Part shown: positions 1 through 64,000 of the stretch, piece after piece
How the letters are laid out: each line of letters opens with the position of its first letter
How positions within the stretch are numbered: the first letter of the stretch is position 1
NCBI GenBank assembly: GCA_002695025.1
Contig: NZNV01000001.1
Coordinates: 62,001 to 126,000 of the forward strand
Length of the DNA: 64,000 nt
Reading direction: 5' to 3'
DNA from: Owenweeksia sp.
GTDB lineage: Bacteria > Bacteroidota > Bacteroidia > Flavobacteriales > Schleiferiaceae
Made by a program: the position numbers and the translations under genes
Notes under the pieces: model-generated
Database searches by the model: none
Told to the model about the DNA's origin: nothing
The model's input: the letters and a program-made list of their open reading frames with translations, nothing else

Positions 1-2151
1 AGCCTTGAAGGTCAGATTAAAGAACTCTATAAAATCAGACATCCGGAAGATCGTTTACGCGAAAAAGACCTGGATGCTGCCTATACAAACTGGCTTAAGG
101 ATAATGATCCTTTTACGTATGGAGTTTGGGTATACTATCCGTGGAATAATGCGCTCGTTCACCTGGTAAACGAAGATGAATTTATTGAGTTAAGGACTTC
201 GCGTAATAAATATAAAATTACCGATGACGAACAGCAGATTCTCTCCCAAAAAATTGTTGGGGTCATAGGTTTGTCCGTTGGTCAATCAGCTGCGGTTACC
301 ATGGCCATTGAACGCATTTTTGGCACTGTACGCATTGCGGATTTTGACACCCTGGAGCTTACTAATCTTAACCGTATACGCAGGGGCGTGGATGCGCTCG
401 GGCAGCCCAAGACCACTATGGTGGCCAGGGAGATTGCGGAGATAGATCCTTTCCTGAAAGTGGAAGTTTACGATGAAGGGATTAACGAAGATAATATTGA
501 CCGTTTTCTTACCGAAGGAGGCCAACTGGATGCACTCATAGAGGAGTGTGATGGTTTGGATATTAAGGTGCTGGCACGTTTAAAGGCCAGGGACTATGGT
601 ATTCCGGTTATCATGGATACCAGTGACCGCGGTCTGCTGGACATTGAGCGTTTTGACCTGGAGCCGGAGCGTCCCATCTTTCATGGATTGGTACCGGAAA
701 GTAAACTGAAAAACCTCAAAGGCCTTACTACGGAGGAAAAGATCCCCTACATCCTGGATATGGTAAATGCGGAAGGCTTTTCTAAACGTTTTAAAGCTTC
801 CATGCTGGAGGTAGACCAAAGCCTTACTACCTGGCCACAATTATCTACTTCTGTAACGATGGGTGGGGCCATGGCTGCAGATCTTTGCAGGCGTGTTCTC
901 CTGGACCAGCTGCATGTTTCCGGTCGTTTTTATATAGATATAGAAGAGCTTATTTCGGATGAACCTGCTGATAAGGTAAAAAATCATGAAAAGTTACGGC
1001 CGGTTCCTTTGGATTTCAGTGAATTGGAGAAAGATTTTGAAAAATATGCGTTAAAACCTGATAATTATGTAAAACTATCAGAAAAAGCCGTCAAAGATTT
1101 GGTAGAGCATGCTACCTTTGCGCCTTCAGGAGGGAATGTCCAGCCATGGAAGTGGTACTACAGGGAAGGAGTATTGTATTTATTCCATGACAGGTCAAAG
1201 TCATATTCATTTCTTGACTACGCTGACCGTGGTTCCATGATTGCGTTGGGAGCTGCCTCTGAAAACATTGTGCAACGGGCCATACAATTGCAATTACATA
1301 CCAACATCCAAACATTTACCGGCAATTATAAGCCGCTGGTAGCAGCATTTACTTTTGAAGACCGCCAGGGCCGGCCTCCCGGCTCCTATGAGAATCTGGC
1401 TTTTATGATTAAAAAGCGTTTGACCAATCGTAAAATGGGAGATAGCAGCCAGCGCATTGATCCGCAGCATATGCAGGAAATCACGGAGCTGGTAGAAGCC
1501 AATGAAGGATATCACTTACACACCGTACAAGATGAAAATGCTATCCGCTCGCTGAGTGAGGTAATTGCCAGGATGGAACGATTGCGCATGCTGGACGAAT
1601 GGGGTCATGAGGACTTTATAAACGAAGCCCGGTGGACCCCGGCACAAGCCAAAGAAACCAGGGATGGTATTGACCTGGCCACGCTGGATCTCAGCCAATC
1701 GGATATTGCCGGTATGCGGCTGCTGAGAGATTCGGACGCCATTGGTTACCTCAGGGAGTGGGACAAGGGAATGGGCTTCCTTACCATGACCCGTAAGGCT
1801 CCGGTTAATTCATCAGCCTTATGTTTGCTTACAGCAGATGAACATTCAAAAAATGCCGTATTTAATGGCGGGCGAATTTTAGAAAGAGCCTGGCTTTACA
1901 TAAATTCGAAGCAGATTGCTATGCAACCGGTTTCCCCCTCTACATTTATGTTTTACAGGTTGGTTATGGACGATCCCGCTTTAAAGGGAAAAACCAGGGC
2001 AGAGATGAAGGAACTAAACAAGGAATTCAAGCAAATCCTGAACCTGCCGGAACAGTCCAATGACTTGTTCCTGTTTCGATTGTTCTATGCTGAAGATCCG
2101 GAGGTTAAGTCGTACCGTTACCCGCTTGAAGATGTATTGTTGATTAACTAG
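1..2151 (+). CDS. E1-like ThiF domain / nitroreductase fusion protein (5' end outside window)
   Basis: The reading frame is open from the first base, so the true start lies upstream and 716 codons are visible. Residues about 80-300 look like an E1/ThiF/MoeB-type adenylating Rossmann domain: VGVIGLSVGQSAA is the nucleotide loop, followed by ADFDTLELTNLNR and GQPKTT, the usual Asp, Asn-Arg and Lys positions. I see no CxxC zinc pair and no obvious catalytic cysteine. Residues about 360-660 resemble an FMN nitroreductase, with FAPSGGNVQPW as the flavin-binding motif. The architecture matches the Rv1355c-type family, whose substrate is unknown to me. The next gene starts 12 bases downstream, and three signalling genes follow in the same direction. 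An internal TTG at 271 is not the start, because it falls inside the nucleotide-binding loop. Confidence 0.8.
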   Translation, partial: SLEGQIKELYKIRHPEDRLREKDLDAAYTNWLKDNDPFTYGVWVYYPWNNALVHLVNEDEFIELRTSRNKYKITDDEQQILSQKIVGVIGLSVGQSAAVTMAIERIFGTVRIADFDTLELTNLNRIRRGVDALGQPKTTMVAREIAEIDPFLKVEVYDEGINEDNIDRFLTEGGQLDALIEECDGLDIKVLARLKARDYGIPVIMDTSDRGLLDIERFDLEPERPIFHGLVPESKLKNLKGLTTEEKIPYILDMVNAEGFSKRFKASMLEVDQSLTTWPQLSTSVTMGGAMAADLCRRVLLDQLHVSGRFYIDIEELISDEPADKVKNHEKLRPVPLDFSELEKDFEKYALKPDNYVKLSEKAVKDLVEHATFAPSGGNVQPWKWYYREGVLYLFHDRSKSYSFLDYADRGSMIALGAASENIVQRAIQLQLHTNIQTFTGNYKPLVAAFTFEDRQGRPPGSYENLAFMIKKRLTNRKMGDSSQRIDPQHMQEITELVEANEGYHLHTVQDENAIRSLSEVIARMERLRMLDEWGHEDFINEARWTPAQAKETRDGIDLATLDLSQSDIAGMRLLRDSDAIGYLREWDKGMGFLTMTRKAPVNSSALCLLTADEHSKNAVFNGGRILERAWLYINSKQIAMQPVSPSTFMFYRLVMDDPALKGKTRAEMKELNKEFKQILNLPEQSNDLFLFRLFYAEDPEVKSYRYPLEDVLLIN

Positions 2152-2163
2152 AAACCAAAGAAT

Positions 2164-2886
2164 TTGCTAAAGATAAGGGCATACAGGGCAATTGATGACA
2201 TTGGGTCGTGCGAGAAATATGCCATCGGACATGAAAACGTACTGAAAAGCTACGGTATTACCAAAGTAACCTCGGCTAACTACGAGTGGTTTTACAACCC
2301 TGAAGTATACGTAATTGCGGTGGAGGATGGTGATGAAGTGCTGGGGGGTGCCCGCATTCATGGCTCCGGAGGAAACCAGCCTCTGCCAATAGAAGAGGCC
2401 ATAGGGTACATGGATCCCAGTATTTATGAACTGGTGCGTAACTTTAAAAAGGAAAAAACCGGTGAATTATGTGGCCTCTGGAATTCCAGGGCTATTGCCG
2501 GTAAAGGTCTCAGTGTGATCCTTACCAAGGCCTGCGTGGCTAAAGTGGGGGTTGCCATTGCCAACGTTTTGGAACTGCGCAGTTTGTTTGTATTATGTGC
2601 GCCTTATACCGTTAAAATGGTAGAAGAGGTGGGCTTTGAAATAATTACTTCCCTAGGTGAAGAAGGTACGTTCCCTTACCCCAAGGATGATATGATTGCC
2701 ACGGCTTTAATGATACGGGATGTGGCGGGCCTTACCAAAGCGGATAGAGATAAGCGTGACGATATTTTTAACTTAAGACATATTCCGCGCCAGGTGCGGA
2801 AAGAACAAGGAACCCAGGGATTGCTGGACATTGAATACGATTTATATATACCACACCTTGATGAAGAAAAAGAAGGTTTTTCTTAA
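2164..2886 (+). CDS. GNAT-like N-acyltransferase
   Basis: This 240-residue protein probably starts at TTG, 12 bases after the E1/nitroreductase gene. The N-terminal half (KIRAYRAIDD, then VYVIAVEDGDEVLGGARIH) looks like the first strands of a GNAT fold. ELCGLWNSRAIAGKGLS is where the acyl-CoA-binding loop would be expected, and MVEEVGFEIITSLGEEG resembles the last GNAT strand. The substrate is unknown. The long C-terminal tail after residue 190 is not part of a minimal GNAT domain. Its last 26 bases overlap the start of the sensor kinase, which implies translational coupling. Its position between an E1-like enzyme and two-component genes suggests a shared pathway, but that is inference from context only. 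Confidence 0.65.
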   Translation: MLKIRAYRAIDDIGSCEKYAIGHENVLKSYGITKVTSANYEWFYNPEVYVIAVEDGDEVLGGARIHGSGGNQPLPIEEAIGYMDPSIYELVRNFKKEKTGELCGLWNSRAIAGKGLSVILTKACVAKVGVAIANVLELRSLFVLCAPYTVKMVEEVGFEIITSLGEEGTFPYPKDDMIATALMIRDVAGLTKADRDKRDDIFNLRHIPRQVRKEQGTQGLLDIEYDLYIPHLDEEKEGFS

Positions 2887-5023
2887 ACTATTCTTACTAT
2901 TGACACTGGTCTCGGGATCATTGTCCACCACCTATGGCCAGCTGATAGTAGGGCCCCAGAAGAAATCCAATATCGGTAAAAACCTGATGCTGCTGAATGA
3001 CAGCAGCTGTTCGGGTCTCCAACAAATAATCTCCGCACAATTTACGCCTGAAGAAGATAATGTACCTCTGTATGAAGGTTCAGAAGGTTGCCGGTGGTTC
3101 AGGTTGCCACTGGTGAATCACTCCGGTGAAGATCAATTGGTGCTGGAAATTTACAACCCCACCATTGACTTTGTGGAGTTGCATTATCGCGGACCCAATG
3201 GCGAATGGATCGTAAAGCGCCAGGGACGTAGTATACCAACGCCCCATTGGGATTTTAAACTTCCCAATCTCCTGTTTGAACTGGATATTGAAGACAGTGC
3301 CAGCCAGGATATTTACTTGCGGGTTCAAAATCCAGAGCAGTTCAGCCTACCCGTTAACATCGGGGTTAAGGATGAAATAATGATTGCCAGTTTTGGAGAT
3401 CAGGTGCTTTTTGGTCTGTATGCCGGTATCATGCTGGCTCTGTTCTTTTACAATATCTTCATCTATTTTTCAGTACGGGACCGCAGCTATATTTTTTACG
3501 TGGCTCATACCCTTTTTGTATTGCTTACCCAGGCTTCAGCTTTTGGTTATGCGGCTTTATACCTGTGGCCTAATAGCCCGTGGTTGGCTGAGCGTAGCTT
3601 TGTACTCTTTACCTGTTTAGTGAGCCTGGCCGGTATCCGTTTCTTTTTTGAATTCCTGAAAGTCCGGGATTTCCTGCCCCGTTTTTACCTGTTCTTCCGG
3701 GGGCTGGAATTTATTTATCTGGGCATTATACTCATTGAGATCCTCAACCTGAGGAACCTGGCCTACCAGATACTTTTTCCCCTCCAGGGGCTGATCGTCA
3801 TCAGCATTTTTACAGCTTCACTGATGATTTTGCGCAGAGGATACCAGCCAGCCAAGATCTACGTGCTAAGCTGGAGCGTACTGTTGATAGGCGTTCTGAT
3901 ATTTACGCTCAAGGATTTTAGTATACTGCCCTATAACTACCTTACCGTACACACTATTCAGATAGGTTCCGCGCTGGAAGCTATTCTGCTGTCCTTCGCA
4001 CTGGCGGATAAGATCAACATCCTGAAGAGGGAGAAAGAAGAATCGCAGATGGAATCCTTGCGGGTTTCACAGGAAAATGAGAAGATCATACGGGAACAAA
4101 ATGTGGTTTTGGAACAAAGAGTACTGGAACGCACTATGGAATTGCAGGAAGCCAATGAAGAGTTGCAGGTAACCCTGGCCAATCTTAAAGATACCCAGAC
4201 CCAACTGGTTGATGCGGAAAAAATGGCCTCCCTCGGTCAGCTTACAGCCGGTATAGCCCATGAGATCAACAACCCCATCAATTTTGTGACTTCCAATATT
4301 GCTCCTTTGCGCAGAGACCTCCTGGAAATCTATGAAATTGTGGATACCTATGCCTCTGTACCGTTAGATAACCCCCGTGAAGCTTTGGAAAAAGCGCATG
4401 AACTTCAGGAGGATTATGACTTCGAATATCTGAAGGAGGAAATCGAATCCCTCGTGGATGGAATTTCAGATGGGGCGACCCGCACATCGGAAATTGTAAA
4501 AGGTTTACGTACCTTTAGTCGTCTTGATGAAGATGACATCAAGCAAATTAGTGTTGAAGAAGGCTTGAACAGCACGCTGGTTTTGCTGCGTAATAAAACC
4601 AAGGATCTGATAGATATTGAAACGGATTATGAGCCTGGACTTCCTGAAATTGAGTGTTTTCCAGGAAAATTGAACCAGGTTTTCATGAATATTTTGTCCA
4701 ACGGCATTTATGCGGTTAACGCCAAACGATACGAAGAGGGAGAGCAGCCTAAGCTGACCATCAAAACCCGTAAAACCGAAGGCAGCCGGGTTAGTGTGTA
4801 TCTGGGCGATAACGGTATCGGAATGGATGAAGCCACTAAGAAAAAGATATTTGAACCCTTTTTTACCACTAAAGACGTTGGAGAAGGAACCGGTTTGGGA
4901 ATGTCCATAGTTTTCAAGATTATTGAAAAACACAACGGAACAATAGCCGTAAACAGCGAGCCCGGTAAGGGAACTGAATTTATAATAACTTTGCCAATGA
5001 GCCAGCCAAATTTATCGGAATGA
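2861..5023 (+). CDS. 7TMR-DISM sensor histidine kinase
   Basis: The ATG at 2861 is chosen because it gives a clean signal peptide (MKKKKVFLKLFLLLTLVSG... ending TTYGQ); an upstream in-frame TTG at 2831 would bury it. The 720 residues show an extracellular sensory domain (about 40-180, DISMED2-like), seven hydrophobic segments (about 190-390, 7TMR-DISM), a coiled coil (about 390-460), a HisKA domain with the phospho-acceptor His467 in AGIAHEINNP, and an HATPase domain with DNGIGMDEATKKKIFEPFFTT and GTGLGMS. The 7TMR-DISM extracellular domain is often a carbohydrate-binding-like fold, but the ligand here is unknown. The gene overlaps the GNAT-like gene by 26 bases and the next gene by 4 (ATGA), so it sits in a coupled operon. 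Likely partners are the two receivers downstream. Confidence 0.9.
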   Translation: MKKKKVFLKLFLLLTLVSGSLSTTYGQLIVGPQKKSNIGKNLMLLNDSSCSGLQQIISAQFTPEEDNVPLYEGSEGCRWFRLPLVNHSGEDQLVLEIYNPTIDFVELHYRGPNGEWIVKRQGRSIPTPHWDFKLPNLLFELDIEDSASQDIYLRVQNPEQFSLPVNIGVKDEIMIASFGDQVLFGLYAGIMLALFFYNIFIYFSVRDRSYIFYVAHTLFVLLTQASAFGYAALYLWPNSPWLAERSFVLFTCLVSLAGIRFFFEFLKVRDFLPRFYLFFRGLEFIYLGIILIEILNLRNLAYQILFPLQGLIVISIFTASLMILRRGYQPAKIYVLSWSVLLIGVLIFTLKDFSILPYNYLTVHTIQIGSALEAILLSFALADKINILKREKEESQMESLRVSQENEKIIREQNVVLEQRVLERTMELQEANEELQVTLANLKDTQTQLVDAEKMASLGQLTAGIAHEINNPINFVTSNIAPLRRDLLEIYEIVDTYASVPLDNPREALEKAHELQEDYDFEYLKEEIESLVDGISDGATRTSEIVKGLRTFSRLDEDDIKQISVEEGLNSTLVLLRNKTKDLIDIETDYEPGLPEIECFPGKLNQVFMNILSNGIYAVNAKRYEEGEQPKLTIKTRKTEGSRVSVYLGDNGIGMDEATKKKIFEPFFTTKDVGEGTGLGMSIVFKIIEKHNGTIAVNSEPGKGTEFIITLPMSQPNLSE

Positions 5024-6120
5024 CCTCTACTCAATCAAAAAAGCACATCAAAGTGTTGTACCTTGATGACGAGGACAACAACTTAAGGTCGTTTAAAGCG
5101 GCTTTCAGGAGGGAATATGACATTTATACCGCTAACACTTCCGAGCAGGCCTACGAGGTGATTAAATCGGTAAGACCTCAGGTAATATTTTCCGACCAGC
5201 GTATGCCGGTAACCACCGGGGTTGATTTTTTCAATGCCGTACGGCAAATTTTTCCTGACCCGGTACGTATTCTCATAACCGGTTATACCGATATCAATGA
5301 CATTATAGAGGCTATCAACAAGGGCCATATCTACCGCTACATTACCAAACCCTGGAATGAGCATGAGATTCGCGTGGCTATTGACAATGCCTATGATCTT
5401 TACCTTACCCGCAGAAAGCTGGAGAATAAGGTAGAAGAACTGGAGAAGATAAACCATGAGCTCAGCCGCTTCATTTATAGTGCTTCTCATGATCTCAGGG
5501 CTCCGCTGGCCACTTCACTGGGAGTTATTCGTGTAGCTAACCATGAAGTAAATGATCCCCTTGCCAAGGATTACTTCGAGAAGATCGAAAAGAGTGTGAA
5601 AAAACTGGACGTTTTTGTACACCATATTATTGACTACTACAAGAACGCGAAGAAGGAGGAAGATATTCACGAGATCAAATTTGAAGATGTACTGGAAGAA
5701 GTTATAGAAACCGTTAGAAGCGGTTTGGGAACTTCGGATCCCCAAATAGAATGGGAGGTACACCAGGAAAATAAATTTATGGGTGATGAATTCCGTTTGA
5801 GGATCATACTCAGTCACCTGATCAGTAACGCTATTAAATTTAAGAGGAACGATCAGGAAGAAGCCAAAGTAGATATTATGATCAAGTCGGATCTGGAAAT
5901 TGCCCTTCTTGAAGTGAGGGATGCCGGTATGGGAATTTTGGAAGAACATATCCATAAGGTATTCCATATGTTCTTTAAGTCCGGTGATGAACGCACAGGT
6001 TCCGGTATTGGTTTGTATATAGTAAAGGAAGCACTAAATAAAATGGGTGGTTCCATATCGGTAAGATCCAAGCCTCATGAAGGCACCATTTTCACCATAA
6101 AAATACCTAACAAGCTATGA
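5020..6120 (+). CDS. Receiver domain-histidine kinase, soluble
   Basis: A 366-residue cytosolic protein. An N-terminal receiver (about 10-125) has the acidic pair in LYLDDEDN, the phospho-acceptor Asp59 in FSDQRMP, a conserved Thr in ITGYTD and Lys110 in ITKPW. A coiled linker (about 130-150) leads to a HisKA domain with His157 in SASHDLRAP, and then an HATPase domain with DAGMGI and GSGIGLYIVKEAL. No membrane segment or signal peptide is seen. It overlaps the upstream kinase by ATGA and the downstream receiver by ATGA. Domain order across the three genes is His, Asp-His, Asp, so a phosphorelay from the membrane sensor through this protein to the last receiver is plausible but not shown. Confidence 0.88.
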   Translation: MTSTQSKKHIKVLYLDDEDNNLRSFKAAFRREYDIYTANTSEQAYEVIKSVRPQVIFSDQRMPVTTGVDFFNAVRQIFPDPVRILITGYTDINDIIEAINKGHIYRYITKPWNEHEIRVAIDNAYDLYLTRRKLENKVEELEKINHELSRFIYSASHDLRAPLATSLGVIRVANHEVNDPLAKDYFEKIEKSVKKLDVFVHHIIDYYKNAKKEEDIHEIKFEDVLEEVIETVRSGLGTSDPQIEWEVHQENKFMGDEFRLRIILSHLISNAIKFKRNDQEEAKVDIMIKSDLEIALLEVRDAGMGILEEHIHKVFHMFFKSGDERTGSGIGLYIVKEALNKMGGSISVRSKPHEGTIFTIKIPNKL

Positions 6121-6521
6121 GTGATGCGATGTTAGGTATAGTCATGATCATTGATGATAACCCTACGGACAGGTTTGTGCACCGGAAGTTGTTGGAGATC
6201 CATAAGATAGCCGACAATATTATAGAGTTTGAATCCGGGAAAGCTGCTCTTCAACATTTAAAAGCGGTGGAAACAGAATCCGAACTACCGGATGTAATCC
6301 TCCTGGATATTATGATGCCGGAAATGGATGGTTTTGATTTCCTGGTGCATTTTGCTAACCTCAAGGATCGCTTTGATAAAGTGCCGGATATTTATATGCT
6401 CAGCTCTACGGATGATGAGAAAGATATACAGCGGGTTCGTAACAATCCGCTGGTGAGGAAAATGCTTCGTAAACCCTTTTCCCCGGACTCTTTCAAAAAG
6501 CTCCTTAGTACTCGGACTTAA
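6117..6521 (+). CDS. Single-domain response regulator
   Basis: A 134-residue stand-alone receiver with no output domain. The acidic pair is in MIIDDNP, the phospho-acceptor is Asp64 in [12 protein letters not shown], and the conserved lysine is Lys119 in LRKPFSPD. It overlaps the receiver-kinase gene by ATGA, so it is very likely made from the same message. Lone receivers of this kind act through protein-protein contact or as the end or an intermediate of a phosphorelay, so the output is not visible here. Its last 17 bases overlap the 3' end of the convergent prfC gene. Confidence 0.88.
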
Positions 6522-8088
6522 GGTGAAATTTAAGCTTATCGAACTTCTCACGGGCCATATTCAGGCTGAATGAAGAATCCGCCAGGAAAACCAGCCGGTC
6601 AAACTTATCCCTGGCCAGGTAACGTGATTTAAGGCGGCTGAACTCAGCCAGTTGCTCATCATCATGGGATTCTACCCAACAAGCCTTATAGGCCTGGTAA
6701 TTCTCATAGGTACACTTAGCCCCGTATTCATGCTCCAGGCGGTATTGGATCACCTCATACTGTAGCGCGCCCACCGTACCAATAATCTTTCGGCCGTTAT
6801 TTTCAAGGGTAAAAAGCTGGGCCACACCTTCATCCATCAACTGGTCAATTCCCTTATTCAGCTGTTTGGCTTTCATAGGGTCTGCATTATTGATAAAGCG
6901 AAAATGTTCCGGTGAAAAGCTGGGAATACCTTTAAATTCCAATTCTTCACCTGAAGTAAGGGTATCGCCAATCCTGAAGTTGCCGGTATCATGCAGGCCC
7001 ACAATATCTCCTGGAAAGGCTTCATCAACCACACTTTTTTTGGACGCCATAAAGGCGGTGGGGTTGCTGAATTTAAGGTCCTTACCCAAGCGTACGTGCT
7101 TATAGGAAGTATTGCGTTCAAACTTTCCGGAAACGATCTTCAAAAACGCCAGGCGATCACGGTGCTTGGGATCCATATTGGCGTGGATCTTAAACACAAA
7201 GCCTGAAAATACTTTTTCAGCCGGATCTACCGTTCTCTGCTCCGAGGTTTTCGGAAGGGGAGGGGGAGCAATTTCCACGAAGCAATTGAGAAGCTCCTGA
7301 ACCCCGAAGTTGTTGAGGGCGCTACCAAAGAACACCGGTGAAAGCTTACCTTCCAGGTAGATTTGCCGGTCAAATTCGGGATAAACCCCATTTACAAGCT
7401 CAATATCTTCCCGCAGGTCATTAGCATAACTTTCCCCTACGCTTTTATCAAGGGTAGGATCTTCCAGGCTGTCTATTTTGATGCTCCTGGCAATCTTCTG
7501 CTTTTTCTGTTCGGTATAGAGCTGCAGGTTTTTTTCCCAGATATTGTATACACCCTTAAAATCCTGTCCCATCCCTATGGGCCAGCTCAAAGGACAAACG
7601 GTAAGCCCGAGTTTCTGCTCGATCTCATCCAGCAGATCATACGCGTCTTTACCTTCACGGTCCAGTTTGTTGATGAACACAATAACAGGTGTATCGCGCA
7701 TGCGACAGACTTCTACCAGCTTTTCGGTTTGAGCCTCCACACCCTTGGCCACATCAATAACTACAATAACACTGTCAACCGCAGTTAGTGTGCGGTAGGT
7801 GTCTTCTGCAAAATCCTGGTGACCCGGGGTGTCCAGGATATTGATCTTTTTCTCGCGGTACTCAAAACCCATTACAGAAGTAGCCACGGAAATACCCCTC
7901 TGTCTTTCAATTTCCATGAAATCGGAGGTGGCTCCTTTCTTGATCTTATTGGACTTTACGGCCCCGGCTTCCTGTATGGCGCCACCGTATAAAAGCAGCT
8001 TTTCCGTAAGGGTCGTCTTCCCGGCATCAGGGTGTGAGATGATCCCAAACGTACGCCTGCGTTGTATTTCTTCCTTTATCGTGCTCAT
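6505..8088 (-). CDS. prfC: Peptide chain release factor 3
   Basis: A 527-residue translational GTPase that recycles RF1/RF2 from the ribosome after peptide release. The G1 motif is [12 protein letters not shown] near the N terminus, G3 is DTPGHQDF and G4 is FINKLDRE. The C-terminal part ([17 protein letters not shown]) is typical of RF3 and separates it from EF-G. The start is set at the ATG at 8088 ([18 protein letters not shown]): that gives the usual RF3 length, and a promoter-like element lies just upstream. A longer frame to 8172 would add 28 residues that do not look like RF3. The gene is convergent with the lone receiver gene and divergent from the MerR gene. Confidence 0.95.
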
Positions 8089-8097
8089 AGCGGCCGG

Positions 8098-8129
8098 CAA
8101 ATGTACTAACTTGTACAGGGTATAGCGAA
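8098..8129 (-). promoter_or_regulatory. Putative prfC promoter
   Basis: Read on the minus strand, TACATTTG (8105-8098) fits the Bacteroidota -7 consensus TAnnTTTG. TTCG (8129-8126) lies 20 bases upstream where TTTG is expected. The -7 box ends 9 bases before the chosen prfC start, so the leader would be very short. One mismatch in the upstream box; the call is by eye. Confidence 0.42.
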
Positions 8130-8250
8130 TTTTTTTACCTTTGTTGAAGATTTTCACCAGTTCATTGAACAAAAATTTTTAAGCTTCGTTTTAATCTAGT
8201 GGTAAAGGGTAAAAACTCCTTCATCAAAGAGTGGATCGATGTAATGTTGA

Positions 8251-9141
8251 ATGGAATCTAAATACTCAATAAAAGACTTAGAACAGCTATCCGGGATTAA
8301 GGCTCACACCTTACGTGCCTGGGAGCAGCGTTATAACCTTATTGAACCGCTCCGCACGGACACCAATATTCGTTATTATATAGATGAACACCTCAAAAAG
8401 GTGTTGAATATTGCCGTTTTAGTAAAGAGCGGTATGCGCATAAGCAAGGTGGCTGAACTTTCTTCTGACGAGTTGCGGACTGCGGTTATAGACGCAGGGC
8501 GTTACCAGGGTAATTATGACAGCCAGATCAATGCGATGAAGATCTCCATGATGGAGTTTGATGAGTATCTATTTGAATCCATCTTCAATAAATGTCTCAT
8601 CCAGTTCGGTACTGAAGAAACCTTAACCCGTATTGTTGGTGCCTTTATCCAACAGGTAGGGTTGCTTTGGCAAGCGGGTGCCATTACCATTAGCAATGAG
8701 CATTTTATCTCCAACCTCATCAAGCAAAAGCTCTTTTCGATTATAGACCAAACCATGCTGCCCAACCCTAAGCAGGGGAAAAGTTATGTATTGTATCTTC
8801 CTGCTGATGAATTGCACGAACTGGGGCTGCTTTATCTGTATTACTTTCTTAAAAAACAGGGTCACAGGGTAATTTATCTTGGTCAGTCCGTACCTCTTGA
8901 ATACGTGAAAGAGGTTGCAGAGCGTACCCATATTGATCAGTTTATTACCATTTTCACCACCCGTCCTCACTTTGAGGAATTCGACATCTATTTTGACCGG
9001 ATGGGTGAAATGTTTGACCCTGCCAATTACAAGTTCTTTGTAACTGGCCTGCAGGTTAATCAATATCAGGGTACCAAGGTGCCTGGTTATGTTGAGATGT
9101 GCCCTGACATTGAGACGCTCAAGCGAAACTTCGTTCAATAA
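8251..9141 (+). CDS. MerR-type regulator with CarH-like cobalamin-binding domain
   Basis: A 296-residue protein. Residues 1-70 are a MerR winged helix (YSIKDLEQLSGIKAHTLRAW, then IRYYIDEHLKKVLNI). Residues about 85-165 match the helical cap domain of CarH-type B12 photoreceptors, with Trp140, nine residues, then Glu150-His151: the W-x9-EH signature. Residues about 178-290 are a Rossmann-like cobalamin domain in which His189 of DELHELG lies where CarH has its lower axial histidine. The later GG motif of B12 domains is replaced by TG (FFVTGLQ). CarH proteins bind DNA in the dark with adenosylcobalamin and release it in light, typically controlling carotenoid genes. The gene lies directly upstream of an ECF factor and crtI/crtB, which fits that role. 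B12 binding is inferred. Confidence 0.85.
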   Translation: MESKYSIKDLEQLSGIKAHTLRAWEQRYNLIEPLRTDTNIRYYIDEHLKKVLNIAVLVKSGMRISKVAELSSDELRTAVIDAGRYQGNYDSQINAMKISMMEFDEYLFESIFNKCLIQFGTEETLTRIVGAFIQQVGLLWQAGAITISNEHFISNLIKQKLFSIIDQTMLPNPKQGKSYVLYLPADELHELGLLYLYYFLKKQGHRVIYLGQSVPLEYVKEVAERTHIDQFITIFTTRPHFEEFDIYFDRMGEMFDPANYKFFVTGLQVNQYQGTKVPGYVEMCPDIETLKRNFVQ

Positions 9142-9258
9142 TTCTCCTTTCTTGTTTAGGTGACGAACCTTTCCTGTTCTGCTAAATTCAGTAGGTTCTA
9201 TTTTTAAGACATTGATTTTCAATGATTTTAGAACGGCTTGGTTTATTCGCTATAGTAA

Positions 9259-9352
9259 AATCTTTACATAAAAGTTTGTGCATCTGGAATTCTTGTTTAA
9301 CTTTGGAGTAGATTTACTTAAACAAATAACAAACAACATCTAATCTTTACAT
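9259..9352 (+). repeat. Pair of 11-bp direct repeats flanking the sigma-factor promoter
   Basis: AATCTTTACAT occurs identically at 9259-9269 and at 9342-9352, on either side of the promoter at 9275-9305. The second copy abuts the sigma gene start codon. Each contains TTTACA, which fits the TnTACA core I recall for CarH operators. They are candidate binding sites for the adjacent MerR protein. CarH operators are normally tandem, whereas these are 83 bases apart, so the assignment is tentative. Confidence 0.35.
9275..9305 (+). promoter_or_regulatory. Consensus Bacteroidota promoter of the sigma-crt operon
   Basis: TTTG at 9275-9278, a 19-base spacer, then TAACTTTG at 9298-9305. This matches the Bacteroidota primary-sigma consensus TTTG-N(17-23)-TAnnTTTG exactly. 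Transcription would begin a few bases after 9305, giving a leader of roughly 40 bases before the sigma-factor ATG at 9354. The strong match suggests high intrinsic activity held in check by a repressor, consistent with the neighbouring MerR gene. Confidence 0.65.
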
Positions 9353-9353
9353 T

Positions 9354-9857
9354 ATGTCAAAATCAGAATTCGGAAGTCTGATACTGTCGCACCAGAGCTT
9401 CCTCCAACAACTGGCCATGAAATTGACAAAGAGTTTTGAAGACTCCAATGACCTCATGCAGGAAACTTACTTCAAAGCTTTAAAGAACAAGGATAAGTTT
9501 CAGGAAGGTACCAACATCAAAGGATGGTTATATACCATTATGAAGAATACCTTCATCAACGCTTATCGCAAAAAGAAAAACCAAAACACCTTTGTTGATG
9601 AAACCGATAATAAATATTTCATCAATATGGGAGAAACTGAGAAATCGGTTCAGACCGATGCCGTTGTGGATAGGGAGTATATGATGAAACAGATCAACTC
9701 AGTGGAAAAAACCTATGTAGAAACCTTCATGATGTACTACAATGGGTATAAATATGAAGAAATCGCTGAGATCCTGGAAATTCCTCTAGGCACGGTTAAA
9801 AGTCGTATCTTCCTGGCAAGGAGGAAAATGATGGATAAGCTTAAAGATTATCGCTAA
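9354..9857 (+). CDS. ECF-type RNA polymerase sigma factor
   Basis: A 167-residue ECF sigma factor. Region 2 spans about 10-85 (SNDLMQETYFKALKNKDKF, then IKGWLYTIMKNTFINAYRK). Region 4 spans about 110-165, with the helix-turn-helix KYEEIAEILEIPLGTVKSRI. No anti-sigma gene lies next to it; the following gene is crtI, 20 bases downstream. Its position between a CarH-like MerR gene and carotenoid genes resembles other light-response circuits in which a repressor controls a sigma factor that activates further genes. Its target promoters are not identified here. Confidence 0.9.
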   Translation: MSKSEFGSLILSHQSFLQQLAMKLTKSFEDSNDLMQETYFKALKNKDKFQEGTNIKGWLYTIMKNTFINAYRKKKNQNTFVDETDNKYFINMGETEKSVQTDAVVDREYMMKQINSVEKTYVETFMMYYNGYKYEEIAEILEIPLGTVKSRIFLARRKMMDKLKDYR

Positions 9858-9877
9858 TAGTATTGCAGCGTTAAAAT

Positions 9878-11374
9878 ATGAAGAAAAAGGTCATCGTAAT
9901 TGGATCAGGTTTCGCTGGCCTTTCAGCTGCAACTTCATTAGCCGATAAAGGTTTTTCTGTACAATTACTGGAAAAAAATGACCAGCCCGGAGGACGGGCC
10001 AGGTCATTTTTTGATGAGGGGTATACCTTTGATATGGGACCCAGCTGGTACTGGATGCCCGATGTTTTTGAATCCTATTTCAATCGCTTCGGGAAATCAG
10101 TCTCTGATTATTATGAACTCATCCGCCTGGATCCTTCCTACAGGGTTTATTACGGTGAAAATGATTACCTGGATATTCCGGCTTCGTTGAAGGAGTTATA
10201 TGCGATTTTTGAGAGTATTGAAAAGGGTAGTAGTGAAAAACTACGGAGATTCCTGTCAGACTCAGCCTATAAATACGAGATAGGGATTCGCGACCTGGTG
10301 TATAAACCCGGCCGGAGCCTTCTTGAATTTGCCGATGCCCGGATCCTCAAAGGGTTCTTTCAACTGGACCTTTTGAAATCCATGCGTACCTATGTACACA
10401 GTAATTTCAAAAATCCCCGTATCCGCCAGTTAATGGAGTTTCCCATTCTGTTTTTAGGCGGAACCCCAGCCAATACTCCCGCCCTTTATAGTCTCATGAA
10501 TTATGCGGATATGGCTTTGGGTACGTGGTATCCGAAAGGAGGCATGTACAAGATCGTGGAAGCTATGGTTTCGCTGGCGGAGGAAAAGGGAGTGGAAATT
10601 ATTACCAATGCCGAAGTACATGGTATAGAGGTGAATGCTTCCAAAATGGCGGAGCGGGTGATTACTAGCAAAGGGGATTATGAAGCCGATATTATTGTGG
10701 CAGGGGCTGATTATCACCATGTGGAACAACATCTCCTGGAGCCTGCCCATCGCAGATATTCCGAAAAGTATTGGGAAAACCGGAAAATGGCTCCTTCCTG
10801 TCTTATATTTTATATGGGTGTCCGCAAGAAACTGGAGGGCATCAAACACCATAATCTCTTTTTTGACAAGGATTTTGATCAACATGCCAGGGATATCTAT
10901 GATCATCCGCAATGGCCTGAAAATCCACTGTTTTATGTTTCAGCTACTTCAAAAACCGAAACCGAAACCGCACCAGCCGGATGTGAGAATTTGTTTGTAT
11001 TGATGCCGGTTGCTCCCGGTCTCGATGATGACCACTTTGTACGGGAAAAATATTACGACCGGATCATGAACCGCATGGAGATCCTTACAAACCAGAGCAT
11101 TATTGATTTCGTAGATTATAGAAAATCATACGCACACTCCGATTTTATCTCGGACTATAATGCCTTCAAAGGTAACGCCTATGGTTTAGCCAATACACTA
11201 AAACAGACTGCAATACTGAAACCCTCCCTCAAAAGCTCAAAGGTGCACAACCTTTATTATACCGGGCAGTTAACCGTTCCGGGCCCGGGCGTGCCTCCTG
11301 CACTTATATCAGGACAGGTAGTAGCCGGAGAAGTGGAGAAGGATTTTGCAGGCCCTAACAAAATTGCGATATGA
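9878..11374 (+). CDS. crtI: Phytoene desaturase (CrtI family)
   Basis: A 498-residue FAD-dependent oxidoreductase that introduces double bases into phytoene on the way to neurosporene or lycopene. The N terminus has the dinucleotide-binding motif VIGSGFAGLSAATSLADKG and the following LLEKNDQPGGRARSF. The C terminus carries the CrtI signature TGQLTVPGPGVPPALISGQ. Length and both motifs are normal for the family. It lies 20 bases after the ECF gene and overlaps crtB by ATGA, so it is in the same operon. A related desaturase or isomerase of the family cannot be excluded, but the adjacent phytoene synthase makes CrtI by far the best reading. Confidence 0.93.
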   Translation: MKKKVIVIGSGFAGLSAATSLADKGFSVQLLEKNDQPGGRARSFFDEGYTFDMGPSWYWMPDVFESYFNRFGKSVSDYYELIRLDPSYRVYYGENDYLDIPASLKELYAIFESIEKGSSEKLRRFLSDSAYKYEIGIRDLVYKPGRSLLEFADARILKGFFQLDLLKSMRTYVHSNFKNPRIRQLMEFPILFLGGTPANTPALYSLMNYADMALGTWYPKGGMYKIVEAMVSLAEEKGVEIITNAEVHGIEVNASKMAERVITSKGDYEADIIVAGADYHHVEQHLLEPAHRRYSEKYWENRKMAPSCLIFYMGVRKKLEGIKHHNLFFDKDFDQHARDIYDHPQWPENPLFYVSATSKTETETAPAGCENLFVLMPVAPGLDDDHFVREKYYDRIMNRMEILTNQSIIDFVDYRKSYAHSDFISDYNAFKGNAYGLANTLKQTAILKPSLKSSKVHNLYYTGQLTVPGPGVPPALISGQVVAGEVEKDFAGPNKIAI

Positions 11375-12207
11375 AAGCTCTCTTCGACAAAGTATCCCAG
11401 CGCACCAGTAAAATGGTAACAACCAGTTACAGTACCTCCTTTTCCCTGGGAATATTCTTCCTGGACCGCACCTTGCATCAGCATATTTATGCTATCTATG
11501 GTTTTGTACGTTTTGCGGATGAGGTGGTGGATACCTTCCACGAACATGATAAAAAATGGCTTCTTGACAATTTCAGGGAGCAAACCTATGATGCCATTGA
11601 ACGGGGCATCAGTCTCAACCCGGTACTGAACTCATTCCAGGCTACGGTGAATGAGTTTAATATTGACCGGAACCTTATTGATACTTTCCTGAAGAGTATG
11701 GAAATGGATATCAATCCACGTGAATACGATTCCAGGAGCTACGATGAATACATACTCGGTTCAGCCGAAGTAGTGGGTCTTATGTGTCTCAAGGTCTTTT
11801 GTTACGGAGATCAGAAGCAATATGAAGCCCTGAGTCCTGAAGCTATGAAGCTAGGCTCTGCCTTTCAAAAGATCAACTTTTTAAGAGATCTTAATGCAGA
11901 TTATTACCACCTGGGCAGGATCTATTTTCCGGGAGTTGAGATTGATGAGTTCAATGATACGGTCAAATCGGAAATAGAGGCTGATATTGAAAAGGATTTC
12001 CGCAAGGGGTATGAAGGCATTCTTAAACTGCCTAAAAAGGCTCGCTTTGGAGTGTACATTGCGTATGTTTATTACTATGCTCTGTTTCAAAAGATTAAAG
12101 CTACACCCGCCCAGGTAATACTGCAAAAACGGGTGAGAATTCCCAATTCCAATAAGTACGGTTTGCTGTTAAGTTCCTATTTTAGGCACAGTTTTAACCT
12201 CTTATAA
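11371..12207 (+). CDS. crtB: Phytoene synthase
   Basis: A 278-residue squalene/phytoene synthase-family enzyme that condenses two geranylgeranyl diphosphates into phytoene. The two aspartate-rich substrate motifs are visible: FADEVVDTFHEHD near residue 50 and FLRDLNADYYHLGRIYFP near 170. The N-terminal TTSYSTSFSLGIFFL is typical of bacterial CrtB. It overlaps crtI by ATGA, implying coupled translation. The IPP isomerase gene follows 13 bases downstream. No lycopene cyclase (crtY) or carotene hydroxylase (crtZ), which often follow crtB in related bacteria, is seen in the window. Confidence 0.93.
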   Translation: MKALFDKVSQRTSKMVTTSYSTSFSLGIFFLDRTLHQHIYAIYGFVRFADEVVDTFHEHDKKWLLDNFREQTYDAIERGISLNPVLNSFQATVNEFNIDRNLIDTFLKSMEMDINPREYDSRSYDEYILGSAEVVGLMCLKVFCYGDQKQYEALSPEAMKLGSAFQKINFLRDLNADYYHLGRIYFPGVEIDEFNDTVKSEIEADIEKDFRKGYEGILKLPKKARFGVYIAYVYYYALFQKIKATPAQVILQKRVRIPNSNKYGLLLSSYFRHSFNLL

Positions 12208-12220
12208 AGATTTCCCCTTC

Positions 12221-12748
12221 ATGATTGAAAATGTAGTCCTTGTGGACGAACATGATAATGAGCTTGGCCTGATGGAGAAGATGGAAGCTCACCGGCAGGG
12301 ATTGTTGCATCGCGCATTTTCTGTTTTTATACTGAACAGTAATGGCGAGCTGATGATGCAGCAAAGAGCCTTTCATAAATACCATTCCGGAGGTTTGTGG
12401 ACCAATACCTGTTGCAGTCATCCACGCCATAATGAGCGGCCGGAAGACGCTGCCCACCGAAGGTTACAGGAGGAAATGGGTTTTGATTGCCCTCTTAACA
12501 AACTTTTTGACTTTGTATACCGGGCGGAGTTTGACAATGATATGACCGAACATGAGTTTGATCACCTTTACGTGGGGTATTCAGATAGCACTCCCCGCAT
12601 AAACCCGGATGAAGTGGCGAGCTGGAAATGGATGAGCCTGGAAGAGCTGGAGCGGGATATGGCCGTTAATTCAGATGATTATACCGAGTGGTTCAAGATT
12701 ATCTTCAACCGTTTTGTAGAGAAATTAAAGGAAGGGTCTTGGAAGTAA
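12221..12748 (+). CDS. idi: Isopentenyl-diphosphate delta-isomerase, type I
   Basis: A 175-residue Nudix-fold isomerase that interconverts IPP and DMAPP. The catalytic cysteine lies in NTCCSHPRHNE, and the Nudix-like segment is AAHRRLQEEMGFDC. The catalytic glutamate region is MTEHEFDHLYVG. Length is normal for type I Idi. It balances the isoprenoid precursors used by the upstream phytoene synthase, which fits its place in the pigment operon. The pterin synthase gene starts inside its 3' end. Confidence 0.93.
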   Translation: MIENVVLVDEHDNELGLMEKMEAHRQGLLHRAFSVFILNSNGELMMQQRAFHKYHSGGLWTNTCCSHPRHNERPEDAAHRRLQEEMGFDCPLNKLFDFVYRAEFDNDMTEHEFDHLYVGYSDSTPRINPDEVASWKWMSLEELERDMAVNSDDYTEWFKIIFNRFVEKLKEGSWK

Positions 12749-13149
12749 CGGTAAACAGGCATGCTCACTTTAATGCCGCGCACCGGCTTTTTAACCCGGC
12801 ATGGGACGATGCCAAAAATTCGGCCGTATTCGGCAAATGTTCCAACCCCAGGTACCACGGCCATAATTATGAATTGATAGTTTCCGTAACCGGGCCGGTG
12901 GACCCGGAAACCGGCTATGTGGTGGATATGGGCTGGCTTAAGGAATTGATTACCGAAAGGGTTGAGGAGTACCTGGATCATAAAAACCTAAATGAGGAAG
13001 TGGATGATTTTGCTTCTCTGAATCCTACGGTTGAAAATATTGCTGTTGTGATCTGGAAACGCCTTAGGCCAAAGCTGGATCTAAAGTATAAGCTCAAAGT
13101 TACACTCTACGAAACCCCCCGCAATTTTGCCGAGTACAGTGGGACTTAA
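12739..13149 (+). CDS. 6-pyruvoyl-tetrahydropterin synthase, eukaryote-like (PTPS-I)
   Basis: The start is set at TTG 12739, ten bases inside idi and preceded by the purine-rich AAAGGAAGG; an in-frame ATG at 12688 would add residues that only read idi in another frame. The 136-residue protein has zinc ligands His15, His40 and His42 and the catalytic Cys34 in FGKCSNPRYHGHNYEL. The spacing C-x5-HGH, VDPETGYVVD, LDHKNLN and TLYETPRNF is much closer to animal PTPS than to the QueD form (C-x3-HGH) used for queuosine. PTPS converts dihydroneopterin triphosphate to 6-pyruvoyl-tetrahydropterin, the biopterin precursor. It sits between idi and an SDR gene, with the photolyase gene next. A tetrahydropterin product is likely but unproven. 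Confidence 0.87.
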   Translation: MEVTVNRHAHFNAAHRLFNPAWDDAKNSAVFGKCSNPRYHGHNYELIVSVTGPVDPETGYVVDMGWLKELITERVEEYLDHKNLNEEVDDFASLNPTVENIAVVIWKRLRPKLDLKYKLKVTLYETPRNFAEYSGT

Positions 13150-13196
13150 AGTGCGGACTTTTTAATTGATCCAACTCTTTAAACTAAAACCAAACT

Positions 13197-13895
13197 GTGA
13201 AACACGTTTTAGTAATTGGTGGTAGTTCCGGTATAGGCAAACAACTGGTTCACGACCTTCATGAAAAAGGCTACGCCATCACTATAGCTTCGCGTTCAGC
13301 CAAAAAAGCAGAAGGTTTACCCAATGGTGTTCAAAGGCAGGAATATGATGTGACGGGCAACTCTCAACTTGAAGTTCCTGAAGAGTTACATGGCTTGGTT
13401 TATTGTCCGGGCACCATCAATCTGCGTCCTTTTGAACGTATATCTATGGACAACCTGCAGCACGAGTTACAGATTAATTATTTGGGAGCTGTAAAAGTTA
13501 TTCAGCAATGTGTGAAGGCTCTTAAAAAGTCGGGGCAGGGAAGCGTAGTTCTGTTCAGCACGGTAGCCGTACAAACCGGTATGCCCTTTCATAGTAGCAT
13601 AAGTGCAGCAAAAGGAGCTGTAGAAGGTTTAACCCGCAGCTTGGCTGCAGAGTATGCCCCAGCCATTCGATTTAATGCTGTGGCGCCTTCTCTTACGGAT
13701 ACACCACTGGCAGAGGGACTGCTTTCCAACCATAAAAAGCGGGAGGCTAACGCCAGTCGTCATCCCTTAAAAAGGGTGGGGGAAGCCAGGGATACTAGTA
13801 AAATGGCTTGTTATCTTTTAAGTGATGATGCACGATGGATAAGTGGCCAGGTGTTTAAAGTAGATGGGGGAATGTCTGACCTGCGAACCCTTTAA
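13197..13895 (+). CDS. Short-chain dehydrogenase/reductase lacking the catalytic tyrosine
   Basis: A 232-residue SDR with a GTG start. The NAD(P)-binding loop is VIGGSSGIGK, the middle motif is LVYCPGTINL (in place of NNAG), and the C terminus is ISGQVFKVDGGMSDL. The catalytic region reads FSTVAVQTGMPFHSSISAAKG: Ser121 and Lys139 are present, but position 135, normally Tyr of YxxxK, is Ile. It may be a divergent SDR using another proton donor, or it may bind substrate without reducing it. It follows the PTPS gene, where a sepiapterin-reductase-like step would complete tetrahydrobiopterin, and it directly precedes the photolyase gene. The substrate is inferred from context only. Confidence 0.8.
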   Translation: MKHVLVIGGSSGIGKQLVHDLHEKGYAITIASRSAKKAEGLPNGVQRQEYDVTGNSQLEVPEELHGLVYCPGTINLRPFERISMDNLQHELQINYLGAVKVIQQCVKALKKSGQGSVVLFSTVAVQTGMPFHSSISAAKGAVEGLTRSLAAEYAPAIRFNAVAPSLTDTPLAEGLLSNHKKREANASRHPLKRVGEARDTSKMACYLLSDDARWISGQVFKVDGGMSDLRTL

Positions 13896-13897
13896 GT

Positions 13898-15211
13898 ATG
13901 GCCAGTTCAACTGATGCGGTTGCGGTTTTCTGGTTTAGGAGAGATCTACGGCTTCATGACAATGCCGGGTTGTACCATGCTCTTCGTTCAGGATATAAGG
14001 TACTTCCGGTATTTATCTTTGACTCAGACATCCTCGATAAACTGGACAATAAAGAGGATCGCAGGCTTACTTTTATTCATCAGGAAGTAGAGCGGTTAAA
14101 CCGTGAACTGCGACAGGAATGGAAATCAGGTTTAAAAGTATACCATGGTAAGCCTATAGGGGTGTACCGGCAACTACTGAAGGATTTTGCGATAAAGACT
14201 GTTTTCTGCAACCGCGATTATGAACCCTATGCACGCCAGCGTGATAAGGAGATCTATGAATTTCTGAACAGTGAGGGTGTAAGTTTGAAAGGGTATAAGG
14301 ATCAGGTGATTTTTGATAAGTACGAAGTGGTCAAAGATGACGGTAAGCCCTATACCGTATACACTCCCTATATGCGTAAGTGGAAATCCAGGCTCCATGA
14401 TTTTTACCTGAGGAGTTACCCCACCTTGAAATATGCAGAAAATTTCCTGCAACTGGATGAGCAGCAGTTACCCCCTTTGGAAGAAATGGGTTTTACGACT
14501 GTGGAGTTTGACTTTCCTACTCGAGATATAGATCAGGAAGTAATCAATACATACCATAAAACCCGTGATGTGCCGGCCATTAAAGGCACCAGTCGTATGA
14601 GCCTGCACTTGCGTTTTGGAACCGTGAGTATACGTGAGCTGGCACGTGTCGGCCAACAGGAAAACGAGAAATATTTTAATGAATTGATCTGGCGGGATTT
14701 TTACCAGATGATATTGTATCATTTTCCTCATACGGTTGAAAATTCATTTCGTCCGGCCTATGATCATATACGATGGGAGAATAAGGAGGAATACTTCCAT
14801 AAATGGAAAGAGGGGAAAACCGGTTATCCTTTGGTGGATGCCGGTATGCGGGAGCTTTCCACTACCGGCTTTATGCACAATCGGATCCGTATGGTGGTGG
14901 CCAGCTTTTTAACCAAGCATTTGTTGATAGACTGGCGCTGGGGAGAAGCTTGGTTTGCTGAGAAACTACTGGATTATGAGCAGGCGTCCAACGTGGGTGG
15001 CTGGCAATGGGCAGCGGGCAGCGGTGTGGATGCCGCCCCTTATTTCCGGGTTTTTAATCCGGCTCTTCAACTGCAGAAGTTTGATCCTGATTATAAATAC
15101 GTTAAACAATATGTGCCGGAATACGGTACAGCGCACTACCCGGAGCCCATTGTAGATCACAAGGAAGCGCGGGAAAGAGCTATTCAGCGTTTTAAGGAAG
15201 CACTTTCCTAA
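13898..15211 (+). CDS. phrB: Deoxyribodipyrimidine photolyase, class I
   Basis: A 437-residue photolyase/cryptochrome-family flavoprotein that repairs UV-induced pyrimidine dimers using blue light. The N-terminal alpha/beta antenna domain begins VFWFRRDLRLHDNAG. The FAD domain contains TSRMSLHLRFGTVSIREL, ELIWRDFYQMIL, GYPLVDAGMREL and ASNVGGWQWAAGSGVDAAPY, the last holding part of the tryptophan electron chain. This pattern fits class I CPD photolyases, although a cryptochrome role cannot be excluded. It begins 2 bases after the SDR gene. Class I enzymes carry a second, light-harvesting chromophore, often a folate or other pterin or deazaflavin, which makes the adjacent PTPS gene notable. 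It ends overlapping the convergent manC-like gene by 4 bases. Confidence 0.93.
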   Translation: MASSTDAVAVFWFRRDLRLHDNAGLYHALRSGYKVLPVFIFDSDILDKLDNKEDRRLTFIHQEVERLNRELRQEWKSGLKVYHGKPIGVYRQLLKDFAIKTVFCNRDYEPYARQRDKEIYEFLNSEGVSLKGYKDQVIFDKYEVVKDDGKPYTVYTPYMRKWKSRLHDFYLRSYPTLKYAENFLQLDEQQLPPLEEMGFTTVEFDFPTRDIDQEVINTYHKTRDVPAIKGTSRMSLHLRFGTVSIRELARVGQQENEKYFNELIWRDFYQMILYHFPHTVENSFRPAYDHIRWENKEEYFHKWKEGKTGYPLVDAGMRELSTTGFMHNRIRMVVASFLTKHLLIDWRWGEAWFAEKLLDYEQASNVGGWQWAAGSGVDAAPYFRVFNPALQLQKFDPDYKYVKQYVPEYGTAHYPEPIVDHKEARERAIQRFKEALS

Positions 15212-16293
15212 AGGTGCTGGTCTCCGTGCTTCAGCTTGATATCGTTTACAAATGATTTGATGAGCTGCTCGTGTTCCCGTTTACAGATAAGGAGGCTATC
15301 ACCTTCGTCCACTACGATAAAATTATTCAAACCTTCTATTACAGCCAGCTTGTCTTTCGGTACCCGTATAAGGTTTCCGCTGCTGTCATATGTCATGGTT
15401 TTCTTGTTGTAGATAACGTTTTCGTTCTCATCCTGATCAGAAAGCTGGTACAGGCTGCCCCAGGTACCAAGGTCGCTCCAGCCGAATTCAGAAGGTATGA
15501 CAAAAACATCTTTTGATTTTTCCATCAAGCCGTAGTCAATGGATTCATTCTGACAGGTGGGATAAATTTTTTCTACAAATGCTTTTTCTTCACTGGTACC
15601 AAAGTGTTCACTGCCTTGCTCAAAAGTGGCGTAAATATCATGCATGTGAATGTCCATCTCCTGCATTACCGTGGGAACAGACCAGATAAAGATCCCCGAA
15701 TTCCAGAGGAAATCGCCACTGTCTATAAACTGCTGCGCCATTTCCTCATTAGGCTTTTCGGTAAAGGTTTTCACTTTTTTCACTTCACCATCGGTTTCCT
15801 CTTCCTGGTCAACAAATTGTATATAACCGTAGCCCGTATCCGGGCGGTGCGGCTTTATACCCAGGGTGAAGAGGTATGGTTTTTCCGCTGCTATGCGGAT
15901 AGCCTTTTTAGCGATGCGGGTAAATTCATCCTCATTCGAAACCAGGTGATCCGAAGGAGCTATTAGCATGACCGCTTCCGGATCCTTACTTTGTATATGA
16001 AAAGCCGCGTAAGCTATACAAGGTGCCGTATTACGCCTGGCAGGCTCGGCAATAATGTTTTCCACGGGTAAGCCATTCAGTTGCTTTGATACCAGCTTTT
16101 TATAATTTTTATGGGTAACTACCAGTATCCTGGAGGGGTCCGTAATCTTTTGTAACCTCCGGTAGGTTTGCTGCAGCAAGGTTTCACCGGTGCCTAGTAT
16201 ATCGTGAAATTGTTTAGGAAGTTGAGTTGTACTTACCGGCCAGAAACGACTCCCTATGCCTCCGGCCATTATCACACAGTACGTATCGCTCAT
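15208..16293 (-). CDS. Mannose-1-phosphate guanylyltransferase
   Basis: A 361-residue nucleotidyltransferase that makes GDP-mannose from mannose-1-phosphate and GTP for surface polysaccharide or glycosylation. The signature is VIMAGGIGSRFWPVSTTQLPKQF at the N terminus (Gly-rich loop and PK lysine), with FTEKPNEE and WNSGIFIW further on. The start is placed at the ATG at 16293; a longer frame to 16332 adds 13 residues ahead of the conserved N terminus. There is no C-terminal isomerase domain, so it is the short monofunctional form. A CAAATTTG element at 16305-16298 next to the start could be its -7 box with one mismatch. It converges on the photolyase gene. Confidence 0.9.
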   Translation of the reverse strand: MSDTYCVIMAGGIGSRFWPVSTTQLPKQFHDILGTGETLLQQTYRRLQKITDPSRILVVTHKNYKKLVSKQLNGLPVENIIAEPARRNTAPCIAYAAFHIQSKDPEAVMLIAPSDHLVSNEDEFTRIAKKAIRIAAEKPYLFTLGIKPHRPDTGYGYIQFVDQEEETDGEVKKVKTFTEKPNEEMAQQFIDSGDFLWNSGIFIWSVPTVMQEMDIHMHDIYATFEQGSEHFGTSEEKAFVEKIYPTCQNESIDYGLMEKSKDVFVIPSEFGWSDLGTWGSLYQLSDQDENENVIYNKKTMTYDSSGNLIRVPKDKLAVIEGLNNFIVVDEGDSLLICKREHEQLIKSFVNDIKLKHGDQHL

Positions 16294-16424
16294 GATGCAA
16301 ATTTGTGATCGCGAAATTACAAATATGCCCATGGAATTAAGAAAAAATTACCACCACCATTTTTGTAAATTCGCAGTTTTGCTTGTGTGCATAGCCCACA
16401 GGCTGTTAACTAAACAGGAATCGG

Positions 16425-17006
16425 ATGTTGAATATAGTGTTGTTTGGCCCTCCCGGGGCAGGAAAAGGAACCCAATCTCAAAAGCTGGTAGAACAGTTTA
16501 ATCTTATACACCTTTCCACGGGTGATCTGCTTCGTTCAGAAATAAAGGCCGGTACTCAACTGGGTACAGAAGCCAAGGTGCTTATGGACCAGGGCAAGCT
16601 GGTGCCGGATGAAATTGTGATCGGCATGATCCGAAATAAGCTGGAAGCCAATCAGGATGCCGCAGGCTTTATATTTGATGGATTTCCCCGTACCGAAAAA
16701 CAAGCCGAGGCTTTGGATGACCTGCTTTCAGAAGAAGGCACTTCTATTACCATGATGCTGGCCCTGGAGGTTAATGAGGCGGAATTGATCAAACGCTTGC
16801 TGGAAAGAGGAAAAGATTCCGGCCGTGCTGATGATCAGGACGAAAAAGTGATCCGGGAGCGATTGAATGTGTACCAGGCGCAAACAGCCATACTGAAGGA
16901 GTATTATAAAAAGCAGGATAAGTTTGAAGGTGTAAACGGCTTAGGAACCATTGAGGAAGTTTTTGAACGCCTTTCCAATTCCATTACTGCCGCTAAGCAG
17001 AGCTAA
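16425..17006 (+). CDS. adk: Adenylate kinase
   Basis: A 193-residue enzyme that interconverts ATP plus AMP with two ADP. The P-loop is [15 protein letters not shown], the AMP-site segment is [12 protein letters not shown], and [14 protein letters not shown] follows. The LID segment ([13 protein letters not shown]) is the short form without zinc cysteines, common in Bacteroidota. The last base of its stop codon is the first base of the obg start codon (TAATG), so the two are translationally coupled. Confidence 0.95.
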
Positions 17007-18010
17007 TGAATAGTAATTTTGTTGATTACGTAAAAATCCATGTGAAATCTGGTAAGGGAGGAGCAGGGTCAGCGCATTTGCACCGCGAAAAATACGTTCC
17101 TAAAGGAGGACCTGATGGCGGTGACGGTGGCCGTGGCGGACACATTATTGTGCGAGGTAATGCACAATACTGGACCTTGTTGCACCTCAAATACCGTAAG
17201 CATATCAAGGCCGGAGCCGGAGAGAATGGAAGCAAAAACCAAAGTACCGGAGCTCAGGGGCAGGATGAGATATTGGAAGTCCCGTTAGGAACCGTTGCCA
17301 AGGATGCTGAAACAGGGGAAATTCTCTTTGAAATTACGGAAGAGGGTGAAGAAAAAGTGTTGATGCAAGGCGGCCGGGGGGGACTGGGTAACGTGCATTT
17401 TAAGTCAGCTACTTTTCAAACCCCTCGCTTTGCCCAGCCCGGAGAACCTGCCGAAGAGGGGTGGCGTATACTGGAGCTCAAGGTGCTGGCAGACGTTGGT
17501 CTGGTAGGTTTTCCCAATGCGGGTAAATCCACCTTGCTTTCGGTATTGTCCGCTGCTAAGCCCGAAATTGCAGATTATCCCTTTACTACCCTGGTTCCTA
17601 ACCTGGGTATGGTTTCCTACCGTGATTACCGCTCTTTTGTGATGGCTGATATTCCTGGCATCATTGAAGGTGCCAGTGAGGGTAAAGGGCTCGGTCACCG
17701 TTTTTTGCGGCATATAGAGCGCAATGCGGCTTTGCTTTTCCTGGTGCCGGCTGATACGGAAGATATTGCTGGGGAGTATAATGTACTTCTCAGTGAACTG
17801 AAAAAGTACAACCCGGAATTGCTGGACAAAGACCGGCTGTTGGCGATCAGCAAGGCTGATATGCTGGATGATGAATTAAAAGCTCTTATCTCGGAGCAAA
17901 TGAAAAAGGACCTGCCTAAGGGTTTGGAATGGTTGTTTATTTCCAGCGTTAGCCAGCATAACCTGGGCACCCTGAAAGATAAACTCTGGAGTATTCTGAA
18001 TAAATCGTAA
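17006..18010 (+). CDS. obg: Obg-family GTPase
   Basis: A 334-residue ribosome-associated GTPase involved in late 50S assembly and stress control. The N-terminal Obg fold (about 1-160) is glycine-rich, with [20 protein letters not shown] and [13 protein letters not shown]. The G domain has G1 [10 protein letters not shown]3 [10 protein letters not shown] and G4 ISKADM. There is no C-terminal extension beyond the G domain. It overlaps both adk and the PAP2 gene by one base (TAATG), so the three genes form a coupled run. Confidence 0.95.
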
Positions 18011-18567
18011 TGGATAAACTGCTGGAATGGGATAAGGAACTCTTCCTGGCACTTAACGGGCTGGGCAAGGATTTCTGGGATCCGTTCTGGTTGGCGGTAA
18101 GTGGTACCGTTATATGGATACCCTTATACGCTCTGCTGCTTTTCCTGCTATTCCGGAAACTGAGTCTCAGGAATTTCCTGATCCTGCTGCCTTTGGTGGT
18201 GCTGAACGTTTTTATGACGGATCAGGGCAGTGTAATGCTCTTCAAAGAACAGTTCCAAAGGTTACGTCCATGCCATGTAGAAGAACTGTTGCAGCAAATG
18301 CGGTTGGTTAAAGAAGGCTGTGGAGGACAGTTTGGATTTATATCCAGCCATGCAGCCAATACTTTTGGTCTCGCGGTTCTGGTAGGGAACCTCCTGAAAC
18401 CGCACCATCGGTACGCTCTTATTTTACTATTGCTATGGGCGGTTATGGTCAGTTTCAGCCGGATTTACCTGGGCGTGCATTATCCCCTGGATATTTTAGC
18501 AGGAGGGCTTTACGGAGCTCTTTGCGGTTTTATAGTTCTAAGGATCTTTCAAAGGATAAGAAGGTAA
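18010..18567 (+). CDS. PAP2-family membrane phosphatase
   Basis: A 185-residue membrane protein with about five or six hydrophobic segments and the three PAP2 phosphatase motifs: KEQFQRLRP, then SSHAANTFG (acid-phosphatase histidine), then SRIYLGVHYPLDILAG. Enzymes of this family dephosphorylate undecaprenyl diphosphate, phosphatidate-type lipids or lipid A. The protein is close in size to bacterial undecaprenyl-diphosphatases of the PAP2 type, but the substrate cannot be read from sequence. It overlaps obg by one base, and crcB follows after 2 bases. Confidence 0.85.
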   Translation: MDKLLEWDKELFLALNGLGKDFWDPFWLAVSGTVIWIPLYALLLFLLFRKLSLRNFLILLPLVVLNVFMTDQGSVMLFKEQFQRLRPCHVEELLQQMRLVKEGCGGQFGFISSHAANTFGLAVLVGNLLKPHHRYALILLLLWAVMVSFSRIYLGVHYPLDILAGGLYGALCGFIVLRIFQRIRR

Positions 18568-18569
18568 GC

Positions 18570-18941
18570 ATGCAGTGGTTGGCTATTTTTTTAGGAGGAG
18601 GTTTGGGGAGCGTCACCCGTTTTGCGGTTTCCCGTCTCCTTACGAATGCCCGGTATGATGCTATTTTTCCCTTGGCTACCCTGATCTCTAATTTTCTGGC
18701 CAGTGCGGTTTTGGCACTCGTAAGCCTTTGGATGATCGAAGGGCGTACCCTGCCGATACACTGGAAAATGTTTTGGGCAGTAGGTTTTTGTGGAGGCTTC
18801 AGTACCTTTTCCACTTTCAGCATGGAAAACTGGATGCTCTACAAGGGCGGGCACTACGGTATCCTGCTGTTCAACATCCTCGTCAGTATTTCTCTTTGCT
18901 TTTTGGTATTTGCTATCCTGGACAAAAAAGCCGGGGCATAA
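18570..18941 (+). CDS. crcB: CrcB/Fluc fluoride channel
   Basis: A 123-residue, four-helix membrane protein. The start at ATG 18570 gives MQWLAIFLGGGLGSVTRFAV, the typical CrcB N terminus; an upstream frame extension overlaps the PAP2 gene and is not needed. The hallmark GFCGGFSTFSTFSMENW near residue 75 is the fluoride channel signature. These proteins act as dual-topology dimers that export fluoride. No fluoride riboswitch was seen upstream, and the gene is probably read through from the obg/PAP2 message. Confidence 0.9.
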   Translation: MQWLAIFLGGGLGSVTRFAVSRLLTNARYDAIFPLATLISNFLASAVLALVSLWMIEGRTLPIHWKMFWAVGFCGGFSTFSTFSMENWMLYKGGHYGILLFNILVSISLCFLVFAILDKKAGA

Positions 18942-18944
18942 GGT

Positions 18945-21143
18945 TTAGCGTATCAGGGTAATGGTACCGTGCTTTTTGATATCTCGTGCGTGTTTGATGG
19001 TACGTACCACTACCTGGTAGGTATACAGGCCCTCCGGAGCGGGTTCAAAATAATTTAGTATCCGGCCGTTCCATCCTTCTTTGGGATCAAAAGATTCGTA
19101 AACCATCTCACCCCAACGGTTAAAGATGCGGATAGAGAATTTTTCACTCCCGGTGACTTCCAGGGTGAAAATGTCGTTAATACCATCCCCGTTCGGGGTA
19201 AAGGAGTTCGGGATATAAATATTCAGGGGAACCTCCACCGTTACCAGGTAGATACTGGAATCCCTGCAACCAAAATCATTCATAGCCACGTGCTTCAGGG
19301 CAAAGGTGCCGGTATCCTTAAAGGTGATGGTCTGCATATCGAAAGTTTCCAATACTTCACCATCCGGGAGGTAAGTCCTGGTAAGGTCATAATTTTCAGA
19401 ATAATTGGTAAGGTTAACCGTAGGATCAAATATGGATACGGTGGTCGGGTATATGTCCAATTGGGAAACCGGGTTGGGATATACCTGGATTTGGTTTATA
19501 AAACGCTCAAAAACAGAATCTTTGCAGCCTGTAAGAGTCTGAACGCTGTGCTCAATGGTATATATGCCGGGTTCGGTATACGTGTGGACGGGACTCGGTT
19601 CATTGGAAGCTGTTCCGTCTCCAAAGTCCCAGTAATGATATGGATCTATACGAGTATCGGTGATGCTGCTGTCCCGGAAATACACCGGTTCTGAAACACA
19701 AATATTCAGGGCAGGAACATAATGTTGCAATTTTAAGTCCGCGTAAACCTCAACCGTATCAAAAATCTGTTTTGAACAACCAAAATCCTCAACGGTAACA
19801 CTGATGGGGTAGCTTCCGGGTTCAATATAGTTGACGTTTTTAGGGTTGGCCTCAGTGGAGTTTGCGCCCTGGTCAGTAGCCCCTCCAAAATCCCAGAAGT
19901 ATTTAGCGTTTGTGCTAAAGTCGCCCGTCAAATTAAAAATAAAGGATTGTTTGTCAAAGCAAACGTCTCCCGTTACCGTGGTGGAAATACTCAGCGGAAA
20001 GTTGAGCTTAAAAGTATAATAGGAGGTATCGGCACATACATCTCCGGGATTGGCTATTAAAGTTACTGTATAAGAGCCTGTATCGGGGTAAATGTAAGTA
20101 GGGTTTTTTAAACGACTGGTATCTCCATTGGTTAGAGGATCACCAAAATCCCAGAAATATGAAGTGGCAAAGCGGGAAAGATTTTGGAAGTTCAGTTGCG
20201 GTCCGTCACACAAAGTAGAAGGATTCATAAGCTGGGTCTCCATCTGGCTGATAGTAGCCTGGCATGCGTCTGATACGTTGAACTGGAAATCACGCCTTAC
20301 GGTACTTATCAGCACACCACTGCGGTACTCACTCACACAAATAGCAAATACATACTGGCCTACTGCCGTAGGCCGGCCACTCAGAATACCAGTATGAGGG
20401 TTTATAGCCATGACCGGGTTGGCCGAGGTAATAGGGTTTTGAGGCGTAAATCCCGGAGCATAAAAAACGGGTGAATAAGGTGGTGGTGCAGCCATATCCG
20501 GTTTGGGCGAATCAAAGCCGGTACTGGTGCTGTTCTTTCCACCTCCGTGTAAAGGGTTACACAACCCATAGTATAGACTGTCACCATCGGCATCCGAGGC
20601 AGACATATCCAGTTGCAGGGGTTGATCAAGACAAAGAACCACAGGAGGCGTATCGTTAAATACCGGGCTGCTGTTACAGCCGGTATCGTTGCCAGGGATG
20701 GTGGCATGGTAGGTAGAACCCCAGTCATCAGGGTTGGGCACGTTAACGATGGTAGCATTCCGGCAACAGCGCTGGTGGGCAATAATATATCCCCCGGCAC
20801 GTGGGGGAAGGTGTGTGGTAAAACGGTAAACTGCTCTTTCGGTACAAACGGTTGGGGGTAATGTGGTGCAATTGGTAGGAGCCTCTACCGGTAACTTATT
20901 ACTGCTAAGTATCGGTATATCAAAATCCTGTACCAGGCTATTATTGCCACCATCATAAATGGTGATGGAGGCAAGCGGGTCAAACTCAGCTCCGGAAGAA
21001 AAACAATCCCGGTAGACGATCAACGTAACTTCATAATTATGATTACCCACGCACTTATAGGTGATCTCACCACCCACCAGATGTGCGGCATATCCCGCAA
21101 AGGCAGGAAGCAGGCAAAAAAATAGCAGTAGTTTTTTGATCAT
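18945..21143 (-). CDS. PKD-repeat surface protein with gliding-type (T9SS type B) C terminus
   Basis: A 732-residue exported protein with signal peptide MIKKLLLFFCLLPAFAGYAA. The first 300 residues contain an Ig-like region (HLVGGEITYKCVGNHNYEV) often found in gliding-associated proteins. PKD-like domains follow from about residue 315 to 560, each marked by SYFWDFGDP, KYFWDFGGA or YHYWDFGDG. The last 90 residues form the type B T9SS sorting domain: IPNSFTPNGDGINDIF, then RIFNRWGEMVYES and GLYTYQVVV. It is therefore predicted to be secreted by the type IX system and attached or released at the surface. It converges on crcB with a 3-base gap. Confidence 0.9.
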   Translation of the reverse strand: MIKKLLLFFCLLPAFAGYAAHLVGGEITYKCVGNHNYEVTLIVYRDCFSSGAEFDPLASITIYDGGNNSLVQDFDIPILSSNKLPVEAPTNCTTLPPTVCTERAVYRFTTHLPPRAGGYIIAHQRCCRNATIVNVPNPDDWGSTYHATIPGNDTGCNSSPVFNDTPPVVLCLDQPLQLDMSASDADGDSLYYGLCNPLHGGGKNSTSTGFDSPKPDMAAPPPYSPVFYAPGFTPQNPITSANPVMAINPHTGILSGRPTAVGQYVFAICVSEYRSGVLISTVRRDFQFNVSDACQATISQMETQLMNPSTLCDGPQLNFQNLSRFATSYFWDFGDPLTNGDTSRLKNPTYIYPDTGSYTVTLIANPGDVCADTSYYTFKLNFPLSISTTVTGDVCFDKQSFIFNLTGDFSTNAKYFWDFGGATDQGANSTEANPKNVNYIEPGSYPISVTVEDFGCSKQIFDTVEVYADLKLQHYVPALNICVSEPVYFRDSSITDTRIDPYHYWDFGDGTASNEPSPVHTYTEPGIYTIEHSVQTLTGCKDSVFERFINQIQVYPNPVSQLDIYPTTVSIFDPTVNLTNYSENYDLTRTYLPDGEVLETFDMQTITFKDTGTFALKHVAMNDFGCRDSSIYLVTVEVPLNIYIPNSFTPNGDGINDIFTLEVTGSEKFSIRIFNRWGEMVYESFDPKEGWNGRILNYFEPAPEGLYTYQVVVRTIKHARDIKKHGTITLIR

Positions 21144-21215
21144 TAAACGCCCCGGTTTTTCAATCTTAAATGTAAGGATTAAAAAGAGGAAAAGAAAAAC
21201 TTATGTGCTTTAAAA

Positions 21216-22109
21216 CTAGGAAGCTGCAAGCTGTTCCAGCTTCAGGATAGTAGAATAGCCTTTTTGTTGGAAATATTTGCGGGTTTGTGACCCCAGTGCC
21301 ATTATGAAATCTCCTCCCCAGGCACCGAGTGATTTTATGGCCCCATCAAAATCGGGGAATAATAGTTCTTTGACCGGTTTTAATTCCAGGGCCGGGCTTA
21401 TTATATCCTCGTGTTGTTGCATCAGGTCGGCTAGTTCACCTTCGGTGCCGGCCTTTAAAAAAGCTTCGGTAATGCGGGATATTTGCTTGGTTAATGCTTC
21501 GCTGTTGTAGGTAGATGAATGCAAAAAGCGTTTCACTTCCGGGGCACTGCGTTGCTTTTGATTAAGGTGTATAAAATGGGCCTGACCAAAAACCGCAGGA
21601 AGTTCGGTGGGTTCCCATTGGCCTTTTCCATTCTCCAGCCGGTAAATTATGGGTTTTTCAGTGCCTGCACAGGCCACATCATAACCGCTTCCTGTACTGG
21701 TTTCAAAAAAGAGTTCCATAGGATCAGCTTGCGCCCATTGAGCCACCAGGTGAACCAAAGTGCTGCTGCTGCCTAAACCCCAGTCAGAGGGGAATTCGAG
21801 CCTGGTGCTTAGCCTGATGCCGGAAAGATCCTGGGCTTTTCCAGCTGCGCAGGCTTTAATGATAAGGTTTTGAAGATACAGGCATTTGGAAGTGTCCGAA
21901 GTGGAGAGGATATTCATTTCAGCATCAAATACCGCTTTGAACCAGGGTTGATCTTCATGATCATAGCTTACCCACTCCAGGCCGGGTTTCCCGGAATTTT
22001 CTTCCACGAGGATTTGACCGTAGGAGGTGGGGAGGGCCAAGGCCCTCGCACCCAGCAAAACGGCATATTCAGCGCTTAGTAGTAATTTACCATGAGCTCT
22101 GTATTCCAA
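21216..22109 (-). CDS. GHMP kinase, mevalonate-pathway type (GYDIA-like)
   Basis: A 297-residue GHMP-family small-molecule kinase with a TTG start; an in-frame TGA two codons upstream leaves no earlier start. The N terminus YRAHGKLLLSAEYAVLLG is the family substrate/ATP segment, and DWGLGSSSTLVHL is the GHMP phosphate loop. SGYDVACAG is the motif for which this Bacteroidota subgroup is named. It lies 6 bases downstream of HMG-CoA reductase in the same reading frame, so it probably acts in the mevalonate pathway (mevalonate or phosphomevalonate kinase). The exact step is not certain. Confidence 0.83.
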   Translation of the reverse strand: MEYRAHGKLLLSAEYAVLLGARALALPTSYGQILVEENSGKPGLEWVSYDHEDQPWFKAVFDAEMNILSTSDTSKCLYLQNLIIKACAAGKAQDLSGIRLSTRLEFPSDWGLGSSSTLVHLVAQWAQADPMELFFETSTGSGYDVACAGTEKPIIYRLENGKGQWEPTELPAVFGQAHFIHLNQKQRSAPEVKRFLHSSTYNSEALTKQISRITEAFLKAGTEGELADLMQQHEDIISPALELKPVKELLFPDFDGAIKSLGAWGGDFIMALGSQTRKYFQQKGYSTILKLEQLAAS

Positions 22110-22115
22110 ACCGGA

Positions 22116-23468
22116 TCAAGGTTTTTTGAGGGTTACCTGCGGCTTTTCTATACCTCGTACTTCACAGAATTTCTGAACGGCAGCGCTGTAGGATACGGTA
22201 TTATGCTTAAAATGATCCACAATAATGGCTTTTTCCTCTTCCGTTGCTTCCAGTTGGTTCAGGATATTGAGGAGGTGCATTTTCATGTGTCCTTTTTGGA
22301 TGCCGGTGGTTACCAGAGCACGCAGGGCCGCAAAGTTCTGTGCCAGACCGGAACTGGCTATGATGGACATCAGCTCGGTGGCGGATGGTTTATCCAGCAT
22401 TTCCAGTGAGAACTTAACCAATGGATGGAGGGTGGTTAATCCCCCTACGGTGCCTAAGGCCAGGGGAACCTCTATCCAGAAACGGAAAATACCGTCCTTC
22501 ACCTCACAATGAGAGAGGCTGGTGTAGTGACCGGAACGTGACGCATAAGTATGACAGGCGGCTTCAATGGCGCGGAAATCATTTCCTGTGGCGATAACTA
22601 CCGCGTCTATACCGTTCATAATCCCCTTATTATGGGTGGTAGCCCGGTAAGGCTCGATCTCGGCAATGCGTACGGCTCTCTTGAATTTGGTGGCAAACTC
22701 TTCAGGACTTACCCCTGAACCGTCTTCCAGCTCAGCGACCGGACATGAAACCTCAGAGCGAACGAGGCATTCCGGTGTATAATTACTGAGTATGCACATA
22801 ACCACCTGTACATTCTTTTCAGCTTCCGTAAAAGTATCGGCTTCTGCAATGGATTGCGTCAGGGTTTTGGAGAATTGTTCCAGGCAGGAATTAATGAAAT
22901 TAGCCCCCATGGAATCGCAGGTTTCAAAGCGGGCTTCCAATTGGTAATAATCATCCATGGCTTCCGTGCGGTTCACCAAACGGATATCCAGGATACCGCC
23001 ACCACGGGCCTGCATATTTGCCGTTATAGAGGATGTGTCTTCGTAAAACCGTTCTTTAATTTCCTCAAAGAAAGATTGCAGTTTTTCATGATCGCCTTCA
23101 TAGATGAAATGAACGTGGCCAATCTTTACGGTAGAAACGATGGTGGTTTTAAAGCCTCCGCGTTCCAGCCAGAAACTGGCGCTTTTGGAAGCTGCTGCTA
23201 CTACCGAGCTTTCCTCTATAGCCATGGGCAGGGTAAACATCTTGCCATCTACCATAAAATTAGGTGCTACTCCGTAGGGAGTGTAAAAATTAGAGATGGT
23301 ATTCTCTATGAATTCATCATGGAGCTTTTGAAGCTTTGTGTCTGAATTCCAATAGGTTTTAAGAGTTTCAAAGGCTTTCTCCTGGTGGTCAAAATAATTA
23401 CCAACCAGCCATTCTATTTTAGCCTCTTTGGAAAGCCTGGAAAACCCTTTTATCCTTTTGTCGCTCAT
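22116..23468 (-). CDS. Hydroxymethylglutaryl-CoA reductase (class II type)
   Basis: A 450-residue HMG-CoA reductase; the mevalonate pathway is the usual isoprenoid route in many Flavobacteriales. Motifs include TISNFYTPYGVAPNFMVDG, MGANFINSCLEQF, HNKGIMNGIDAVVIATGND and SSGLAQNFAALRAL. The start is placed at the ATG at 23468 (MSDKRIKGFSRL). The compact length with no membrane segment fits a soluble class II enzyme. TATATTTG on the minus strand at 23494-23487 could be its -7 promoter box, but no upstream box was found. Its TGA stop is followed in the same frame by the GHMP kinase. Confidence 0.92.
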   Translation of the reverse strand: MSDKRIKGFSRLSKEAKIEWLVGNYFDHQEKAFETLKTYWNSDTKLQKLHDEFIENTISNFYTPYGVAPNFMVDGKMFTLPMAIEESSVVAAASKSASFWLERGGFKTTIVSTVKIGHVHFIYEGDHEKLQSFFEEIKERFYEDTSSITANMQARGGGILDIRLVNRTEAMDDYYQLEARFETCDSMGANFINSCLEQFSKTLTQSIAEADTFTEAEKNVQVVMCILSNYTPECLVRSEVSCPVAELEDGSGVSPEEFATKFKRAVRIAEIEPYRATTHNKGIMNGIDAVVIATGNDFRAIEAACHTYASRSGHYTSLSHCEVKDGIFRFWIEVPLALGTVGGLTTLHPLVKFSLEMLDKPSATELMSIIASSGLAQNFAALRALVTTGIQKGHMKMHLLNILNQLEATEEEKAIIVDHFKHNTVSYSAAVQKFCEVRGIEKPQVTLKKP

Positions 23469-23549
23469 GCTCTGATATTTAAAATACAAATATACAAAGG
23501 CCTTTAACCCTTTATTATTTTATTTTGTTGTGTCAAACTTTTGTTAAAA

Positions 23550-23819
23550 ATGAAGGAAAGCAAGTGTGAGCACTGTGGCTTTTGGACTAACGGTAAGCTG
23601 GAAAAGTGTAATTATTGCGGTGGTATACTTAACGAGGCGTACCATGCTGAACGCGAACAGCTCAAAAAAGCAGAGGGTATGAAGATCCCTTTTATCCAGA
23701 TCCATGCGGATGATCACTGGTTTGTAAAAATGTATAAATCCGTTTTTCGCTTCGGGCAGTTGGTGTTTTTTATGATCATCACCTTCCTGGCTATGATAGC
23801 TTCTTCAACGGTACACTAA
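23550..23819 (+). CDS. Small zinc-ribbon membrane protein, unknown function
   Basis: An 89-residue protein starting at ATG 23550; a TTG nine bases earlier is less likely. The N terminus has a four-cysteine zinc ribbon (CEHCGFW, then CNYCGG), followed by a basic/acidic linker and one hydrophobic segment near the C terminus (LVFFMIITFLAMIASS). Such ribbon-plus-anchor proteins are usually adaptors of unknown role. It overlaps the next membrane-protein gene by one base (TAATG), so the two are probably partners. No further function can be read. Confidence 0.75.
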   Translation: MKESKCEHCGFWTNGKLEKCNYCGGILNEAYHAEREQLKKAEGMKIPFIQIHADDHWFVKMYKSVFRFGQLVFFMIITFLAMIASSTVH

Positions 23820-24211
23820 TGCTCGGGTTTTCATTCTTCTTCTGGCTCTGTAGTTCACTTTTTGTGATAAACCAACTGATTGAAAAGGCCGGTTACATTA
23901 TTCCCTTTGTCCATAGTTACCTGGATGACATATTGTGCCCGGGAATAGTACTGGGCTTTGCCCTTACCATACAGCAGCAGCTTACCTACCGTACTACAAC
24001 TTACCGCTTTTCCCTTTGGAATGTGATCTTTTTTGTGGCCTGGTACAGTATACTTTTTGAAGTATTATTGCCCATTTGGGATCAACGACATTTTTCAGAT
24101 CCATGGGATGTGCTTGCCTATACTTCCGGGGCTTTGATGTTCCTTAAGTTTGGAAACCGCCAGGGGAATGCTCTCTGGAACAGGCAGCACCTGAACGCAG
24201 GAAACCTTTAA
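23819..24211 (+). CDS. Four-helix membrane protein, unknown
   Basis: A 130-residue integral membrane protein with about four hydrophobic segments (around 1-20, 38-52, 64-85 and 96-112). VHSYLDDILCPGIVLG resembles a motif seen in small unannotated membrane proteins of Bacteroidota. No catalytic signature is recognised. It is translationally coupled to the zinc-ribbon protein upstream, and the DUF6745-like gene starts about 30 bases downstream. Confidence 0.72.
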   Translation: MLGFSFFFWLCSSLFVINQLIEKAGYIIPFVHSYLDDILCPGIVLGFALTIQQQLTYRTTTYRFSLWNVIFFVAWYSILFEVLLPIWDQRHFSDPWDVLAYTSGALMFLKFGNRQGNALWNRQHLNAGNL

Positions 24212-24243
24212 AAAGACCAACGTACCTTACCGACTTATTGAGA

Positions 24244-25101
24244 ATGAACAAGCCCGAATACATTTCACAGCAATTTTCGTTTCCCCATTACCTGGATATC
24301 ACTCATAAACAGAATAGCGATGCGCTGAAGGATATCCTCTTCCGCTTATACGAGGCATGTGGACTGGAAATACCCGAGGTATTTGACTTCCGGAACCCCC
24401 TGGACCTGCAAATTGCTATAAACCTGATTTCAGAACCTGAAAGCCGGGCCCCCTCTATGTCGTTTTACAATTCTTATGCAGCGTTTTACAAAACCCTGCA
24501 TGAGCCACAGGTAAACACCACAGCGATGAATCAATGGGTTTGGGAATGGGTAACCGGTAAGGTGGCGGGCGAGGTAAGCAGGCTGGCGCAGGATGCAACG
24601 GAAATAGGTAAACGTATGAAGGTTTTAAGTCCTTTTGTACGCGATTTGGAAACGGAAATACAGCTAGATCTTACCTCCAAATTAAATTGTATGGGCCTCA
24701 AATTCATCGATTGGGCTTTTCACCCCACATTCAGGGATCGGGTTTGGATAAATGCTCAAAGGCTACTTTTGGACCGGGCCTCCGCCAGGGTGAAGGATTA
24801 TTTTAACTTATTGGCAGATGCAGTAGACAAGGGCCTGATGTATGCCTTTCTTACCAGGGATATGGTGCTTTGGTGTCCCTTGCCGCAGCTTATAAAGACT
24901 GATGAAACCTTATACTTACATAATGAAACCGGACCTTCCCTGTTATGGGAAGGAGATTATGCGCTGTACCATTGGCACGGGGTAAAAGTTTTTAAACGGT
25001 TGATAGAGTATCCTGAAACCATTAAGCAAGAGGAAGTGATGCAGGAACGTGACGTGGAAAGAAAACGCTGTATGCAGGAAAAACTGGGTATTGGACTATA
25101 A
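24244..25101 (+). CDS. DUF6745-like protein
   Basis: A 285-residue soluble protein; ATG 24244 is preferred over a TTG six bases earlier. The last third contains YLHNETGPSLLWEGDYALYH, then HWHGVKVFKRLIEYPETI, which matches the pattern of DUF6745 (a HxxxGP...W.DG...Y.WHG motif). The first 200 residues are mainly helical with no recognised motif. DUF6745 proteins are widespread and uncharacterised, and no neighbour suggests a role. Confidence 0.65.
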   Translation: MNKPEYISQQFSFPHYLDITHKQNSDALKDILFRLYEACGLEIPEVFDFRNPLDLQIAINLISEPESRAPSMSFYNSYAAFYKTLHEPQVNTTAMNQWVWEWVTGKVAGEVSRLAQDATEIGKRMKVLSPFVRDLETEIQLDLTSKLNCMGLKFIDWAFHPTFRDRVWINAQRLLLDRASARVKDYFNLLADAVDKGLMYAFLTRDMVLWCPLPQLIKTDETLYLHNETGPSLLWEGDYALYHWHGVKVFKRLIEYPETIKQEEVMQERDVERKRCMQEKLGIGL

Positions 25102-25168
25102 CGGAGTTATAGTGTTTTAGGCTGAACTTGTGCTCAGCGGATACCATACACCAGCCGGGTGAAGGAAA

Positions 25169-25759
25169 TTAATTAAGGTGTTTCTCATAAAAAGCTTTGA
25201 GCCTCGCGTTGTAACGTTCGGAAATGCGGGCCTTGCTTTGCTCAATAAGTGAAAAGAAAATGTACTTACGTTCGAAGTACGGAAAAGGAGGCTCCAGGGG
25301 CACCATAAACTGGTCCATAAGTATAAACCCGCTGATACCCAGTTTTTCGGTTTCCGCAAACTCAGCCGTAAAAAACGGACGGGTGTTGAGTTTAGACCCT
25401 TCTATCAGTTCCTGCCGGCTATTAAAGACGTTACCTTCTAATTGACCTTCGCGAATAGCCTCAGAGTTTGCCGCGTAAAAGAAATAAACCGGACAAAAAT
25501 CAAAGGTTTCCTCAAAGGATAGCATGATCTCCTTATTTTCCTGGTGTTGCTGGTTTACAGCCTCCTCGGCTTCCTTTTCCATACCTCTTTCCTTGAGCAT
25601 ATTGATCTTACGTTCAGAGGTTTGCAGGCGAACCAGGATGAATGATTCTTTAAGTTGCCGGATGATATCACCAGCTTCGGGTTCCTGTTTATCCTGGGCA
25701 TATCCGTTTCCAGAGAAAAACAGCAAGGCGGTAAAGAGGAATATAGTTAGTCTGTGCAT
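25169..25759 (-). CDS. Secreted or periplasmic protein of unknown function
   Basis: A 196-residue protein with a clear signal peptide (MHRLTIFLFTALLFFSGNGYAQ). The mature part opens with a charged, probably coiled-coil stretch (residues about 30-75), then a mixed alpha/beta region including CPVYFFYAANSE. There is one cysteine. No lipobox, T9SS tail or enzyme motif is seen. It converges on the DUF6745-like gene with a 67-base gap and lies just beyond the LruC terminator. Confidence 0.72.
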   Translation of the reverse strand: MHRLTIFLFTALLFFSGNGYAQDKQEPEAGDIIRQLKESFILVRLQTSERKINMLKERGMEKEAEEAVNQQHQENKEIMLSFEETFDFCPVYFFYAANSEAIREGQLEGNVFNSRQELIEGSKLNTRPFFTAEFAETEKLGISGFILMDQFMVPLEPPFPYFERKYIFFSLIEQSKARISERYNARLKAFYEKHLN

Positions 25760-25810
25760 AGGAAAATATGGATTAGAGTAGGTAAGGTACTAAGAGTTGC
25801 CCGTAATACG

Positions 25811-25845
25811 AAATAAAAAAAGGCTCCCGGAAATCCAGGGAGCCT
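25811..25845 (-). terminator. Rho-independent terminator of the LruC gene
   Basis: A perfect 8-bp stem (25821-25828 with 25838-25845, AGGCTCCC/GGGAGCCT) and a 9-base loop. Read on the minus strand it is followed by a run of T (the A-rich 25811-25820 on the plus strand). It lies 40 bases past the LruC stop codon. A short T run on the other side could also stop plus-strand transcripts. Confidence 0.82.
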
Positions 25846-25884
25846 TTTCTCTCTACTCTCATTTCTAACTCAAATCTTTCAGGT

Positions 25885-27297
25885 CTATTGGCCGTATAAT
25901 TGCGTCTGATCTATATATCCACTCTGATCAGTATACCAGTCAGGGTATTGCTGGCCGTTACTTTCGGCCCATGCTTCAAAGTGCTGGTAAGCCTTGATGA
26001 TATCTACTTTTTCTTTGGTCCATTCCAGTTCGGTCGGGGTATTAATGGCCCATGGCAGGTTATTTTCAGTTACATAATAGCGTCCGCTACCGGAGTTAGA
26101 ATCATCATCCACAGTTCCGAACAAAGACTGATCTGCCTTGGCAGTAGGAGCAAAATTGGGAAGATGCACTTCCTTGCTACGGTTCTGGTTTACGATAAGG
26201 AAAGGATTAAAGTTTTCAATACCTACCTGCGCAGCAGTATATGATCCACTGTTAAAGGTCATGGTAATGGTGAAGGTGGCTGGTTGAACATAGGTGCCGT
26301 TAGGATCAGTGTTTACACCAATACCTCCACCAGGCCAGGGCATATGATCATAGGTATTGTCATATACAATAACAGTGGGCTTGTTCTGACCGGTTTCCCA
26401 GCCATTGCCATCCAGGGTTATATAAGCTCGGTTAAGAGAGAATCCGGTTACGGTAACATCGGCAGTATTCAAATTAGTATTGGGTAGCTGGAAACCAAAA
26501 CCGTTATTGTAGGAAGCTCCGAAAGAACGGATGGTGAAAGTACCGATGATCTCCACTACATTGTTGCTGGCGTTGGTAACCGTATTAAAGCGATAGTTTA
26601 GCACCAGGTCGTTCAGGTCAAAATCACCTTTAGCGGGCCATAGATCTTCGTAAGCTACTGTTCCATTGCTTCCGGCCGGGAAGAAGTTGTTGAAAGCGCG
26701 GCTGCCATCGTTAGGATAGTCGTCCTGGGCATCGGCCACCCCATCACCGTCACTATCGGTAATACAGGCAGTGGAGTTACAGTTCATAACACTCTGGAAG
26801 TTGGCAACGCTAAAGCTGGCAATAAACTTATACTGACCTGCTTTGGCGAGTACCTGCTGATCTTGTAAAGAAGTTAAAGTATAGGTTATGGTAAATACTC
26901 CGCTTTTACCATCGCCAAAGTTGGAGGTGTTATCCACTTTAAAGCCCTGGAAAGGGTCCTGTCCCAGGTCAGGACCATTGGCTATACTTCCATAGGACAT
27001 ATTGCCGGATACATTGCTCACACTAATATTGGAATAAGTGCCTGCATCAGCCTCTACGGAGAGGTGTGAAAGTTCTTTACACGGACCACCGGAACAACCA
27101 TTATTGGCAATTCTCAGCGTAATGGTGTAGGAGCTTCCGCCATTGTTACAATTTACAGACTGTATGGAAGTAGTGAAACCGCCAAAACTTCCACCGGACA
27201 TATTGTTTTTTGTGACATAGCAGGAAGGACTTTGAGCTACGCTTAAAATAGGAGCGAGCACCAGGGCGGTAAGGATGGATTGGATATACTTTTTCAT
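25885..27297 (-). CDS. LruC domain-containing secreted protein
   Basis: A 470-residue exported protein with signal peptide MKKYIQSILTALVLAPILSVAQ. The middle has a calcium-type acidic repeat (DSDGDGVADAQDDYPNDGS), followed by the LruC domain signature (YEDLWPAKGDFDLNDLVLNY). The C terminus (about 330-470) continues the LruC domain and ends TQLYGQ, with no T9SS tail. LruC-domain proteins are outer-surface antigens or lipoproteins of unknown role, common in Bacteroidota. The small lipoprotein gene lies 30 bases upstream, so the two are probably co-transcribed and end at the terminator downstream. Confidence 0.87.
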   Translation of the reverse strand: MKKYIQSILTALVLAPILSVAQSPSCYVTKNNMSGGSFGGFTTSIQSVNCNNGGSSYTITLRIANNGCSGGPCKELSHLSVEADAGTYSNISVSNVSGNMSYGSIANGPDLGQDPFQGFKVDNTSNFGDGKSGVFTITYTLTSLQDQQVLAKAGQYKFIASFSVANFQSVMNCNSTACITDSDGDGVADAQDDYPNDGSRAFNNFFPAGSNGTVAYEDLWPAKGDFDLNDLVLNYRFNTVTNASNNVVEIIGTFTIRSFGASYNNGFGFQLPNTNLNTADVTVTGFSLNRAYITLDGNGWETGQNKPTVIVYDNTYDHMPWPGGGIGVNTDPNGTYVQPATFTITMTFNSGSYTAAQVGIENFNPFLIVNQNRSKEVHLPNFAPTAKADQSLFGTVDDDSNSGSGRYYVTENNLPWAINTPTELEWTKEKVDIIKAYQHFEAWAESNGQQYPDWYTDQSGYIDQTQLYGQ

Positions 27298-27327
27298 GGT
27301 AGTGAAATAATTTGGTCAGGTGGAAGA

Positions 27328-27702
27328 TTAAAGTTGGCTTGTGTGTTTGGAAGCAGAGGAACTGATACTCTCACTTTTACCATTAAAATATAGCTCAACG
27401 CTGTTTAAAGCGAGAGGTACACTGATTACGGTGGTGAAGGTTTCCCCAGCCCTCACAAAGGCTTTCTGATAAACATTCTGTTCCGCGTCACGAATTTCCA
27501 TTACACCTGAAGAAGAAGGGGTAATCATCACTTCCACTTCGTTCACGGTCTTCCAGGTAAAACCGTCAGGAACATCCAGATCATTGGTGGTTTCGGCATC
27601 GTTGAAATCAGGTTTCTGATCAGTGATGCTTATTTCTTTGGTACAAGAAGTACTAAATGCTGCCAGGGCAGCAGTAGTTAGAATTAAGAAAGACTTTTTC
27701 AT
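27328..27702 (-). CDS. Small lipoprotein, unknown
   Basis: A 124-residue protein with an N-terminal signal and lipobox (AAFSTSCTKE), so it is probably an outer-membrane or periplasmic lipoprotein. The mature part is beta-rich (VMITPSSSGVMEIRDAEQNV) with no enzyme motif. It precedes the LruC gene by 30 bases in the same direction. The segment VPDGFTWKTVNEV resembles the start of proteins found next to LruC-domain genes, which suggests joint function. Confidence 0.75.
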   Translation of the reverse strand: MKKSFLILTTAALAAFSTSCTKEISITDQKPDFNDAETTNDLDVPDGFTWKTVNEVEVMITPSSSGVMEIRDAEQNVYQKAFVRAGETFTTVISVPLALNSVELYFNGKSESISSSASKHTSQL

Positions 27703-27859
27703 TTTATAAGAGTGTAGATGCCCGGTTTATTTCAACTCAGAAGCCATTTGTGTTAAGTACTTGATTTTCATTTAGATTCCATCGCGCGGTAGCATTGAAT
27801 TTGTCCCAAAAAGGGAAATTCAATAAAAAACATGGGAAGAATCTTACAAAGATAAGGAC

Positions 27860-28765
27860 TTATAAGCCTTTGATTTTCATGGGAAGAGCATACAAGCCGG
27901 TGGAAGCCGTAATAAACAGTGTTTTATTGTTTTTTCCACCAAAGCATACATTACCGGTCCACTTTTCCGGAATTGGAATATGCGCCAGTTTATTCCCGGA
28001 CGGATCAAATACTGTCACTCCGTTCCCGGTGAGGTATAGGTTCCCCTTTTCATCCAGGGTCATCCCATCTGACTCCATGGGTATAAGAGCCTTCCGGTTG
28101 GTTAGTGTATTATCCGGTAGGATCCGGAAGCTGAAGGTGCTATCCAGGTCAATGTCAGAAACGTATAACAAGCTGTCCCGTTCTGAGCCTACAATGCCAT
28201 TGGGCCTTTCAAAACCTGAAGCTACCAGCTGCGCCTCTTTGGCTCCCGGGGCCAGGTAGTATACTCCCTTTACCGGGTTTTCAGGATGAATACCGGTCCA
28301 GTAATCTCTTCGGTAATAAGGGTCGGTAAAATAAATGCCACCCTCGCTGTTTATCCATAGATCATTAGGGCCGTTGAAAGACTTGTCCTCAAAATGATCA
28401 AGTACCACCTGGCTGTTACCTTCCCGGTCAAATCTCCAGATCTCGTTGTTTGCGTCAGAGCAGGCATAGAGGTATCCGGCTGGTCCGAAATATAAACCGT
28501 TGGCGCGGCCTGAACTGTCCGCGAATTCCTGCAGAGAGTCCTGAATGGTCCATACCCAGATCTGGTTATTGGGCTGGTCTGTAAAGAAAACATTGCCGGA
28601 TGAATCACGGGCTGGCCCCTCCGTAAATAAAAAACCACCGGCCAGTTTCTGAGGCTTTTCACCGGGTTCAAATAATTGATGACCCTGTTGTTCAACAGCT
28701 GTTTGCGGTTCTGACGGCTGGCAGGCCTTCAGGCAGAGTACGAGGGGTAAAACAAAAAAACGCAT
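27860..28765 (-). CDS. SMP-30/gluconolactonase-like lipoprotein
   Basis: A 301-residue six-bladed beta-propeller of the SMP-30/gluconolactonase/LRE family. The signature segments are LFTEGPARDSSGNVFFTDQ, SFNGPNDLWINSEGGIYFTD (metal-site Asn and Asp) and RPNGIVGSERDSLLYVSD. The N terminus (LPLVLCLKACQPSE) has a lipobox, so it is membrane-anchored. Family members hydrolyse sugar lactones using a divalent metal. It lies downstream of the GH3 gene on the same strand, but a strong terminator separates them, so it has its own or a read-through promoter. A role in handling sugar products of the glucan locus is possible. Confidence 0.85.
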   Translation of the reverse strand: MRFFVLPLVLCLKACQPSEPQTAVEQQGHQLFEPGEKPQKLAGGFLFTEGPARDSSGNVFFTDQPNNQIWVWTIQDSLQEFADSSGRANGLYFGPAGYLYACSDANNEIWRFDREGNSQVVLDHFEDKSFNGPNDLWINSEGGIYFTDPYYRRDYWTGIHPENPVKGVYYLAPGAKEAQLVASGFERPNGIVGSERDSLLYVSDIDLDSTFSFRILPDNTLTNRKALIPMESDGMTLDEKGNLYLTGNGVTVFDPSGNKLAHIPIPEKWTGNVCFGGKNNKTLFITASTGLYALPMKIKGL

Positions 28766-28772
28766 GCTTAAA

Positions 28773-28806
28773 AGTAAAAAAAGCGGGTGGCATTGTACCG
28801 CCCGCT
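28773..28806 (-). terminator. Terminator of the GH3 gene
   Basis: A hairpin of nine pairs including one G-T pair (28782-28790 with 28798-28806, loop CATTGTA). On the minus strand it is followed by a T-rich run (plus-strand AAAAGTAAAAAA). It lies 30 bases past the GH3 stop and just before the SMP-30-like gene. Confidence 0.8.
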
Positions 28807-28835
28807 CCTATTTAACACAACTTGAATGGAAGAAA

Positions 28836-31124
28836 TTACCGGGTACCGGAGGTATTCTGGTCATAACGGATCGATGTTTTCTGGTCTCCGATCCAAATTT
28901 CAAAATCACCCGATTCGGTAATCCATTTTCCATCCTCACCTACAAAGGCAAGATCTTTAGCCGATACCGTAAAACGGACGGTTTTTGTTTCACCTGCGGC
29001 CAATTCAACTTTTTTGAATTTCCGAAGTCGTTTTACGCTGGGGGTTACGGTTGCATAGAGGTCGCGGGAGTAAAGTTCCACCGCCTGCGAGCCCTTGCGG
29101 CTACCGGTATTGGAGACCTTTACGGTTACAGTGAGAATGTCTTCAGGCCTGAAAGCTGAGGCACTTACTTGTAGGTCATTATACGTGAAGGTGGTATAAC
29201 TTAAGCCGTGCCCGAAGGGGAACATAGGGCGAAAGCCACCGTCACCATAGTCACCCGGTCCGTCCTCACGAAAAACCTCCGTACCCTTATGATCGTACAT
29301 TACAATATCACCTGAGCGGGCAGGGTAGGTAAAGGGTAGTTTGCCGCTGGGATTATAATTACCCAGCAAAACGTCAGTGATCGCCTGTGCTCCCATGGTA
29401 GAAGGGCGGTAAGCCATAAGTATACCGGGTATTTTGGGCTCTATAGAGCTGATGAGCCTGGGCCGGCCTTCTACCAATACCAGAATCACTTTTTTACCGG
29501 TAGCAATGGCAGCTTGGGCCAGTTCCAATTGGGGAGCATCCAGGTTCAGGTCATCAATAACACCCAGCCCTTCAGCATACGCCTTTTCACCCAGGCACAG
29601 TACAATATAATCTACCTCTGCAGCGTCTTTTTTCAACTGCCCGACATCGTAGTTGGCGGCTGCTGCAAAGTCACGTGTAGCCGAGCAGATAACGTTTTCA
29701 GCGCCTAAAGCTTTTTCAAAGGCTTCTTTAATAGTTAGGGTAGTGGTAGGGTATTGGCTTTCATCCTCTCCCGTCCAGGTATACGACCAGGAACTATGCA
29801 GTGAGGTAACGTTATGAGCAGTGGGTCCGGCCAGGAGGATCTTTGCATTAGCCGGTAGGGGCAATACGTTGTCATCATTCTTCAGCAAAGTCATACTCTC
29901 CAGGGCTGCTTGCAGCGCATACTTATCAAAGGACTCCGTGTTTAGTTTAGCGGCCAGCTTTTTATTCGGGTAGGGATCATCAAATAAGCCTAAGCGAAAC
30001 TTAAGTTTCAATATGCGGGCTACGGACTCATCCAGTCTTTTTTCAGTGATGGCGCCTTCCTTAACCAATTGCACCAGGTAATTGTAAAAGGAATAGTCAA
30101 AAGGCACCATGCTCATATCCAGACCTGCCTCTACGGCCATGCGTACAGCTTCTTTAGGTGAGTCGGCCACGCGGTGCCGGGTATGCAGGCGTATCACATC
30201 TTCCCAGTCGGATACCGCCACGCCCTCAAAGCCCAGCTCACCACGTAAAATATCCGTGAGGTAATATTTGCTGGCGTGTACAGGTATGCCATTAATCTCT
30301 CCCGAGTTGATCATGGCGGTAGAAGCACCGGCCTTTACGGCTGCCTCAAAAGGTGGCAGCAGGTATTCACGCAAAATGTATTCAGGTATGTAAGCAGGTG
30401 TGCGATCCTTACCGCTCAAAGGCAAAGAGTAGCCAATGTAATGTTTCATACAGGAAGCTACCGCGGTATTGCTCCTAAGGTCTTCCTGTTCATAACCGGA
30501 TATAGCCGCAGCCCCCATTTGAGAGACCAGGTATACATCTTCGCCAAAAGTTTCTTCAAAGCGGGGCCATAAGGGTTGGCGGGCGAGTCCCAGCACAGGA
30601 TCAAAATCCCAGGTGATGCCGGAAGCACGGGTTTGCTGAGCGGTAATGTGTGCAGCTTCTTTCACCAGTTCGGTATTACGCGTAGCGGCCATACCTGTAT
30701 TGTGGGGAAAGAGTGTGGCACCTTGCAGGTAGTTAGGTCCATGTATAGCGTCAATACCGTATAAGATGGGAATATGGTTTGGAGTTGCCTCTACCGCTGT
30801 TTTTTGCACGGCTTCCAGTATGGTGTGCCAGGTGTCCATGGAATAAGCGTGCCCCTTCACATTAAGGATACTGCCTACGTGCATATCCACAATGGCGTGC
30901 TTCAGCTTCTCGGTATCAATTTCGTAGTTGGAACCGTCCTTCAGGATGAGGTCAATGGTTACCTGGGTCATTTGCCCGGCTTTTTCCTCAATGGTCATTT
31001 TGTTCAGCAGTTCCTGAACTTTGGCATCCATATCTTGCTGGGCAAAAAGCAGGTTGCTTAGCAAACTAAAAGCGATCAAGGTGAACAGCCTTGAATATTT
31101 TTTATATTTCAATGAAACCGTCAT
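28836..31124 (-). CDS. bglX: Glycoside hydrolase family 3 beta-glucosidase (BglX-like)
   Basis: A 762-residue exported GH3 enzyme. The start at ATG 31124 gives a normal signal peptide (SRLFTLIAFSLLSNLLFAQQ); an upstream ATG at 31148 would lengthen it. The mature protein begins with VQELLNKMTIEEKAGQMTQV. The catalytic nucleophile is the aspartate in FEGVAVSDWEDV, the second domain includes GKKVILVLVEGRP, and the C-terminal fibronectin-like domain contains FPFGHGLSYTTFTYNDL. It hydrolyses terminal beta-linked glucose from oligosaccharides, probably in the periplasm. It is divergent from the hybrid sensor of the glucan locus, so the 111-base gap between them can hold shared control sites. Confidence 0.92.
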   Translation of the reverse strand: MTVSLKYKKYSRLFTLIAFSLLSNLLFAQQDMDAKVQELLNKMTIEEKAGQMTQVTIDLILKDGSNYEIDTEKLKHAIVDMHVGSILNVKGHAYSMDTWHTILEAVQKTAVEATPNHIPILYGIDAIHGPNYLQGATLFPHNTGMAATRNTELVKEAAHITAQQTRASGITWDFDPVLGLARQPLWPRFEETFGEDVYLVSQMGAAAISGYEQEDLRSNTAVASCMKHYIGYSLPLSGKDRTPAYIPEYILREYLLPPFEAAVKAGASTAMINSGEINGIPVHASKYYLTDILRGELGFEGVAVSDWEDVIRLHTRHRVADSPKEAVRMAVEAGLDMSMVPFDYSFYNYLVQLVKEGAITEKRLDESVARILKLKFRLGLFDDPYPNKKLAAKLNTESFDKYALQAALESMTLLKNDDNVLPLPANAKILLAGPTAHNVTSLHSSWSYTWTGEDESQYPTTTLTIKEAFEKALGAENVICSATRDFAAAANYDVGQLKKDAAEVDYIVLCLGEKAYAEGLGVIDDLNLDAPQLELAQAAIATGKKVILVLVEGRPRLISSIEPKIPGILMAYRPSTMGAQAITDVLLGNYNPSGKLPFTYPARSGDIVMYDHKGTEVFREDGPGDYGDGGFRPMFPFGHGLSYTTFTYNDLQVSASAFRPEDILTVTVKVSNTGSRKGSQAVELYSRDLYATVTPSVKRLRKFKKVELAAGETKTVRFTVSAKDLAFVGEDGKWITESGDFEIWIGDQKTSIRYDQNTSGTR

Positions 31125-31235
31125 AATTTTATGATATTGCAAAAACATTCGGTCTGAGTACTTGCAAATCTGACGATATGATATTTTTCCGGACTTGGGT
31201 AAAACCGTCTTTTAACAATGGGTATTGTAACACGC

Positions 31236-34200
31236 ATGAAGGATAAATGGCTAGTATTTAGATTTACTGCTCTGGTAATCAGTTTTTTATTTGTAACACA
31301 GGCCTCCGGTCAAATCGACAAACCGCTATTTTACAATAGTTCGGAAGGCATTTCGCAACATTCTATTACCGCTATAACCCAGGATCATAAAGGGTTCCTA
31401 TGGATTGCCACACGTTATGGTCTCCACCGTTACGATGGCATACAATACCGCTCCTACCTGGATGGAGGTACAGACTCCTCACAGCTTAGTAATAATGTGA
31501 TCAACACCCTTTTGGTAGATCATAATGGTGATATATGGGCCGGTATTAACGGAGGGGGGCTGGGCTTTTACGATTACAGCGAAGACCATTACGAACTTTT
31601 ACCTCTTCAGGAAGGTGAGTGCGGCTTTGGCAGCCGACAGGTGAACGTGATTTTCCAGGATGAACAATTGCGTATATGGGTAGGTACGGATCAGGGAGTA
31701 TATGTAAAGGATAAAGGATCAGGTTGCTGGAAGCATTATACGCACCAAAAGAATAGTGAGCAAAGCTTATCATCCGGCAATATTGCTTCTATAGCCCAGG
31801 ATGCAGAAGGGAATATATGGATAGGGACCTGGAGTAATGGTTTGAATCTCTGGGACCCCAAAACCGATGATTTTACCCGCTTTACTACTAAAAATACACC
31901 GGCCCTAAAACACCAAAACGTGCGTTACCTGCACCGTACACCTCAAGGTCGCTTTATAGCCGGTACAGGTGAAGGACCTCTGGAAATATTTCACATAAGG
32001 GATACTTATGTTTTTATCCCTCTTTTACCCGAGAGTAACCCACAGTATGATAACCTTAACTCCAAGCGGGTACTGTGTATTGAGAGTGATGAAAGCGGAA
32101 AACTATGGATAGGTACGGAAAATGAGGGCCTTTTTGTGGTGGACCTCGCCCAAAAGCAGGCCCAGCAATTCCTGAATGATCCTAATGACCCCAACAGCCT
32201 GTGTGCTAATTCTATATGGTCGCTTTTTAAGGATGATCGCGGTATTATATGGGTGGGAACCTTCAATCAAGGGCTTTGTAAAATAGACCCTTACGAACAG
32301 AAGTTTTCACGACTATACCACAGTAGTCTGGCGCCTAATTCATTGAGTAATAATATTGTAAGTGCTTTTTCAGAAGATCAGAAAGGGAATATATGGGTAG
32401 GTACGGAGGGTGGAGGCCTCAACTATTTCAACCGTAAAAAGCAGACTTTTACTCATTATAAAGCGGATAAGGACCGTCCAGGTACCCTCTCCAACAATAC
32501 CGTGGTAAGTATGTGTACCGATCACCATGGGAATCTGTGGGTTGGGACCTGGGAGGGTGGTGTAAACTTTAAGCCCCACGGTGAAGATCGCTTTCGCCAG
32601 TTCATGCATCAGCCGGACAATCCCAACAGCCCCGTCAACAATGATATCTATAGCCTTATGGAAGACCATAACGGTTCAATATGGATCAGCTGTTTCAGGG
32701 CCGGGCTGGATGCCTATAATCCTGAGGAGCAAAAGTTTACTCATTATAGCGAGGAGGCTGGGAAGGACTATCGGATAAGCAGTAACCGCATCCGTTCTAT
32801 GATTGAAGACTCGCAAGGTTATATCTGGCTGGGAACGGAAGGCTCCGGACTGGAACGACTCCGGTTGAATCCCGATATGACCATTGCTGAGCGCGTAAAT
32901 TACCGGGCTGATTTGAAATCCCGAAAAGGGCTTGCCAGCAACAGTATTACCTATGTTTTTGAAGATAGCGAAGGTATTTTATGGGTGGGAACCGAAGGCG
33001 GTGGCCTGGACCGTTTTGACCGTAATAGCCGGGTTTTTACCAATATATCCCAACAAAATGGCCTGAGTGGTAACGTGATCTACTCCATAGAAGAAACACG
33101 TGATGGGCACTTATGGGTCAGTACCAACTCCGGGCTGTCAGAGTACAATAAACGCACCGGTGAAATACGGAACTACGATGAGGGGGATGGTTTACAATCT
33201 TCCGAGTTCTATAAGTCTTCTTCCCTGAAAACCGATGATGGGTACCTGCTTTTCGGAGGAATACGAGGCTTCAATATGTTCCATCCCGATAGTATGCAGC
33301 GTAATCCCAGGCCTCCAAGGGTTTACATCACATCCTTTACTCTTTCGGACCCTAATCTCGAAGACAGAGCCCGTTCTCCTTTGGAAAGTAATATTCTGAA
33401 TGCCGGTAAGCTGCAATTGAGTTACGACCAAAACGATTTCCAGGTAGGCCTTTCCGCCTTAAATTACAGTCAGTCCGAAAAGAACCGCTACGCCTATATG
33501 CTGGAGAATTTTGACAAAGACTGGCGCTATACGGATAAGCCGGATAATATTTACTACACCAACGTGCCTCCGGGTTCATACCAGTTCAGGGTAAAAGCTT
33601 CGAATAATGATGGAGTTTGGAGCGATGGTGAAAGTGAATTAGCCATATACATAAGCCCGCCCTGGTACCGAACAACCCTGGCTTATATCATTTATGCCAT
33701 CATTATTGGAATAGTACTTTTCATTGCCCGGAGGAACATTATCCGCAATGAGCGTTTACGAAGCCAGCTGCAACTGGAGCAGGTTAAGCTGGAGCAAATG
33801 AAGGAGTTAAGTAATATGCGGAGCCGTTTCTTTACCAATATCTCCCATGAGTTCCGCACGCCACTTACCTTAATTATTGGTCCGCTACGTGCTTTGTTAA
33901 ATAAGGAAAAGGATCCGGTAGTGCGAAAACAGCATAAGCTGATGCTTAAAAATGCCCAACGCCTGCTTAACCTGATCAACCAGATACTGGATCTTGCCAA
34001 ACTGGAAAGCGGACACATGAAATTGCATGCTTCGGAGCATGACCTGTCGCGTTTTGTGAAGGTGGTGGCGCATTCTTTTTCCAGTTATGCAGACCGGGAA
34101 ATGATCACCTATAAAACAACCTTCCCAGGAGAAGAGCTTCCCGTTTACTTTGAGAAGGATAAGCTGGAAAAAGTATTGGTAAACCTATTGAGCAATGCCT

Positions 34201-35390
34201 TTAAGTTTACGGATCGTTATGGTAAGGTGGAAGTAAACCTGAGCAGGGAGGAAGATCAGGCGGTAATCCGGGTCAGCGATTCAGGTGATGGTATTTCCAT
34301 AGAAGAGATCAACCAGATCTTTGACCGTTTCTATCGCGCCCAGAATGCCGGTAACCGCCAGGGAACTGGTATAGGCTTAGCTCTTAGTAAGGAGCTGGTA
34401 GAACTTCATGGTGGCGAGATAAGAGTATTCAGTGAGAAAGGAAAAGGAACCACCTTTGAAGTATGGTTAAAATCAGGAACCGCGCACCTTACGTCTGATC
34501 AGATAGCCGCTCACGCGTCAGATTGGAAAAGATCCCGCAATGCGCAGGAAGAAACGGCACCGGAGGAAGAAGAGCGCCTGGAGGAAGGGGCCAGGTCGAC
34601 TGGCAAACAGGAGCGCCCGGTGGTACTTATAGCCGAGGATAACCCTGAAATACGCGATTATATTAAAGATAGCCTGGGACAGCAGTATGAACTGCTGGAA
34701 TATCCCAACGGAAAACTGGCTCTGGATGCGGCCAAGGAGCAGATACCGGATATCATACTCTCCGATATAATGATGCCCGAAATGGACGGCTATACCTTAT
34801 GTAGGGAGTTGAAGGCTAATGAGCGTACCAGCCATATCCCGGTGGTTTTGCTTACCGCCAAAGCCTCTGAAGAAAGTGAACAGCAAGGCTTTGAAATGGG
34901 TGCCCACTATTATGTGACCAAACCTTTTGACCCCGCTTTGCTGGCGCTTCGTGTACACAACATCCTGGAAGACCTCAGGAACTACAAACAATTGGTGCTG
35001 GAGAGTAAATCGGTGAATATGGAACCGAAGCCGGTAGCCATCTCCAATGCAGACGAGGCCTTTATGAAGAAAGCCTTACAATGCGTAGAAGAAAATATGT
35101 CCAATTCCGAATTCCAGGTGGGAGACCTCAGTGCGGAATTAGGCATGAGTAAAATGCAATTGTATCGTAAAATGAAAGGCCTCCTGGGATGCTCTTCCAA
35201 TGAGTTTATCCGCACGCTCCGTTTAAAAAAGGCGGCTCAATATTTAAAGCAAGGCCAATTGAGCGTTTCTGAAGTTACCTATGAAGTAGGTTTTAATGAC
35301 CTTCAGTATTTCCGAAGCTGTTTTAAGAAACAGTACGGTGTTAATCCCTCCGAATACCAAAATGACCCCGTAGAACCCCTGCGCAACTAA
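31236..35390 (+). CDS. Hybrid two-component system sensor/regulator (HTCS)
   Basis: A 1384-residue one-protein signalling system. ATG 31236 gives the better signal peptide (MKDKWLVFRFTALVISFLF); 31218 is also possible. About 14 propeller repeats (GFLWIATRYGLHRYDG, IWVGTEGGGLNYFNR) form the two periplasmic propellers. A Y_Y_Y domain (YAYMLENFDKDWRYTD) and one membrane helix follow. The cytosolic part has HisKA with the phospho-histidine in NISHEFRTPLT, HATPase (GTGIGLALSKEL), a receiver ([15 protein letters not shown]) and an AraC-type helix-turn-helix (LGMSKMQLYRKMKGLLG). HTCS proteins sense oligosaccharides released by surface enzymes and activate the neighbouring Sus-like operon, here most likely for beta-1,3-glucan. 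Confidence 0.95.
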   Translation: MKDKWLVFRFTALVISFLFVTQASGQIDKPLFYNSSEGISQHSITAITQDHKGFLWIATRYGLHRYDGIQYRSYLDGGTDSSQLSNNVINTLLVDHNGDIWAGINGGGLGFYDYSEDHYELLPLQEGECGFGSRQVNVIFQDEQLRIWVGTDQGVYVKDKGSGCWKHYTHQKNSEQSLSSGNIASIAQDAEGNIWIGTWSNGLNLWDPKTDDFTRFTTKNTPALKHQNVRYLHRTPQGRFIAGTGEGPLEIFHIRDTYVFIPLLPESNPQYDNLNSKRVLCIESDESGKLWIGTENEGLFVVDLAQKQAQQFLNDPNDPNSLCANSIWSLFKDDRGIIWVGTFNQGLCKIDPYEQKFSRLYHSSLAPNSLSNNIVSAFSEDQKGNIWVGTEGGGLNYFNRKKQTFTHYKADKDRPGTLSNNTVVSMCTDHHGNLWVGTWEGGVNFKPHGEDRFRQFMHQPDNPNSPVNNDIYSLMEDHNGSIWISCFRAGLDAYNPEEQKFTHYSEEAGKDYRISSNRIRSMIEDSQGYIWLGTEGSGLERLRLNPDMTIAERVNYRADLKSRKGLASNSITYVFEDSEGILWVGTEGGGLDRFDRNSRVFTNISQQNGLSGNVIYSIEETRDGHLWVSTNSGLSEYNKRTGEIRNYDEGDGLQSSEFYKSSSLKTDDGYLLFGGIRGFNMFHPDSMQRNPRPPRVYITSFTLSDPNLEDRARSPLESNILNAGKLQLSYDQNDFQVGLSALNYSQSEKNRYAYMLENFDKDWRYTDKPDNIYYTNVPPGSYQFRVKASNNDGVWSDGESELAIYISPPWYRTTLAYIIYAIIIGIVLFIARRNIIRNERLRSQLQLEQVKLEQMKELSNMRSRFFTNISHEFRTPLTLIIGPLRALLNKEKDPVVRKQHKLMLKNAQRLLNLINQILDLAKLESGHMKLHASEHDLSRFVKVVAHSFSSYADREMITYKTTFPGEELPVYFEKDKLEKVLVNLLSNAFKFTDRYGKVEVNLSREEDQAVIRVSDSGDGISIEEINQIFDRFYRAQNAGNRQGTGIGLALSKELVELHGGEIRVFSEKGKGTTFEVWLKSGTAHLTSDQIAAHASDWKRSRNAQEETAPEEEERLEEGARSTGKQERPVVLIAEDNPEIRDYIKDSLGQQYELLEYPNGKLALDAAKEQIPDIILSDIMMPEMDGYTLCRELKANERTSHIPVVLLTAKASEESEQQGFEMGAHYYVTKPFDPALLALRVHNILEDLRNYKQLVLESKSVNMEPKPVAISNADEAFMKKALQCVEENMSNSEFQVGDLSAELGMSKMQLYRKMKGLLGCSSNEFIRTLRLKKAAQYLKQGQLSVSEVTYEVGFNDLQYFRSCFKKQYGVNPSEYQNDPVEPLRN

Positions 35391-35622
35391 ATTCATTTCG
35401 GTTTCTTTTGTTCATTAACCTAAACTTTAAGCAGGTTTAACGGCATTTTGAAAAATACAATGTATAGCGGTATAACCGGCTGGTTTTTGAGGAATTAGTA
35501 ATTATGGCAGGGGTTTTTTACGGTTTCCTGAAATATTTACCCTTGTAAAATGAATCAAATACCCTCCCAAAAGGAGGCGATCCCCCCTTACTTTTCGACA
35601 TTGAAAATCAAATCAGGCCTTT

Positions 35623-38600
35623 ATGCTCAAAAATTACTTCAGTTCTTCCAGGCAAATAGCACTCACTGCCTTGATGATCTTACCATTTTTAGGGTTTGCT
35701 CAAACCAAGCGAACCGGTAAGGTAGTAGATGAAACTGCACAAAGATCACTACCAGGAGTTAGTGTGGTGGTGAAAGGTACGGGCAATGGAACTGTTACCG
35801 ATGATGATGGTAACTTTTCGATTGTCGTTGCAGATTCAGATACGCTTGTTTTTTCATTTATAGGATATCAAACCTATAAACAAAGAGTGGGTTCCACCAC
35901 CAATTTCAGTATCGCACTCAGAGAAGATGCAACCGCACTTGACGAGGTAGTAGTAGTGGGTTATGGAACTTCTACCAAAAAAGAACTAACCGGAGCTACC
36001 ACTAAGGTAAAAGGTGAGAATATAACCAAACTGAACATTCCGCGTATGGATCAGGCCTTGCAGGGCCAGGTTGCGGGCGTATCTATTAATACCAACTCCG
36101 GTTCACCGGGAGGATCATCCAACATCCGCATTCGGGGTCTTTCAACCTTTGGTGATAATGACCCACTCATACTGGTGGATGGTATTGTGTACGATTCGGA
36201 AGGATTGAATGCACTTAACCCAGCCGATATTGAATCCATCAACGTATTGAAAGACGCCACAGCCGGTATTTATGGTGTGCGTGCCGCCAATGGTGTAATA
36301 CTTATTGAAACCAAAAAAGGAAAAGCCAATTCGAAGCCACAGTTTGAGTTCAGCGGTTATTATGGTATACAGCAAACTTCCAACCGGCTTGATCTGCTCA
36401 ATGCTACAGAGTATGCTGTAGTTAAAAATGAGGCTTTTGCCAACGGCAATGCTCCTTTACCTTTTGCCAATACGGCCCTGGGAAAAGGAACCGACTGGCA
36501 GGATGAGGTATTTCAAACCGCTCCCATCCAGAACTACAACCTTACCATCTCCGGTGGTTCAGACCGCACTACATATTCTGTTGGCGGTTCTTATTTTTCA
36601 CAGGATGGTATTGTAGGTGGTGATAAAGCCAACTTTGAACGCTACAATGCGCGGGTGAATATCTCATCCGAACTTTCCAAAAAACTTACACTCAACAGCA
36701 TTTTCCTTTATACCCACGAAAAGCGGGATATACTGCCGGAGAACGGGATCGGCTCCGTATTGTACAATACAGTGAATGCCTTTCCTACCGAGCCGGTGCG
36801 CCAGGAAGATGGAACCTACAGCTACCTGGAAGAAGTAAGCGACATTATAAACCCCATCGCTCAGATGGAGAATACCTTCAATACCTCTATGGTTAACAAG
36901 TTTGTAGGTAAGGAAGAGTTGGCGTATAAAATTAATGAGCACTTTACTTTCACCAACCGCATCAACTACAACTACGCCCTGGTAGATGGCAAGGTGTTTT
37001 CACCATTGGTATGGTATGGTCCCGGTAAAGCCCAGAATACCGCTGCCAACGCAAACCTTGATCCTACCATCGTGGAAATTGCGGACAGTGTTTTTATTGA
37101 ACGTGGGGCCAGCGTATATGAGGCACGTGATACCTATATCGACTTTACCTACGAAGGATTCGTAAACTACGAGCAGGTTTTTAATAAGGATCACACGGTT
37201 AAAGGAACCCTGGGAGCTTCCGTTTTCCGCAGGGAAGGCGAAGGTCTTAATGCCACAGCCTATAATATTCCCAACAACTCCATTGAGTTTGCGGATATTT
37301 CGGCCAACCAGGCCCCGGGAGGTTTCCTGAATAATGCTGGCTCCTTCCAGTTTGAAGAGCGTTTGTTATCAGCCTTCCTGCGTGCGGAATACGGGTATAA
37401 GAAGAAGTATCTCTTTTCGGCCATTGTACGTAGAGATGGTTCCTCCAAATTTGGAGAGAACAACCGTTATGGTTTCTTTCCTACCTTCTCAGGAGCATGG
37501 ATCATTTCTGAAGAGCCCTTTTACTCGGTTAAGGCCATTGACTTTGCCAAGCTGCGTGCGAGCTGGGGTGTTTCCGGTAACGATCAGATCCAGAACTTTG
37601 CGTACCGTGCTTTGCTGAATGGTGAAGGCGTATACGTTTTTGACGATGTTATTACCCAGGGTGTGGCCATTGGCCGTGCTTCCAACCCCGACCTAAAGTG
37701 GGAGAGTACACGCCAGTTCAATATCGGGCTGGACCTTACCGTGCTGGAACATTTTGACCTGAGCGCCAACTACTTTGTAAAGAATACCTATGATCTGCTC
37801 TTTCAGCCTGATGTTTCCGGTGTGTTAGGATCGTACGGTGCCGGAGGTTTTCCGCCCATCATTAACGCGGGTGATGTAAGCAATACAGGGGTGGAGCTGG
37901 AAGTAGGTTATTTTACCGATCCCAGTCGTGAATTGCGTTTTTCAGCCAATTACAACGTAACCTTCCTCAACAATAAAGTAACCCGTACTCCTGAAGGTAT
38001 TGAGTTTTTACCCGGAGCCCAGTTTGGTGTGGGCGGTAACGTTGCTACCCGCTTTGAAGAAGGTTTCCCTATCGGGTATTTCATAGGATATGAAACAGAC
38101 GGGGTTTTCCAGAGCCAGCAAGAAATTGATGATGCTCCGGTAACACAAGCAGGCGCCAAGCCCGGTGACTTTCGGTTTGTTGACCAGAACGGTGACGGTA
38201 AAATCAGTTTCAGCGATGACTCAGACCAAACTATGATCGGTTCCCCTATTCCTGAATTTACCATGGGTCTTAATCTAACCTTCAATTATAAAGGTTTTGA
38301 CCTGTCTACTAATATTTATGCGGCCCTGGGGCATGAGATCATTCGTAACTACGAGCGCCAGCAACCGTATGCCAACCAATTGAATTACGTGATCAACCGA
38401 TGGACCGGAACCGGAAGTACAGATGAATTTCCCAGGCTTACTACCGGCTCTACCCGTAACACGGTATTTTCAGACTACTTTGTAGAAGACGGTTCGTTTG
38501 TACGTATGCGTAACATTCAACTGGGCTACACTTTTCCACGTAAATGGATGCAGTACGCCAGCTTCAGCTCACTGCGTGTTTACGTAGCTGCTAATAACCT

Positions 38601-38730
38601 GCTGACCATAACCGGTTACCAGGGTTATGATCCGGACATTGGTTCAGCCAGTGCTTTAAGTGCCGGGGTAGACTATGGTTTTTACCCACAGGCCAGAACA
38701 GTTATGGTTGGTTTTAACCTCAAATTTTAA
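35623..38730 (+). CDS. susC: SusC-like TonB-dependent outer-membrane transporter
   Basis: A 1035-residue outer-membrane receptor with a signal peptide (ALTALMILPFLGFAQ). A carboxypeptidase-regulatory-like domain occupies about 30-110 (GKVVDETAQRSLPGVSVVVK). The Bacteroidota TonB-linked segment DEVVVVGYGTSTKKELTGA comes next, then the plug (DQALQGQVAGVSINTNSG, NIRIRGLSTFGDNDPLILVD), then the 22-strand barrel to the aromatic C terminus (MVGFNLKF). It imports glycan oligosaccharides together with SusD. The 232 bases upstream hold no gene; TACCCTTG at 35538-35545 is one mismatch from a -7 box but has no clear upstream partner, which fits activator dependence on the HTCS. susD follows after 8 bases. 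Confidence 0.95.
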   Translation: MLKNYFSSSRQIALTALMILPFLGFAQTKRTGKVVDETAQRSLPGVSVVVKGTGNGTVTDDDGNFSIVVADSDTLVFSFIGYQTYKQRVGSTTNFSIALREDATALDEVVVVGYGTSTKKELTGATTKVKGENITKLNIPRMDQALQGQVAGVSINTNSGSPGGSSNIRIRGLSTFGDNDPLILVDGIVYDSEGLNALNPADIESINVLKDATAGIYGVRAANGVILIETKKGKANSKPQFEFSGYYGIQQTSNRLDLLNATEYAVVKNEAFANGNAPLPFANTALGKGTDWQDEVFQTAPIQNYNLTISGGSDRTTYSVGGSYFSQDGIVGGDKANFERYNARVNISSELSKKLTLNSIFLYTHEKRDILPENGIGSVLYNTVNAFPTEPVRQEDGTYSYLEEVSDIINPIAQMENTFNTSMVNKFVGKEELAYKINEHFTFTNRINYNYALVDGKVFSPLVWYGPGKAQNTAANANLDPTIVEIADSVFIERGASVYEARDTYIDFTYEGFVNYEQVFNKDHTVKGTLGASVFRREGEGLNATAYNIPNNSIEFADISANQAPGGFLNNAGSFQFEERLLSAFLRAEYGYKKKYLFSAIVRRDGSSKFGENNRYGFFPTFSGAWIISEEPFYSVKAIDFAKLRASWGVSGNDQIQNFAYRALLNGEGVYVFDDVITQGVAIGRASNPDLKWESTRQFNIGLDLTVLEHFDLSANYFVKNTYDLLFQPDVSGVLGSYGAGGFPPIINAGDVSNTGVELEVGYFTDPSRELRFSANYNVTFLNNKVTRTPEGIEFLPGAQFGVGGNVATRFEEGFPIGYFIGYETDGVFQSQQEIDDAPVTQAGAKPGDFRFVDQNGDGKISFSDDSDQTMIGSPIPEFTMGLNLTFNYKGFDLSTNIYAALGHEIIRNYERQQPYANQLNYVINRWTGTGSTDEFPRLTTGSTRNTVFSDYFVEDGSFVRMRNIQLGYTFPRKWMQYASFSSLRVYVAANNLLTITGYQGYDPDIGSASALSAGVDYGFYPQARTVMVGFNLKF

Positions 38731-38738
38731 GCATGATC

Positions 38739-40217
38739 ATGAAAAGACCTGTACTATACATAGCAGCCATTATCACCTTGCTGATCTCTTTTTCAGCATG
38801 TGAAAAATACCTGGATCTGGAACCACAATATACCCAGGATGCGGAGAACTTTTTTGAGAATCCCAGTGATTACGAACGGGCACTTATCGGAGCCTATGAT
38901 CTGTTGCAGTCCGCCTTTCTTACTTCTTGGATAGGTGAGATAGCTTCAGATAACTCGATTGCCGGTGGCGAGAGTGTAACCGATACCGAAGGTTTGCACG
39001 AAATTGATGAAATGCGTCATGATGCGGTGAATACGGAACTACGCAACATTTTCCGTTGGAACTATGCCGGGGTTACCCGTGCCAACTACATCCTGGAACA
39101 CCGCGATAATATTGATTTTGAAGGCAAGGAGACCATCCTGGCCGAAGCTAGCTTTTTACGGGCTTACTATTACTTTGAACTGGTTAAGTACTTCGGTGCG
39201 GTGCCCCTGGTGGTAGATCGCAGGCTTGGAGCCACCGAAGTAACAGAAGTAGACCGTGCCCCCGTAAGTGAAGTATATGCCCAGATAGAAGCTGATCTTC
39301 AGTACGCCAGTGAGATACTGGATTGGACCAATCCGGTGAAAGGAAGAGTTACTAAGGGAGCTGCTTTGTCTCTGCTGGGGAAAGCCTACCTGTACCAGGA
39401 TAAATTTGACCTGGCGGCCCAAACACTGGATCGCGTGATCAATGAAGGACCCTACAGCCTTTTTGGTGATTATGCCGGTTTGTGGACCGTAGACAATGAG
39501 AATAACTCGGAAACCGTTTTTGACGTGGAATATTCCGGTCTGGAAGGTGGTGGCTACGGCTGCCTTATCTGCCTTGAGGGTAATGCCGCCCCCGGATTTA
39601 ACGGTATTCGCCAGTATGAAGGTCCTATTTACGGGGATGGCAACAGCTACAACCTGCCTACTCAGGACTTGTATGATTTCTTTCCTTCTACAGATCCCCG
39701 CAGGGATATCACCGTTCTGGATATTGAGGCCTTCATTGCGGCTCAGCCGAACCCCGCTGCCATTACCTACGCAGAAGGTGGAGGAGGCCATACCGGTTTT
39801 TACAACAATAAATATATAAAGAGAAAGGCGGAGCTTGGTCTTCCTGATAATGATCTGACCAGCCCCCTGAATTACAAAGCCATTCGTTATGCCGATGTAC
39901 TCCTAATGGCAGCTGAGGCACATAACCGTAAACCAGCGGCTAACGATGCACAGGCTCTTATCTACGTAAATATGGTAAGGGACCGTGTAAACGTGACGCC
40001 TATTGCCAGTGGCGGTAGCCAGCTTACCCAGGATATTTGGAAAGAACGCAGGCTGGAGCTATCTGGTGAGGGCCTCCGCTTTTTTGACCTTGTCCGTACC
40101 GGAGAAGCAGCCAATGAGATAGATGGCTTTGTATCCAATAAACATGAACTCTTTCCGATTCCCCAGGTGGAGATTGATCTGGCCGGTGGAAACTGGAATC
40201 AAAACCCGAATTATTAA
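38739..40217 (+). CDS. susD: SusD-like glycan-binding lipoprotein
   Basis: A 492-residue surface lipoprotein. ATG 38739 is preferred over 38733; the lipobox is LISFSACEKYLD. Conserved SusD parts include ENFFENPSDYERALIGAYD, the TPR-like FLRAYYYFELVKYFGAVPLV, and the C-terminal RRLELSGEGLRFFDLVRTG. SusD closes over the SusC barrel and delivers oligosaccharides. It starts 8 bases after susC and the PKD lipoprotein gene follows 19 bases later, all in one operon. GGGGHTGFYNNKYIKRK lies in the region that usually forms the binding face, but the ligand cannot be read directly. Confidence 0.95.
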   Translation: MKRPVLYIAAIITLLISFSACEKYLDLEPQYTQDAENFFENPSDYERALIGAYDLLQSAFLTSWIGEIASDNSIAGGESVTDTEGLHEIDEMRHDAVNTELRNIFRWNYAGVTRANYILEHRDNIDFEGKETILAEASFLRAYYYFELVKYFGAVPLVVDRRLGATEVTEVDRAPVSEVYAQIEADLQYASEILDWTNPVKGRVTKGAALSLLGKAYLYQDKFDLAAQTLDRVINEGPYSLFGDYAGLWTVDNENNSETVFDVEYSGLEGGGYGCLICLEGNAAPGFNGIRQYEGPIYGDGNSYNLPTQDLYDFFPSTDPRRDITVLDIEAFIAAQPNPAAITYAEGGGGHTGFYNNKYIKRKAELGLPDNDLTSPLNYKAIRYADVLLMAAEAHNRKPAANDAQALIYVNMVRDRVNVTPIASGGSQLTQDIWKERRLELSGEGLRFFDLVRTGEAANEIDGFVSNKHELFPIPQVEIDLAGGNWNQNPNY

Positions 40218-40236
40218 TTAATTAAATCCTCATGCT

Positions 40237-41571
40237 ATGAAAAACTTAGTTAAACATTATGTGCCGCTCGGCTTTATGGCGGCTGTTTTAATGCTTGCCT
40301 CCTGTAAAAAGGAAGAGCCTTCACTGGGTAATGCACCTTCCTCAGCGGATGCACAGTTTACGTATAAGGCCTCGGCCCAAAGCGATAATATTATTGAGTT
40401 TACGGCTACCAACTCCGGCCTTTCCGCCAAGTGGGATTTCGGCAACGGTAGTAAAGCTGAAGGAACTACCGTAACCGGTACTTATCCCAATGCCGGTACC
40501 TATACCGTTACTTTAACGGTTTTCAACTCAGGAGGTAGTGCCAGCAGTTCACAGGATATTGTTATTGCCCAGGATGATCCATCTCTTCTGAATAATCCCT
40601 TGTACGACCTGCTTACCGGAGGTACCTCAGGCCCGGGTTATAAAGTGTGGGCAGTGGATTCTGCAGCAGCCGGCCACTTTGGAGTGGGACCTAACCCTTC
40701 ACAGAATGGTGACTGGCCGGAATGGTATTCTGCCGGAGCTTTGGAGAAAGCCGGTTCAGGAATGTACAATGATCGTTATACCTTCCACCTGCAAGGCTTC
40801 AAGTTTGATATGGAAACAGGAGGTGATGTATATGTAAACACCGAAAGTGCCGTTGACTGGCCCAACGCTGTACAGTCTCCGGTAGGTGACTACATTGCCC
40901 AGTTTGCCAACCAAATGGATGAGACCTGGAACCTGGTTGAAGGATCGGATACTACTATTTCCATTTCCGGTGATGCCTTTATTGGTTATTACACCGATGT
41001 TCAAACGTATCGTATTATTAGTATCGGAGAAGAGGAATTATTCCTGCGTTTTGAAGATAGCCGTAATACCGACCTGGCCTGGTACCTGCGTCTGGTTCCT
41101 GAAGGTGTGGTTACCGGAACCCCGGTTGTTAAATACAGCCTGCCTTTTGACTTTGAAACGGTTGAACCTACCTGGACTACATTTGGTAACAGTACCACAG
41201 CGGTAGTAGCCAACCCGGATGCTTCCGGTATTAATACCAGCGCTAAAGTTCTGGAAACCGTGCACGGTAATGAAACATGGGCCGGTTTCTATGTAAACCT
41301 TGATAATGCCCTGGATTTCTCCACCAATTCAGAAATCGCTTTAAAAGTTTGGGCTCCGGATACCGGTACCTTCCGCTTTAAACTGGAAGAGCAGAAGAAT
41401 ACCAGCAATTTTGTTGAGTTGGATGCTAAAGTCACCGTAGCTCAAACCTGGCAGGAGATTAGTGTAGACTTTAGCGGTGCAGCCGCCCAATATGATCGTC
41501 TGGTACTATTCCCCGGTTGGGATGTGGCTAATGCCGGTACCTACTACATAGATGATATAGTACAGAAATAA
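40237..41571 (+). CDS. PKD/CBM surface glycan-binding lipoprotein of the glucan locus
   Basis: A 444-residue lipoprotein (lipobox MLASCKKE). One PKD domain lies at about 35-115 (SAKWDFGNGSKAEG, AGTYTVTLTVFN). A central beta-rich domain follows (about 120-290). The C-terminal jelly-roll domain, about 295-444, resembles carbohydrate-binding modules (NETWAGFYVNLDNALDFS, RLVLFPGWDVANAGTYYIDD). It occupies the position after SusD that normally encodes the SusE/F-like surface glycan-binding protein, so it probably grips beta-glucan for the adjacent GH16 enzymes. No hydrolase motif is seen. Confidence 0.82.
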   Translation: MKNLVKHYVPLGFMAAVLMLASCKKEEPSLGNAPSSADAQFTYKASAQSDNIIEFTATNSGLSAKWDFGNGSKAEGTTVTGTYPNAGTYTVTLTVFNSGGSASSSQDIVIAQDDPSLLNNPLYDLLTGGTSGPGYKVWAVDSAAAGHFGVGPNPSQNGDWPEWYSAGALEKAGSGMYNDRYTFHLQGFKFDMETGGDVYVNTESAVDWPNAVQSPVGDYIAQFANQMDETWNLVEGSDTTISISGDAFIGYYTDVQTYRIISIGEEELFLRFEDSRNTDLAWYLRLVPEGVVTGTPVVKYSLPFDFETVEPTWTTFGNSTTAVVANPDASGINTSAKVLETVHGNETWAGFYVNLDNALDFSTNSEIALKVWAPDTGTFRFKLEEQKNTSNFVELDAKVTVAQTWQEISVDFSGAAAQYDRLVLFPGWDVANAGTYYIDDIVQK

Positions 41572-41587
41572 TAATTATATTGAGTAG

Positions 41588-41617
41588 GGAGGAGGTAGCC
41601 TCCTCCTTGCTCTTTTT
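41588..41617 (+). terminator. Hairpin between the binding-protein and GH16 genes
   Basis: A perfect 8-bp stem GGAGGAGG/CCTCCTCC (41588-41595 with 41599-41606, 3-base loop), then TTGCTCTTTTT. It lies inside the 59-base gap between two genes of the same direction. It may end part of the transcription so that susCD and the binding protein are made in excess of the hydrolases, or it may stabilise the upstream message. Confidence 0.65.
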
Positions 41618-41630
41618 CGAAACTATTTAA

Positions 41631-42767
41631 ATGAACAAATTGATCCCTTTTTTCCTATCCATTGTTTTGGCATTTTCATCCTGCACCCAGGAAGAAAAAG
41701 AACCGAATGTGGCTTTGCCAACGGCCCTGGAATACGATATAGAAGTATCAAAATCCACGGAGGGCTTGGTGAATGTTACAGTTTCCGCAATTCTGGCTAA
41801 TTACTACACGGTTTCGTTTTTTGAAGATGAAGAACCAGCCGTTGTGGAAATCAAGGAAGGAGAAGAAGCCAGCTACCAATTCAAATCTTCCGGCACCTAT
41901 GCTGTGCGGATAAGAGCACATGCTACCTATCAGCATTTTATTGAAGAGGAAGATTCTGTTACCGTTGAAGTAAAAGATACGGGTAACAATGGCAATAACG
42001 GGGAACTTCCAAAAACCGGGTATACCACTCCTTTAAGTTATAACGGTTACAACCTGGTGTGGCAGGATGACTTTAACGGTAATTCCCTTTCTACCACGGA
42101 TTGGAACTATGAAATAGGAACCGGCTCCAACGGATGGGGTAATAACGAACTGCAGTATTACCGTAAAGAAAACACAGAGGTAAAGGATGGCTACCTGATC
42201 ATTACCGCTAAAAAAGAAAATTTCGGAGGACGTGAATACACTTCTTCAAGGCTTACCACGCAAGGAAAACAATCCTTTAAGTACGGGCGGATAGATATCC
42301 GGGCCGCATTACCCTACGGGCAGGGGATATGGCCGGCATTATGGATGTTGGGCAGTTCTCATAGTTCTGTAGGATGGCCTCGTTGTGGTGAGATCGATAT
42401 CATGGAAATGGTAGGTGGCAACGTTCCCGGTGGTGGAGATAGCCGCGTACACGGCACTGTACATTGGGATAACAATGGTTCCTACGCCAGTTATGGCAAG
42501 AGTGATAAGCTCAGTTCAGGAATATTTGCCGATGAATGGCATGTATTCTCCATAGTATGGGATGACCAGGCTATTCGCTGGTATCGTGATGATAAAGAAT
42601 ACAATGTTATTGATATTACCGGTCCGGAACTAAGTGAATTCCAGGAAGAGTTCTTCCTGATCTTCAACGTGGCCGTAGGTGGAAACTGGCCGGGAGACCC
42701 CAACGCCAGTACCCAGTTCCCGCAGCGTATGGCTGTGGATTATGTACGCGTATTTCAAAAACCATAA
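41631..42767 (+). CDS. GH16 endo-beta-1,3-glucanase (laminarinase), lipoprotein
   Basis: A 378-residue lipoprotein (lipobox LAFSSCTQEE). Residues about 30-115 form a PKD-like beta domain (GLVNVTVSAILANYYTV). Residues about 135-378 are GH16, with the catalytic motif GEIDIMEM: Glu254 nucleophile, Asp256, Glu259 acid/base. WQDDFNGNSLSTTDWNYEIG, YGRIDIRAALPYGQGIWPAL and AVDYVRVFQKP are typical of the laminarinase branch. It is expected at the cell surface, cutting beta-1,3-glucan into pieces for SusCD. It is the first of three GH16 genes in a row and lies just after a hairpin. Confidence 0.92.
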   Translation: MNKLIPFFLSIVLAFSSCTQEEKEPNVALPTALEYDIEVSKSTEGLVNVTVSAILANYYTVSFFEDEEPAVVEIKEGEEASYQFKSSGTYAVRIRAHATYQHFIEEEDSVTVEVKDTGNNGNNGELPKTGYTTPLSYNGYNLVWQDDFNGNSLSTTDWNYEIGTGSNGWGNNELQYYRKENTEVKDGYLIITAKKENFGGREYTSSRLTTQGKQSFKYGRIDIRAALPYGQGIWPALWMLGSSHSSVGWPRCGEIDIMEMVGGNVPGGGDSRVHGTVHWDNNGSYASYGKSDKLSSGIFADEWHVFSIVWDDQAIRWYRDDKEYNVIDITGPELSEFQEEFFLIFNVAVGGNWPGDPNASTQFPQRMAVDYVRVFQKP

Positions 42768-42809
42768 ATGAGGAGTACGCGCTAAGCTAAACATCCAAAA
42801 TCAAAAAAT

Positions 42810-44957
42810 ATGAGGTCAAACCATATTCTTCTCACAGCGTGCTGTACGCTGCTGGGCTGGCATCTTACAGCCCAAACCCTGCTGTGGTCCGATGAGTTCA
42901 ACGGCTCGGAACTGGATCGCAACACCTGGACCTTTGACGTGGGAAACAGCGGCTTCGGTAACGGAGAGTTACAGGCGTATACCGATGATCCTGCCAATGT
43001 GCGGGTGGAGAACGGCAACCTGGTAATTACCGCTATAAGAGATGGTAACAGCTTTACCTCAGCCCGGCTTAAGTCTATAGGACGTCTTGATTTTAAGTAC
43101 GGCCGTGCGGAGATCAGGGTTAAATTACCCGATGTGGCCAATGGTTTATGGCCGGCCTTCTGGCTTATGGGTAATCGTTACGGTGCCGATGGGTGGCCCT
43201 ATTGTGGAGAGATTGATATTATGGAAGTAGGTTTTAAAAGTGCTATCGATGCAGGAACGGTTAACCATACTTCCCTGAGTGCCGCCCATTGGTGGCACGA
43301 AACCGGCACCTGGGGCCCGTGGCTTCAAGCTGATTATGCCCAGGAAACAACGGTGAGTTCCAACTTTTACAACGGTTACCACACTTTTGGGATAGACTGG
43401 ACGCCCACTGAAATTAAAATGTATGTGGATGATCCTACTAATCCGCATTTCATCATGGATATTACTGCGGCTGAGCTTTCTGAATTAAAGGATAATCCTG
43501 CATTTTTTCTTTTGAACCTGGCAGTAGGGGGAATCAATTTTGTGGAAATAACAGACCCCGCGCAGATCACTGCTCCTTTTCCTGCCGAAATGCTGGTAGA
43601 TTATGTTCGCATATACGACAATGGTTTTGCCACCGTAAACGTGGGCAGTAATCCTCCTAAAACCGGGAATTTCGGTATCCTCACTGAAACTACAACGGTG
43701 AATGATGAAGTACATTATGGCTCGGATGCTGAACTGTACGTGTGGAACAATATGGTGGGTGTTTCCAATGTTACACCCCAGGAAGGTAGCGAGGCATGGT
43801 CTTTTGATGTAACAGCCAATAACTGGTGTGGCATGGGCGTAGCCTGTACCGGGGGGGATATCAATATGAAAAACTACTCAGACGGATTTCTGAAATTTCA
43901 CATGAAAACCACCAGTACGGACAACTTTAACATCGGAGTGATCAGCTCCGGTGCAGACGGGGGAAGTGTAGAAATGGTAGCCGGTACGAATGATTATGGC
44001 CTGGTACGTGATGGTAACTGGCATGAGGTGAGCATTCCTCTCAACCTGATGGGAAATGTTGACTTTAATACCATCATCCAGGCCTTTACCTTTGTATGCC
44101 ACGCTCCTTCGCAAAATTTTAATGTTTCCTTTGACAATATTTACTGGCAAGAGAGTGCAACGCGTCCTGCGCCTACTCAATCATTCGGGATATTTACCGA
44201 AACCACTCCTGTAAATTATATGTACCAATTGGGAGTTAACGGTGAATTCTACATCTGGGAGAACACCTTGCAACCGGCTGCCGAAACCCCTTACGAAGGT
44301 TCGGGCTGTTTGTCACTCACATCAACTCCCGGCCTTAACTGGTTTGGGTTGGCCTTTACCCCCTTTATTAAATATGACCTGAGTGCTTTCCATAATGACT
44401 CAGCCAAACTGCATGTATCTGTAAAGACCAGCTCTTCGGCCACTTTCCAGATTGGAATGAAAAGCGGCAATGTGGACGGCATCGGGCAGCAATGGATCAC
44501 CTTTGAAAGTGGCAATGATCCCTACGGGCTGCTTCGTGATGGCAACTGGCATCACCTGGAAATACCGATGTCACACTTCTACAATCGCGTGGACCTGTCA
44601 CAGGTAAGCCAGCTCTTTGAGATCCTGGGTACCACCGGTCCTATTACGGATCTGCAACTGGATGATATTTACATTACCGGTGGCAGTGGCAGCAATGTGT
44701 CCATGCATGATAATTCCGTGAATCACAGTATCCATGTGTATCCTAACCCTGTCGGAGATTATCTGAACCTGTCCGTACCAGCAGAAATGGGTAATGGTGA
44801 GGTGGAGATCGTAAATCTTACGGGCCAGGTGGTACAGCGCATGGATTGGAGTACTAAGACCAATAAGCTGGAAGTATCCGGTTTGGAATCAGGTATATAC
44901 CTTCTCAATTTCATCTCTGATAATCAAAACTACACGGTTAAATTCATCAAGAAGTAA
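42810..44957 (+). CDS. GH16 glucanase with duplicated C-terminal modules and T9SS tail
   Basis: A 715-residue secreted enzyme with a short signal peptide (ILLTACCTLLGWHLTAQ). GH16 spans about 20-275, with GEIDIMEV giving Glu134, Asp136 and Glu139. Two tandem modules of about 160 residues follow. They begin FGILTETTTVNDEV and FGIFTETTPVNYMY, and both contain a GLxRDGNWHxxxIP segment, so they are a clear internal duplication. They resemble carbohydrate-binding jelly rolls and are probably glucan-binding. The last 75 residues are a type A T9SS sorting domain (VYPNPVGDYLNLSV, then GLESGIYLLNF). Thus, unlike its lipoprotein neighbours, this enzyme should leave through the type IX system. Confidence 0.92.
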   Translation: MRSNHILLTACCTLLGWHLTAQTLLWSDEFNGSELDRNTWTFDVGNSGFGNGELQAYTDDPANVRVENGNLVITAIRDGNSFTSARLKSIGRLDFKYGRAEIRVKLPDVANGLWPAFWLMGNRYGADGWPYCGEIDIMEVGFKSAIDAGTVNHTSLSAAHWWHETGTWGPWLQADYAQETTVSSNFYNGYHTFGIDWTPTEIKMYVDDPTNPHFIMDITAAELSELKDNPAFFLLNLAVGGINFVEITDPAQITAPFPAEMLVDYVRIYDNGFATVNVGSNPPKTGNFGILTETTTVNDEVHYGSDAELYVWNNMVGVSNVTPQEGSEAWSFDVTANNWCGMGVACTGGDINMKNYSDGFLKFHMKTTSTDNFNIGVISSGADGGSVEMVAGTNDYGLVRDGNWHEVSIPLNLMGNVDFNTIIQAFTFVCHAPSQNFNVSFDNIYWQESATRPAPTQSFGIFTETTPVNYMYQLGVNGEFYIWENTLQPAAETPYEGSGCLSLTSTPGLNWFGLAFTPFIKYDLSAFHNDSAKLHVSVKTSSSATFQIGMKSGNVDGIGQQWITFESGNDPYGLLRDGNWHHLEIPMSHFYNRVDLSQVSQLFEILGTTGPITDLQLDDIYITGGSGSNVSMHDNSVNHSIHVYPNPVGDYLNLSVPAEMGNGEVEIVNLTGQVVQRMDWSTKTNKLEVSGLESGIYLLNFISDNQNYTVKFIKK

Positions 44958-44963
44958 GAGGGC

Positions 44964-46205
44964 ATGAGCGAGCTACAGGACCATAAAATAAAAAGATCGG
45001 AGAAAGTAAGCCTTGCTTTGCTCTTCCTGTTTGCTTTGCTCCTTTTGCAGTGCTCCAAAAAAGAAGAGCCAGAAGCTGTTGATGTCCCTGCGAAACCGGA
45101 TTATGAAGGTGAGTTGGTATGGAGCGATGAGTTTAACACGGATTCTCTGGACCTTAGCAAGTGGAACTATGAAACCGGAACCGGGGTAAACGGTGACTGG
45201 GGTACCGGTCAATTGGATGTGGCCACGGACAGGGAGGAAAATGTAAAAATTGAAAGTGGTGTAACTGGCGCTGATAAAGGCTGCCTGGTCATCACCACGC
45301 GTAAGGAAAAATTCATTGGCCGCAACTACACCAGCGGCAGGATCAATACTAAGAATAAGGCCAGCTGGGGCCCTGGCCATCGGATAGTAGTCAGAGCGTG
45401 GCCCCAAGGAGTGCAATTCAAAGGGCAAGGCTTTGCCTTTTGGATGATGCCGGACGAACTTCCTTCGGGTGAATCTCATCTGATGTGGCCTCAGGGTGGT
45501 GAAGTGGATGTTATGGAATACGTTGGTTCAATTCCCAATGCCAACCTGGCATCCGTGCATTATGCCTGGAGTTGGGAAAACAACCAGTACCAGGACTGGA
45601 ACCACAACCACCAGGGAGGCTATTATTCGTATGAGTCGGAGGAAGTCCCGGTTTCCAAACCCACCTATGGTAATTATCCGCCTGACGAAAATGATCCGTA
45701 TGCCGGAAGCTTTGGTTTTCATACGTACGGGCTGGACTGGTACGAGGACCGCATGGAGTTTTTTGTAGATGACCATATCTATCACATCCATTATTTTGAG
45801 GATGGCCATATCAGTGCCGATGATGGAGAGATCAAATCACGGGTGGATGTTACTGCGGACGGAAGAATCTATAAATCTGAGTTTTCCCATCATTTTGAAG
45901 AATGGAAACCCTTTGAACATAAGTTCTTTGTGATCCTCAGTGCGGGAGTTGGGGGAGCAGACCGCACCTACGGGGGCGCCATTGTGCCTGAAGCAGAATT
46001 TCCATGCCCGGTTTATATAGACTGGGTACGCGTATATAAACTTAAAAATAATGACTACCCTGCCGTATATGTAACCACTTTCGGGAGCATCCGGCCCAAC
46101 AAAAAATCCAATTATGAGAACATCATTATGCATGTTTTTCCTCGGCATTATGCTGATGGGAACAGGGACTTCCTACGCTCAATTTACCTTAAACTGTACC
46201 GATAG
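44964..46205 (+). CDS. GH16 glycoside hydrolase, third paralogue, with aberrant C-terminal tail
   Basis: A 413-residue predicted lipoprotein (lipobox LLLLQCSKKE after a hydrophobic stretch). The GH16 domain runs from about 45 to 360, with GEVDVMEY giving Glu180, Asp182 and Glu185, and ends at the usual YIDWVRVYKLKN. About 50 more residues follow (from PAVYVTTFG on) that have no GH16 counterpart, and the last 92 bases overlap the start of the next gene in another frame. A lost stop codon is a simple explanation. It has long insertions around 195-240 (HYAWSWENNQYQ, NHNHQGGYYSYES), so its substrate may differ from the other two, for example agarose- or carrageenan-like galactans or a branched glucan. 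Confidence 0.87.
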   Translation: MSELQDHKIKRSEKVSLALLFLFALLLLQCSKKEEPEAVDVPAKPDYEGELVWSDEFNTDSLDLSKWNYETGTGVNGDWGTGQLDVATDREENVKIESGVTGADKGCLVITTRKEKFIGRNYTSGRINTKNKASWGPGHRIVVRAWPQGVQFKGQGFAFWMMPDELPSGESHLMWPQGGEVDVMEYVGSIPNANLASVHYAWSWENNQYQDWNHNHQGGYYSYESEEVPVSKPTYGNYPPDENDPYAGSFGFHTYGLDWYEDRMEFFVDDHIYHIHYFEDGHISADDGEIKSRVDVTADGRIYKSEFSHHFEEWKPFEHKFFVILSAGVGGADRTYGGAIVPEAEFPCPVYIDWVRVYKLKNNDYPAVYVTTFGSIRPNKKSNYENIIMHVFPRHYADGNRDFLRSIYLKLYR

Positions 46206-49200
46206 TGTACGGGCCATTAATGCGTTTGCCTCAGAAGGTAACGGAATGGAAGCCTATGACGGAAACCCGGGAACCCGGTGGGGAACCGGTGCTACGGATC
46301 CGCAGTGGGTGGCCTATGAGCTGGATACTATTTACAACATCAACCAGATGGTGATCCGTTGGGAGGCGGCCAACGCCAAAGATTACCGCGTAGAAGGTAC
46401 CAATGATACAGCCCAGGGGTGGGTGACCATGGCGTCATTAAAAAACCGGGCTACTACCTTGGGAGTAGGCAATGGCGATCGTTATGATACCATTAGCAAC
46501 CTGGTAGGGGCGTATAAATTCATACGAGTATACGGGACTTCCCGCACCACCCCCTATGGGTATTCTATCTGGGAGATCCGCTTTTGCGGTGCCAAGAATC
46601 GTGCGGTTAGCGGCAACTCCGCACCCGTGGCCAGTGCCTCTTCGGATGTGAACAGTGGAATGGCCCCGCTTACCGTAAACTTTAACGGTTCTTCTTCCAC
46701 CGACCCGGATTCCGACCCGCTTTCGTATTCCTGGAGCTTTGGTGATGGGGGCCACTCCAGTATGGCCAATCCTTCTCATGTGTATAGTGACCCGGGTAAT
46801 TATACAGCCATCCTTACGGTAAGTGACGGTAATAACGGTTTTGATACCTCCGTGGTGCAGATCAATGCCATGGCAGTAGTGAATAATCCTGCGGTTAATT
46901 GCGGGCAACCCGCGGTTCTTTCGGCTTATGCTTCTTCGGGAGTGGCCAGTCTGGCGGCTGATGGTAGTATGGCTACCCGTTGGGAAAGCCAGTTCTCCGA
47001 TCCACAATGGATCGTTTTTAAACTGGATTCCGTCTATACCCTCAATACCATGGTTATTCATTGGGAAACGGCCAGCGCAGCCGATTATACGATAGAGGGA
47101 ACCAACGATACTTCCTCGGCCGGTAGTTGGACCACGCTGGCTTCCAAAGTAAACCTGCCTGCCACCCCCAACCGGGTGGATAGTGTGTTCAACCTGAGTG
47201 GTAATTACCAGTTTGTGCGCGTACACGGAACGGCACGAGCCACCCCTTATGGTTATTCTATTTTTGAGGTAACATTATGTGGTACCGGTTTTAGTGCCGG
47301 TCAGCGCAACAATGTGGACCCGGTAGCTTCTTTTACAGCTATGCCGGTGCTGGGTAATGCCCCCTTACTGGTAAATTTTGATGCTTCCGGCTCTACCGAT
47401 GCTGATGGCGATACATTAACCTATAGCTGGAATTTTGGAGACGGCAATATGGGTTCCGATACCACGGCTACCCACACCTATGTGAATGCCGGAGTGTATT
47501 ACGCCAAACTTACGGTAGATGACGGCTACGGAGGTACGGATATAGACAGTGTGAAGATCACGGTGAACCCACCCTTTGTAAATAATGATCCGGTATTGTC
47601 ATTTACGGTAACCCCTCTCAATGGAAGGGTACCCCTGAAGGTTTTTGCAGATGCTTCGGCAACCACGGATGTAGACGGGGATTCTTTAGCATTTAACTGG
47701 GATTTTGGCAATGGTACCTTTTCCACGGATACTATTGATTCGGTGACCTATGTGAATACCGGCCAGTATTACGTAAAACTCACCGTTGACGATGGTAATG
47801 GGGGAGTGATACGTGATAGCGTACAAGTAAGTGTGAATCCCAACGCAGCTCCAATAGCTTCCTTTACCGCTTCCCCACTTTCCGGTACGGCACCCCTTAC
47901 GGTGGATTTTAACGCTTCTGCTTCCAGCGATAGTGACGGAGATACCCTTACCTACGCCTGGGCTTTTGGTGACGGTAATTTTGATACGGATACCACTGCT
48001 TCCCATACCTACAGCACTCCCGGTATTTATACCGTAGTATTAACCGTGGATGACGGACACGGAGATACCGCAAAGGATAGTGTACAGGTACAGGTATACC
48101 CCAACAACCCGGTGGCCAATTGTGGTACGGTGGGTATCCTTAATTCATGGGCCAGTGAGGAACCGGCTGGATTTGCAGCTGCCCTTGCTCATGATGGCAA
48201 TCCTGCCAGCCGATGGGGTACCGGGGCCAGTGATCCACAGTGGATAGCCTTTGAATTGAATGCTACCTATAACCTCAACGGTATTATCATCAACTGGGAA
48301 GCTGCCAATGCCAAAGATTATGAGATACAGGCTAGCAATGATACCGCCACAGGATGGGTTACCCTGGCCAGCCGGGTTAATATGCCCACCACCCTGGGTA
48401 TGACACCCTCCAACCGTATTGATACCGTAAACGGTCTTTCCGGAGCCTATAAGTACGTACGCATTTACGGAACTGCCCGTACCACACCCTTCGGCTATTC
48501 GATTTTTGAAGTGAGCCTTTGTGGTACCAACAGCAATACTGCTCCGGTGATCTCCCTGCTGGCCAATCCTGTAAGCGGAACGGCTCCCCTCAAGGTAACA
48601 TTTGATGCTACCGGAACTGTGGATGCCGAGAATGATCCTCTCAGCTATAGCTGGGATTTTGATAATGGACGCACTGCTAGCGGAGATTCCCTGGATCTTA
48701 CCTTTTTCAATGCCGGAGTGTACAACGTTAAACTCACGGTTTCCGATGGCCAGGGGAACTCTGTAATGGACAGCGTAACTATTACGGTAAATGCATCTGC
48801 TCCGGTTTCGGTGAGCAACTGCAGTGTAGCCTATATCGATTCAGCCTGGGCCACTTCGGGTAATGCCAGCCTGGCCGTGGATAATAATGCAGGAACGCGC
48901 TGGGAAAGTGTTTTTAGCGATCCTCAGACCATCACTTTCCGGATGGATAACCAGTATATACTGAACGGGCTTATCATTAACTGGGAGACCGCGAGTGCCG
49001 CCAGCTATTTTGTGGAGGCTACCAACGATACCAACGTGGGTTGGACAACAGTGGCCTATCGTTACAATATGGCCGCTACGGCCAACCGCATAGATACGAT
49101 TGCGCCTATCACGGGCACTTACCAATTCCTCCGGATAAGAGGGTTAAGCCGTACCACCGCCTTTGGCTATTCTATTTTTGAGGTGGAAGTGTGCGGTACC

Positions 49201-49731
49201 CGTGTTAATACGGCACCCGTGCTAAGCTTTACGGCCTCACCGGTGAGCGGTCTGGCTCCCTTGCTGGTCAACTTTGACGCTTCTGCTTCTACCGATGCGG
49301 ATGGGGATGTGCTGACTTATAGCTGGGATTTTGGTGATGGTAACAACGGCAGTGGAGCCTCTACCACCCATACCTATACCACCAAAGGAGACTTTTACGC
49401 TAAAGTAACCGCAGACGATGGCTTTGGCGGGGTGGTAACGGACAGTGTGCTGATCTCCGTAACCGGTTATGTAGGCTTGGGAGAAATCAGCCAGGCGGGC
49501 CTGCAGGTATACCCCAATCCCGCAGGTGAAAAACTCTTTATCCATTCTTCCGGAGAGCCGGTTTCCAGCGTTCGTGTTTTTGACCTGGGCGGCAGATTGA
49601 TGATGGAATCAGGGAACCCTGCCAAGATGAATGAGATGGAGCTGGACCTTAAATCTCTGGGGTGTGGGGTTTACATCCTGCAAACTGTAAAAGGCACGGA
49701 GGTGAGAACCATTCGTTTTATAAAATCGTAA
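46114..49731 (+). CDS. Multidomain discoidin (F5/8 type C) and PKD surface protein, T9SS cargo
   Basis: A 1205-residue secreted protein with a signal peptide (MRTSLCMFFLGIMLMGTGTSYAQ). I count four discoidin/CBM32-like domains (about 27-158, 262-390, 675-808 and 905-1030), each with a TRWGTG- or TRWES-type loop and ending GYSIFEVxxCG. There are six PKD domains, each marked by a SYSWxFGDG-type motif (about 168-255, 400-485, 492-578, 580-670, 812-897 and 1035-1115). The C-terminal 80 residues are a type A T9SS domain (LQVYPNPAGEKLFI, then LGCGVYILQT). No catalytic domain is present. It probably acts as a multivalent carbohydrate-binding or adhesive protein of the glucan locus. Its start overlaps the third GH16 gene by 92 bases, and a terminator follows. 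Confidence 0.9.
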   Translation: MRTSLCMFFLGIMLMGTGTSYAQFTLNCTDSVRAINAFASEGNGMEAYDGNPGTRWGTGATDPQWVAYELDTIYNINQMVIRWEAANAKDYRVEGTNDTAQGWVTMASLKNRATTLGVGNGDRYDTISNLVGAYKFIRVYGTSRTTPYGYSIWEIRFCGAKNRAVSGNSAPVASASSDVNSGMAPLTVNFNGSSSTDPDSDPLSYSWSFGDGGHSSMANPSHVYSDPGNYTAILTVSDGNNGFDTSVVQINAMAVVNNPAVNCGQPAVLSAYASSGVASLAADGSMATRWESQFSDPQWIVFKLDSVYTLNTMVIHWETASAADYTIEGTNDTSSAGSWTTLASKVNLPATPNRVDSVFNLSGNYQFVRVHGTARATPYGYSIFEVTLCGTGFSAGQRNNVDPVASFTAMPVLGNAPLLVNFDASGSTDADGDTLTYSWNFGDGNMGSDTTATHTYVNAGVYYAKLTVDDGYGGTDIDSVKITVNPPFVNNDPVLSFTVTPLNGRVPLKVFADASATTDVDGDSLAFNWDFGNGTFSTDTIDSVTYVNTGQYYVKLTVDDGNGGVIRDSVQVSVNPNAAPIASFTASPLSGTAPLTVDFNASASSDSDGDTLTYAWAFGDGNFDTDTTASHTYSTPGIYTVVLTVDDGHGDTAKDSVQVQVYPNNPVANCGTVGILNSWASEEPAGFAAALAHDGNPASRWGTGASDPQWIAFELNATYNLNGIIINWEAANAKDYEIQASNDTATGWVTLASRVNMPTTLGMTPSNRIDTVNGLSGAYKYVRIYGTARTTPFGYSIFEVSLCGTNSNTAPVISLLANPVSGTAPLKVTFDATGTVDAENDPLSYSWDFDNGRTASGDSLDLTFFNAGVYNVKLTVSDGQGNSVMDSVTITVNASAPVSVSNCSVAYIDSAWATSGNASLAVDNNAGTRWESVFSDPQTITFRMDNQYILNGLIINWETASAASYFVEATNDTNVGWTTVAYRYNMAATANRIDTIAPITGTYQFLRIRGLSRTTAFGYSIFEVEVCGTRVNTAPVLSFTASPVSGLAPLLVNFDASASTDADGDVLTYSWDFGDGNNGSGASTTHTYTTKGDFYAKVTADDGFGGVVTDSVLISVTGYVGLGEISQAGLQVYPNPAGEKLFIHSSGEPVSSVRVFDLGGRLMMESGNPAKMNEMELDLKSLGCGVYILQTVKGTEVRTIRFIKS

Positions 49732-49803
49732 TTCAATAGTACTTAGTGTAGGGGTAATCCAACCAAAACAGGAACTTTCATACTTAGTGATTACCCAAAG
49801 AAA

Positions 49804-49829
49804 AGCCACTCCATGAGTGGCTTTTTTTA
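49804..49829 (+). terminator. Terminator ending the glucan utilisation operon
   Basis: A perfect 8-bp stem AGCCACTC/GAGTGGCT (49804-49811 with 49815-49822, 3-base loop), followed by seven T. It lies about 70 bases after the discoidin/PKD gene and marks the end of the susC-to-discoidin transcription unit. Confidence 0.88.
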
Positions 49830-49982
49830 TGGTACGGCCCAGTCTGAAGTTTTTTATCTTTCCTACATAGGAGTAGTGTAGGATGATGCGCTTTTTCTAA
49901 GACCAATTTACCGGGCATTAAATTATATAAAATGGATAATTATCAATTTTGTATATTGGTGCTCATTTAAAACCAAACCGAT

Positions 49983-52900
49983 ATGAACAAATCCGTAAAG
50001 TATTGCGGGGCTTTTATGCTCCTGCTATTCTCCTGTCCCTTAACTTTTGCACAGATCAATAACGTAGGTGACCTGCACGAACAAATGGCGGTACCTACGC
50101 TGAGCTATGAGGATATTGTTAAACAAGGGGATTCCCTTTATGAAAGCGACACTTCACTGGAAATGGGCCGCAAGGCGTATTACCGCTGGAAATACCGGAC
50201 AGACGGGCGGACGTCCTTTCCGGGCATCACACCCACTTCCACGGCTTCGGATCTGGCCGCTTACCTGAGCGGTTCGGATTATTATACTTTCTGCAATACG
50301 GGCCCGTCTGAATCGCCCTGGACGGAAGTAGGGCCTGACCCGCAACCGGGCATGAAACAGGCCATTGGCCTGATCAGCTGTGTGGCGGCTGACCCTAACC
50401 AGCATAACACTATCTATGCCGGTACGGTGGAATCCGGCCTTTGGAAGACCACCAACGGAGGGGCCAGCTGGGTAAACATCATTGAGAACAGCAACCTGGG
50501 TACCCTGGCGGGTTTAGGGTTCTCGTATATTGCCATTGACCCCAATAATTCCAATAACTTACTGGTAGGCACCCAAACCCACGCTTTTGAAATGCCCAGC
50601 CCGTGGGCGGCTACCTCCAACGGTTTTGGCATCCTAAAGTCCACCGATGCGGGCCAGACCTGGACGGTGGGTACGTGTTCTACGGTAAGCGACCAGCACT
50701 GGTTTGTGAAACGGGTCCGTTACCACCCTACTAATTCCAATATCGCCATTGCGGTGGGGAATAAAACGATCTATAAGACCATTGATGGTGGCAGTAGCTG
50801 GACAGAAGTGTTTACCAATACCACCGCCTGGAACTCGGTCTTTATAGACGTGGAGTTCAACCTGAACGCTCCTAATTATGTGATGGCTTCCACTAAATTT
50901 ACCCAGGTGGGTTATGATACGGTTTCTCCCCATGCCGCGCAGGTATTTGGTTCCAACCTTGGTGGTAATACCGGAACGTGGACGGAGGTAACCCCACCCA
51001 TCACGCAAACGGATACATCCTGGGCGGCTTCCCTGCCTTTGGATGTAAGCCCGGCCGACCCGGGCTATACCTATATGCTGTTTTCCAATTTCAATGGGAA
51101 AAAGTCTAATGGTCAGTATAGAAAAACGGAACACATCTTCCTTTATAAAACGGCTGATGCCGGCCAGACCTGGATCAAGATCACGGATACCCTGCGCAGG
51201 GCTGACACCAGTACGCTGGCCAACCTGAACTATGGAGCGGTACAGCATGAGTTTGAACTATCGGACGTTGACCCATCGGTCATGTATATAGGCGGCTTTT
51301 ACGTAGCCCGCTCCGATAATGACGGAGCTTTTTTTGATAAGACCACTCATTCTTATTATCCCAACCAGTATACCCATGCGGATATACGGGATATTTACAA
51401 CCTGGGGCATATCAACGGTGAAGATCATTTGCTGATCGCCAACGATGGCGGGGTTTCCAAAACGGTGAACAGTGCAGAGACCTATTCCAACCTGAACGGC
51501 ACGGGCCTGGGGGTGTCCCAGTTCTACGGCTTTGATGTGTACCGTTCATCGGACACGGAGCATCTGATAGGAGGGGCCATCCACAATGGGGTGTCCATAA
51601 AGAAAGACGGGAACTGGAACTTATTCAAACACAGGGGTGACGGTGACTGGGCCGAGATCGACCACCTTTCCGAGGGTGGCGATGTGGCCTACGTGGTTAT
51701 TAACGGGGGAGTACGAAAAGTGGTTAACGGAGGGCTCAGCCAGATCGGTATAGCCAAGCAGCGGGCTATAAGGGATATGTACCGGGGCCAGAAGCTCTAT
51801 ATAGACCCCATTCATCACCGTTACGTTTACCACCTGATCCATAATTTGTATAAGTATGACCAGGAGAACGATAGCTGGTCGCTGGAATTTACCAAACCCT
51901 CCTGGGCCAAAGGCGGGGATGAGATCACGGCCTTTGCTCCCTGCCCGGTGGATAGTGATGTGTATTACGTTGCGTACAACAACATATCCTACGGGGCACC
52001 CGTATCCGGCAAGTTCTTCCGGGTGCATACCAGTAGCCCGGGCTATATAGAAGACCTGACGCCCAAGATCACCTTCGGGCCGGGTGCCGGCTCTATTTAC
52101 CAATGGACCTATATCAGTGATATTGTGGTAGACCCCAATAATAAAAGGCGGCTGTTTGTGAGCGTAAAGAACTATTCCAAAGATGCCTCCGATCCCACCA
52201 AGGGTACGTTCCGGGTGTTTTACTCGGCTGACCGGGGCGAAAGCTGGACGGATATGTCCAACGGGTTGAAACCCATACCGGTAAACGACCTGGAATATAT
52301 ACCGGGGCCGGACGATGCGCTGTTTGCGGGTACCGATGGCGGGGTGTACCGCTGGAACAAGAACAACGGGATATGGGAGTGCTTCAACAACGGCCTGCCC
52401 AATGCCATGATCACCCAGCTGCGGCATGACCCCTGTTCCCGCACTTTATACGCGTCCACCCTGGGCCGGGGTATCTGGAAAGCCCCGGTTACCGAGATAA
52501 GCAGGCCCCAGGTATTCATTTATGAGGATGAAGTATGGGAGCATGACCGCTACATCAGCGGTGATTTAATTGTGGATGTCAGTACAGATGTCACCATTAA
52601 GGCCAAGCTGCACATGGGCCACGATTCCCGGATTATCATTAAACAGGGGGCTACCCTAACCATAGAAGATGGCGGGGTTATTACCTCCGGGAACTGTAAT
52701 GAAAATTGGAGCGGGATATGGATGGAAGGTCGCTCGGATTACCCGCAGGAACTGGCACATCAGTGTAAATTAATCCTGAAACCCGGGGCGGTGATCGAAT
52801 ATGCCGAGCAGGCCATCACCAATTCAGCGGTGCCCAGTGGCAACGACTGGGTTGTATGGGGTACCCAGGGTGGTATTATTGAAGCCGAGGGGGCTATCTT

Positions 52901-55088
52901 TCGCAATAATACGCGTGATCTCGCCCTGGTGAGTTACAAGCCTTCGGGCAACAATGGGGTATACAAAGCGACCTTTAAGGACTGTGACTTTATCCGCAAT
53001 AACGACTACCGCAACCCCAGCCTGATGGCCCATGTCTCCATGCTGGACGTGGAAGGAGTGCAATTTGAGGGCTGCCTTTTTACGGACAGTATCACCAGCG
53101 GCCCTTTTGCCCAGAACTGCGAGGGTATTTACGCCCTCAATTCCAGTTTTACCGTGAACCCCTCCGCCAGCCGCAACAGCGTGTTCTACGGCCACCGGGA
53201 TGCGGTGCGGGCGCTGAACGTCAACGGGGCCACGGTGGTGAACCCCATAGCCATCAACTATACTACATTTACCAATAACCACCACAGCATTTACATCAGT
53301 GCCTCGGATTTTGCAAAAGTGAGCCACAATACCATCACCGTGCCCAACAACCTACCGCGCAGTGCGCAGAACCCGCAGGCCTTCCAGCCTGTACGTTACG
53401 GGATCTATATGGACGGTGCCCGCCACTTTGAAGTGTACGAGAATACCCTGAGTACCGGGGGCCAGAACGGCAGTATTGAAAGTAGCGGTATGATATTCAA
53501 GAACAGCGGGGCGGTGGCCACCGAGGTGTACCGCAACCGTGTGGACGGCTTTACGGTAGGCGTGGAAGCCATAGGGCGCAACCGGGATGCCGGTAATACC
53601 AAAGTAGGGCTGACCCTTAAATGCAACGACCTGGGCTATGAAGCCGGCAACGGTTACGATGTGTTTGTGGCGCAGGCAGCCAGCCACCCGGAGAATGGCA
53701 TACAAGTGTTCCAGGGGGAAAATACGGTTGGTACCACTTCGGAAGATCTTCCCAATAACCTGTTTACGCCCAACGGCACACCTTTTAGCAGCAACTTCCA
53801 GAACGAAGAGAACAGTAGTGTGGTGTATTATTACGGAACGGGGAACCCTCGATTAGATCCCCGGCAGGTAATTGGTATAACGGACCTCCCTTTGCCTGCA
53901 CAAGTTGATTATAATACCGATTGCGATGTACGCCCGGCCGGCCCACCCGGAGGCCTGAGCGGCCCTAGCCAGGGGTATGCCCAGGCGGAGACCGACCTTG
54001 GCAACGTATTGAGCCTGCGTACGCAATACCTGGACGGGGGCGCTACCCCGGCCCTGGAAGCGCAGATCCTGATAGCCGATGAGCAGGAAGAATACCAGGA
54101 TCTGTACATCGAGCTGATGGGCATGGCCCCTTATGTGTCCGATGAAAACCTGCTGAACCTGGCCCATATTGACGATTATCCCGAACTGGCCCTGCGCAAC
54201 ATCCTGCTGGCCAACCCCCATGCGTCCCGCAACCCGGACATTATGGAGGTGCTTTATCATAAAGAACCCCCGCTGGCGGCCCAGACCTTAGCCGATATTG
54301 AGGCGGGCGAACAAAGCATTACCAGTAAGGACGTGCTGGATATGCAGATAGCCAGTGCCCAAACGCGCAGTGAAGCCGCCACCCGGGAGATACTGGCCTG
54401 GTACCGCACCCATTCCGAGGGAAAGCTAAATGACCTTACCGAACACTTATTGCAAAGGGACGAGCCGCAGTTCCATTATGCGGCCGTGGATGCCTTTTTG
54501 CGGGCCGGGGAACTGGAGATAGCCCAGGACATACTGGAGAACCTGCCCGAGGTCTGCGTGATGACGGAGGACGCCAGTGCGGAATACGAGCAGATGGAAG
54601 CCTTATACAGCCTGCTTTTTGATCTCTACCCTAGCAGCGGTGAACCCGATCCCGGCATTATAGGCGATCTGGAAAACCTGGCTATGGCGGACGATGGTCC
54701 CGCAGCCGCCCGCGCCCGGAATTTGCTGGTGCAGTACGGAGAACCCACGGACTATACGGAACCGGTGTACATACCCGGCAGTTCCGGTAAAAAAGCGAGC
54801 GACCCGCAACCGGAACGCCCATTAAAACCGGAAAGCGGGTTCAGCCTAAGCCCCAACCCGGCCGGGGATCATGTGGTATTGCAATGGGACTGGCTGGCAG
54901 CCGGGCTGAGTGAAACGCTCACCATTCAGGTGTTCGACCTGAAAGGCAGTTTGGTGGTTCAGGAAAAAGCCATTGCCACGGATAATGTGAAGATGATCTC
55001 CCTGCACGGCCTGAAAGCGGGAACGTATAGTATCCAGGTCTTCCATAGGGGTGAAAGCGTGTATACCGAAAAACTTAGGATAGAATAG
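49983..55088 (+). CDS. Giant secreted beta-propeller / beta-helix protein with T9SS tail
   Basis: A 1701-residue exported protein (signal peptide CGAFMLLLFSCPLTFAQ). Residues about 100-840 are a propeller of the sortilin/sialidase-BNR type, with Asp-box-like motifs KTTNGGASWVNI, KSTDAGQTWTVG, KTIDGGSSWTEV, KTADAGQTWIKI and YSADRGESWTDM. Residues about 870-1310 form a right-handed beta-helix-like region with Asn-rich turns. Residues about 1330-1600 are helical repeats rich in Leu, Glu and Ala. The last 80 residues are a T9SS domain (FSLSPNPAGDHVVLQW, then LKAGTYSIQVF). No sialidase catalytic residues are recognised. Hand-counted GC is 53 per cent near 50401 but 65-72 per cent near 53161 and 54001, against about 45 per cent in susC, so the 3' half is compositionally unusual. 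Confidence 0.87.
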   Translation: MNKSVKYCGAFMLLLFSCPLTFAQINNVGDLHEQMAVPTLSYEDIVKQGDSLYESDTSLEMGRKAYYRWKYRTDGRTSFPGITPTSTASDLAAYLSGSDYYTFCNTGPSESPWTEVGPDPQPGMKQAIGLISCVAADPNQHNTIYAGTVESGLWKTTNGGASWVNIIENSNLGTLAGLGFSYIAIDPNNSNNLLVGTQTHAFEMPSPWAATSNGFGILKSTDAGQTWTVGTCSTVSDQHWFVKRVRYHPTNSNIAIAVGNKTIYKTIDGGSSWTEVFTNTTAWNSVFIDVEFNLNAPNYVMASTKFTQVGYDTVSPHAAQVFGSNLGGNTGTWTEVTPPITQTDTSWAASLPLDVSPADPGYTYMLFSNFNGKKSNGQYRKTEHIFLYKTADAGQTWIKITDTLRRADTSTLANLNYGAVQHEFELSDVDPSVMYIGGFYVARSDNDGAFFDKTTHSYYPNQYTHADIRDIYNLGHINGEDHLLIANDGGVSKTVNSAETYSNLNGTGLGVSQFYGFDVYRSSDTEHLIGGAIHNGVSIKKDGNWNLFKHRGDGDWAEIDHLSEGGDVAYVVINGGVRKVVNGGLSQIGIAKQRAIRDMYRGQKLYIDPIHHRYVYHLIHNLYKYDQENDSWSLEFTKPSWAKGGDEITAFAPCPVDSDVYYVAYNNISYGAPVSGKFFRVHTSSPGYIEDLTPKITFGPGAGSIYQWTYISDIVVDPNNKRRLFVSVKNYSKDASDPTKGTFRVFYSADRGESWTDMSNGLKPIPVNDLEYIPGPDDALFAGTDGGVYRWNKNNGIWECFNNGLPNAMITQLRHDPCSRTLYASTLGRGIWKAPVTEISRPQVFIYEDEVWEHDRYISGDLIVDVSTDVTIKAKLHMGHDSRIIIKQGATLTIEDGGVITSGNCNENWSGIWMEGRSDYPQELAHQCKLILKPGAVIEYAEQAITNSAVPSGNDWVVWGTQGGIIEAEGAIFRNNTRDLALVSYKPSGNNGVYKATFKDCDFIRNNDYRNPSLMAHVSMLDVEGVQFEGCLFTDSITSGPFAQNCEGIYALNSSFTVNPSASRNSVFYGHRDAVRALNVNGATVVNPIAINYTTFTNNHHSIYISASDFAKVSHNTITVPNNLPRSAQNPQAFQPVRYGIYMDGARHFEVYENTLSTGGQNGSIESSGMIFKNSGAVATEVYRNRVDGFTVGVEAIGRNRDAGNTKVGLTLKCNDLGYEAGNGYDVFVAQAASHPENGIQVFQGENTVGTTSEDLPNNLFTPNGTPFSSNFQNEENSSVVYYYGTGNPRLDPRQVIGITDLPLPAQVDYNTDCDVRPAGPPGGLSGPSQGYAQAETDLGNVLSLRTQYLDGGATPALEAQILIADEQEEYQDLYIELMGMAPYVSDENLLNLAHIDDYPELALRNILLANPHASRNPDIMEVLYHKEPPLAAQTLADIEAGEQSITSKDVLDMQIASAQTRSEAATREILAWYRTHSEGKLNDLTEHLLQRDEPQFHYAAVDAFLRAGELEIAQDILENLPEVCVMTEDASAEYEQMEALYSLLFDLYPSSGEPDPGIIGDLENLAMADDGPAAARARNLLVQYGEPTDYTEPVYIPGSSGKKASDPQPERPLKPESGFSLSPNPAGDHVVLQWDWLAAGLSETLTIQVFDLKGSLVVQEKAIATDNVKMISLHGLKAGTYSIQVFHRGESVYTEKLRIE

Positions 55089-55102
55089 GTTCGAGGGAAC
55101 CC

Positions 55103-55136
55103 GGGCAGTTCCGTTTTAAACGGGCTGCCCTTTTTC
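55103..55136 (+). terminator. Terminator after the giant secreted protein gene
   Basis: Stem GGGCAG/CTGCCC (55103-55108 with 55125-55130), extended internally by CCG/CGG, and followed by TTTTTCCTT. It starts 15 bases after the stop codon. Confidence 0.82.
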
Positions 55137-55140
55137 CTTG

Positions 55141-55148
55141 TATCTTTG
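55141..55148 (+). promoter_or_regulatory. Possible -7 box of the following gene
   Basis: TATCTTTG fits the TAnnTTTG consensus and lies 6 bases before the ATG at 55155, just after a terminator. No upstream TTTG was found at the expected spacing. If real, the message would be nearly leaderless. Confidence 0.33.
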
Positions 55149-55154
55149 ATAACC

Positions 55155-56651
55155 ATGTACCTGATGCGTATCCTATTACTGCTAATCCTAGTCTCCCCCT
55201 GCTTACAGGGGCAAACGGTGTTTAACCGCACTTACAGAATTGGTGGAAATAATTTCACCGAACTTTTAGTTACCGATACTGGCTATGTATCTGCCGCCTT
55301 AGATGACGATAATGTCAAGCGACTGGATTTCTCTGTGTACGATTTACAGGGGAACCCATTAGATACTGTTCAGCATGATTTTAACAATGTGGGTTATCTG
55401 CCTGAGAATTGCGGGAAATGCTTACATGAAGTAAACCATTCTTTGTATTACGCCCAATCGCATTTCGATGCCGGGGATTCGGCCTATGTTCATTTTTTAA
55501 AGCTTGATGCCAATCTGAACCTTCTCGATTCGGGCAATTATGTATACCGGGATTCATTGGGTACTCAAATTTATGCTATGGCCTTTGACAGTGATTCTAC
55601 TTTTTTGATCACTGGATATACTTTTCGTAAAAAGCCCCCACTACTCGGCAAATATGACTTGCTGGTTGCTAAATTCGATACGGCTTTTAACCTGCTTTGG
55701 GAAAAAGGGATTGAGGATAACAGGCCAAATGAGGACCTGGGCTATATTGGACTGGATATTACCGTTGATCATTACAATAGTGTCCTGATCTCCGGGTATG
55801 GAAAGTACGGCCCAAACTCCTCTATTGTAGCCCGGTTCAGGCGTTCGGATGGGTATATGCATTGGTTCAGGGAGTACGTGGGGCCGTTGGGCGATGCCGG
55901 AATGTATACCAGTGATAATGGGGATGGTACTTATCAATTTGTACGTCATGTCAACACCGCACAGACCTCCACTAAGGGAACTCTTTATAATAAGATTGTT
56001 ACAGGCACCATAGATAGCACAGGGAGTTACAGCCAACTATCTACCCTGGGGCCTAATGATCAGATGATCTTTACCACCGATCTTATCCCTACCTCAGACG
56101 GGAATTTCTATGCAGCCGGTTTTACCAATATCAACGGTGCCCGCAACAGCTTTGGTTTGAAGTTCGCTCCCAACGGGGACAGCCTTTGGATGCGCTATTA
56201 CTACCACGAAGATCAACCCGATCATTCCCAGGTGGAAATATTCTTTGAAACCCCGGACAGCGGTTTTATCCATGCGGGATATTATGTGGACCTTTTTCAA
56301 TCAGCTGGTACAGGCGTATTTACCTGGCTGCTTAAAACCGACCAGTACGGGTGTGACAGTATCGGTTGCCACAAAGTGGGTTTATACGAAGCCCACATTC
56401 CCGGCCTTTTGGAAGTGTTTCCCAACCCTTCCACCGGTGACTTCCGTTTAAGCTGGACCTACGGTCCACCAGAAACTTTTGCACTCACTATTCAGGATGT
56501 TAGCGGTAAAGTTATTTACCGGGATGACACCGCTTTTCTCAGCGAACAGGACTATAATGTTGACCTGCGCCAGCACCCGCCAGGCGTGTATCTGCTGCAT
56601 CTGACTCTGGACGGGAAGCACGTGGTGAGCCGGAAGTTGGTGGTTTTTTAG
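55155..56651 (+). CDS. T9SS-exported protein of unknown function
   Basis: A 498-residue secreted protein; ATG 55155 (or 55164) gives the signal peptide MRILLLLILVSPCLQGQ. The body is a series of beta-strand repeats with phrases such as LVAKFDTAFNLLWEKGI, LKLDANLNLLDSGN and GLKFAPNGDSLWMRYY. This pattern is typical of the beta-propeller-like proteins that Bacteroidota export in numbers. The last 80 residues are a type A T9SS domain (LEVFPNPSTGDFRLSW, then PPGVYLLHLTL). No enzyme motif is seen. Its TAG stop lies inside the first heptad-repeat block, so the 3' end abuts the repeats. Confidence 0.85.
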   Translation: MYLMRILLLLILVSPCLQGQTVFNRTYRIGGNNFTELLVTDTGYVSAALDDDNVKRLDFSVYDLQGNPLDTVQHDFNNVGYLPENCGKCLHEVNHSLYYAQSHFDAGDSAYVHFLKLDANLNLLDSGNYVYRDSLGTQIYAMAFDSDSTFLITGYTFRKKPPLLGKYDLLVAKFDTAFNLLWEKGIEDNRPNEDLGYIGLDITVDHYNSVLISGYGKYGPNSSIVARFRRSDGYMHWFREYVGPLGDAGMYTSDNGDGTYQFVRHVNTAQTSTKGTLYNKIVTGTIDSTGSYSQLSTLGPNDQMIFTTDLIPTSDGNFYAAGFTNINGARNSFGLKFAPNGDSLWMRYYYHEDQPDHSQVEIFFETPDSGFIHAGYYVDLFQSAGTGVFTWLLKTDQYGCDSIGCHKVGLYEAHIPGLLEVFPNPSTGDFRLSWTYGPPETFALTIQDVSGKVIYRDDTAFLSEQDYNVDLRQHPPGVYLLHLTLDGKHVVSRKLVVF

Positions 56652-56761
56652 TTGGGAGTCTGTAGTTGGGAGTCTGTAGTTGGGAGTAGGGAGTGTGGAG
56701 TTGGGAGTTGGGAGTTAGGAGTTAGGAGTGTGGAGTAGGGAGTCTGGAGTTTTTTAGTTGG
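56650..56761 (+). repeat. Degenerate 7-bp tandem repeat block A
   Basis: A run of heptamers fitting KAGTNNG (TAGTTGG, GAGTCTG, TAGTTGG, GAGTCTG, TAGTTGG, GAGTAGG, GAGTGTG, GAGTTGG and so on) in one orientation, with short slips. It begins on the stop codon of the upstream gene. Several GGG tracts (for example 56689-56691, 56703-56705 and 56710-56712) could allow G-quadruplex formation. Confidence 0.88.
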
Positions 56762-57029
56762 CTTTTGCGGTAAGGTGGCTGTGTATTTTGTTTGGTTCGG
56801 AATACAGGCAGCGGATATTGTATTGAGGTCTGTTTTTTGTGGAGGGTTTATGATGCCACACGGCTGTTCACTCTTTGATAGAACAGGGCATATTACATCT
56901 TTGGTCTGCCAGTGAGGAAGCCAGTCTTATAGGGGGTAAGGGCATAGGGAGAATAGCTCCTTCTCTGGTGGGTTTTGGTGAATGAAAAGGAAGGAAAGGC
57001 CGGAGATTATAATAAATGCTTTGATACTA
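56762..57029. other. Intergenic stretch without recognised content
   Basis: Between repeat block A and the end of the minus-strand T9SS gene. T/G-rich at first, then ordinary composition. No open frame of credible coding character, hairpin terminator or RNA gene was recognised. Confidence 0.5.
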
Positions 57030-57953
57030 TTAAGGCATTTTATAAAATGTTATGGTTTCTTTTGGATAATTTCCATCCATCAATTGTATGAGATAGGTGC
57101 CGGGTGTTAGCTGATGTGTTTCTATTGTAAGAACCTGGTCTTTTACCTCTTCCTGATTTTCAAGAATCAAATTCCCATTTATACCTATTATTTTAAATAG
57201 AACCTGATCTTTATATGTTTCATTTAATTTGATGTGGATTTCATTATAGGAGGGATTGGGGAATAGGCTGCTTTTTGACTTATAATCCCTGTTTGAAGTT
57301 GAAAAGTATGGGACGGGGTCACAATCGCTTACTCCGTTAGGATATAGTATCACACCACCGGTTTTGAGGCAGGTTAACCAGGAATCCCATTCAAATAAAC
57401 AATCAAGATCGGACATTAATCCAGTACTATTACCTACTCCTTCAATTATGAATCGATTTGATGAGCAATTATCCATATTGTATTTCTTATGATAAACCCC
57501 ATTTAGAAGCACGGAATCAATGCTAGTGATTATGGTACCCCCGGGATAATTGAGAAATGAGGAAAAAGGCATAGTATCGCCAATTGATATATTGAAATCG
57601 TAGAGGATACTTTCGGTCTGGCCCCCTGAATTGATTATCCAAACTTTTTTTCCAGGAATATCATTTCTGAAAGCACCTGCATAACCTTTATAACCAATGG
57701 TTGGAAAGGGGTCGCACCCATTAGAGCCTACATGATAATAAATAGTGTTATAATTTAATTTATGATATATAGTTGAGTCTATAATGGTGTCACCGGTTAT
57801 TATATAATGACCATCAAAGCAACATCCAAAGCAATCATGGCCTCCACCTTGCTCCCGCCAAATTGTACCTTGGGTAGTAGGGAACGGCTGATAGGCTTGT
57901 GCTGTGCATAGCATGCTCAGTAATGAGAAGGAAAGAATAGCACTTATTTTCAT
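57030..57953 (-). CDS. T9SS-exported cysteine-containing protein, unknown
   Basis: A 307-residue protein with a signal peptide (MKISAILSFSLLSMLCTAQA) and a type A T9SS tail (SSLFPNPSYNEIHIKL, then LTPGTYLIQL). The mature N terminus carries GGGHDCFGCCFDGHYIITGD, a tight cluster of cysteines that may form disulfides or bind metal. The rest is beta-rich, resembling the one-domain secreted proteins common in this phylum. No catalytic motif is seen. It is AT-richer than the genes before it and is bracketed by heptad-repeat blocks A and B, so it looks like part of an accessory region. Confidence 0.8.
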   Translation of the reverse strand: MKISAILSFSLLSMLCTAQAYQPFPTTQGTIWREQGGGHDCFGCCFDGHYIITGDTIIDSTIYHKLNYNTIYYHVGSNGCDPFPTIGYKGYAGAFRNDIPGKKVWIINSGGQTESILYDFNISIGDTMPFSSFLNYPGGTIITSIDSVLLNGVYHKKYNMDNCSSNRFIIEGVGNSTGLMSDLDCLFEWDSWLTCLKTGGVILYPNGVSDCDPVPYFSTSNRDYKSKSSLFPNPSYNEIHIKLNETYKDQVLFKIIGINGNLILENQEEVKDQVLTIETHQLTPGTYLIQLMDGNYPKETITFYKMP

Positions 57954-58023
57954 AGTAAAAGGTTTGATTATTGATTGAGTCGCAAGATAGCAAATTATCC
58001 GTTTTGGATAATTATTGGTTGGT

Positions 58024-58237
58024 GGTTTTTAGTCAGGAGTTTTTTAGTTGGTAGTCTGTAGTCTGTAGTCTGTAGTAGGGAGTAGGGAGTCTGGAGTAGG
58101 GAGTCTGGAGTTGGGAGTGTGGAGTAGGGAGTTTTTTAGTTGGTAGTCTGGAGTTGGGAGTAGGGAGTAGGGAGTCTGGAGTAGGGAGTTTTTTGGTTGG
58201 TAGTCTGGAGTTTTTAGTCTCTGGTTTTTAGTTGGTC
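58024..58237 (+). repeat. Degenerate 7-bp tandem repeat block B
   Basis: About 210 bases of KAGTNNG heptamers: three exact TAGTCTG in a row near 58050-58073, then alternating GAGTAGG, GAGTCTG and GAGTTGG, interrupted three times by a T-rich spacer (GAGTTTTTTAGTTGG). Same orientation as blocks A, C and D. It fills most of the 333-base gap between two minus-strand genes; the remainder holds nothing recognised. Confidence 0.88.
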
Positions 58238-58286
58238 AGGTAATGCTGGAATAATGAACAGTGGCCCCGGAACTACTGGTTATTAA

Positions 58287-58724
58287 TTAATATTGAGAGG
58301 TAAGGTGAATAGAGGTATTGCCAAACTGCACGCAGTAGAGGCCATTATTCAAATCAACCGCAGACATTTTTACGGTGATCACGTCTCCACAGGAAGCCTG
58401 GAAGGAATAGGCTGGACCCACGGATCCGAGGGAACCACCGGTAACATAGGTTCCGTTTACATACACGGCTACCACAGCCTTGTGGCTGCCGCAAAGGTTA
58501 TTGTTTACCACATTAATACAAAAGCCCTGGTAAACCGGGATAATGGGACCTGTACAGCTAACCGTGTACTGAAAGGCATCATCCATGGTAAAAGGACTGC
58601 AATCTCCTACACAGGCCTTACCCCTTACGTTGGAGTAACACCTTTGGGTAGAAAGCTGAGCGAAGCCCATTTCCGGTAAAAGGAGAAGGGCACTAAAGGC
58701 AAATAGAAAGATAAAATTTTTCAT
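58287..58724 (-). CDS. Small secreted protein with eight cysteines, unknown
   Basis: A 145-residue protein with a signal peptide (FIFLFAFSALLLLPEMGFAQ) and eight cysteines spread through the mature region (RCYSNVRGKACVGDC, then SCTG, FCIN, LCGS, SCGD and YCVQ), suggesting several disulfides. The body is beta-rich (VVAVYVNGTYVTGG). There is no T9SS tail or lipobox, so it is periplasmic or released. I recognise no family. It is isolated between repeat block B and a 540-base gene-free stretch. Confidence 0.7.
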   Translation of the reverse strand: MKNFIFLFAFSALLLLPEMGFAQLSTQRCYSNVRGKACVGDCSPFTMDDAFQYTVSCTGPIIPVYQGFCINVVNNNLCGSHKAVVAVYVNGTYVTGGSLGSVGPAYSFQASCGDVITVKMSAVDLNNGLYCVQFGNTSIHLTSQY

Positions 58725-59266
58725 GACATAGCGAATTTAGAGTAGAGGGGGTCACCGTTCATTTTGTATAGCACCGAATTATAAAGGGATATACCCTTCT
58801 AAGCTACATAAAAAAATCACATAAAATGTAAATACCGATATAGAGGTTTACCCTGAAATAAAGTAATTTGTAAAAAGGAGAGTATCTATATAAAAGGCAT
58901 TGTGGAATTTAAGCTAAGGGTAAGTTGAAATATATCTCCAGTGTTTTTAAAGGTTTACACTTTATTACGGTATTTGAGAGGAAGAGGGTGGTGCTGGCCC
59001 AAAATCTTTGATATTATGATGTGAAACCGGGCTTGCCATCAGCTCCTCCATCTTTATTTTTCAACACTTCAATTTTATAAAGGAAGGCTGTTGCGGGTAG
59101 TACTACCTGATTTTAGAATAAGGGTACAACTACGTTCAGCCAGGCCACGGTAATCTGTGAATTTTGAATTGTTCAATTCCCAAAAAACATATACCGTGTG
59201 GCGGGAGAGAACGGGCGGACGCTGAAAAGCCCGGACAGAGTAAGCATATCTTTTAAAACTATAAGC
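58725..59266. other. AT-rich intergenic stretch
   Basis: About 540 bases between the cysteine-rich protein gene and the beta-rich protein gene. It must contain divergent promoters, but no consensus pair was found by eye. A GTG at 59198 opens the downstream frame 23 codons earlier than the start chosen. No RNA gene or repeat recognised. Confidence 0.45.
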
Positions 59267-59791
59267 ATGTCTTATTCCGGAACTATTGAAGCATCTTTTG
59301 ACAATAAGTCAACCCACGCCACTTTTACCATTGGTGAAACAAGCACCAATGAAGGAGCCAAGTTTAGCACGGATGGAAGTCTTCCTCACACTTTAAGCCC
59401 TGGTGCTGAAACTTTTGACGCTATTGGGATACTGATTTTAGGAGTTGGTGGTTATGCCAATTCAGCTAAAATCACCATACCCTTTACCATTACCAATGTG
59501 CAGGATCCCTCCAAATCTTTCTCCGGATCCTTTTATGTGTATTGCAGCGGTGGTAATTATTATCCTGACTTTTTGAACGTAGAAACCGAGGGTGGCAACC
59601 TCTCCCAAACGGTTCAATTGGGCGAAAGTGCCACCGAGCAAGAACTTAACCCTAATCCTACCTATGATTTGGGAACGGTTAACTTTCAGTTGAACGATTC
59701 CGGCCTGGTCATAGGGATGGAGTCTAACTCGTACACTTTAAGTGACTTTGCGAGTGCCTTGCAGGATATTCTCTCTGATGGTGGCGAGTAA
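59267..59791 (+). CDS. Beta-rich orphan protein, unknown
   Basis: A 174-residue protein from ATG 59267 (MSYSGTIEASFDNKSTHATF); a GTG at 59198 would add 23 residues of less convincing sequence. There is no signal peptide, lipobox or membrane segment, so it is either cytosolic or exported by an unrecognised route. Alternating hydrophobic and Thr/Ser residues (AKITIPFTITNVQDPSKSFS) suggest an all-beta fold. The acidic C terminus ends SDFASALQDILSDGGE. No family is recognised. It stands alone in a region of repeats and small unknown genes. Confidence 0.6.
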   Translation: MSYSGTIEASFDNKSTHATFTIGETSTNEGAKFSTDGSLPHTLSPGAETFDAIGILILGVGGYANSAKITIPFTITNVQDPSKSFSGSFYVYCSGGNYYPDFLNVETEGGNLSQTVQLGESATEQELNPNPTYDLGTVNFQLNDSGLVIGMESNSYTLSDFASALQDILSDGGE

Positions 59792-60087
59792 TTAAAGCTC
59801 CCGGTCAGTTACCATAAGAAAGGTTTTGCCGACCAATAACCATAGAACTAAAGGTTAGGGGTTATAGCAGGTGAGCCTGCTGTGGTGGCCCTGGTAAATG
59901 AACCGGATATTGTTCCCCGAGCCCGGGCCACCCTGATCTCAATTCCATCCCCGGCCTGTACGGTAAGAATGGCAACCTCACAAACTACGTTTACGGCAAG
60001 GGCACAGATACCCGCCAGCTTAGACTCTGATAGGGAAAGTAGCTACGGATACCCATCCTTAATTCTACGGGGCCAGTATATCCAAAG
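59792..60087. other. Intergenic stretch with possible coding remnant
   Basis: No complete gene. One frame, from about 59902 to a TGA near 60029, reads without stop and includes DLNSIPGLYGKNGNLTNYVY, then GKGTDTRQL. It looks protein-like but has no start codon, so it may be a relic. A small hairpin GCAGG/CCTGC lies at 59867-59880. Confidence 0.3.
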
Positions 60088-60117
60088 GAGGCATGCTTTG
60101 CGCGTGCCTCTTTTTTT
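60088..60117 (+). terminator. Rho-independent terminator
   Basis: Stem GAGGCA/TGCCTC (60088-60093 with 60105-60110), extended by a T-G and further pairs, followed by seven T. It reads on the plus strand and would stop transcripts from the orphan gene or the possible relic upstream. Confidence 0.75.
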
Positions 60118-60151
60118 GCCGGTGATGAAACCCGCAGGGGCCGGCAATGGT

Positions 60152-60352
60152 TTATTGGAGATTTTCCCGTACTTCATCACTGTCCAGCCCCATGTATTCG
60201 GCAAATTCCGTTATGGATACTCTTTGCCAGGGCTTTTTATGGTTTTTCAGTTTTATTTCGCGAATAAGGTCTCTGCCATATCTTACGGAATTGCCGGTAA
60301 TCAGTGCAATATCCTTGGCATTGATGACCAGTCTCTTCATTTTCTTCTCCAT
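60152..60352 (-). CDS. Small 66-residue protein, possible HTH-like
   Basis: The reading MKRLVINAKDIALITGNSVR, then YGRDLIREIKLKN and VSITEFAEYMGLDSDEV resembles a family of short Bacteroidota proteins I have seen but cannot name. The helix-turn-helix-like spacing suggests nucleic-acid binding, which is inference. It starts at ATG 60352, or at 60340. The overlapping plus-strand frames lack protein-like composition. It points away from repeat block C. Confidence 0.62.
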   Translation of the reverse strand: MEKKMKRLVINAKDIALITGNSVRYGRDLIREIKLKNHKKPWQRVSITEFAEYMGLDSDEVRENLQ

Positions 60353-60409
60353 TGTTATCCGAGTTTGAGTTTTCTTAAGTTAAAACGAGTGTTTTTTTGA
60401 ATGTATTGC

Positions 60410-60655
60410 GAGTTGGGGGAGGGGGAGTTTTTTAGTTTGTAGTCTCTAGTTTTTAGTTGGTAGTAGGGAGTAGGGAGTTTTTAGTTTCTAGTCTCCAGTT
60501 TTTAGTTGGTAGTTGGGAGTTTTTAGTTTGTAGTCTCTAGTTTTTAGTTGGTAGTTGGGAGGGGGGAGTTTTTTAGTTTCTAGTCTCTAGTTTTTAGTTG
60601 GTAGTTGGGAGTAGGTAGTTTTTTAGTTTCTAGTCTTTAGTTTTTAGTTGGGGTA
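60410..60655 (+). repeat. Degenerate 7-bp tandem repeat block C with a higher-order unit
   Basis: KAGTNNG heptamers organised into about five copies of a longer unit of roughly 42-50 bases. Each runs TAGTCTCTAGTTTTTAGTTG, then GTAGTTGGGAGT, then TTTTTAGTTT. Copies differ by point changes and slips. Same orientation as the other blocks. Confidence 0.88.
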
Positions 60656-60663
60656 TCTATGAT

Positions 60664-60717
60664 GCTTTAATCAGGGCTTATCTACGCTTTATCCATGCCT
60701 TATCCATGCTTTATCCT
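60664..60717 (+). repeat. Array of about five 10-12-bp repeats
   Basis: Consecutive units GCTTTAATCAGG, GCTTATCTAC, GCTTTATCCAT, GCCTTATCCAT and GCTTTATCCT, consensus GCTTTATCCAT. The near 11-base period matches one helical turn. It lies about 190 bases upstream of the conserved protein gene at 60910 and directly after repeat block C. It may be a protein-binding array, but that is inference. Confidence 0.75.
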
Positions 60718-60909
60718 AAAAGGGTATAGTTGGACGGAAAAGGTTTCAAAACGGCCAGGAAGGGAAAAAGCATTCCAAGAGGGTAGGGCTGTGATTTTAT
60801 GGAAAGTTTCAACTCTTTATTGTTTTAAGCGGAACGTTTGACGCATAGTACAGACTACAGGAGGGTTGCCGAGGGTTTTAGGTATATGTTTAATTTAAAA
60901 TGAATGATT

Positions 60910-61665
60910 ATGCCTAAGCAAATCGGAATCATAAAGCTGAAAGGTAAAATAGGAGACCTTTCTCTTTATAAGTCGAAAGACGGATATATGGCCCGCCAGA
61001 AAGGTGGGATTGACAAGGAGCGCATTCAGAAGGACCCGGCTTTTGAGCGTACACGTGAGAATGGCCGGGAGTTTGGACGTGCGGCCCGTAACGGGAAGCT
61101 GGTACGTGCTGCCTTAAAGAGTGTTTTGAGCCGTGCGCAGGACAGCCGTATTACCGCCCGCCTGCACCAGGTTATGATGCAGGTATTGCAAACGGACCCG
61201 GTAAATGGCCGTGGTGAGCGCAGCATCGTAAACGGGAATATGCAATTGTTGCATGGTTTTGAGTGTAATGCGGAGGCTCCGCTGGCGTCTACCTTATTTG
61301 TGCCTTATACACTGGAGGTAGATCGCAGTACGGGGATCTTTGAGGTGAAGCTGGAATCGTTCAGCCCAGTTGAGGCGATGAATGTTCCGGAGGGCACTAC
61401 TCATTTCCGATTGCTGAGTGCGAGCGCGGAGGTGAATATCAACCAGAACACTTATAAGAGTGTGAAGGAGGATAGTGACTGGCTGAGCTGGGACGGTGCC
61501 ATTTTACCGGAGATGAGCCTGCAGCACCAATTGAGTGCAGACAGCAAGCTCCCGGTATTTACACTGCTGGGAATTGAGTTTGGCCAGGAGGTAAATGGTG
61601 AGATCTACCTGCTACAGAGCGGGGCTTATAATGCTCTGCAGATTATATCGGTAGATACGCTGTAA
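60910..61665 (+). CDS. Conserved Bacteroidota protein of unknown function, paired with DUF5675
   Basis: A 251-residue protein; ATG 60910 (MPKQIGIIKLKGKIGDLSLY) is preferred over 60904. The N-terminal third is basic, with a recurring pattern GYMARQKGGIDKERIQKDPA, then FERTRENGREFGRAAR, which I recall from many uncharacterised Bacteroidota proteins. The C-terminal two thirds are beta-rich (LFVPYTLEVDRSTGIFEVKL), and the end contains LLGIEFGQEVNGEIYLLQSG. No signal peptide. The DUF5675 gene begins one base after its stop codon. Function is unknown. Codon use is noticeably even and GC-richer than the flanking repeats. Confidence 0.78.
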   Translation: MPKQIGIIKLKGKIGDLSLYKSKDGYMARQKGGIDKERIQKDPAFERTRENGREFGRAARNGKLVRAALKSVLSRAQDSRITARLHQVMMQVLQTDPVNGRGERSIVNGNMQLLHGFECNAEAPLASTLFVPYTLEVDRSTGIFEVKLESFSPVEAMNVPEGTTHFRLLSASAEVNINQNTYKSVKEDSDWLSWDGAILPEMSLQHQLSADSKLPVFTLLGIEFGQEVNGEIYLLQSGAYNALQIISVDTL

Positions 61666-61666
61666 G

Positions 61667-62092
61667 ATGGAATTGCTGCTTATGCGCAGCTATGATCCAT
61701 CAGGTTGCAATGGAAGGTTGTTCTGTAAGGGGCGGTTCACCTGTTTTACGATAGAGCTGCCCTGGAGGAACAACCTCCGCAACCACAGCTGCATACCGGA
61801 AGGAAGGTATCCTTTAAAAGCGGGACATAGCCTTAAATGGGGGTACCACATACGCCTGGAAGGCGTGCCTGGCAGGAAGGGGATCGTATTTCACCCGGCC
61901 CACTATGCCTTGCTGCAACTGCAGGGGAGCATTGCTCCGGTGCGTGCCTTGCAGGGTATGGGAGTGGGTTACCTTTCTACAGTGGCCTATGATCAAGTGA
62001 AGGCACTGGTATTACCGGTACTGGAACGTGAGGAGGAAGTTTATTTAACTATAAAAGCCGAGGATTATGAAAGATGTATGGAAGGAAGATGA
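61667..62092 (+). CDS. DUF5675 family protein
   Basis: A 141-residue protein that matches the DUF5675 pattern: FTIELPWRNNLRNHSCIPEG, then YPLKAGHSLKWGYHIRLEGV, then RKGIVFHPAHYALLQLQGSI. The conserved histidine and the GxI segment suggest a possible hydrolase or peptidoglycan-related fold, but no activity is established. There is no signal peptide. It follows the preceding gene after one base, so the two are a co-translated pair, and its stop codon touches repeat block D. DUF5675 proteins often occur near prophage or secretion-associated genes; nothing else of that kind is visible here. Confidence 0.78.
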   Translation: MELLLMRSYDPSGCNGRLFCKGRFTCFTIELPWRNNLRNHSCIPEGRYPLKAGHSLKWGYHIRLEGVPGRKGIVFHPAHYALLQLQGSIAPVRALQGMGVGYLSTVAYDQVKALVLPVLEREEEVYLTIKAEDYERCMEGR

Positions 62093-62271
62093 GTAGTAGG
62101 GAGTTTTTAGTTGGTAGTAGGGAGTTTTTAGTTGGCAGTAGGGAGTCTGTAGTGTGGAGTAGAGAGTTTCTAGTCTCCAGTTTTTAGTTGGTAGCCGGGA
62201 GTTGGGAGTAGGGAGTTTCTAGTCTCTAGTTTTTAGTTGGTAGCCGGGAGTTTGGAGTAGGGAGTCTGGAG
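62092..62271 (+). repeat. Degenerate 7-bp tandem repeat block D
   Basis: About 180 bases of KAGTNNG heptamers with the same T-rich spacers and the same longer unit as block C (CTAGTCTCTAGTTTTTAGTT, then GGTAGCCGGGAGT). It fills the whole gap between the DUF5675 stop codon and the end of the convergent response-regulator gene. Confidence 0.88.
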
Positions 62272-62272
62272 G

Positions 62273-62935
62273 TTAAAGCAGATCATAATCCTTTACGAGG
62301 CCTGTTTGAATGGCGTATCTGATAATACCAGCTACATTTTTTACTTCGAGTTTAGCTAGTATATGCTTGCGATGTGTATCTACGGTATGTTTACTGATAA
62401 ATAATTGTTCTGCAATTTCTTCTGTGCTTTTTCCCCTTACAATCAAACGTATAACATCCTTTTCTCTTTCGGTTAATTCAACGTCTACATTAGTCCGGTA
62501 GGAGAGAGGTTTTTTAAAGGTACTCATGATGGTTCTGGTAATTTCTTTTTCATAATAGGGTTCGCCACCGGCTACGCAGTTGATGGCTTCCATGAGTACT
62601 TTTTTACCGGAATTTTTTAAGACGTATCCATCGGCCCCGGAGGCGATGAGGTTCTTCACGAATTCTTTTCTGTTATACATGGTTAATACGATAATCCCAA
62701 TTTCAGGATAGTTTTCCTTTATTTTAAGAGTAGTATCAATACCATCCATTACGGGCATATTAATATCCATTAAGATAATATCTAATTCAGGAAGCTGCTT
62801 TATCTGTGCCAACACCTCTTCGCCATTGATAGCTTCCGCAATAATGGTAATAGAAGGCTCCGGTTCCAGTAAAGATTTTAAGCCTTCCCGAATAAGGTCA
62901 TGGTCATCGGCTATAAGTATCTTAACGGTTTTCAT
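62273..62935 (-). CDS. NarL/LuxR-family response regulator
   Basis: A 220-residue regulator. The receiver (about 1-125) has the acidic pair in LIADDHD, phospho-acceptor Asp57 in ILMDINMPVMDG, Thr in LTMYNRKE and Lys in YVLKNSG. The LuxR-type helix-turn-helix (about 150-215) reads LTEREKDVIRLIVRGKSTEE, then FISKHTVDTHRKHILAKLEV. It is translationally coupled to the kinase gene upstream (ATGA overlap), so they form a classic pair. Targets are unknown. The gene ends right beside repeat block D. Confidence 0.93.
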   Translation of the reverse strand: MKTVKILIADDHDLIREGLKSLLEPEPSITIIAEAINGEEVLAQIKQLPELDIILMDINMPVMDGIDTTLKIKENYPEIGIIVLTMYNRKEFVKNLIASGADGYVLKNSGKKVLMEAINCVAGGEPYYEKEITRTIMSTFKKPLSYRTNVDVELTEREKDVIRLIVRGKSTEEIAEQLFISKHTVDTHRKHILAKLEVKNVAGIIRYAIQTGLVKDYDLL

Positions 62936-64000
62936 TGGTTAGTATTGATGCTGATGGTTACCTCTGTGCCGGTATTGGGTATAGAGTTTATACTACATGC
63001 TCCGTTGAACTTTGCCACGCGTGATTTCATGTTCTTAAGCCCCATTCCCGGGCTGTAATCAACGATATTAAAACCAATGCCATTGTCACTAACTTTTAAT
63101 ATTACCAGGTTTTCAAGTCTTTCCAAGGTGATGTTGATATGGCTGGCATGGGCATGCTTTAGCGCATTAGTAATTAATTCCTGAATAATGCGATAAAGGT
63201 TGAGCTCAAGTTCGGTATTGAGGCGCTGATCAAGGCTACTACACTCAATTTCTATAGATAGGTCCGTGACCTCTTCAATAGTAGATCTCAAATCATTAAG
63301 GGCTGGCTCAAGTCCAAATTTATTGAGTACCCCGGAAAACATATCATGGGCTATCTCACTAACTTGATTTAGAGCTTTGTTTAACAACCGTTGTGCAGAT
63401 TCTACCTTAGGGTTATCCTGATCTTCAGAAATACTTTCAAATGCCATACCAATAACGGAGAGGGTGCCACCTAATTTGTCATGTAAATCCTTTGAGATAC
63501 GTTCCCTCTCTGCATGCCTTACTTCCAAAGCCGTTTCCATAGAACGTATTTCCTGGTCTTTCATAAGCTGATTGATGCGTTGAGTCATTAGTTCTTTATC
63601 CTTTTTAGCCATCAGGCGTTGAAAACGCTGGCGCCAAATCAATAACAGGATTACTATTAAAACAGTAAATACAATCACTCCGGAAATCACAATTATGCTT
63701 TCCTTGTTTCGTTCAGCCACGGCCAGGTCCAATTTATGACGAACGGCTTCAGTTTTAAGTCTTTCCGTTTCATATTTAGCATTGAGTTCTTCAATATCTT
63801 TTTTGGACTGCAGGGTAAACCTGGTTTCTTTTAAAGCTGCATAGTCCGTGAGATAAATGATGGCCTTGGCCGTATCTCCTAATGCCAAATGCTGATGGTA
63901 CAATTCTTCTTTGATGTTGGTTTGAAGATTAAGGTCTTTTAATTGCCCAGCAAGAGAATCAGCTCTCAAAAGAAAGGTCAGTGCCGCTTGCGAATTGTTT
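62932..64000 (-). CDS. TPR-type sensor histidine kinase (NarX/DesK-like), N terminus outside window
   Basis: The frame stays open through the window end, so the start lies beyond 64000; 355 residues are visible. The N-terminal part (LTFLLRADSLAGQLKDLNLQ, then HLALGDTAKAIIYLTDYAAL) looks like TPR repeats, followed by a coiled coil, one membrane helix (IIVISGVIVFTVLIVILLLI) and another coiled coil. The HisKA_3 domain has its phospho-histidine in ERERISKDLHDKLGG, and the HATPase domain has ELITNALKHAHAS and VSDNGIGFN. Kinases of this layout in Bacteroidota carry a periplasmic TPR sensor and act on a LuxR-type regulator, here the adjacent gene. Confidence 0.92.
   Translation of the reverse strand, partial: NNSQAALTFLLRADSLAGQLKDLNLQTNIKEELYHQHLALGDTAKAIIYLTDYAALKETRFTLQSKKDIEELNAKYETERLKTEAVRHKLDLAVAERNKESIIVISGVIVFTVLIVILLLIWRQRFQRLMAKKDKELMTQRINQLMKDQEIRSMETALEVRHAERERISKDLHDKLGGTLSVIGMAFESISEDQDNPKVESAQRLLNKALNQVSEIAHDMFSGVLNKFGLEPALNDLRSTIEEVTDLSIEIECSSLDQRLNTELELNLYRIIQELITNALKHAHASHINITLERLENLVILKVSDNGIGFNIVDYSPGMGLKNMKSRVAKFNGACSINSIPNTGTEVTISINTNQ

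Follow-up and report, generated by a model that had tools for sequence, protein, structure and literature searches.

CqsA/CqsS and LqsA/LqsS/LqsR place the gene for a small-molecule synthase beside that for a membrane sensor kinase, CqsA and LqsA being pyridoxal-phosphate enzymes that produce hydroxyketones. The block described here shares this layout, although its synthase chemistry is different. In the phcB-phcS-phcR-phcQ genes of Ralstonia, as described, a signal enzyme is joined by a membrane sensor kinase, a receiver-kinase and a lone receiver, the last two without a DNA-binding domain (PMC8578825), and against this published description our genes match in both gene order and domain make-up. 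PhcB is a methyltransferase, and nine relatives of our block likewise use one; however, the signal of the Ralstonia system is a hydroxy-fatty-acid methyl ester, and the system as described there has no N-acyltransferase or ThiF protein (PMC8578825).

On the enzyme side, gene 1 of the block is a full-length member of the family of TrzS, which belongs to the TrzAS (Rv1356c-Rv1355c) pathway by which mycobacteria and rhodococci make N-acyl tryptazolones; TyzACB and OxzAB are relatives of that pathway. According to the accounts of this pathway, TrzS (Rv1355c) is a ThiF cyclase and flavin oxidase that converts N-acyl-tryptophan to an N-acyl oxazolone, and ThiF-oxidase fusions of its family partner an N-acyltransferase in N-acyl oxazolone synthesis (PMC12856293, PMC10404671). 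Our block adds a dedicated DISM kinase and relay, whereas trzAS, as described, has cyclic-di-GMP genes beside it (PMC12856293).

Layout and enzymes of the block

The window, a 64,000-nucleotide stretch of Owenweeksia sp. DNA, opens with five genes on the + strand, whose spacings of +12, -26, -4 and -4 bases were reproduced exactly. A sixth member lies just upstream of the window. The features are as follows.

1..2151, + strand: TrzS-like protein (fusion of ThiF cyclase and flavin-dependent oxidase), 770 aa in total, its 5' 162 bases outside the window
L002:6839-9151: full-length gene 1 (770 aa), starting 162 bases upstream of the window edge
214..927, + strand: ThiF/E1-like adenylation domain, residues 126-363 (Pfam PF00899, 61.9 bits)
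550..552, + strand: Asp238, adenylation-motif Asp (motif EECD), invariant across the aligned TrzS/ThiF rows
1099..1935, + strand: nitroreductase-superfamily flavin-dependent oxidase domain, residues 421-699 (NF047509)
2164..2886, + strand: predicted FeeM/LuxI-fold N-acyltransferase in the TrzA-like position, TTG start (AlphaFold2 model and structure matches)
2861..5023, + strand: 7TMR-DISM sensor histidine kinase, 720 aa, ATG at 2861 (DISMED2, 7TMR-DISM_7TM, HisKA, HATPase_c)
3371..4042, + strand: kinase 7TM region, residues 171-394, which tracks tailoring chemistry (tree and column comparisons)
4259..4261, + strand: His467, phospho-acceptor of the sensor kinase
5020..6120, + strand: soluble receiver-histidine kinase with Asp59 and His157 (Pfam: receiver-HisKA-HATPase)
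6117..6521, + strand: lone receiver with Asp64 (Pfam)
L002:6289-6750, - strand: divergent lone receiver, 153 aa, sixth block member, just upstream of gene 1

The domain calls of the initial annotation (ThiF, nitroreductase-type flavin domain, GNAT at a sub-threshold score, DISM kinase, receiver-kinase and lone receiver) all stand, and the phospho-residues lie at the positions first given. These key residues are established by conservation among aligned relatives (His467 in 104/104, Asp59 in 64/64, His157 in 63/64 and Asp64 in 42/42), and Asp54 of the divergent lone receiver is kept in 100/100. The window's block itself has no gene for an output regulator.

Judged by its sequence, gene 1 is a full-length member of the Rv1355c/TrzS family, with 754.4 bits to NF005901 (cut-off 476) over residues 18-768. 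Its flavin domain matches the Acg family FMN oxidoreductase model NF047509 (E 3e-35, 122 bits; family cut-off 199) and scores 21.9 bits with Pfam nitroreductase, slightly below the 23.5 cut-off. Asp238 is invariant across the aligned rows of the fusion and ThiF-only types and six TrzS rows from actinobacteria, and is probably equivalent to D217 of M. smegmatis TrzS. Family membership therefore makes small-molecule synthesis, not protein modification, the most likely function. The E1-like domain as a protein modifier was set aside: against the 754 bits of the whole protein in the Rv1355c/TrzS model, no ThiF model exceeds 57 bits, and the MoeB and UbaA models score lower still. Hence the E1-like/nitroreductase protein, for which no partner had been thought described and which had been linked to an unknown modification or flavin chemistry, falls in a family whose work with an N-acyltransferase and whose oxazolone chemistry are published, as far as the accounts cited go (PMC12856293, PMC10404671).

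The acyltransferase scored 15.9 bits with Pfam GNAT, below the 20.7 cut-off, and sequence search returned no significant solved relative (best E 0.14); a structure model was therefore used. The AlphaFold2 model (pLDDT 83.4) has FeeM (2g0b) as its top match by both Foldseek and VIA-align (Z 15.7). By VIA-align, with rows within 1 Z counted as tied, the acyl-homoserine-lactone synthases LasI, TofI and BjaI reach Z 14.6, 14.2 and 13.8, and generic GNATs (ElaA, 1xeb) score close to these, at Z 14.4 over 145 residues compared with 14.6 over 185 for LasI. The predicted fold is established, but as generic GNATs score high too it is by itself no proof of the reaction. None of 30 members of the acyltransferase family matched Pfam Autoind_synth at E 0.01, and at that threshold Acetyltransf_1 alone was found, in 2/30. 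LuxI-type synthases and FeeM are the best structural matches, although the partner receptor of LuxI is a LuxR protein and here would be a kinase. Together with the gene context, the model suggests a FeeM/LuxI-fold N-acyltransferase that acylates an amino acid.

Compared with TrzAS, the neighbour of our ThiF-oxidase thus has the fold of an N-acyl amino acid synthase, yet its sequence similarity to TrzA-like proteins is marginal (hhalign probability 9.8%). In a search of 397 actinobacterial ORFs with the acyltransferase profile, the top three matches were TrzS neighbours (E 0.0009, 0.003 and 0.067, the second being two near-identical proteins), and a TrzA-like neighbour matching the profile was found at 3/6 actinobacterial TrzS loci. 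The GNAT of a ThiF-GNAT pair on a Streptomyces plasmid (L146) was rejected as a relative, without a match to the profile (hhalign probability 0.1%). A search of plasmids with the window's acyltransferase gave no match.

Genomic coupling of acyltransferase and kinase

Among 395 genomes of the class, 76 carry the acyltransferase, 73 the 7TMR-DISM kinase and 72 both (Fisher p-values for this table ignore relatedness), at cut-offs of our own choosing (ThiF 1e-60, kinase 1e-100, acyltransferase 1e-8). One genome, G382, has the kinase with the acyltransferase absent. ThiF occurs at 91 places, of which 90 were counted as loci. The acyltransferase is present at 83 of these 90 and lies next to the ThiF gene at 81, and the kinase adjoins ThiF at 77, spread over 21 families and 44 genera; at the remaining place (G152) the acyltransferase and kinase searches put both genes directly beside ThiF. 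The 13 loci with no adjacent kinase comprise five at a contig edge, six with a kinase homologue elsewhere and two (G248 and G263) without a full-length one. The kinase is found elsewhere in 5/5 genomes whose ThiF-acyltransferase locus is kinase-less and unbroken by a contig end, with G248, G263 and G269 (which carries a second complete locus) set aside.

Conservation and co-occurrence of the block are established by these counts, and the coupling of acyltransferase and DISM kinase is real. The initial annotation had proposed one coupled unit of a biosynthetic module and a sensory relay, and had asked whether the two usually occur apart in relatives; they are mostly together at ThiF loci, and within this class the coupling is therefore not accidental. 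The ThiF-only type of block also occurs in named Chitinophaga strains (L011, L012). A kinase/HD-domain pair on a Burkholderia pyrrocinia plasmid, similar to our kinase and receiver, has no synthase annotated nearby and was judged a general kinase relative.

Tailoring enzymes and the kinase 7TM region

The tailoring enzyme varies among the blocks: some have a ThiF-oxidase, some ThiF alone, and others a methyltransferase of class I or of ICMT type. Across these swaps the acyltransferase and kinase are retained. In nine genomes a methyltransferase takes the place of ThiF and the two are still together. Kinase trees were built from 105 rows (L004 and L005 omitted as duplicates of L040 and L042). 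Label changes were counted on 90 of these, the other 15 having no family or tailoring label, no acyltransferase in the locus or too short a sequence, and an IQ-TREE set held 57, with a single row for each combination of genus and tailoring type.

In a comparison of regions made after the fact, the tailoring label changes 12 times on the 7TM tree and 21 times on each of the kinase-domain, acyltransferase and DISMED2 trees. The 7TM region follows taxonomy worse, with 39 changes of taxonomic-family label against 32 for the kinase domain. When labels were simulated on four other trees, none of the 1596-1811 draws retained for each tree came down to 12 changes. With the acyltransferase tree as the basis of simulation, 0.2% of draws reached the observed kinase-minus-7TM gap. 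Resampled columns and IQ-TREE also uphold the association. The contrast between methyltransferase and ThiF types shows it most clearly. When fusions are set against all other types, a concatenation without the 7TM region does nearly as well (13 versus 12 changes), and IQ-TREE gives 13 versus 14 for the acyltransferase; for fusion versus ThiF-only, acyltransferase columns are no worse at telling the types apart than 7TM columns, with 8 columns at z >6 (mean z 1.76) compared with 5 (mean z 1.37). The 7TM residues most tied to tailoring type are 341, 345, 349, 309, 193, 369 and 227, the first three being spaced as along one helix face.

A contiguous recombining segment as the source of the link between sensor and chemistry is disfavoured, on the basis of trees from short regions: such a segment would also span the acyltransferase and DISMED2, situated between the 7TM region and the tailoring gene, yet these two follow the chemistry less well. 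As a caveat, DISMED2 with all columns used groups the methyltransferase type, and that type alone, as well as the 7TM region does (2 changes each).

A candidate synthase-receptor circuit

The initial annotation had allowed control in either direction between the sensory pathway and the chemistry; the data favour a kinase that would sense the product of the synthesis genes. Our main reading, to which we give a probability of about 0.55, is that the block is a self-contained, autoinducer-like synthase-receptor circuit for N-acyl amino acids with a capped carboxylate, oxazolones in this case. Going by its fold and gene context, the GNAT would acylate an amino acid, which may be one other than tryptophan. 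By family membership, the ThiF domain would adenylate the free carboxylate and close the acylated amino acid into an oxazol-5-one ring, which the flavin domain would desaturate; in the accounts cited, these steps are demonstrated only for actinobacterial TrzS and TyzBC (PMC12856293, PMC10404671). In relatives lacking ThiF, a methyltransferase would instead supply the cap by turning the carboxylate into a methyl ester. The neutral product, resembling an acyl-homoserine lactone, may be sensed by the 7TM membrane region of the kinase, and might act between cells, perhaps with density dependence. Phosphate would pass from His467 to Asp59 of the receiver-kinase and/or to the divergent lone receiver, and from His157 to Asp64 of the last receiver. 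Output would depend on partners whose genes lie elsewhere, or on a response regulator of LuxR or OmpR type that some relatives have nearby.

The relay could instead sense environmental or envelope stress and turn on biosynthesis, the oxazolone being a protective or antagonistic end product and not a signal. Regulators beside biosynthetic genes are common, DISMED2 of the kinase is extracellular, and antibiotics are described as inducing oxazolone production in proteobacteria, with the tyz locus tied to oxidative stress (PMC12856293). However, there is no reason for a sensor of stress to differ from one tailoring type to another, as the 7TM region does, and kinase and acyltransferase share genomes even when unlinked; we regard this explanation as unlikely. 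More doubtful still is a membrane-active lipid whose effect on the membrane is read by the kinase as feedback control, not communication: the clearest association does lie in the 7TM region and not in the extracellular domain, but wide co-inheritance and a phc-like relay suggest more than homeostasis. Such feedback differs from the autoinducer reading mainly in ecology. Finally, a chance operon of two unrelated modules within a single lineage would suit G248 and G263, where ThiF occurs without a full-length kinase of this kind, as well as the TrzS plasmid loci of actinobacteria, which have no such kinase annotated nearby, but within this class accidental neighbourhood is refuted by the shared genomes, the adjacency across 21 families and the co-occurrence even when unlinked.

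Returning to the autoinducer-like circuit, its broader form, a widespread Bacteroidota system with a LuxI/FeeM-fold synthase, a swappable carboxylate cap, a 7TM region co-evolved to recognise the signal and a phosphorelay, stands for us at even odds. The initial annotation knew of no described function for the gene combination. This no longer holds for the enzymes, whose TrzS-family chemistry is already published; the dedicated sensor relay looks undescribed, as we found no account of the block or of an oxazolone-sensing kinase in the open-access literature searched, subscription papers being mostly outside it.

The 2025 TrzAS paper names the physiological role of N-acyl oxazolones as a major unresolved question (PMC12856293), and the block offers a direct genetic test of that role because the pathway carries its own sensor. 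Within Bacteroidota it also gives a synthase of LuxI/FeeM fold a candidate receptor kinase. The swap of cyclase for methyltransferase is a natural experiment with which to map the ligand site of the 7TMR-DISM kinase, beginning with residues 341, 345 and 349. If our reading is true, oxazolones would gain a physiological role and this group of 7TMR-DISM kinases a defined class of ligand.

The gene block and its enzymes

The five genes of the initial annotation exist, and a check of their coordinates returned exactly the spacing it had given. Gene 1 starts 162 bases 5' of the window (L002:6839-9151 in the fetched locus containing the block; 770 aa), and a sixth gene lies directly upstream of it.

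L002:6289-6750, opposite strand: receiver protein, 153 aa
Window 1-2151 (+): gene 1, TrzS-like ThiF-oxidase fusion
Window 2164-2886 (+): gene 2, acyltransferase
Window 2861-5023 (+): 7TMR-DISM sensor histidine kinase, with DISMED2, 7TM (residues 171-394) and kinase regions
Window 5020-6120 (+): receiver-kinase (D59, H157)
Window 6117-6521 (+): gene 5, lone last receiver (D64)
Window 6505-8172 (-): gene for peptide chain release factor 3 (RF3_C, 150.8 bits), convergent with gene 5 and sharing its last 17 bases
Window 8251-12207 (+): possibly a light-controlled carotenoid cluster, beginning with a MerR-type regulator carrying a B12-binding domain; the genes that follow presumably encode, judging from their sequence, a sigma factor, phytoene desaturase and phytoene synthase

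The chemistry had been held to be undescribed, wrongly, since gene 1 is a member of the Rv1355c family (NF005901, 754 bits against a cut-off of 476) and oxazolone pathways are published: Rv1355c is TrzS, a ThiF cyclase and flavin oxidase that converts N-acyl-tryptophan to an N-acyl oxazolone (PMC12856293), TyzACB yields tyrazolones, and OxzAB of Pseudoalteromonas rubra both tyrazolones and phenazolones, as described in PMC10404671. Its adenylation aspartate, D238, is invariant among aligned relatives, and we infer that it is the equivalent of D217, mutated in the M. smegmatis enzyme. The gene 1 protein of G002, a genome of the same genus, is 72% identical. Gene 2 gave little Pfam signal. Using an AlphaFold2 model (11-row alignment, mean pLDDT 83.4), Foldseek ranked the N-acyl amino acid synthase FeeM first (E 3.5e-6), with an equal E value for the acyl-homoserine-lactone synthase EsaI. 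VIA-align also placed FeeM on top, with Z 15.7 over 177 residues; next came LasI (14.6 over 185), a pair of generic GNATs (14.4 over 145), TofI (14.2) and BjaI (13.8). Among 397 actinobacterial ORFs, the three best matches to the gene 2 profile are TrzS-adjoining genes, on two Rhodococcus plasmids and in one Nocardia, albeit weak (E 0.0009, 0.003 and 0.067); the profile found no such neighbour in three other actinobacterial TrzS loci. Given the family membership of gene 1 and the predicted fold of gene 2, the most likely product of the module is an N-acyl amino acid oxazolone; in its enzymology the module joins the oxazolone pathways as a new member. In G437, two tandem acyltransferase genes separate the kinase from the TrzS-like gene (L068:10526-11224 and 11281-11976).

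Linkage of enzymes and sensor

Gene 1 was searched in 60 genomes (its own and relatives) and in 395 genomes of the class, and the kinase and a gene 2 profile in the same 395, where ThiF has 69 carriers, the kinase 73 and the acyltransferase 76. Acyltransferase and kinase occur together in 72 genomes, against about 14 by chance, and ThiF and kinase in 65; the co-occurrence p-values ignore relatedness, and taxonomic spread therefore weighs more. When 90 of the 91 ThiF places were fetched and annotated with profiles built from the block, the acyltransferase was present in 83 of 90 (adjacent in 81), the kinase adjacent in 77 (21 families, 44 genera), the receiver-kinase present in 67, a gene 5-like last receiver in 32, and an upstream-type receiver in 82, of which 76 place it upstream in the opposite orientation. 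The kinase is missing from 13 loci. Five of these (G016, G110, G423, G146 and G185) stop at a contig edge; for G423, G146 and G185 the block picks up again, with acyltransferase and kinase, on a different contig (L140, L139 and L138). In five more (G006, G012, G024, G032 and the second locus of G030) the genome encodes a kinase homologue at another site, beside a receiver-kinase in four (L156, L157, L158, L160), the fifth (L159) stopping at a contig edge. In G269 a full acyltransferase-kinase-relay locus is present at a separate site (L137), G263 gave kinase-core matches only, and the G248 genome no kinase match. In a further 395 phylum-wide genomes the acyltransferase profile matched 13, of which only G532 lies outside the class, and there a ThiF fragment and the kinase adjoin it. 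These counts of co-occurrence and adjacency bear out the earlier proposal that the block is a coupled sensory-biosynthetic unit.

The tailoring enzyme differs between loci. The ThiF-oxidase fusion is found in 57 of 90 ThiF loci; the other 33 (for example L011, L012, L051, L052 and L054) have ThiF alone, the sequence fetched around it encoding no oxidase homologue, and may form a saturated oxazolone or a different compound. At L059:7055-8887 (-), ThiF carries in place of the oxidase a C-terminal region of ~240 residues without any Pfam match. ThiF is absent from eight of the 73 kinase genomes, and in seven of these a methyltransferase sits between the still-paired acyltransferase and kinase: a class I SAM-dependent enzyme in six (G070, G192, G243, G383, G403, G434) and an ICMT/PEMT-type membrane enzyme in G334. 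In the eighth, G382, the kinase is present but the acyltransferase is not. Two further cases are G159, with a class I enzyme and a kinase truncated at the contig end, and G775, with an ICMT-type enzyme (ThiF sought in its locus only). ICMT itself acts on lipidated cysteine, methylating its carboxylate; the ICMT-type enzyme of these loci would cap an N-acylated amino acid at the carboxylate, and cyclisation and esterification would be alternative routes to a neutral lipid-like molecule.

The kinase 7TM region and tailoring type

We sorted 90 kinases into tailoring types (50 fusion, 32 ThiF-only, 8 methyltransferase), gave them 27 family labels, and determined the minimum number of label changes on a separate tree for each region; this comparison of regions was made post hoc.

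Fewest label changes on each region tree (resampled: 150 columns, 24 draws)
Region; tailoring, resampled; tailoring, all columns; family labels
7TM; 14.8; 12; 39
DISMED2; 24.0; 21; 40
Kinase; 22.5; 21; 32
Acyltransferase; 22.4; 21; 36

With all columns, the latter three joined required 18 tailoring changes. Family labels reverse the trend, and therefore the 7TM tree is not just a better tree. With labels simulated on the other four trees (1596-1811 retained draws per tree), 12 changes were never reached on the 7TM tree, the lowest being 13-15. IQ-TREE on 57 rows (one per genus and type) gave 14 changes for 7TM, 21 for kinase and 19 for acyltransferase, and of the eight kinase columns with the strongest association to the methyltransferase type, seven, including 341, 345 and 349, fall in the 7TM region. 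The effect is clearest between methyltransferase and ThiF; when fusion is set against all other types, 7TM needs 12 changes and the joined tree lacking it 13, and for fusion against ThiF-only the acyltransferase columns separate at least as well as the 7TM columns. Tracking of product type by the 7TM region would nonetheless be expected of a product receptor and not of a general stress sensor.

Relay, output and meaning

The phospho-residues H467, D59, H157 and D64, and D54 of the upstream receiver, are conserved; the upstream lone receiver is tandemly duplicated at L062:10440-11437 and L067:10427-11369. A domain search of the proteins in the window's block found no output domain. The receiver-kinase of some lineages combines a PAS domain with a core of HisKA or HisKA_3 type, and response regulators lie nearby, of LuxR type at L077, L136, L139 and, on the opposite strand, L116, and of OmpR type at L047 and L050; DNA-binding regulators so placed point to transcription as the probable output there. 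Ralstonia phcB-phcS-phcR-phcQ shows the same arrangement, an enzyme gene followed by those for a membrane kinase, a receiver-kinase and a lone receiver, and there the signal is a methyltransferase product and the last two proteins, like those of the block, are without DNA-binding domains, as far as described in PMC8578825 and PMC11960443. On this reading, which likens the two by order and domain make-up, the block would work like the phc operon.

In the open-access literature searched we found no description of a dedicated sensor relay that tracks the chemistry. The authors of PMC12856293 note there that oxazolones resemble acyl-homoserine lactones and that cyclic-di-GMP genes lie beside trzAS; similarly, on two Rhodococcus plasmids (L145, L150) a GGDEF-domain gene adjoins the TrzA-like gene, overlapping its 3' end, and thus actinobacterial loci too adjoin signalling genes. 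The Bacteroidota block makes of this likeness and the cyclic-di-GMP hint a testable circuit.
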